A DNA stretch of 24,571 bases from positions 1 to 24,571 of IMG/VR virus record IMGVR_UViG_3300025369_000057. The stretch is one strand, 5' to 3'. Both the position numbers and the translations under genes were made by a program. Shown here one piece after another: positions 1-24,571 of this stretch (position 1 is the stretch's first letter; the number at the start of each line of letters is the position of its first letter). The stretch is from a virus. The notes below the pieces were generated by a model. The model saw only the letters and a program-made list of their open reading frames with translations, was not told the origin of the DNA and did no database searches.

Positions 1-239
1 GATCAAATGGAGGTAATGGCGGTGGATCATATGGCGGTGGAGGTGGTGGTTCTACTGCACCGGGCTCACCCGGAAGTGGCACAGGAAATAATTTAAGCTA
101 TGATGGCGGTGGATATGGTGCGGCTGGAATAGGTGGTCATTATTCGCATGATAATAGTGGAGGTAATATTAGTAATTTAAATCCGCCAGCTTATGCAAAT
201 GGCGGTGATGGGTATGTTTATGTAACTGGATATTGGTAA
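1..239 (+). CDS. 3' end of glycine-rich tail/fibre protein (partial)
   Basis: An open frame enters from the left edge (complete codons from base 3) and ends with TAA at 237-239, giving about 78 residues without a start codon. The translation is dominated by Gly, Ser, Asn and Tyr in GGNGGGS- and GGGG-like runs and ends with the aromatic stretch YVYVTGYW. Glycine-rich C-termini of this kind occur in phage tail fibre, tail tip and adhesin proteins, where the repeats form polyglycine-helix or loop regions that contact the receptor. The next gene starts 9 bases downstream on the same strand, and a lysis cassette follows, which fits the end of a tail gene. Host-recognition function is inferred from composition and position only. 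Confidence 0.7.
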   Translation, partial: SNGGNGGGSYGGGGGGSTAPGSPGSGTGNNLSYDGGGYGAAGIGGHYSHDNSGGNISNLNPPAYANGGDGYVYVTGYW

Positions 240-248
240 AAATAGTGA

Positions 249-701
249 ATGCCAGACATAAACCCTATTGCCGAAGGTGCAAATTCTTTAGCTAATAGCC
301 TTGAACAAAGTAGAGAGGCTGGGAAAAAACTAACTAAAAGTATTGAAAACATCCAGCGTGATGGAACCGAAGTTGCTTTACAAGAATTAGAAGCAAGAAA
401 AAAGCACAAGATACACGAAGAGGCAATGGAAAACTCGATGATATATCGGGCAATCCAAGAATACCAGAATCAAAGTGCAATTATAGAAGCAGAAAATCAA
501 GCCGAACGAGAATTTAAGGCAAAGTATGGCGCTAAAGAATGGAGTAAAGTTTTAGAATTAAAAGCAGTAGTTGAGAAAGAGCATCAAGAAAGTAAGAAGT
601 ATTACGGACATAAGCTAGAAGATGTAAGACGGGTGCAGTTTTATTGTTGGTTTGCTGCTTTTATAATTACTTGTTTATTGTATTACTTTAATCTTGTATG
701 A
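249..701 (+). CDS. Coiled-coil protein with C-terminal membrane anchor, first gene of lysis cassette
   Basis: A 150-residue protein not recognised by name. Residues 1-125 are strongly helical and charged (E, K, Q, A rich), which predicts a coiled coil. Residues 131-149 form one hydrophobic segment rich in F, W, I and L that should span the membrane and leaves almost nothing after it, so this is a tail-anchored topology. No signal peptide or lipobox is present. No good Shine-Dalgarno site precedes the ATG. Its stop overlaps the next start (ATGA at 698-701), indicating translational coupling. Sitting directly before a holin and endolysin suggests a role in lysis or in membrane attachment of virion assembly. 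It does not have the N-terminal anchor expected of a classical inner-membrane spanin, so I leave the function open. Confidence 0.75.
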   Translation: MPDINPIAEGANSLANSLEQSREAGKKLTKSIENIQRDGTEVALQELEARKKHKIHEEAMENSMIYRAIQEYQNQSAIIEAENQAEREFKAKYGAKEWSKVLELKAVVEKEHQESKKYYGHKLEDVRRVQFYCWFAAFIITCLLYYFNLV

Positions 702-874
702 GCTGGGTTAAGTATTGGTTTGCGGTATTTTTAGTTGAACTAGTTATTTGGTCTTATGTAATTTATTTGCATTTTGAGATTAAAGAACTAGAGAAAATAA
801 AATTACCAAAACCAAAGTTTGACAAAGAACACAAGGTTATTGTAAAAACGAAAAAGGACATTGTGCGTGGATGA
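698..874 (+). CDS. Small single-pass membrane protein (58 aa), possible lysis accessory
   Basis: ATG at 698-700 overlaps the previous stop by four bases, and the frame ends with TGA at 872-874. Residues 5-25 form a hydrophobic helix rich in V, F, L, I and W. The remaining 33 residues are highly charged (KELEKIKLPKPKFDKEH is typical), which suits an N-terminal anchor with a soluble charged tail. This anchor-plus-charged-helix plan is what inner-membrane spanins use, but at 58 residues it is short for one, and I see no lipoprotein partner nested in another frame. The frame is too short for ordinary ORF cut-offs, yet its overlaps with both neighbours and the otherwise gap-free layout support it being real. 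Confidence 0.6.
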   Translation: MSWVKYWFAVFLVELVIWSYVIYLHFEIKELEKIKLPKPKFDKEHKVIVKTKKDIVRG

Positions 875-944
875 TGAATTGTTTAAATGGTGGACAATGT
901 TTGCTTTGATTTGTATGATGTTAATTATATTGTTAAAGGATTAA
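867..944 (+). CDS. Tiny membrane peptide (25 aa, GTG start)
   Basis: A frame starting with GTG at 867-869 and ending with TAA at 942-944 encodes 25 residues: a short polar head (MDDELFKWW) followed by a hydrophobic run rich in M, I and L, then KD. An AAGGA ribosome-binding motif at about 854-858 lies about eight bases before the GTG, which is near-ideal spacing and favours the GTG over the out-of-frame ATG at 871. The frame overlaps the previous gene by eight bases, and the holin start follows two bases after its stop. Very small hydrophobic peptides of this type can act as holins, antiholins or pinholins. Whether this one is expressed is uncertain because frames this short also arise by chance. 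Confidence 0.35.
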   Translation: MDDELFKWWTMFALICMMLIILLKD

Positions 945-945
945 T

Positions 946-1353
946 ATGGCTTTAGACCCAATTTCAGCGGCATTAGATTTAGGTAATACTTTAATTACTA
1001 GAATCTTTCCAGACCCAGCGCAAGCCGCAAACGCTAAGTTAGAGTTGTTAAAGTTACAACAGTCAGGCGATTTGGCTACTATGACCGCACAAACTGACAT
1101 TAACAAAGAGGAAGCTAAAAGTGCATCAATATTTGTATCGGGCTGGAGACCAGCAATCGGGTGGGTATGCGCGTTGGCACTGTTCTACCAATATTTATTA
1201 AAACCGCTAGCCATAGGCATACTACCTACTTTTGGTATTACTGCTCCGCCATTACCCGGACTTGACGATAATTTATGGCAGCTTATGATGGGCATGCTAG
1301 GTATGGGTGGTTTAAGAACATTTGAAAAGGTGCAAGGAGTAGCAAGTAAATGA
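946..1353 (+). CDS. Holin, GTA-type (3-TM holin family)
   Basis: A 135-residue protein resembling the 'holin of 3TMs, for gene-transfer release' family, whose members make holes in the cytoplasmic membrane so that a cytosolic endolysin can reach the wall. Visible features are an amphipathic N-terminal half (residues 1-60), the characteristic SGWRPAIGW motif near 65-73 leading into a long hydrophobic segment to about residue 93, and a second hydrophobic segment at 109-124 followed by LRTFEKV, also typical of the family. The ATG has an AAAGGA site five bases upstream (935-940). Its stop overlaps the following small membrane gene by four bases, and the endolysin lies 200 bases downstream. The family call rests on remembered motif similarity. 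Confidence 0.85.
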   Translation: MALDPISAALDLGNTLITRIFPDPAQAANAKLELLKLQQSGDLATMTAQTDINKEEAKSASIFVSGWRPAIGWVCALALFYQYLLKPLAIGILPTFGITAPPLPGLDDNLWQLMMGMLGMGGLRTFEKVQGVASK

Positions 1354-1538
1354 ACACTAAAGATCACATAATGTTAATTGCTTCATGGTCGCTTGTTTGC
1401 GTTATTATTGCCATGTTGCTTATGTTTGGCTTTGCTGTAATTGACCCTAATGTCGATGATGCAAAAGTATTTGAAATTATTGGACCAGCTTTTCAAAACG
1501 GTAGTTGGTGGGTTTATTGGTTTAATTACTGGGATTAA
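1350..1538 (+). CDS. Small membrane protein (62 aa) between holin and endolysin
   Basis: The start codon overlaps the holin stop in an ATGA (1350-1353), so translation is probably coupled. An AAGGAG motif lies about ten bases upstream of the ATG. Residues 7-30 form a hydrophobic membrane span (I, L, V, M, A rich), and the C-terminus carries an unusual aromatic cluster (WWVYWFNYWD) that may lie at a membrane interface. I do not recognise the family. Its position between holin and endolysin suggests an antiholin, an accessory holin or another lysis-timing protein. That role is inferred from neighbourhood alone. Confidence 0.7.
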   Translation: MNTKDHIMLIASWSLVCVIIAMLLMFGFAVIDPNVDDAKVFEIIGPAFQNGSWWVYWFNYWD

Positions 1539-1552
1539 AATAGGAAGTGATG

Positions 1553-2152
1553 ATGATAACAAGTGAACAGTTAGTTAAATTAGGTATTGATGAAAAATGG
1601 TTGCAACCTCTAAACGATACTTTTACTAAATTTGAAATTAATACACCTGCAAGAATGGCTAGTTTTATTGGTCAATGCAAACATGAAAGCGGTAATTTTA
1701 CACATTTAGAAGAGAACCTTAACTATTCTGCTGTTCGTTTAGTGCAGATATTTCCTAATCGTTTTAGCCTTACTAAAGCCCAAGACTGTGTTGCTAAAGG
1801 AAAGCAAGCTATTGCAGAAGCTATGTATGGACATCGTTCTGATTTAGGCAATACCAAAGACGGTGACGGAGGCGCTTTTTTCGGAAGAGGTTTGATTCAA
1901 TTGACTGGTCGTGCTAACTATACTTCTTTTGCAACAGCTATTGATAAACCTGAAATTATTGAAAAGCCTGAATTATTGGCTACACCTGAATACGCTTGTC
2001 TATCTGCTGGATGGTTTTGGAATACTAGAAAGTTAAATGAACTAGCCGATAAAGCAGATTACGTAACTATGACAAAACGTATTAATGGTGGGACAATTGG
2101 GCTAGCTGAACGTGAAACAAATATCAGCAAAGCATTAACTATATTAGGGTAA
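1553..2152 (+). CDS. Endolysin, glycoside hydrolase family 19 (chitinase-like lysozyme)
   Basis: About 199 residues forming one catalytic domain of the GH19 type, which in phages cleaves the glycan strands of peptidoglycan. Numbering from the ATG at 1553, the first catalytic glutamate is E45 in CKHESGNF and the second acid is E54 in LEENLNYS. The family signature GRGLIQLTGRANY lies near 111-123, followed by AGWFWNTRKLNELAD and an INGG segment, all typical of GH19 lysozymes. There is no signal peptide and no wall-binding domain, so release should depend on the upstream holin. The frame also opens at GTG 1547 and ATG 1550. I prefer ATG 1553 because AGGA at 1542-1545 then sits seven bases away. 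Confidence 0.92.
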   Translation: MITSEQLVKLGIDEKWLQPLNDTFTKFEINTPARMASFIGQCKHESGNFTHLEENLNYSAVRLVQIFPNRFSLTKAQDCVAKGKQAIAEAMYGHRSDLGNTKDGDGGAFFGRGLIQLTGRANYTSFATAIDKPEIIEKPELLATPEYACLSAGWFWNTRKLNELADKADYVTMTKRINGGTIGLAERETNISKALTILG

Positions 2153-2155
2153 ACC

Positions 2156-4303
2156 ATGCCATTACAAAAGTTACAGTTTAGACCGGGTGTTAATAGAGAA
2201 GGTACTGATTACTCTAACGAGGGTGGTTGGTATGACTGTGACAAAATTCGTTTTCGTTCTGGGTTTCCTGAAAAGATCGGTGGTTGGGGGCAAGTAAGTC
2301 CTAATCAATATCTAGGTGTGTGCCGTAACTTATGGAATTGGGTAGATTTAACAGGCGATAATTTTTTAGGTGCCGGCACTAATATTAAGTATTATATTTA
2401 TCAAGGCGGTACTTACAACGACATAACACCATATATAGTGACGGGCTCTTCTGTAACTATAACCACAAATGGCACAACAACAGTAACAATTACAGATGGT
2501 GCTTACAATCCAAGTGTCGGCGATTACATAGTTTTTGGTGGTTCATATACTGTAGGTGGGTATGTCTTTACAGGTGAGTATGTAGTTAAAACCGTACCTT
2601 CTTCTACAACATATACGATCACGGCAGCAACAGCACCAAGTGCAGCTGGACCAACTGCGGCGGTAGTTAACTACGAATATCCTATAGGTAATGAAGTTTA
2701 TACGGTAGGTATTGGTTGGGGTGCGGGTCCGTGGGGCGGTATTTCTAGTCCTGTTTATGTAACTTTAGGTTCAAATCCATTTGCAGCAACATCAGGAAGT
2801 TCAGTTGTAACAGTTACGCAAACAGCGCATGGTATGTCTAACGGAACTTATGTAGCGTTTACTGGGGCTACAACTTTTGCGGGCATACCTGCTTCTATGC
2901 TTAATACGACCTATGTTATATCAGGTGTAACAACTAACACTTATCAGATTACCTTACCAAGCTCTTTTACTGCAAGTTCTACTACATCTGGTGGTGGTTC
3001 TGCGGTTATTGTTTTAGAAGGTCTTGGAACTCATGGTTGGGGCTTAGGTTATACCTCTGGAGTTGGAGTTCAATTACGTCTTTGGTCATCAGATAACTAT
3101 GGGCAAGATTTAGCGCTTGCACCTCGTGGTGGTCCTATTTATTATTGGCAAGACCAAAACGGTGTTGGTACTAGAGCGGTATCATTATCTTATTTAGCAA
3201 ACTTCTATGGCTATAGTAGTGCTGCTGTTCCTGTACAAACACTTCAGGTTTTAAGTGCGCCGATTCAACAATTTTTAATTGCTATGGGATCTAACTCATA
3301 TTCAGGTGGTGGGTTTAATCCTTTGCTTGTGCGTTGGTCAGATCAAGCAAATCAATATCAATGGGTGCCATCAGTAACTAATCAGTCAGGTGAATTTGCT
3401 TTATCAAACGGTTCGCAGATTATTGGGGCAAGAACAACCCGTCAAGAGATTCTTATTTGGACAGATTCAGCCTTATACTCCATGCAGTATTTAGGCGCGC
3501 CGTATGTTTGGGGCTTCCAAGTTTTAATGGATAATATCTCCATCATGTCACCTAACGCTATGATTACAGTAAACAACGTGACTTACTGGATGGGCGCTAA
3601 TAAGTTCTATATTTATTCAGGTACAGTACAAACCCTACCTTGTGCAGTACGTCAATATGTGTTTGATAATTTAAATCCAGACCAGTCTTTCCAAGTGTTT
3701 GCTGGCGCTAATGAAGGATATAATGAAGTTTGGTGGTTCTACTGCTCACAAAATTCTACAAAAATAGACAGTTATGTCATATATAATTACTTAGATCAAG
3801 TATGGTATTACGGTACGATGGGTCGCACCGCGTGGATTCAAAATGGTATTGAGCAGTATCCGATTGCCGCCGATTACAACGGGCGTTTGTTAAACCATGA
3901 ATTTGGAGTTGACGATAATGCTACCTCAGTTACCTTGCCTATTGATGCTTATGTGCAGTCCTCTGATTTTGATATTGGTGATGGACATAATTTTGGTTTT
4001 GTGTGGAGAATATTGCCGGACGTTAACTTTAATGGATCTACTGTCAATGCTCCTTCCTGTACGATGACGGTTAAACCAAGACAAAACTCAGGAACACCTT
4101 ACGGGCAAGCAGATAATCCACAAGTTGTTAGTGGAAATAACTATGCTAAATCAAGTGTTTATAACGTACAGCAGTTTACAGGACAGGTTTATACACGTTT
4201 GCGTGGTCGTCAAATGGCATTTAGAATTGAGTCAAATACAGTTGGAGTTGCTTGGCAATTAGGTAGCCCAAGAATAGATATCAGACCGGATGGGCGTAGA
4301 TGA
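2156..4303 (+). CDS. P22 gp10-like packaged-DNA stabilisation / tail hub protein
   Basis: A 715-residue virion protein. The N-terminal stretch (about residues 7-44; FRPGVNREGTDYSNEGG, then DKIRFRSGFPEKIGGW) is the conserved opening of phage proteins annotated as P22 gp10-like stabilisation proteins, which plug the portal after packaging. The rest is beta-rich with many W, Y and G residues, fitting a propeller-like fold. Two Thr/Val/Ser-rich segments, about 97-172 and 205-287, look like small beta inserts of the kind often labelled FCCH-like in phage proteins (VTVTQTAHGMSNGTYVAF in the second). It has several cysteines, unlike the six genes after it. AGGG precedes the ATG by six bases, and the stop overlaps the next start (ATGA). 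The gp10 role is from family resemblance. Confidence 0.7.
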   Translation: MPLQKLQFRPGVNREGTDYSNEGGWYDCDKIRFRSGFPEKIGGWGQVSPNQYLGVCRNLWNWVDLTGDNFLGAGTNIKYYIYQGGTYNDITPYIVTGSSVTITTNGTTTVTITDGAYNPSVGDYIVFGGSYTVGGYVFTGEYVVKTVPSSTTYTITAATAPSAAGPTAAVVNYEYPIGNEVYTVGIGWGAGPWGGISSPVYVTLGSNPFAATSGSSVVTVTQTAHGMSNGTYVAFTGATTFAGIPASMLNTTYVISGVTTNTYQITLPSSFTASSTTSGGGSAVIVLEGLGTHGWGLGYTSGVGVQLRLWSSDNYGQDLALAPRGGPIYYWQDQNGVGTRAVSLSYLANFYGYSSAAVPVQTLQVLSAPIQQFLIAMGSNSYSGGGFNPLLVRWSDQANQYQWVPSVTNQSGEFALSNGSQIIGARTTRQEILIWTDSALYSMQYLGAPYVWGFQVLMDNISIMSPNAMITVNNVTYWMGANKFYIYSGTVQTLPCAVRQYVFDNLNPDQSFQVFAGANEGYNEVWWFYCSQNSTKIDSYVIYNYLDQVWYYGTMGRTAWIQNGIEQYPIAADYNGRLLNHEFGVDDNATSVTLPIDAYVQSSDFDIGDGHNFGFVWRILPDVNFNGSTVNAPSCTMTVKPRQNSGTPYGQADNPQVVSGNNYAKSSVYNVQQFTGQVYTRLRGRQMAFRIESNTVGVAWQLGSPRIDIRPDGRR

Positions 4304-4593
4304 CAACTCCATTAAAAACCCTAACGCTACTGCCACCAAAAGCACCAAACTTACCTGTTGCACCGGTAGACTATACACAGCAGTATCAAGATCAAATTCT
4401 GAATGTTTTGCGTCTTTATTTTAATCAGCTTGATAATTTTTCAAGTGGGCTAACGGTTCCTCCAAGTGGAACAACCTCACAAAGACCAACAGTTAAATTA
4501 CAAATTGGTCAATTTTTTTATGATACGACGCTAGGTATACCTATTTGGTGGAGCGGGAGTGCGTGGAAAAATGCTTCCGGAACGGCAGTTTAA
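4300..4593 (+). CDS. Small virion protein with tail-tip-type C-terminus
   Basis: A 97-residue protein whose start overlaps the gp10-like stop by four bases, implying coupled translation. The first half contains a predicted amphipathic helix (DYTQQYQDQILNVLRLYFNQ). The C-terminal part, GQFFYDTTLGIPIWWSGSAW followed by a short Gly/Ala tail, matches a motif seen at the ends of many phage tail and neck proteins. No cysteine is present. Its close coupling to the portal-plug gene suggests a minor structural or assembly protein at the capsid vertex. The precise role is unknown to me. Confidence 0.75.
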   Translation: MTTPLKTLTLLPPKAPNLPVAPVDYTQQYQDQILNVLRLYFNQLDNFSSGLTVPPSGTTSQRPTVKLQIGQFFYDTTLGIPIWWSGSAWKNASGTAV

Positions 4594-4628
4594 ATGTTAT
4601 TATATAGTAAATTGAAAGAGGTCTATTT

Positions 4629-6116
4629 ATGAGTTTACAACATGTAGCTAAACATCTTGAGGATCACGGACGTGGACCGGATAGTAAACTCGTACATATG
4701 TCAAATAAAGAGCTGGCGGGTTTACAAAATCTAGCTCAAGCGCACGGTAAAAGTCTTACTTTAAATCCACAAACGGGACTTCCTGAAGCTGGTGTTTTAG
4801 ATGCTTTTTTACCTGCGGCTCTTGGTATTGGCACTGCTATTTTTGCTCCTGCACTTTTACCTTTTGTAGCTGGCGCTGGTGGTTTGTATGACTATTCTAA
4901 AACTGGTGATGTAGGTAAAGGCTTGATGACTGGTTTAAGTATTTATAGTGGCGGTAATTTAGCAGAAAGTTTAGCTGCATCAGGGGCAGCATCGGGAGCA
5001 GCAGCAAATACAGCTGCTCAATTGGGTGTAGAAGGTGCTTCAGCAGCGCCGGGATCTCAAGCCGCACTATTAGCAGAACAAAATGCAGGTATGGGAGATG
5101 CTGGGTTACAAAGTGTTAGAAGTGCCGCATCAACTGCTGAAGGAGTAGGACAACAAGCAGCTATCCCAAGTAATGCTGCTAATATGGCTCAAGGGTTTTC
5201 AAATGTAACAGCATCTCCTAGCGCAGCAACTGATTTTGCTAAAGCTAATTGGAAATCTTTAGCTGGCGTAGCAGTACCAGCGTTGTTAGCGCAACCACCC
5301 AATTCAGTAGGTGCTATCCCCGGTCAAACACCCGACACAGGTTTTAACGCAACTAGGTTAGACCCTAACTACCATCCATATCAACCAGCGCAGCCATCAC
5401 CTGCGTATCAAGCACAATATAGAAACTATGTTCAAAATCCTTATACTGCTGCTACTGGCGGTATTGTTGCTTTAGCTGGTGGCGGTATGGCTATGGGTGG
5501 TCAGCCCGGTCAAATGTATCCAATGAGTCAACAAGAACATACTAACTTTATGGATCCGACTCAGTTGCCTGCAAGCGCTATGGCAGTAAGAGAATTTGAA
5601 CCAGCCACAAACCCAATGACAGGCGATATGACTCAGGCTATGGCTAGTGGCGGAAGCGCTAAATCTAAAAAACCTTCATACACAAACGCAGCAAGTTTAG
5701 CAGCTATGTCTCCATGGGATGCTTCAAAAGCACAATTAAATAACGCAATGTATCAAGCACAAACTCCTGTAGGAGTAGCTCAAGGACCATCTGTTGCTGG
5801 CTTAGGTAATCTTAATTTAGCGCATGGGGGTGAGACATATAATTTAGGTTCTTACTCAGATGGCGGCAGATTGTTAAAAGGTCCGGGCGATGGCATGAGT
5901 GACAATATACCTGCTAAAATTGGTAAACATCAACCAGCTAGATTAGCTGAAGGTGAATTTGTAGTTCCTGCTGATGTTGTTAGCCATTTGGGTAATGGGT
6001 CTACTGATGCTGGCGCTAAGCGTCTATACGCTATGATGGACAAAGTACGTAAGGCGAGAACAGGAAATCCGAAACAAGGTAAACAAATTAAAGCAGAAAA
6101 GTATTTGCCAACATGA
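4629..6116 (+). CDS. Virion protein with conserved N- and C-terminal modules, probable internal/ejection protein
   Basis: A 495-residue protein of a type common in podophage virion modules but without an assigned activity. The N-terminus (residues 1-50) begins MSLQHVAKHLEDHGRG and continues with a short charged helical domain. Residues 55-85 are hydrophobic and alanine/glycine rich, enough for one or two membrane-interacting helices. The middle is low-complexity Ala, Gly, Gln and Pro. The C-terminus (about 418-480) has a conserved module with GPGDGMSDNIPAKIG, then ARLAEGEFVVPADVV and a GSTDAGAKRLY helix. There is no cysteine. A strong AAAGAGG site lies seven bases before the ATG, and the stop overlaps the next gene by four bases. 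An ejection role is inferred from composition, order and the hydrophobic segment. Confidence 0.75.
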   Translation: MSLQHVAKHLEDHGRGPDSKLVHMSNKELAGLQNLAQAHGKSLTLNPQTGLPEAGVLDAFLPAALGIGTAIFAPALLPFVAGAGGLYDYSKTGDVGKGLMTGLSIYSGGNLAESLAASGAASGAAANTAAQLGVEGASAAPGSQAALLAEQNAGMGDAGLQSVRSAASTAEGVGQQAAIPSNAANMAQGFSNVTASPSAATDFAKANWKSLAGVAVPALLAQPPNSVGAIPGQTPDTGFNATRLDPNYHPYQPAQPSPAYQAQYRNYVQNPYTAATGGIVALAGGGMAMGGQPGQMYPMSQQEHTNFMDPTQLPASAMAVREFEPATNPMTGDMTQAMASGGSAKSKKPSYTNAASLAAMSPWDASKAQLNNAMYQAQTPVGVAQGPSVAGLGNLNLAHGGETYNLGSYSDGGRLLKGPGDGMSDNIPAKIGKHQPARLAEGEFVVPADVVSHLGNGSTDAGAKRLYAMMDKVRKARTGNPKQGKQIKAEKYLPT

Positions 6117-6520
6117 TCAAAGTTCAACCTGTAAATGTAGAATATATTACACAAATTTGGTCAGCGGTTGCTTCGTTTATTGATCGTGCTTTAGAACATA
6201 CGGATGATTATACGACTGACCAAGTTAAAGTTTTTTTGACTACAGGTTCTTGGCTTTTGTTGGTGGCAGTAGATGATTTACAACAGATTCATGGAGCAGC
6301 TACAGTAGCTTTTTCTAACGGCGCAAATCATAGAACAGCTACTATAACTACTTTAGGCGGTAGAAATGTTGTAAACAATAATGTTTTTGAGCAAGTGTTA
6401 ACAATTTTACGCAGAATGGGTGCAACAAGAGTGCAGGTATTTACGAGAGACGCAGCTATTAGGCTGTATGAAAAGGTTAAGCTTGAAAAGAAGGCTACAT
6501 TAATGGAGATTAAATTATGA
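6113..6520 (+). CDS. GNAT-like (acetyltransferase fold) virion-module protein
   Basis: A 135-residue protein resembling the short GNAT-fold proteins found among structural genes of podophages. The pattern is a helical N-terminus, a beta strand in SWLLLVAV, strands in GAATVAF and TATITTLGG, then an acceptor helix (FEQVLTILRRMG), a strand (RVQVFTR) and RLYEKV, as at the end of a GNAT domain. No clear acetyl-CoA loop (Q/RxxGxG/A) is visible, so it may have kept only the fold. Its start and stop each overlap a neighbour by four bases (ATGA), giving a coupled trio with the genes on either side. It contains no cysteine. Enzymatic activity is doubtful. Confidence 0.6.
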   Translation: MIKVQPVNVEYITQIWSAVASFIDRALEHTDDYTTDQVKVFLTTGSWLLLVAVDDLQQIHGAATVAFSNGANHRTATITTLGGRNVVNNNVFEQVLTILRRMGATRVQVFTRDAAIRLYEKVKLEKKATLMEIKL

Positions 6521-7830
6521 GCGGCGGCGGAGGAAGTGCACCAGCACCAACAAATACTACCAGTACGGTACAGCAAACCAATTTACCAACGTATGCTCAG
6601 CCATATGTAGAGAACATGATGAGTGCTGCGCAGCAGCAAGTATTTCAGCCGACAACAGACGCTAGCGGTAATACTACATATACAACTACTCAAGCGTATC
6701 AACCTTATAGTAATAACCCATCCGATTACGTTGCAGGGTTTTCCCCTATGCAACAACAAGCATTTACTGGTGCAGCTAACCTTCAAACACCCGGTCAATA
6801 TGGGACTGCAACCGATTTAGCTACAACTTCTGGTTTAGGCGCTCTTGGTACTACTGGTCAAGCTGGTATGTATGGGGGCATGGGTGCAAGAGCGGGGCAA
6901 CAAAATGCTAGTTTATCTAATGTGTATGGCGGCGCTGGCGCAATGGCTGGTCAACAGGCTGCTGGGTTATCAAATGCATATGGTGGTTTAGGTGCGATGG
7001 CTGGTCAACAAGGTGCAAATATTGGGCAAAGTTTAGGACAAATGTCACAAGACCCTAATGCTGTTCAAGGATACATGAACCCATATTTACAAGCTAGTTT
7101 AAATCCACAACTTGCCGAAGTTCAAAGACAGTATGATATTACTGGGCAAGGGGAACAAAGCGCAGCTACTCAATCAGGTGCTTTTGGTGGTTCCCGTGAA
7201 GCATTAATGGCTGCTGAAAATCAGCGTAATGCCGGTCTTGCTAAGAATCAAATTATTGGTCAAGGATACAATACTGCGTTTCAAAATGCTCAACAACAAA
7301 TGCAGGCAGCAAATCAAGCAGCTTTGGCAGGAAACGCTCAAGCTTTACAAGGTTATGGTATGGGCTTACAAGGCGCAGGTCAAGCTGGTTCACAAGCTAT
7401 GCAAGGTTACGGCATGGGTTTACAAGGTGCTGGTCAAGCAGGTCAGTTAGGTATACAAGGCGCTCAAACAGGGCTACAAGGTGTGGGTGCACAGCAAGCT
7501 GGGTACGGACAAGCTGGACAAGCAGCAAGTAATCTTGCAAACATAGGCGGGCAACAGTTAGGCGCTCAACAAAATATTATTAATCAGCAGAGTCAAATGG
7601 GTGCACAGCAACAGAACCAACAGCAGAATATTATCAATCAGGCTGTTCAAAACTATGCTACAGCACAACAGTATCCATATATGCAGTTGGGTTTCTTATC
7701 AAACCTATTACACGGCTTGCCGTTACAGTCAGCTACAACACAAACATATCAAGCAAACCCAACAACTTCACAACAGTTAATGGGTCTTGGGTTAGGCGCA
7801 GCCGGCGCATATAAAGCATTTGGGGGCTAA
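6517..7830 (+). CDS. Gln/Ala/Gly-rich repeat-containing internal virion protein
   Basis: A 437-residue low-complexity protein that starts with a flexible Gly/Ser/Pro/Thr head and continues as Ala-, Gln- and Gly-rich helix-forming sequence. The recognisable block is around AFGGSREALMAAENQRNAGL near the middle, which I recall from virion proteins of other podophages. Two separate arrays of 18-residue repeats lie at 6874-7035 and 7348-7509 (listed separately). There is no cysteine, little charge and no membrane span apart from short apolar stretches near the end. GGAG precedes the ATG by eight bases, and the start overlaps the GNAT-like gene's stop. A role as a capsid-internal or ejected protein, or as an assembly adaptor, is inferred from composition and position. 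Confidence 0.7.
   Translation: MSGGGGSAPAPTNTTSTVQQTNLPTYAQPYVENMMSAAQQQVFQPTTDASGNTTYTTTQAYQPYSNNPSDYVAGFSPMQQQAFTGAANLQTPGQYGTATDLATTSGLGALGTTGQAGMYGGMGARAGQQNASLSNVYGGAGAMAGQQAAGLSNAYGGLGAMAGQQGANIGQSLGQMSQDPNAVQGYMNPYLQASLNPQLAEVQRQYDITGQGEQSAATQSGAFGGSREALMAAENQRNAGLAKNQIIGQGYNTAFQNAQQQMQAANQAALAGNAQALQGYGMGLQGAGQAGSQAMQGYGMGLQGAGQAGQLGIQGAQTGLQGVGAQQAGYGQAGQAASNLANIGGQQLGAQQNIINQQSQMGAQQQNQQQNIINQAVQNYATAQQYPYMQLGFLSNLLHGLPLQSATTQTYQANPTTSQQLMGLGLGAAGAYKAFGG
6874..7035 (+). repeat. Three tandem 54-bp units (18 residues each)
   Basis: Three in-frame units of 18 codons each in the 437-residue virion protein. They begin GGMGARAGQQ, GGAGAMAGQQ and GGLGAMAGQQ and end with SLSNVY, GLSNAY and NIGQSL respectively. 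The period is exact with no indels, and the last unit is the most diverged. Confidence 0.85.
7348..7509 (+). repeat. Second array of 54-bp units (18 residues each)
   Basis: Two nearly identical units starting QGYGMGLQGAGQAG are followed by a third, degenerate unit starting QGAQTGLQGVG. The period is again 18 residues. Synonymous differences between the first two units show the duplication is not brand new. Confidence 0.85.
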
Positions 7831-7833
7831 TCT

Positions 7834-9444
7834 ATGATAAATACACAACAAGCTGGACTAGGCGCTGCTTTTGGAGCACCGCAACAAAAAGGACAAGATT
7901 TATCTAATATGACTGCTATGATGGACATGTTAAAGAATGTCCCTGACCAAACTCTTGCTGACGTGTTAGCAGGAAAGCCAGTTACTTTAGATGTGCATGG
8001 TTCACCTATTCAGGTTCCTCAATTTGCGGCTATGTTAGCTGCACAAGGTCGTCAAGAATTACGCACAGCTATGGCTGGGCAACAAGGGCAACAACCATCA
8101 ATTAAAGATCAGTTATTATCAGCTGAACAACAAGCTGCTCATCCGCAACAGATGATAGTACCGCCTCAAGCTATGGGTCAACAGCCTATGGGTCAACCAT
8201 CGGCACAAAACGCCCCTGCTCCTCAAGCTGGCTTAGATCAAATTCCTGCACCTAATATGCAGTCTATGCGTGCTGGTGGTATTACAGGCGAAGAAGATGT
8301 TCCTAGATATAATGGGCAAACTAATAATCAAGTGATTGTTGACCCTATGGGTGGGTTTAGTGGTTATAGTAGCGATCTTAGCCAAGAAGATGAAGCTGAT
8401 TTGGCTAACAAAGCAGCGTATAGGCAGGCTAGGCAGGCTATATCTAATGTTGCTAAAGCTGCGGAAGTAAAAAAACAAACTGAAGCTAATTTAAAAGGCA
8501 CAAATTTAGCCGCGCCTTCTTTAACAAATACGCCAACACCTGCGCCTGTAGCAACGGCACAAACAAACACATCTAATGCTGGATTAGACGCAGCTTTAAA
8601 AAATAGGACACCTTCAACAGTACCTTCAACAGTACCTTTAACAGCACCTTTAACAGCACCAGTTACAAACCCAAATGCTAAGTTGCCTCCGGGGTCTATG
8701 CCGCCAGCAGATGTTATGGATCAAATGCGTAATGATGATATGTATAACAGCATTAACAGTACCATAAGTGATTTGCAGAATAAACATAGTAAATTCCAAG
8801 ATATGTTAGATGAACACGCTAAAGCAGAACCTGAGCGTAAAAAAGAAATTGAAGATGTTAGAAATCAAGGCATTGGTCAGTACATGATGAACATGGGTGC
8901 TGCGCTATTGGCTAATCCGCAGTTTGGTAAAGCTGTTCAAGAAGGTAACACATCAGGATTAGCCGCGCTTAACTTAAGCCGTAAAGAAGCTAAAGAATTG
9001 CAAAAAGATTATCGTGACTATAACTTTAATTTACAAAAAGCTGCGGTTGCAGAAGAACAAGGCAATCAAGAACTTGTAGAAAAGTATCAAGGTTTGGCTC
9101 AAAAATTCCAAAATGATATTGGCACGCTTGCAGTTCATAAGCGTTTGGCAGCTGTTGCTGAAGAAAAAGTTCCTGCTGAAATTTCGGAACTTAAGGCTAG
9201 AGCAAACTACTACAATGAAATGCCCGGCGTTATGGCAGCTAAAGGCGTTGGTGCAAATGCTAAAATGTCACAAATTACTATTCAGCAAGCTATCACTGAT
9301 TTTAAAGGGTTAGACCCAAAAACAAAACGAGAGTTAGAACCTTTTGGGGTAACTAACGCTATGACATATCAACAATATATAAATAGTGGTGGACAGCCTC
9401 TTACTTATAGTACAATTGATAAAAACGCAGTTGTTCGTCAATAA
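7834..9444 (+). CDS. Internal virion protein with helical C-terminal half
   Basis: A 536-residue protein without a recognised catalytic domain. Residues 1-145 are Gln, Met, Ala and Pro rich. A block near 147-200 (MRAGGITGEEDVPRYN, then DPMGGFSGY) leads into a charged helix. A Thr/Pro linker at about 230-285 contains a 12-bp tandem repeat. The C-terminal half, from about 295, is alpha-helical and charged, with AALLANPQFGKAVQEGN and long K/E/Q heptad-like stretches suggesting a coiled coil. There is no cysteine. The gene lies four bases after the previous stop and directly before the giant virion gene, an order seen for ejection-protein sets in podophages. Function is inferred from this context. 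Confidence 0.72.
   Translation: MINTQQAGLGAAFGAPQQKGQDLSNMTAMMDMLKNVPDQTLADVLAGKPVTLDVHGSPIQVPQFAAMLAAQGRQELRTAMAGQQGQQPSIKDQLLSAEQQAAHPQQMIVPPQAMGQQPMGQPSAQNAPAPQAGLDQIPAPNMQSMRAGGITGEEDVPRYNGQTNNQVIVDPMGGFSGYSSDLSQEDEADLANKAAYRQARQAISNVAKAAEVKKQTEANLKGTNLAAPSLTNTPTPAPVATAQTNTSNAGLDAALKNRTPSTVPSTVPLTAPLTAPVTNPNAKLPPGSMPPADVMDQMRNDDMYNSINSTISDLQNKHSKFQDMLDEHAKAEPERKKEIEDVRNQGIGQYMMNMGAALLANPQFGKAVQEGNTSGLAALNLSRKEAKELQKDYRDYNFNLQKAAVAEEQGNQELVEKYQGLAQKFQNDIGTLAVHKRLAAVAEEKVPAEISELKARANYYNEMPGVMAAKGVGANAKMSQITIQQAITDFKGLDPKTKRELEPFGVTNAMTYQQYINSGGQPLTYSTIDKNAVVRQ
8611..8658 (+). repeat. Four tandem 12-bp units in a Thr/Pro linker
   Basis: Two identical copies of ccttcaacagta are followed by two identical copies of cctttaacagca, encoding PSTV twice and then PLTA twice. 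The pairing of identical copies suggests two recent slippage duplications within an already duplicated linker. Confidence 0.9.
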
Positions 9445-9478
9445 CTAGCCTCGTTAGCTAAACAATTTTGTAAAGTAT

Positions 9479-12400
9479 ATGGCATATATAAAGCTACCTG
9501 ATAACAGCTACTTTAAAGTACCAGAAGGGGCTACGCCACAACAAGCTTTTGCTTTAGCTCAAGAAAAATACCCCACCGCTTTTAATCCACTTGAAAAACC
9601 AGACACAGGATTTACCGGCGCTTTTAAATCAGGACTTGAAGGTTTAAAAGGTGATATTGCTACCTTAGCCGGTAGAACTGGTTTAATGGATACTGCTGAA
9701 GCTGAGAAATACGCTAAAGCGCAAGAAGAAAAACAAGAACAGGTTTTTGCCCCAACAACAAAAGGTTGGTTAGAGTCTCCATGGGAGAAGCTAAAAGAAA
9801 CAGCTGGTAGTTCTATACCTTATATGGCAGCGCCTATTGTGGCTGGTTTTGGTGCTGAGGCTGCTGGATTGGGGGCTTTGGGGGCAGGCGCAGCTGCGGC
9901 TGTACCTTCGTTCTTACAATTTACTGGCGCTAACTTAGGCACTCAAATGAAAGGCGCACCGGAAGAAGGTGTTGCTGGTAAAGACTTAAAAGAAACTAGT
10001 TTATTTAATGCCGCTGTTGCAGCTGTACCACAAACAGCTTTAGATATTGTTGGTCTTAAATACGTTCCCGGCGTACAAAAAATATTTAAATCTGTTGGAA
10101 AAGACTTAACAGAAGAAGCCGCTAAAAAAATTGTTGATCAAGGTATTCGCAAAACAGCAGGGCAGTTTATTGCTGGCGGCGCTAAAGTTGCTGGTATAGA
10201 AGGTGCTACAGAGGCTGGGCAAGATTGGTTTGATCGTTTACAAGCAGGATTAAGTTTAACAAGTCCTCAAGCAAGAGAACAATATTTAGATAGTTTTGTT
10301 GGTGGCGCTGCTTTAGGCGGTGTATTTTCGCCTTTTGATGTGGCAGGTAAACGGGCTGAAGCTAGAGATGTAATACAAAAAGCTGAAGATAAAAGAACAG
10401 AAGAAGCATTTAAAAAGCAACAAGAAGAACAAGCGCTTAAAGACAAAGAACGTCAAACTCCTGAATATCACAACACGTTAATAAGCGATAGTAATGAACT
10501 TGAGTTGCAGATAGCTAGTTTAAAAGATTTAGCAAAAGATAAAGATTTAGATAAAGCTACAAAAAAAGAAACTAACGCTAAGATTAAACAATTAGAAAAC
10601 CAACTTAATGATAAAGTTATTGAGTTGCGTGAACTTGCGCCTGAACGTGTTAAAGAGATACCAACTGCTAAACTTACGTTAGATGAATTACAACAACGTA
10701 AAGCTGAAAAACTTCAAGAAGAAGAGAATAAAAAACAACAAGAGTTTGAAGAAGCGCAACAAAAAACAGGACAATTATTTGGCAAACCGCCAAAAGCAGG
10801 TTTAGCGCCAGTATCAACTTTAACTGCTGCGGAAGAAACACAACAACGCACAGCTTTAGAAAAATCTTTACCTGAAGATCAAAAATTTTTAACTGAAATA
10901 GAAAATAAGTTAAACGAAGCTATTAAAACAGGCGATACCAAAACATATACGCAGTTGTCAAAACAACATGAAGAATTAACTAATAAAATTGCGGATGATG
11001 AAAAAGCGCTTAAAAGATTGGGTGGAACGCCTAACACAGCTGATAAAACAAAAGCTGATTTAGAAAAACAACTTAAAAGATTACAAACCGAGTTTTCTAA
11101 GTATGATATAGAAAGCGGTGCTTATGACAAGAAAAAACTTGATAGTATTGTTAAGCGTATAGAAGAGACGCAAAGTAACTTAAAAGCTTTTGAAAAGATG
11201 CCGACTGAACAAACGTCTTTGTTTGAAGGTGAGAAAGAATTAACCTACCCTGAATACGAAAAACGTGTTGCAGAAGAAAAAGCACAAAAAGAGCCAATCA
11301 ATGAAGAGCTTCTTAAACAAGAAGAAGCACAAAACGAAATTGAAGAGTCTAAAGGTATTGCAGATTCTTACTTTAAAAAACCAACATTAAAAGAACTTAA
11401 AGATAAGCTTGATGCTCTTAAAAAAGAAAAAGCGACTTTAGAAAAAATGGGTGCCAATATTCCTTGGTACGCTAAAGATAGACCCGATGAATTGCTTGGA
11501 GAAATTGCTGAAGCTGAAGATAGATATAAGCATGAGTATGCCAAACAAGTTACTGGCGAAAAAGTAACACCTGAAAAATACTTAGAACGTAAACAACAAG
11601 AATCTCTCGATGCTTTACAAACGCATTTGGATACGTTAGAAGAAAACCCTGATGATGCTAAGGCAGAACAAAAAGCTAACGCAGCGGGTAGAAACTATAT
11701 ACTTCACGCTATCGAAGAGATTGATGCAATACGTAAAAAGAATGGGCAGCAGGTATTAAATGATGGCGAAGTGCTAATTTTAGTTCAAGAACTTCGTGAC
11801 AAAATAAACAATGTTATTAAAAATAAAGATGCTGCGGCATTAGAATATGCTGAACTGCCTACTAAAGTTAATTTAAAAGGCGCTGGTGTTGGTGAAGAAG
11901 CTACTAAAGTAGGTAAGCTAAAAGGGGAGTTTAGATCTAAGTACCGCAAAGAAAATAAGCTTGAAAACTTAAGCCCTCTTGAAAAAGAACTGCAAAATAT
12001 TAAAAACAAATATGGCGTTGCTGAAGAAGAATTTGCTTTAAAGATACAGGATGGCAGACCAAAAAAAGAAGAAGCGCCTACAGATGTTTCTAAAGTTAGA
12101 AAAACAGGATCTTACCCAACAGTTGATACAACGACTAACGCAATAATAGAAACTCCTGTATATGAAGTTTCAGAACCCAGCGCTTTAACACCTCGTGAAA
12201 AAGAAGCTGGTAAAAAAGTTGATGTGTCTAACATAGGCAATATTAATCAAGGGGATTTGTTTTCTGATAAAGCTTTATCTGAATTTCAAACAGCTACAGT
12301 TCGTGCAACGCCTAAAAATTTTATGCGTTTAGTAGCAATTCAGTCTCAAAAATTTAAGTTTGCTAAACAAGAAATAGAAAAAAAATTACAAGAAATAAAA

Positions 12401-15400
12401 GATAGAGCAGAAGCAAACAAAAAGAAAAAAACAATAAACCGCGATCTTTTAGATGATCTTGCCGCGCAAAGATCTTTTATTGAAGACTTAATCAATGTTG
12501 ACGAAAGTGTTAGCAATCTTAGAAATAATGCAGAACAGCTGTGGAATATGCGCAGTAAAGTTGTTGAATCTATTAAAGAAGTAGATAAACTTAAAAAAGA
12601 AATTAAAAAAACGCAAAAAGAAATAAACAATTTAGTAAAAGAACAGGCAGAAATACAGCCACAAAATCCTGAAGAAAAAATAAGCGGTAATGAGCGTGTT
12701 AAAGATCTTAATAAACAGATAGAAGAAAAGCGTAAAAAGATAGAAACGCTTACTAAAAGTCAAAATAAAAAAGAAACGGTAGATGAAAAAGAAACGATAG
12801 ATGAAAAAGAAACGATAGACCTACGAAAAGTTTTAAAACATATAGATGCAACTGCCGATGAAAGACTTAAAGTAATAGATGCTTTGCACGAACGCGCAAA
12901 CCAGTTAATAAATGCTAATGTTGAATTAGAAATAGGTATTCTTAACGGTCTTGAAGAAAAATATAAAAAAGCTGTAGCCGCTGGACAAGCTGATTCAGTA
13001 GAACTTAGTAAGAGTTTAGACGCAGAACGTGCTAAACAAGCAAAACTTAGCGCTGAAGTTTTAAATCTTTTAGAAGCCCAAGTAGGTGAAAAACGTAAAG
13101 CGGAACAACAACGGCTAGAAGCCCTAGAATCTTTGCCGGGGGTTAGAAGAACTGTTGTTATAAACACGCAGTTAACTGTTGCTCAAGAAAGTTTAGTTGA
13201 TACTAACAAAGAACTTAAAGCAAAAAAAGAACAACTTGAAAAGTTAACAGAAGGTACTACAGAGTACAACAAGGTTGCTAGAGAAATAGCTAAATTAAGA
13301 GCAGATAAAATAGCGCAGTTGTCTCCAATACAACAAAAGCTTACTCAAACACTAGAGCCGCTAACTAAAGAAGAACAAGCGGCTAAAGTAAAAAAAGAAA
13401 CTATTGAAGGCGCTAAACAGATGCAAGCTGTTAGAAATCTTGCGCAAAAACAACTTACTGTTGAAGAAACAGAAGCATTAATTAAAAAATATAAAATACA
13501 AGCGGAGTTAAATACTTACAAAGCAAAAGAAGCAAAAACAAAAGCAGAAGCTAACAAATTTAACAATTTGGCAAAGAAACAAAATAATTCAGCTAAATAT
13601 TTACAAAAAAAATTAGATGAAAAATTAGCAAACAAACGCCTTGAAGCGCAGGGATTTATTGATAAAAGTAAACCAACACCGCCTAAAATGAAAACAGGCG
13701 TTAAAGCGGCAAATAAAAAAGTTAAAAAAGTTTTTAAAGATGTTGAACAAGAAGCTAGGGATATTGGTGTATCTAGACAAGATTTTGAAGCGGTTGAATC
13801 AGGTTTATTTTTTGGTAAACCCAATATTCATTTTCGTATTGAGCCTGCACATGGCGGTGTAGGTATTAGTCAAGATGAAGCTAATAAAGTTATTAGCAAA
13901 ATTAAAGTACCTAAAGGTTTAAATATAACGGTTCTTAGTAAGTTGTCAGGAAGTCTTAAAGATAGAATTGAAGAGTTAGGGTATAACCCTGATGAAGTAC
14001 GTGGCGGTGTTTTGCCTGATGGCTCTGTATTTATTGTTGCAGAAAACCACGCTGACGTAAAAGATTTACAACGTACGATGGCGCACGAAATTACTGGTCA
14101 CTTGGGTATTGAAACTACTATTGGTGAAGAAGGTATGAAAACTTTAGCCAATAAAGTTGAAAAACAAGAAGGCGGGATAATGGGTTTAGCTGATAAGTTA
14201 GAAGTTGGCGAAGATGCACAAGCTGCATACGCTGCTGCTAAACGTAATGGCAAAACAAATGAAGAAGCTAACTTGGCGGCAATGCGTGAATTGATTGCCC
14301 ATACTGAAGAGGCTCGACCAGACAAAGGGTTTTTAGCTAAAGCCAACGAATTTATTAAAGCTATGGTAGGCGCTGTGCGTGCTGCATTAAGAAAAAGGGG
14401 TGTTGATTTAGATATATCTACTAGCGACATTTACAAGATGTTAAGAGATGCGCGCAAAGAGTTTAAAGAAATGGCACCCGGCGCTTATAAAAATGCAGAT
14501 GGAGATATTTTATTTAACGTACATCCTACTTACAACAGTAAATTTGCCGACGTAGCTAAAGAAACAGAGGCTATGGTTGCTATGCCAAAAAGCATATTAA
14601 GTAGTGTGCGCGCTAATAGTTCAGGACTTGCTTGGAGAACTAAACTTATTGACCGATTTGCTCCAGTAGAAAAAGTTGCTGAAAAGATGAAAGATTCTTT
14701 AAAAGCCACGCAGCTTATGTATTTTTTACGTATGCACGATCAACGTATGACTTGGGTTGGCGAAATTACATCTAGAGGTCCTATTGATTTAGTAGAAAAA
14801 ACACGTAAAGATGGCACTAAAGAAATATTAATTGAGTCACAAGAAGGCGCTAGCTTGAAAAAAATGGCAGAGGCTTTGCGTGGCGCAAATGTAGGAAACC
14901 ACGAAGCGGCAGTTGAAATGTTTACTAAATATTTAGCCGCTATTCGTGCTAAAAATAAAGGCATTAACGCTTTAGATTTTAGTGGTAATGTTACACCTGA
15001 AATGTTAACAAATGTGTTAAATGCGGTTAGTTCTGATGCTAAGACTAAAGCTGCGTTTGAGAAAGCTGCGGATATTTACAATGAGTATAACAAAGGTTTA
15101 ATTAATTTTGCGGTTAAAACAGGGGCTTTAAATAAAGATGCCGCCGCAAAAATGTTAGCTGAAAAAGATTACGTGCCTTTCTATCGTGTTGATAAAAATA
15201 CTAATGAAGTATTTTTAGATATTAAAGGTGCGCCATCAGTAAAAATTGGTAACTTAAAAGATCAACCTTACTTACATGAATTAGTTGGTGGCGATAAGCC
15301 TATTATGGATGTGTTTACTAGTGCGTTACAGAACACTTCTATGCTTACAGATATGGCGTTACGTAACCTAGCTGCTCGCAATACGGCTTATGGTTTAAGT

Positions 15401-17125
15401 GAACTTGGTTATTTAAACGTAAAATCTGATAAAAAAAATGACAACGGTATTTACAAAGGTCCGGGTCCTGCTAGACCAACAGTTATTCATTTTAAACGAG
15501 ACGGCGATTTATATTGGGCTGAAGTAAATTCTGAAAATGCAGGAATACCATCTGAATTATTAGTTAAAGGTTTAGAAGGCGTTAATACATCTCTACCTAC
15601 TATTATTAAGACAATGAACATACCATCTAATTTCTTGCGTAAATGGGTTGTAAGAAATCCTGCGTATGCGGCTCGTCAAATTGTACGTGATTCTTTAAGC
15701 GCTTATATTTTAACGGGTGCTAATTCAACGCCTATTATGTCTTCACTAAAAGAAACAGGCAAAATGTTAACTGGTAGAAGTGAAACAGAAAAAGAATTAC
15801 AACGTCGTGGTATTTTAGGTGGGCAAGTTTTAACAGGTACGTCTGAAGATCAACGTAAGATTATGGCGGATCTTGCCAAAGGTAAAGAAGGTTTTAATAT
15901 AAACACGCTTATATCTAGTTTAGATAGTCTTGCAGTTAAAGGCGATGCGTCTACACGTGTTGCTTTATATAATGATTTTATTAGACAAGGTCTGTCTGAC
16001 ATGGAAGCAACTCTTGCAACGCTAGAATCTATGAACTTTAGTAAGCGTGGTACATCACCAAGTTTATTTATGGCTACACAAGTTATTCCTTTTATGAACG
16101 CACAGATTCAGGGTCTTGATGTACTATATAAAGCGTTTACAGGTAAGATGCCATTTGAGCAAAAGCTTCAAGTAAGAAAAAAATTAATGCAGCGTGGTTT
16201 AACTCTTGCCGCTACTAGTATGGCTTACGCTATGATGATGAGTGACGACGAGTCTTATTTAAATGCTACGGATGAAGAGCGCTTAAATAACTGGTTTATT
16301 AAAGTTCCGTTTTCTGATGAACCGTTAAGAGTGCCTATTCCATTTGAAATTGGTTTAATATTTAAAGCCGTACCCGAAGCTTTAGTTAATGCTTCAAATA
16401 AAAATCTTGATTCCGCAGATACTAATAAGGCTTTACTTGTTCAATTTGCTAAACAGATACCCGGCGCTAGTTCATATGGATTACCGCAAGCATTTAAACC
16501 TGCATTAGAAGCTGCATTAAATTATTCATTCTATACAGATGCAGCTATTGATTCTCAGCGTTTGCAAGGATTTGATCCTGCTGAAAGATATGGCGACAGA
16601 ACAACTGAGATAGCTAAACAAATTGGCAAAGTATTTAATATATCGCCTAATAGACTTGAGTATTTAATAAGAGGTTATACAGGTAGTTTGCCGTTAGCTA
16701 TTGCATCACTTACTAACCCGATGTTTAAATCAAAAGAATTTGCAGAAGTTGAAGCGCCTTCTAGAAGATTATCAGAAACCCCTGTTGTTGGCGCTTTCTT
16801 CCAGCCTATTGATGGTCGACGCTTAATTGATAAAGCATATAAAGATATGGAAGATATTAGACGCACGGCAGAAACATACAAGAAGTATGAAGACGAAGGG
16901 CGTGTAAAAGAAGCCGATGCTCTATTAGATGCTAAAGCTGACATAATTGGTTTAGAGAGTGCGGCTGGTACATTCCGCAAACAAATGGGTGATTTAACTC
17001 AAGAAGAGCGTGATGTGAGAAGCAATCCTAAGATGTCGCCACAAGAAAAACGTAGACGTTTGGATGAAATAAGACAAGATAAAATTGCTTTAGCTAAAGA
17101 CCTTTCCGCTAGCGCACGCGGGTAA
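9479..17125 (+). CDS. Giant internal virion/ejection protein with peptidase-like motif and LPD38-like region
   Basis: A 2548-residue polyvalent-type protein. The N-terminus (1-36, beginning MAYIKLPDNSYFKVPEGA) matches openings I recall from phage polyvalent proteins. Residues about 112-160 are hydrophobic and Ala/Gly rich. Residues about 290-1430 are K/E/Q-rich coiled coil. A domain at about 1430-1620 carries LPDGSVFIVAENHAD, then HEITGH with H1536, E1537 and H1541 (HExxGH, as in M49-type peptidases), and a possible third ligand E1604 in MRELIAH. Residues about 2040-2290 (VVRNPAYAARQIVRDSLSAY, then MNFSKRG and IPFMNAQIQG) look like large polyvalent protein domain 38. I found no cysteine in the entire protein. 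In Bcep22-like phages such giants are packaged and delivered with the DNA. That role here is inference. No strong ribosome-binding site precedes the ATG. Confidence 0.8.
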   Translation: MAYIKLPDNSYFKVPEGATPQQAFALAQEKYPTAFNPLEKPDTGFTGAFKSGLEGLKGDIATLAGRTGLMDTAEAEKYAKAQEEKQEQVFAPTTKGWLESPWEKLKETAGSSIPYMAAPIVAGFGAEAAGLGALGAGAAAAVPSFLQFTGANLGTQMKGAPEEGVAGKDLKETSLFNAAVAAVPQTALDIVGLKYVPGVQKIFKSVGKDLTEEAAKKIVDQGIRKTAGQFIAGGAKVAGIEGATEAGQDWFDRLQAGLSLTSPQAREQYLDSFVGGAALGGVFSPFDVAGKRAEARDVIQKAEDKRTEEAFKKQQEEQALKDKERQTPEYHNTLISDSNELELQIASLKDLAKDKDLDKATKKETNAKIKQLENQLNDKVIELRELAPERVKEIPTAKLTLDELQQRKAEKLQEEENKKQQEFEEAQQKTGQLFGKPPKAGLAPVSTLTAAEETQQRTALEKSLPEDQKFLTEIENKLNEAIKTGDTKTYTQLSKQHEELTNKIADDEKALKRLGGTPNTADKTKADLEKQLKRLQTEFSKYDIESGAYDKKKLDSIVKRIEETQSNLKAFEKMPTEQTSLFEGEKELTYPEYEKRVAEEKAQKEPINEELLKQEEAQNEIEESKGIADSYFKKPTLKELKDKLDALKKEKATLEKMGANIPWYAKDRPDELLGEIAEAEDRYKHEYAKQVTGEKVTPEKYLERKQQESLDALQTHLDTLEENPDDAKAEQKANAAGRNYILHAIEEIDAIRKKNGQQVLNDGEVLILVQELRDKINNVIKNKDAAALEYAELPTKVNLKGAGVGEEATKVGKLKGEFRSKYRKENKLENLSPLEKELQNIKNKYGVAEEEFALKIQDGRPKKEEAPTDVSKVRKTGSYPTVDTTTNAIIETPVYEVSEPSALTPREKEAGKKVDVSNIGNINQGDLFSDKALSEFQTATVRATPKNFMRLVAIQSQKFKFAKQEIEKKLQEIKDRAEANKKKKTINRDLLDDLAAQRSFIEDLINVDESVSNLRNNAEQLWNMRSKVVESIKEVDKLKKEIKKTQKEINNLVKEQAEIQPQNPEEKISGNERVKDLNKQIEEKRKKIETLTKSQNKKETVDEKETIDEKETIDLRKVLKHIDATADERLKVIDALHERANQLINANVELEIGILNGLEEKYKKAVAAGQADSVELSKSLDAERAKQAKLSAEVLNLLEAQVGEKRKAEQQRLEALESLPGVRRTVVINTQLTVAQESLVDTNKELKAKKEQLEKLTEGTTEYNKVAREIAKLRADKIAQLSPIQQKLTQTLEPLTKEEQAAKVKKETIEGAKQMQAVRNLAQKQLTVEETEALIKKYKIQAELNTYKAKEAKTKAEANKFNNLAKKQNNSAKYLQKKLDEKLANKRLEAQGFIDKSKPTPPKMKTGVKAANKKVKKVFKDVEQEARDIGVSRQDFEAVESGLFFGKPNIHFRIEPAHGGVGISQDEANKVISKIKVPKGLNITVLSKLSGSLKDRIEELGYNPDEVRGGVLPDGSVFIVAENHADVKDLQRTMAHEITGHLGIETTIGEEGMKTLANKVEKQEGGIMGLADKLEVGEDAQAAYAAAKRNGKTNEEANLAAMRELIAHTEEARPDKGFLAKANEFIKAMVGAVRAALRKRGVDLDISTSDIYKMLRDARKEFKEMAPGAYKNADGDILFNVHPTYNSKFADVAKETEAMVAMPKSILSSVRANSSGLAWRTKLIDRFAPVEKVAEKMKDSLKATQLMYFLRMHDQRMTWVGEITSRGPIDLVEKTRKDGTKEILIESQEGASLKKMAEALRGANVGNHEAAVEMFTKYLAAIRAKNKGINALDFSGNVTPEMLTNVLNAVSSDAKTKAAFEKAADIYNEYNKGLINFAVKTGALNKDAAAKMLAEKDYVPFYRVDKNTNEVFLDIKGAPSVKIGNLKDQPYLHELVGGDKPIMDVFTSALQNTSMLTDMALRNLAARNTAYGLSELGYLNVKSDKKNDNGIYKGPGPARPTVIHFKRDGDLYWAEVNSENAGIPSELLVKGLEGVNTSLPTIIKTMNIPSNFLRKWVVRNPAYAARQIVRDSLSAYILTGANSTPIMSSLKETGKMLTGRSETEKELQRRGILGGQVLTGTSEDQRKIMADLAKGKEGFNINTLISSLDSLAVKGDASTRVALYNDFIRQGLSDMEATLATLESMNFSKRGTSPSLFMATQVIPFMNAQIQGLDVLYKAFTGKMPFEQKLQVRKKLMQRGLTLAATSMAYAMMMSDDESYLNATDEERLNNWFIKVPFSDEPLRVPIPFEIGLIFKAVPEALVNASNKNLDSADTNKALLVQFAKQIPGASSYGLPQAFKPALEAALNYSFYTDAAIDSQRLQGFDPAERYGDRTTEIAKQIGKVFNISPNRLEYLIRGYTGSLPLAIASLTNPMFKSKEFAEVEAPSRRLSETPVVGAFFQPIDGRRLIDKAYKDMEDIRRTAETYKKYEDEGRVKEADALLDAKADIIGLESAAGTFRKQMGDLTQEERDVRSNPKMSPQEKRRRLDEIRQDKIALAKDLSASARG
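12773..12820 (+). repeat. 18-bp tandem repeat in the coiled-coil region
   Basis: Two full copies of an 18-bp unit differing at one base, plus a 12-bp partial third copy, encoding ETVDEK, ETIDEK and ETID. It lies in the charged coiled coil of the giant protein and looks like recent replication slippage. Confidence 0.9.
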
Positions 17126-17294
17126 ACCAAACGCCTAGCTTGCCATCTTTTATACCAAACTCTGCCGTTGCTTTTACTTTGTTGTAGATAGCCGCTTTTA
17201 GCCCATCAAGTTTAACCTTTTCCAACTGAAGTGTTGGAACGAAAAAACCCCCTTTTACGGGGGTTGTAGACCACGGGTAATGCACTTTAATCAT
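17109..17294 (-). CDS. Small conserved-looking phage protein (61 aa) overlapping both neighbours
   Basis: A minus-strand frame starting with ATG at 17294-17292 and ending with TAG at 17111-17109. It overlaps the end of the primase-helicase gene by eight bases and the end of the convergent giant gene by 17 bases. The protein (YPW, then VKGGFFVPTLQLEKVK, then a basic helix and KLGVWFTR) has a plausible compact composition, and the YPW...FFVPTL pattern is one I recall from other small phage proteins. That favours a real gene although the ribosome-binding site is poor. Oddly, a strong intrinsic terminator for this strand lies inside its first third (17242-17265), so expression may depend on read-through or on ribosomes melting the hairpin. 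Function is unknown. Confidence 0.6.
   Translation of the reverse strand: MIKVHYPWSTTPVKGGFFVPTLQLEKVKLDGLKAAIYNKVKATAEFGIKDGKLGVWFTRVR
17220..17239. other. Perfect 7-bp stem-loop beside the minus-strand terminator
   Basis: TTCCAAC and GTTGGAA flank a six-base loop. It begins two bases below the A/T tract of the neighbouring hairpin. On neither strand is it followed by a U tract, so it is not a terminator by itself. It may protect RNA ends or back up termination at the convergent junction. Confidence 0.55.
17242..17265 (-). terminator. Intrinsic terminator for the minus-strand replication transcript
   Basis: Read on the minus strand, AACCCCC pairs with GGGGGTT around the six-base loop GTAAAA, and the stem runs into six Ts (two of them in the stem), which is the canonical hairpin-plus-U-tract form. 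It begins 22 bases after the primase-helicase stop codon. It lies entirely within the 61-residue minus-strand frame. On the plus strand the same hairpin lacks a following T run, so it should act in one direction only. Confidence 0.8.
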
Positions 17295-20205
17295 CTTTAT
17301 TAAATATATCGTCTTCTAATGGGCGGCAGATATGCATAACATTAACTCGCATTTGAGGACCTCTAGTTTTACCTAGCATGTCTTTCTTTTTGTACATCAC
17401 TTTGTAGTTAGGCAGTTTTTCAATTTCCTTTTTAAAGTCATCGTAGCCATAACTCATCGTTACACAATGCGCACGTAGTTGTTGTTCTTCAATAAAATAG
17501 TCAATATGGTTAGGCGTAACGTCATGCTCAACCCTACCAGTTACTTGTGAACGTGTTATAGACTGATCAATCGTACCGCCACTACCTAGTATAGCTTCTA
17601 ACTTACCCTCAACAACTTTAACAACAACAAATTTACCGTAATTTTCACGGGTGTAACTATTAAGAATATCTTCTGCCGTACGCTTGTTACCTTTGATAAG
17701 CTTTCTGCTATCTTCCACCATCTTGCGCAAAGATTCTATAACAGGTTTTACAGGTATGTCAACGATGTTCGCATATTTTTTACCTAACAAAATAGCCATA
17801 GTTACAATACAACCATTACCCGCAGTCCAGAAACGCTCATCTGGCGTGCCATTAAATTCTTTTTTGAGAGCCAATGTAGTATCTTCTAAAACTTTTTTAA
17901 CTGTATCAATGTTAGTAACCATCCATCTAATTAGTTTATCGCCTGCTACGCCGTAATTATTGCTTAAGCTTTTAACTAAATCAATTTCAGTATCGTTAAG
18001 TTGAATCTTAACAGTCATCTTCATTTCTAAAATACGTAAAAGTTCCGCTTGTGATGAGTGCTTCCTTGTACCAGCTAGGTAGTCCGTGGCGTGCGTGTTG
18101 GATGAAAAAAGATCAATACTCTTCCATACGGTTGTGTTTTCTCTTTCTTTGTTTGCACCCGATTCCATACGATCTTTACCTTTACCCTGCGACTTATCCA
18201 TCAAGTGTGCAGGTAGCCATTCAAAATCATTACGGCTTTTAGTTGTTACCTCGTCTGTAATAATTGAGAAGTTACGGAGTATACCAGCACGTTGCTGAAT
18301 CGCTACAGGAGACGTACTTTGACTTAGCTTGTACAGGTTAGGTGAACCAAAGAAACTACAGGCTAACATTTGTGCTAAGCTTTTACCTGTGCCTGACTCT
18401 GAAGAACCCATATGGTATGTCATACCATTTATACCTGTTTGAAATTCCATAAGAAGCGACGCAGGACCAATTAAACCCATAGTAAGAATGTCGCTAAATT
18501 CACGGGCTACTAGCATATCAACGGCTTTCTTCCAAGCATCAAATGAACCTGTTGGTCTACAAGCGTTATTAATGTTAGCAAGTCCGGGCATTGGTACAAA
18601 TATTATTCTACCGTCGGGGTAATAAATACGTGAGTTATAAACAAACGAACTGTATCTAAGTGAGCCGTCATCATTTATACCATCTTCCTGCCAACCGTAA
18701 CTTGCAGGTACTTTAACAGGTCTTTTGTTTGTGCTAGCGTGTTCAACCGCCGCACGTACATAGTAAAACAATTCTTTATCCAAGCCACCATAGCAGGCGA
18801 TGACATTTTGTGAAGCTAAAGTTTTTAATGTCTCATCTTTACTTATAATACTTTTCTGTTGCAACATAACATCAACAGGTCCTTCAGGGCGCATAGCCAT
18901 TAAATGTGCGTAATGCTCGCCTTCAGTAAATAAAATATCAACAACAAATAAATCGTAAGACAACAACATCATTGGCTTTTTAGTCTTGTTACCGTTCTCA
19001 TCCTCAACATTTTTGTCTATGTAAATACCGCCTTTTGCACCATAACTAAATCCTTTAGGCGGTATTGGTTTACTTATAAGTATTTGTTCAGGTACGTTTT
19101 CTTTACTTATAAGTATGTCTTTTGCTTCATTATCTACCTTAACATCTCTACCTAACGCTAATGGGTTGGTTATTTTGCCGTAGTGTGGGCATTTCTCGCA
19201 TACATTTGGGTTTAAACTATCAAATTTTAAGCAAGGAGTTGGTCCTTTTGAGTGATTCCATTTGTCAGTAAGACGTTTTTCATCGTATGGATGCATGTCT
19301 CCTAACTTCTTTGCATACTCAAATCCATCTTCACAGCGTTTGGCAATAGAAATCCAAGCGTACCATAACGGCTCCATACCATCGTTTGCGGCGTGTTCTT
19401 CGTAGTGTTTTAACTGCAAGCAAGGCTCGGTTGTCCGTTCGATATTCTTGAATAAAGTAATAGAATTTTCAATTAGCTTAACGCTGTTAGTTGTTGCGTC
19501 TGCTTTTGGTTTAGTGCCTGCTAAACTTATACTAGATTGAAGTAACTCATACGCTGAGCCGTTCATTTTCTCTCTAAGATTTTGTGCAACTGTTTTAAAA
19601 TTAAACGTCTGCGGGTTTGACTCCACCATTATTTTTACTTTGCGTGGCTTGTCTTTTATCTTGTAATTGTAGGTGTCGGGTACACGCAATACCCTTGCCG
19701 CATCTGCCGTGACGTTTTGATCTATCTTAAATCCGTTTTTGGCGCAAAGACGCTTGAGGTTTTCGGCTACTGGTTTCCAGTCTACTATATCAACTTCTTC
19801 CTCAAACGCCCAGTATACGTGTAGTCCGCCCCCACTAGATAAAATCCATGGCGTTCCTAACTCTGCTAAAGAAGTTTCAGACAAAAACTTATCCAACGCC
19901 GCAGCAGCTTCGGTCTTGTTAGGATAGTCCTTTCCTTCTCCACAGTCAATATCTAAGAACAAAGATTTAATCTTTAAAGCATTTGCCGCCGTACGTCTGC
20001 GCACGCCTTTATCGTCTACATCATTACCAAAAGTAGCTAGAGCATAGAAAGACTCATAACCCGAATGGCTAAATGACATCGCCGCATTATACGTCTCTTC
20101 AATCGTATCAACGAACACTCTGTTTTTTTCAACTGTACTAAATTCGCAAGCGCAATACGCACCTGAAGACGGAAGTACAGTCGCTAGGAAATCCTGCGAC
20201 TTCAT
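17287..20205 (-). CDS. Primase-helicase (AEP-type primase fused to AAA+ helicase domain)
   Basis: A 972-residue replication protein. The N-terminal domain has archaeo-eukaryotic primase features: a metal-binding DxD at D85/D87 in LFLDIDCGEG, then SSGGGLHVYW with H129, then ARVLRVPDTYNYK near 170-182. A middle segment (about 262-345) ends with C325, C336 and C339 in a likely zinc site next to CPHYGKI, similar to primase C-terminal modules. The C-terminal half is an ATPase with Walker A GSSESGTGKS at 600-609, Walker B ending in D651/E652 (FSIITDE), a sensor-like FSSNTHATD and a likely arginine-finger region ELLRILEMK. It should unwind DNA and lay primers at the phage fork. AGGGGAAG lies seven bases before the ATG. 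A terminator follows closely. Confidence 0.88.
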   Translation of the reverse strand: MKSQDFLATVLPSSGAYCACEFSTVEKNRVFVDTIEETYNAAMSFSHSGYESFYALATFGNDVDDKGVRRRTAANALKIKSLFLDIDCGEGKDYPNKTEAAAALDKFLSETSLAELGTPWILSSGGGLHVYWAFEEEVDIVDWKPVAENLKRLCAKNGFKIDQNVTADAARVLRVPDTYNYKIKDKPRKVKIMVESNPQTFNFKTVAQNLREKMNGSAYELLQSSISLAGTKPKADATTNSVKLIENSITLFKNIERTTEPCLQLKHYEEHAANDGMEPLWYAWISIAKRCEDGFEYAKKLGDMHPYDEKRLTDKWNHSKGPTPCLKFDSLNPNVCEKCPHYGKITNPLALGRDVKVDNEAKDILISKENVPEQILISKPIPPKGFSYGAKGGIYIDKNVEDENGNKTKKPMMLLSYDLFVVDILFTEGEHYAHLMAMRPEGPVDVMLQQKSIISKDETLKTLASQNVIACYGGLDKELFYYVRAAVEHASTNKRPVKVPASYGWQEDGINDDGSLRYSSFVYNSRIYYPDGRIIFVPMPGLANINNACRPTGSFDAWKKAVDMLVAREFSDILTMGLIGPASLLMEFQTGINGMTYHMGSSESGTGKSLAQMLACSFFGSPNLYKLSQSTSPVAIQQRAGILRNFSIITDEVTTKSRNDFEWLPAHLMDKSQGKGKDRMESGANKERENTTVWKSIDLFSSNTHATDYLAGTRKHSSQAELLRILEMKMTVKIQLNDTEIDLVKSLSNNYGVAGDKLIRWMVTNIDTVKKVLEDTTLALKKEFNGTPDERFWTAGNGCIVTMAILLGKKYANIVDIPVKPVIESLRKMVEDSRKLIKGNKRTAEDILNSYTRENYGKFVVVKVVEGKLEAILGSGGTIDQSITRSQVTGRVEHDVTPNHIDYFIEEQQLRAHCVTMSYGYDDFKKEIEKLPNYKVMYKKKDMLGKTRGPQMRVNVMHICRPLEDDIFNKDD

Positions 20206-20220
20206 ATGACTTCCCCTAGA

Positions 20221-20361
20221 TTAGTTTACGTAATGAGAAAAACGCTTAATTAGTTCAAGTTGCATTGCCACCGGCATCTCACCGGAATGTACAAGTTCTT
20301 CCGCAAATCGTATTAATTCTTTATCTGTTAGTGTTCTTGGTTCAATTATGTTTTTGTACAT
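20221..20361 (-). CDS. Small hypothetical protein (46 aa)
   Basis: ATG at 20361-20359, TAA at 20223-20221. The protein (containing EPRTLTDKELIRFAEELVHS, then a Met-Pro turn and a second helix ending RFSHYVN) reads as two amphipathic helices with a normal phage-like composition. It overlaps the 3' end of the HTH gene by 20 bases. GAGG lies about nine bases before the ATG, and the primase-helicase begins 15 bases after its stop, so it fits a tight early operon. It falls under usual length cut-offs. I recall similar short helical proteins beside phage primases, but no function is known to me. Confidence 0.65.
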   Translation of the reverse strand: MYKNIIEPRTLTDKELIRFAEELVHSGEMPVAMQLELIKRFSHYVN

Positions 20362-20608
20362 TGCGTAGTGCCTCGTCTGATGTTTTGCTTGATTGAAGAA
20401 TCCTTAGTAGATTACTGACTTTTTCCCTGTATGCAGGCGTTACTTCAGTTCCACTAAACCAGTTATAGACTGTTTGTCTAGTTGCCCCAGTATATTGTGC
20501 TATCTTGATTACTGGAAAATCAAGGTGAATAGCCCATCGCCCTAGTTGATTACCTAGTGACTTTGGCGCTTTAGCCGTTGTTTCTTTAATTATATTTGAA
20601 TATGCCAT
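20342..20608 (-). CDS. Small helix-turn-helix DNA-binding protein
   Basis: An 88-residue protein with a clear helix-turn-helix at about residues 33-53 (VIKIAQYTGATRQTVYNWFS), followed by a helix resembling the rest of a Cro/XRE-type domain. The first 25 residues are a basic leader. It lies in the replication operon between the SSB-like gene and the 46-residue gene, not opposite a divergent repressor, so it looks more like an early regulator or an origin/primase helper than a lysogeny switch. A GC-rich stem-loop stands in the leader just ahead of its start (20625-20640), and the ribosome-binding site (GGA, six bases before the ATG) is weak, so translation may be limited by RNA structure. Target sites are unknown. 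Confidence 0.8.
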   Translation of the reverse strand: MAYSNIIKETTAKAPKSLGNQLGRWAIHLDFPVIKIAQYTGATRQTVYNWFSGTEVTPAYREKVSNLLRILQSSKTSDEALRNVQKHN

Positions 20609-20624
20609 GCTGTTTCCATTTTTA

Positions 20625-20640
20625 GGGGGCAGAAGCCCCC
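20625..20640. other. GC-rich stem-loop between SSB-like and HTH genes
   Basis: GGGGGC and GCCCCC pair perfectly around a four-base loop. The hairpin starts six bases after the SSB-like stop codon (minus-strand reading) and ends about 16 bases before the HTH start. No T run follows on the minus strand (TAAAAATGG instead), so it is not a standard intrinsic terminator. An mRNA processing, stabilising or attenuating element between an abundant and a scarce product is plausible. Confidence 0.6.
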
Positions 20641-20646
20641 ATTAAT

Positions 20647-21546
20647 TTACTCGTCGTCTGCGTCCCAATTATCTACTACTGAAGCTAAGCTACTAGCTTT
20701 CTTGGGTACTGCCGTTGGTTTTGCCTTAGTTTCTTTACGTACTTCAGGCTCATCAACTTCTTCTGTTTCTTCAACGATCGGTGCTGCTTTTTTATGTTCT
20801 AACACAGGTGGTTTTACATTATCCGCTTGTGAAACAGTCATTGTAACAGCACGCTTGGCATCTTCGGTCTGTCCTTTTTCAATAGCTGAGGCATATTCAT
20901 CATCTTCTAACCAACGAACTGGCATAAAGAACAACTTAGGTACTGCGGCTTTTGTATCAAATTTAAGACGTGTAACAACCATCTCAGGATTAATATTTTG
21001 AGCCGCTAGGAATCTAGCATACGCTTGTAATGGGCGACGTGCTTCGCCTTCGTCTTTACCAAAAATAGATGTAGCCGCTAGAGTTAACTGCATAACATCT
21101 CCCTCTAAGTCATTAGCTAAAACTACTGCTAAACGCTGAGAGAAACGGCAAGCACGTGATTCGCCCTGACCTGAACCTTTAATATTTTGTGGGCAGGTTG
21201 CGCATGATTTAGCTTGTGGTTCGGCTACGCTTGCATCAGGTAAGTCACCATCTGCTGACCAACAATCAGGTCCTTTTGCTTCACCTTCAATATACTGCCC
21301 TGCATAAAACGTACGGCTAACTTTAGGTGCGGCGTTAACAATTACAACATCAAGGTGGCGATCATCTATAGATGCCACTTCTTTACCGCCTGACAATAAA
21401 CGGAATACACCGCCTTTTGTCGAGATACGTTTCATGCTTGTGCCGCCTGTACCGCCGCCTGCAAGTGCTTTTGCGATTGAGGATAATTCAGCTTTCTTAA
21501 CAAATGCTGGAACTTTAGTAGGATTAAAAGTAGTAATATTACTCAT
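20647..21546 (-). CDS. SSB-like protein with four-cysteine site and acidic C-terminal tail
   Basis: A 299-residue protein not identifiable by a standard SSB motif but with the right general features. The core (about 45-230) is beta-rich and contains C95, C115, C118 and C133, spaced like a zinc-binding site. The last 80 residues are a disordered, low-complexity linker (E, K, V, P) ending in an acidic tip, DNWDADDE, like the C-terminal tails of bacterial SSB and T7 gp2.5 that recruit replication partners. AAGGA lies ten bases before the ATG. It is in the same operon as the helicase and primase. Single-strand DNA binding is therefore a reasonable inference, but not shown by sequence alone. Alternatives are a recombination mediator or another zinc-binding replication cofactor. 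Confidence 0.6.
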   Translation of the reverse strand: MSNITTFNPTKVPAFVKKAELSSIAKALAGGGTGGTSMKRISTKGGVFRLLSGGKEVASIDDRHLDVVIVNAAPKVSRTFYAGQYIEGEAKGPDCWSADGDLPDASVAEPQAKSCATCPQNIKGSGQGESRACRFSQRLAVVLANDLEGDVMQLTLAATSIFGKDEGEARRPLQAYARFLAAQNINPEMVVTRLKFDTKAAVPKLFFMPVRWLEDDEYASAIEKGQTEDAKRAVTMTVSQADNVKPPVLEHKKAAPIVEETEEVDEPEVRKETKAKPTAVPKKASSLASVVDNWDADDE

Positions 21547-21560
21547 GTTGTTGCTTGTCC

Positions 21561-21971
21561 TTATTTAGAGGTTGGTTTACGAACTGATACTGTATATTCT
21601 GTCATGCTATTAAGACCTGCCGGCACGACTCCGGGGTTTTCATCCAAAAATGCAACCATATTAGTCTGATGAATACGTTTCTCAAACAGGTCAAGGGCAT
21701 CGTTCTCAAGCACAAAGCTTTTAAATGAATCCCAATCTTCTGTGTAATAGCGTACCTTTTGAGCCAATATGATTGTCCCCTCGGATGTTTTGATTGACGA
21801 ACTACCTAACGCAAGCATTTGGTCTTTCATCGCACTCTGTATCTCAGACTGCTGAGCCTTTAACTCCTCAACCTGAGTCTCGTATTCTTTAGTTAATACC
21901 TGTATCTTGTCACGGATTTTACGATAAACACGAGCAAGTTTATCTAAAGGTATTGTTTCTTCTGTTGTCAT
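21561..21971 (-). CDS. Coiled-coil early protein (136 aa), conserved phage hypothetical
   Basis: The N-terminal 50 residues (beginning LDKLARVYRKIRDKI) form a predicted coiled coil of E, K and Q residues. They are followed by a compact domain with TSEGTIILAQKVRYYTEDW, FVLENDALDLFEKR and a C-terminal EYTVSVRK strand. This pattern recurs in phage genomes next to SSB and recombination genes, where it is usually left unnamed. An excellent AAGGAG site stands six bases before the ATG, and a candidate promoter lies about 40-70 bases upstream, making this the first gene of a possible internal transcript that also carries the SSB-like gene 15 bases downstream. A nuclease-inhibitor or recombination-accessory role is only a guess. 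Confidence 0.78.
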   Translation of the reverse strand: MTTEETIPLDKLARVYRKIRDKIQVLTKEYETQVEELKAQQSEIQSAMKDQMLALGSSSIKTSEGTIILAQKVRYYTEDWDSFKSFVLENDALDLFEKRIHQTNMVAFLDENPGVVPAGLNSMTEYTVSVRKPTSK

Positions 21972-22011
21972 TTACTTCTCCTTTGTCAAATAATTTACAA
22001 CAATAATGGCA

Positions 22012-22040
22012 ATTATGCAATATAAAATGTGGTTTCTTAA
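22012..22040 (-). promoter_or_regulatory. Candidate sigma70-type promoter on the minus strand
   Basis: Reading the minus strand, TTAAGA (22040-22035, four of six consensus bases) is separated by 17 bases from CATAAT (22017-22012, five of six). AT-rich sequence lies upstream of the -35. It sits in the only sizeable gap of the minus-strand gene block (21972-22063) and would start RNA about 35 bases before the 136-residue gene. The AT-rich background raises the chance of a false match. Confidence 0.35.
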
Positions 22041-22063
22041 AAAATTTAAATTAACTTATGGTG

Positions 22064-23620
22064 CTACTTAATAATATCTTCGTATAACTTTAATAACATG
22101 CCGTGGTCTTCTACACGAGACTCTAATCGTTTAAACATCTTACGCTCGATTTCACTACCTTGCAAGTGTATAACAGTTACTTTGTTGCTATTCTGTCCAA
22201 TACGATCTGTACGTGCTATACATTGTACATAAGTTTCAACAGACATAACAGGTCCAAAAAATATAACTGTATCCGCCGCAGTTAATGTAACACCATGTGA
22301 CGCGGCTTGAGGTTGTATGACTAGTATGCGCGGGACTGGCGTTTCCTGAAACTTTTTAAATATGGCAGTTCGTTTAGACACACTTACGTCGCCATGAATC
22401 GCTTCACACTCAATGCCATGTTTATTTAAATGTGTTTGTATAGCTTCAATATTATGCCTGAAGTTTGCAAACACAATAACTTTTCTTGATGTTTCATGTA
22501 GTACTTCTAACAACACGTTTAATCGTGGCGCACAATCAAACTCTACAACTTCCTGCCCATCGGTATATGCCGCACCTGATGATATTTGTAACAACTTATT
22601 AACGCTAGCCGCCGCATTAACCGCAGTAATTGTTTCTCCTGCTGTAGTGACAAGCATTTGATCTTTTAGTAAGCGATAGTATTTAATTTGTTGAGGTGTT
22701 AGTGGTATGTCACGTGTCTCTGTAAGAACTGGTGGTAAGTCAAGACATTCTTCTTTGGTGTAACGTATCGCAGGCTGTAACACTTTAAATACTTCTTCGC
22801 TTGCGCCTTGCTTCGGTATCCATTTAAACATCGTAATCTTCTGCATGACTTTATCACGCCATGCCGTTGCAAATTTAGGTACTGCATTTGGGTTAACAAG
22901 TTTAGCTAAACCATACGCATCTAAAGGTGACTGCGATGCAGGTGTACCAGTCATCATCCACAACATAGTCTCAGGTTTAAGAATACGATTTAGTGTCTTC
23001 CATCTTTTTGTAGCTACGTTTTTATATGCGTTTGCTTCATCAACAATAACTAAATCAAATCTACCGTCATTAATTATTTCATCAGCAATTAAGTTTAGAC
23101 CATCATAGTTAACAATAACAAACTCATAGTCTCCTTGAATCATCTCAATACGTTTAGCCGCCTGATGATGGTGCGCCGCAATAGCACTACGATGTATAAC
23201 ACTCTTACCTATACCGTTCATCCAAGCATCGTGCATAATCGACAGAGGACATAGCACAAGACATCTACGTATCTTTTTTAACTCCATTAGATAATCAGCC
23301 GCCCATAGAGCAGACATAGTTTTACCAGTCCCGGGGTCGTTAAAAACAAAAGCACGACGATTTAAAGTTAAGAATGATGCAGTATCAACCTGATGTGCAA
23401 ATGGCTTGTGCATACCATGAAAGCGATAGCGTGCAGTAATCGGTGACTGAATATTTTTAACTCCTAAGTTACGTAGTACTCTTGCTTCATCAAGTCCCCA
23501 ATAAACGGCAACTTCATACACGCCGTTGTTCTCAGCAACAATATGACTCTTAGGTATTACACCATACTTATCAGGCGTTCGTGTTTTAAATATAACTGCT
23601 TTATTATCTACTATTTGCAT
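22064..23620 (-). CDS. SNF2-family (superfamily 2) DNA helicase/translocase
   Basis: A 518-residue ATPase with both RecA-like lobes. In lobe 1, motif I is DPGTGKT at 95-101, Ia includes CLVLCPLSIM, motif II is DEAN at 194-197 and motif III is MTGTP at 223-227. In lobe 2, motif IV is RKVIVFANF, motif V includes ASHGVTLTAADTVIF and motif VI is QCIARTDRIGQ at 466-476, the SNF2-type ending. About 70 extra residues precede the helicase core. Phage members of this family translocate on duplex DNA and are thought to assist replication, recombination or chromatin/protein clearing. The motif II variant DEAN replaces the commoner DEAH. The start overlaps the upstream gene by ten bases. Walker and arginine residues look intact, so it should be active. 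Confidence 0.9.
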   Translation of the reverse strand: MQIVDNKAVIFKTRTPDKYGVIPKSHIVAENNGVYEVAVYWGLDEARVLRNLGVKNIQSPITARYRFHGMHKPFAHQVDTASFLTLNRRAFVFNDPGTGKTMSALWAADYLMELKKIRRCLVLCPLSIMHDAWMNGIGKSVIHRSAIAAHHHQAAKRIEMIQGDYEFVIVNYDGLNLIADEIINDGRFDLVIVDEANAYKNVATKRWKTLNRILKPETMLWMMTGTPASQSPLDAYGLAKLVNPNAVPKFATAWRDKVMQKITMFKWIPKQGASEEVFKVLQPAIRYTKEECLDLPPVLTETRDIPLTPQQIKYYRLLKDQMLVTTAGETITAVNAAASVNKLLQISSGAAYTDGQEVVEFDCAPRLNVLLEVLHETSRKVIVFANFRHNIEAIQTHLNKHGIECEAIHGDVSVSKRTAIFKKFQETPVPRILVIQPQAASHGVTLTAADTVIFFGPVMSVETYVQCIARTDRIGQNSNKVTVIHLQGSEIERKMFKRLESRVEDHGMLLKLYEDIIK

Positions 23621-24111
23621 GAGTATGTATCCGCTTTGTCATCGTGAACTATTTTACCTGCCCAAAATAATTTATTACCTATTTCCCACATTAACTCATC
23701 TTGTCCATTTATTGCCATTGCAACTAAAGGCTCGTTACCATACTTAGTTATCCATAGAGCCTCACAAGTCTCTATTGGTAAGTTTTTAGCTTCTGTTATA
23801 TATTCGTGCGCATCAACTTTCATTTGTTTTCCTCTGTCGTCTAGTTTTGAATACGATTTACGCCATTTAGCATATGTATTTGCAAACAATACTTCTAAGG
23901 CTTTTTGCATCGTTTGTTGCATAGATGCGCCCAACATTTTTGTATATTGTTCATGCGCTTTTTCGTGTTCTTCTAAATTTATTTCTACTGAGTAGTCTTG
24001 TGTTTCAAATTTGTTTTCCATTTTATATTCCTTTCCATATCGTCTTATTATTACTGTAGTACCATAAATACTTCGTGGGTCTGTCCAACCATGTGAATAT
24101 CTTTCCGTCAC
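23611..24111 (-). CDS. Hypothetical early protein with two in-frame starts (166 or 136 aa)
   Basis: The frame opens with GTG at 24111, overlapping the upstream stop in a GTGA, and has GGTGG/GGA-like bases just before it. An internal ATG at 24021 has a much better site, AAAGGA seven bases upstream, and would give a 136-residue protein beginning MENKFETQ. The extra 30 residues contain ERYSHGWTDPRSIYGT, a compact motif that I recall from other phage proteins, so the long form may also be made. The main body is helical and charged, with EHEKAHEQYTKMLG and a C-terminal region with EIGNKLFWAGKIV. I do not recognise the family. It overlaps the helicase start by ten bases, so the two are probably translated together. 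Confidence 0.65.
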   Translation of the reverse strand: MTERYSHGWTDPRSIYGTTVIIRRYGKEYKMENKFETQDYSVEINLEEHEKAHEQYTKMLGASMQQTMQKALEVLFANTYAKWRKSYSKLDDRGKQMKVDAHEYITEAKNLPIETCEALWITKYGNEPLVAMAINGQDELMWEIGNKLFWAGKIVHDDKADTYSCK

Positions 24112-24329
24112 TTTTCCACCAATCTATACACAGGTTCAAAAGCGTTGGGCAAAGAATGTCTTTCTAACGCACCACTATCTAGTAGACGATTACAAGCCAC
24201 ATAATAGAACTGATCTATTTCTTCATTGCTAACCCACTTGTTACCAAACTTAACAACCCACAGGTCAACAAGTTGTTGAATAGGTACATTCCATGCTTCA
24301 CTATTTAGTATTTCATTATGCTTTATCAT
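24108..24329 (-). CDS. Small hypothetical early protein (73 aa)
   Basis: A soluble, helix-rich protein with a central LVDLWVVKFGNKWVSNEEID segment and a C-terminal basic/aromatic stretch (EPVYRLVEK). The predicted fold resembles a short winged or helical domain, but no family is evident. The start overlaps the HNH stop by four bases (ATGA), and the stop overlaps the following GTG start by four bases, so it is locked in a coupled row of early genes. The AT-rich leader has no clear ribosome-binding motif, consistent with reliance on coupling. Confidence 0.7.
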   Translation of the reverse strand: MIKHNEILNSEAWNVPIQQLVDLWVVKFGNKWVSNEEIDQFYYVACNRLLDSGALERHSLPNAFEPVYRLVEK

Positions 24330-24568
24330 TTTTTCGCTCTATTGGCGCTTTTAGTTATGGCTTTTAAGTTACTTCGTTCTGTTGAGCCACCTTTACTTAA
24401 AGGCTTTTTGTGGTCTACATCCATGCCATCGCCTTTATGTACTACGCCTTCTTTTGTTAATTGACGGCGTGCTTTGTTTCTTTTAGCACGGTTTTTCTTT
24501 TGTTCTTCTGTACCTTGATACTCAGCGTACTCTTTTGCATAAGGTCTTGGTTTGTTTACGTAAGGCAT
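24326..24568 (-). CDS. HNH endonuclease (small, phage type)
   Basis: An 80-residue basic protein with the second half of an HNH nuclease: MDVDHKKPLSKGG carries the D-H pair that starts the beta-beta-alpha-metal motif, and the following SNLKAITKSANRAKK supplies the central Asn and the final helix with an Asn in place of the last His (an HNN form). The N-terminal 40 residues are Lys/Arg rich and probably bind DNA; no zinc-binding CxxC is seen. The start (ATG at 24568-24566) is three bases from the window edge, so an upstream start cannot be excluded. Small HNH proteins can act in packaging, as homing nucleases or in host DNA breakdown. Its early position argues against the packaging role. Confidence 0.8.
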   Translation of the reverse strand: MPYVNKPRPYAKEYAEYQGTEEQKKNRAKRNKARRQLTKEGVVHKGDGMDVDHKKPLSKGGSTERSNLKAITKSANRAKK

Positions 24569-24571
24569 GAT

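Follow-up and report, generated by a model that had tools for sequence, protein, structure and literature searches.

Cysteine-free genes downstream of the tail genes of a viral contig and their likeness to podoviral ejection proteins

Cysteine in the ejection proteins of described phages

The absence of cysteine (Cys) from proteins injected by phages has been reported for the N4-type virion RNA polymerases (vRNAPs; PMC3715699, PMC3915230, PMC2784036) and for the internal virion proteins of Zobellviridae (PMC10747016). In the N4-type enzymes, it has been attributed either to passage through the tail or to the avoidance of disulfides in the periplasm (PMC3715699, PMC3915230, PMC2784036). The vRNAP of Schitoviridae, N4 gp50, is an internal virion protein injected with the DNA and lacks Cys in all of its 3,500 residues. 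Cysteine is not mentioned in a review of ejection proteins, nor in the structure papers on phiM1 and T7, and no statement of a cassette-wide rule, of its exceptions or of a contrast between tail types was found in the openly licensed literature. Hence, the cassette-wide rule and the natural experiment provided by the DarB-like proteins (see below) seem to be new.

For comparison, the proteins known or annotated as ejected were collected from T7, P22, Sf6, SP6, phiKMV, P-SSP7, epsilon15 and N4. Together they contain 8 Cys in 18,155 residues (0.044%) vs. 166 in 22,148 (0.75%) in the portal, capsid, tail and fibre proteins of the same eight phages (P 2e-33). The ejection proteins of epsilon15 (gp14–gp17 by the gene order of the record; one review numbers them differently) account for 5 Cys in 2,574 aa. 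The other seven phages have 3 Cys in approximately 15,600 aa, all of them in short first proteins: T7 gp14, Sf6 gp7 and P-SSP7 033. The giant proteins of Palmer, PTXU04, CF418P1, VvAW1, BcepIL02, PEp14 and Pag-Yong1 are Cys-free, and the virion RNA polymerase subunits of crAss001 are strongly depleted (1, 1 and 3 Cys in 2,341, 1,349 and 2,412 aa, respectively). As a separate observation, the scaffolding proteins of six of seven phages (P22, T7, SP6, phiKMV, P-SSP7, PaP3) are Cys-free, that of Sf6 having 3 Cys; since scaffolding proteins are never ejected into the host, this counts against an ejection-based explanation.

Cysteine depletion in the gene block and its relatives

The window, i.e., the whole 24,571-nucleotide stretch of the IMG/VR virus record IMGVR_UViG_3300025369_000057, harbors six closely packed Cys-free genes, all on the plus strand, directly after a gene encoding a gp10-like protein:

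2156–4303, plus strand: gp10-like head-closure/tail protein, 715 aa, 5 Cys (phrog_3287, E 5e-68); upstream boundary of the block
4300–4593, plus strand: tail/virion structural protein, 97 aa, 0 Cys (phrog_20787, virion structural; tail-fibre C-terminal domain)
4629–6116, plus strand: protein A, 495 aa, 0 Cys; putative ejection protein, homologue in 23 of 23 contigs
6113–6520, plus strand: GNAT-fold protein, 135 aa, 0 Cys (structure model and PDB GNAT matches)
6517–7830, plus strand: protein B, 437 aa, 0 Cys, rich in Gly, Gln and Ala; putative ejection protein (weak match to phrog_4287)
7834–9444, plus strand: protein C, 536 aa, 0 Cys; putative ejection protein (Cys-free large genes in this slot in nine contigs)
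9479–17125, plus strand: giant polyvalent-type protein, 2,548 aa, 0 Cys; putative ejection protein (LPD38)
14084–14101, plus strand: zincin-like metallopeptidase motif HEITGH (HExxGH type), residues 1536–1541 of the giant
16247–16789, plus strand: LPD38 domain (PF18857), residues 2257–2437 of the giant

The translated open reading frames (97 + 495 + 135 + 437 + 536 + 2548 = 4,248 aa) contain no Cys at all, exactly as the preliminary description of this DNA had stated, and the rest of the window encodes 39 Cys in 3,612 residues (1.08%). The position-specific base composition of the six genes leads one to expect 43.5 Cys (probability of none, P0, ~1e-19), ruling out a base-composition artefact; at the rate of the rest of the window, the probability of none is ~1e-20. 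The flanks, described initially as Cys-bearing, are so in part: the gp10-like protein (5 Cys in 715 aa), the endolysin (3 in 201) and the 972-aa minus-strand protein (15 Cys) contain the residue, but minus-strand proteins of 88, 136 and 81 aa do not. Two short upstream reading frames are likewise Cys-free, so a count of zero also occurs outside the block.

To evaluate the genes singly, Cys counts were modelled by Poisson regression from the other 19 amino acids, with 430 further proteins from the window and its relatives as the training set. The regression predicts 21.6 Cys in the giant and 0.9–3.2 in each of the other five proteins. The giant is the only one of the six that is strongly significant by itself (P0 4e-10 from the regression, 1.5e-7 at the rate of head/tail genes); the genes for the 97-aa (P0 0.42–0.55), 135-aa (0.28–0.44) and 437-aa proteins (0.38 from the regression, 0.07 at the head/tail rate) are not significant. 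The statistical weight within this genome is, therefore, that of the giant, and the membership of the small genes has to come from the relatives.

The gp10-like protein used as a query retrieved 80 viral contigs; 22 usable relatives and the window make up the 23 contigs counted. The same query in a scan of prokaryote genomes returned two metagenome-assembled contigs with no clear host. A gene order of gp10-like, small tail gene, A, GNAT, B, (C) and giant recurs in the relatives. As in the window, the block follows closely on the tail tube/head-closure genes and ends in the largest protein, which is the slot of ejection proteins. By profile search, none of the 23 contigs lacks A or B.

The homologues of A contain 3 Cys in 13,555 aa (81 expected from composition) and the 23 homologues of B 3 in 15,288 (60 expected), while the large genes in the C slot of nine contigs contain none in 5,140 aa (31 expected). 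The 23 giants have 9 Cys in 51,652 aa where 420 would be expected, kinship being uncorrected and some giants being cut by contig ends (in G011, the contig ends early and the gene counted as the giant is a smaller neighbour). In total, the four families contain 15 Cys in 85,635 residues (0.018%) vs. approximately 590 expected, again without correction for kinship. The depletion is restricted to this class of genes: the gp10-like homologues have 100 Cys in 16,662 aa (0.60%) and are Cys-free in none of the 23 contigs, the upstream head/tail genes 363 in 59,062 aa (0.62%) and the downstream replication genes 649 in 44,862 aa (1.45%). It also recurs in many lineages. Clustering at 50% coverage and 30% identity divides the giants into 13 groups with little mutual similarity, so the replication is partly independent and does not reflect one inherited accident. 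Five giants of the clade carry 1–5 Cys each; together with the 5 Cys of epsilon15, they indicate that the ban on Cys is not absolute. One of them (contig G001, that of L002) has 5 Cys, three of which are clustered at residues 1244–1254, TCPKSAICEGLC; judging from its sequence, this cluster resembles a module for metal binding or catalysis inserted into a giant that is otherwise almost devoid of Cys.

Could the depletion be a by-product of composition, Cys being absent from elongated, helical or low-complexity phage proteins in the same way as Trp and not itself under selection? B and C indeed have no Trp, approximately one Cys is expected in B alone, and scaffolding proteins are Cys-free as well. 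Still, the regression on the other 19 residues predicts the ~590 Cys mentioned above where 15 are observed, the 25 proteins closest to the giant in composition contain 1.2% Cys, and podoviral DarB-like giants have 154 Trp yet no Cys. The regression rules this very improbable explanation out.

The relatives support A, B and C as parts of the Cys-free pattern and take this support away from the GNAT-fold protein. Overall, we consider it probable (about 0.6) that A, B, C and the giant are podovirus-like ejection proteins purged of Cys mainly via oxidation outside the cytoplasm, and that the GNAT-fold protein is not ejected. Selection on a functional group, for example an ejected set, had been suggested from this genome alone, and the near absence of Cys from these families in 23 contigs, and from the ejection proteins of eight classical podoviruses, supports selection against Cys on such a group, most likely the ejection set. 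The sharp boundary described at 4300 is partly accidental: the functional one would lie at 4629, with the GNAT gene (6113–6520) as an interloper. The 97-aa protein in between is uninformative on Cys because it is short; the gene following the gp10-like one in the relatives has 3 Cys in 4,342 aa. By its profile match, the 97-aa protein would be a tail component, and a domain of it is shared by several further genes of these phages that resemble tail-fibre genes.

The set resembles T7 gp14/gp15/gp16 and P22 gp7/gp20/gp16, which are likewise large, Cys-free or nearly so and encoded after the tail genes. It differs from them by an additional gene and by the far greater size of its last protein, with no detectable similarity beyond a weak match of B to phrog_4287, ‘DNA ejection protein’ (E 0.009); profile comparison of A, C and the giant with known ejection proteins revealed none. 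Protein A features an almost invariant C-terminal motif at ~5880–6059, GDGMSDxIPAxI..QPARLADGEFVVPADVVSHLGNGSTDAGAK (also written GDGMSDxIPAxI...VVPADVVSHLGNGSTDAGAK), that has no match in Pfam or PHROGs. A similar order of genes is that of the Bcep22-like podoviruses BcepIL02 and JC1: a Cys-bearing head-closure protein, a short Cys-free one, a Cys-bearing GNAT protein, Cys-free virion proteins and a Cys-free giant. No pairwise similarity was found between the head-closure protein of BcepIL02 (gp63) and the gp10-like protein of the window, so the synteny is positional only.

The GNAT-fold protein and the giant

The AlphaFold model of the 135-aa protein (pLDDT 91) matches GNAT folds in the PDB at E 2.6e-8, and a profile match to 1vkc was obtained at E 1e-5. 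The protein has no direct match in Pfam, whose GNAT models match a few of its homologues only. The model and the profile match assign the protein confidently to the GNAT fold. The homologues contain 22 Cys in 2,621 aa (0.84%), with 0–4 in each and at least one in 10 of 19; one contig (G018, that of L078) carries two GNAT-like genes side by side, the first of these types encoding 2 Cys and its neighbour being Cys-free. The equivalents matched by position, T7 gp13, P22 gp14, Sf6 gp14, P-SSP7 032, epsilon15 gp13 and BcepIL02 gp65, have 2–4 Cys each; T7 gp13 and epsilon15 gp13 share phrog_308, and P22 gp14 belongs to another PHROG.

In CsCl-purified JC1 virions, gp64, gp67, gp68 and gp69 were detected by proteomics, and neither the acetyltransferase gp63 nor the PAPS reductase gp65 was among the proteins identified (PMC9144972). 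Non-detection of a small protein does not, however, equal absence. The BcepIL02 counterparts of the four detected proteins have no Cys, and those of gp63 and gp65 have 3 and 5. The JC1 data support a split of Cys-free virion proteins from their Cys-bearing neighbours (PMC9144972). It was proposed in the preliminary description that the lack of Cys would place the GNAT-like protein in the ejection set. A single set of all six genes, the 97-aa one included, is suggested by their co-linearity and common lack of Cys in this genome, but is quite improbable: homologues of A, B, C and the giant depart from the ordinary frequency of Cys, while those of the GNAT-fold protein do not, and together with the JC1 proteomics they led us to reject the latter as a member. 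Likely, its lack of Cys here is due to chance, and the protein, encoded between A and B, would have an assembly or accessory role without being ejected.

In the giant, LPD38 is recognized at 97.7 bits (cut-off 27; E 1e-27), and an LPD domain within a giant, multidomain phage or plasmid protein is the hallmark of polyvalent proteins. These are proposed to travel with the DNA of phages or plasmids and to act against the defences of the host. LPD38 is also present in the giant of VvAW1 (gp01). The giant of BcepIL02 is DarB-like, with a methylase and a helicase, unlike that of the window, where neither domain was found. HExxH or HExxGH motifs occur in 20 of the 23 giants despite their little overall similarity, the exceptions being two from early-ending contigs and that of G016. 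This suggests a metallopeptidase among the giants, and an ejected protease is a reasonable guess for the activity of the window giant.

In its size, position and lack of Cys, the giant recalls N4 gp50, and in StenR_269 the absence of Cys has served as an argument for a vRNAP (PMC10747016). However, Pfam recognizes LPD38 alone, no sequence match to solved polymerases in the PDB was obtained, the giant carries a zincin motif, and the ban on Cys covers at least four neighbouring genes. Since the lack of Cys is generic to podoviral ejection proteins, it is not diagnostic of a polymerase, and a vRNAP, with no support from the Pfam and PDB sequence comparisons, is hardly credible here. Calling a vRNAP from the absence of Cys, as done in PMC10747016, is accordingly unsafe.

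Delivery route and the loss of cysteine

In the reading we prefer, the window would belong to a podovirus-like phage, and A (4629–6116), B (6517–7830), C (7834–9444) and the giant (9479–17125) would be packaged in the head as internal virion proteins. They would exit via the portal and tail, either ahead of the DNA or together with it, and at least some part of them would stay in the cell envelope or pass across it. Purifying selection would then remove their cysteines. The main reason, we think, is that these long chains are still unfolded when they appear outside the reducing cytoplasm; their thiols may there become oxidized or wrongly disulfide-linked, which would block refolding or onward translocation.

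Portal threading, the cause put forward initially, offers another possible reason: disulfides formed within or between chains in the virion would jam the narrow portal/tail channel for unfolded chains, whatever compartment they reach later. The same sequence facts fit it, partial unfolding of T7 gp16 for exit is the accepted picture (PMC8954989), and threading has been proposed for N4-like vRNAPs (PMC3915230). The tape measure protein H of lambda has 0 Cys in 853 aa, and the giant of the Bacillus podovirus Palmer (1,678 aa), whose Gram-positive host has no Gram-negative periplasm, is Cys-free as well, so oxidation, if it is the cause, is not special to that periplasm. Threading is weakened by ejected head proteins of contractile phages, which pass the tail tube yet keep Cys: P1 DarB 9, D6 6, PHB04 3, T4 Alt 3 and phiKZ gp178 5 (and gp180 2), the small T4 IPII and IPIII having none. 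We consider threading unlikely, though still a serious candidate, and favor, without proof, oxidation outside the cytoplasm.

The evidence closest to an experiment comes from the DarB-like methylase-helicases. Those of BcepIL02 and of VvAW1 and PEp14, which we take to be podoviruses, have 0 Cys and 154 Trp in 13,221 aa vs. 18 Cys in 6,630 aa in those delivered by the contractile P1, the presumably contractile D6 and PHB04, a myovirus by name. The Fisher test (P 3e-9) overstates the difference, as residues are taken as independent. The sample of contractile phages is small: P1 and D6 are relatives of each other, PHB04 has 0.14% Cys, and the Cys content of these proteins still lies below average. 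A protein delivered by a contractile tail travels through the tube but, in the general view, does not enter the periplasm. Hence, the contrast would speak for exposure to the envelope rather than for threading through the tube alone. Packaging in the head and a presumed entry into the cell have been described for P1 DarB (PMC9024508), and the Bcep22 group is podoviral (PMC9144972).

A near-universal rule, i.e., that proteins pushed by short-tailed phages into the envelope are purged of Cys whatever their fold or activity, and that contractile-delivered homologues are not, is a conjecture to which we give even odds. If true, Cys content alone would tell ejected phage proteins and their route from sequence. 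Ejection proteins evolve so quickly that most are listed as hypothetical proteins; a run of large Cys-free genes following those of the tail would be a cheap, composition-controlled marker, setting them apart from non-ejected neighbours such as the GNAT-fold protein. The DarB contrast also turns the old remark on N4 into a testable question of how podoviral proteins cross the envelope.

The contrast is also seen within BLAST-aligned stretches of DarB, where P1 has 3 Cys and the podoviral homologues none. Two of the podoviral DarB-like proteins, encoded at L173 6700–20703 and L174 6913–21657, reach 4,667 and 4,914 aa with 0 Cys.
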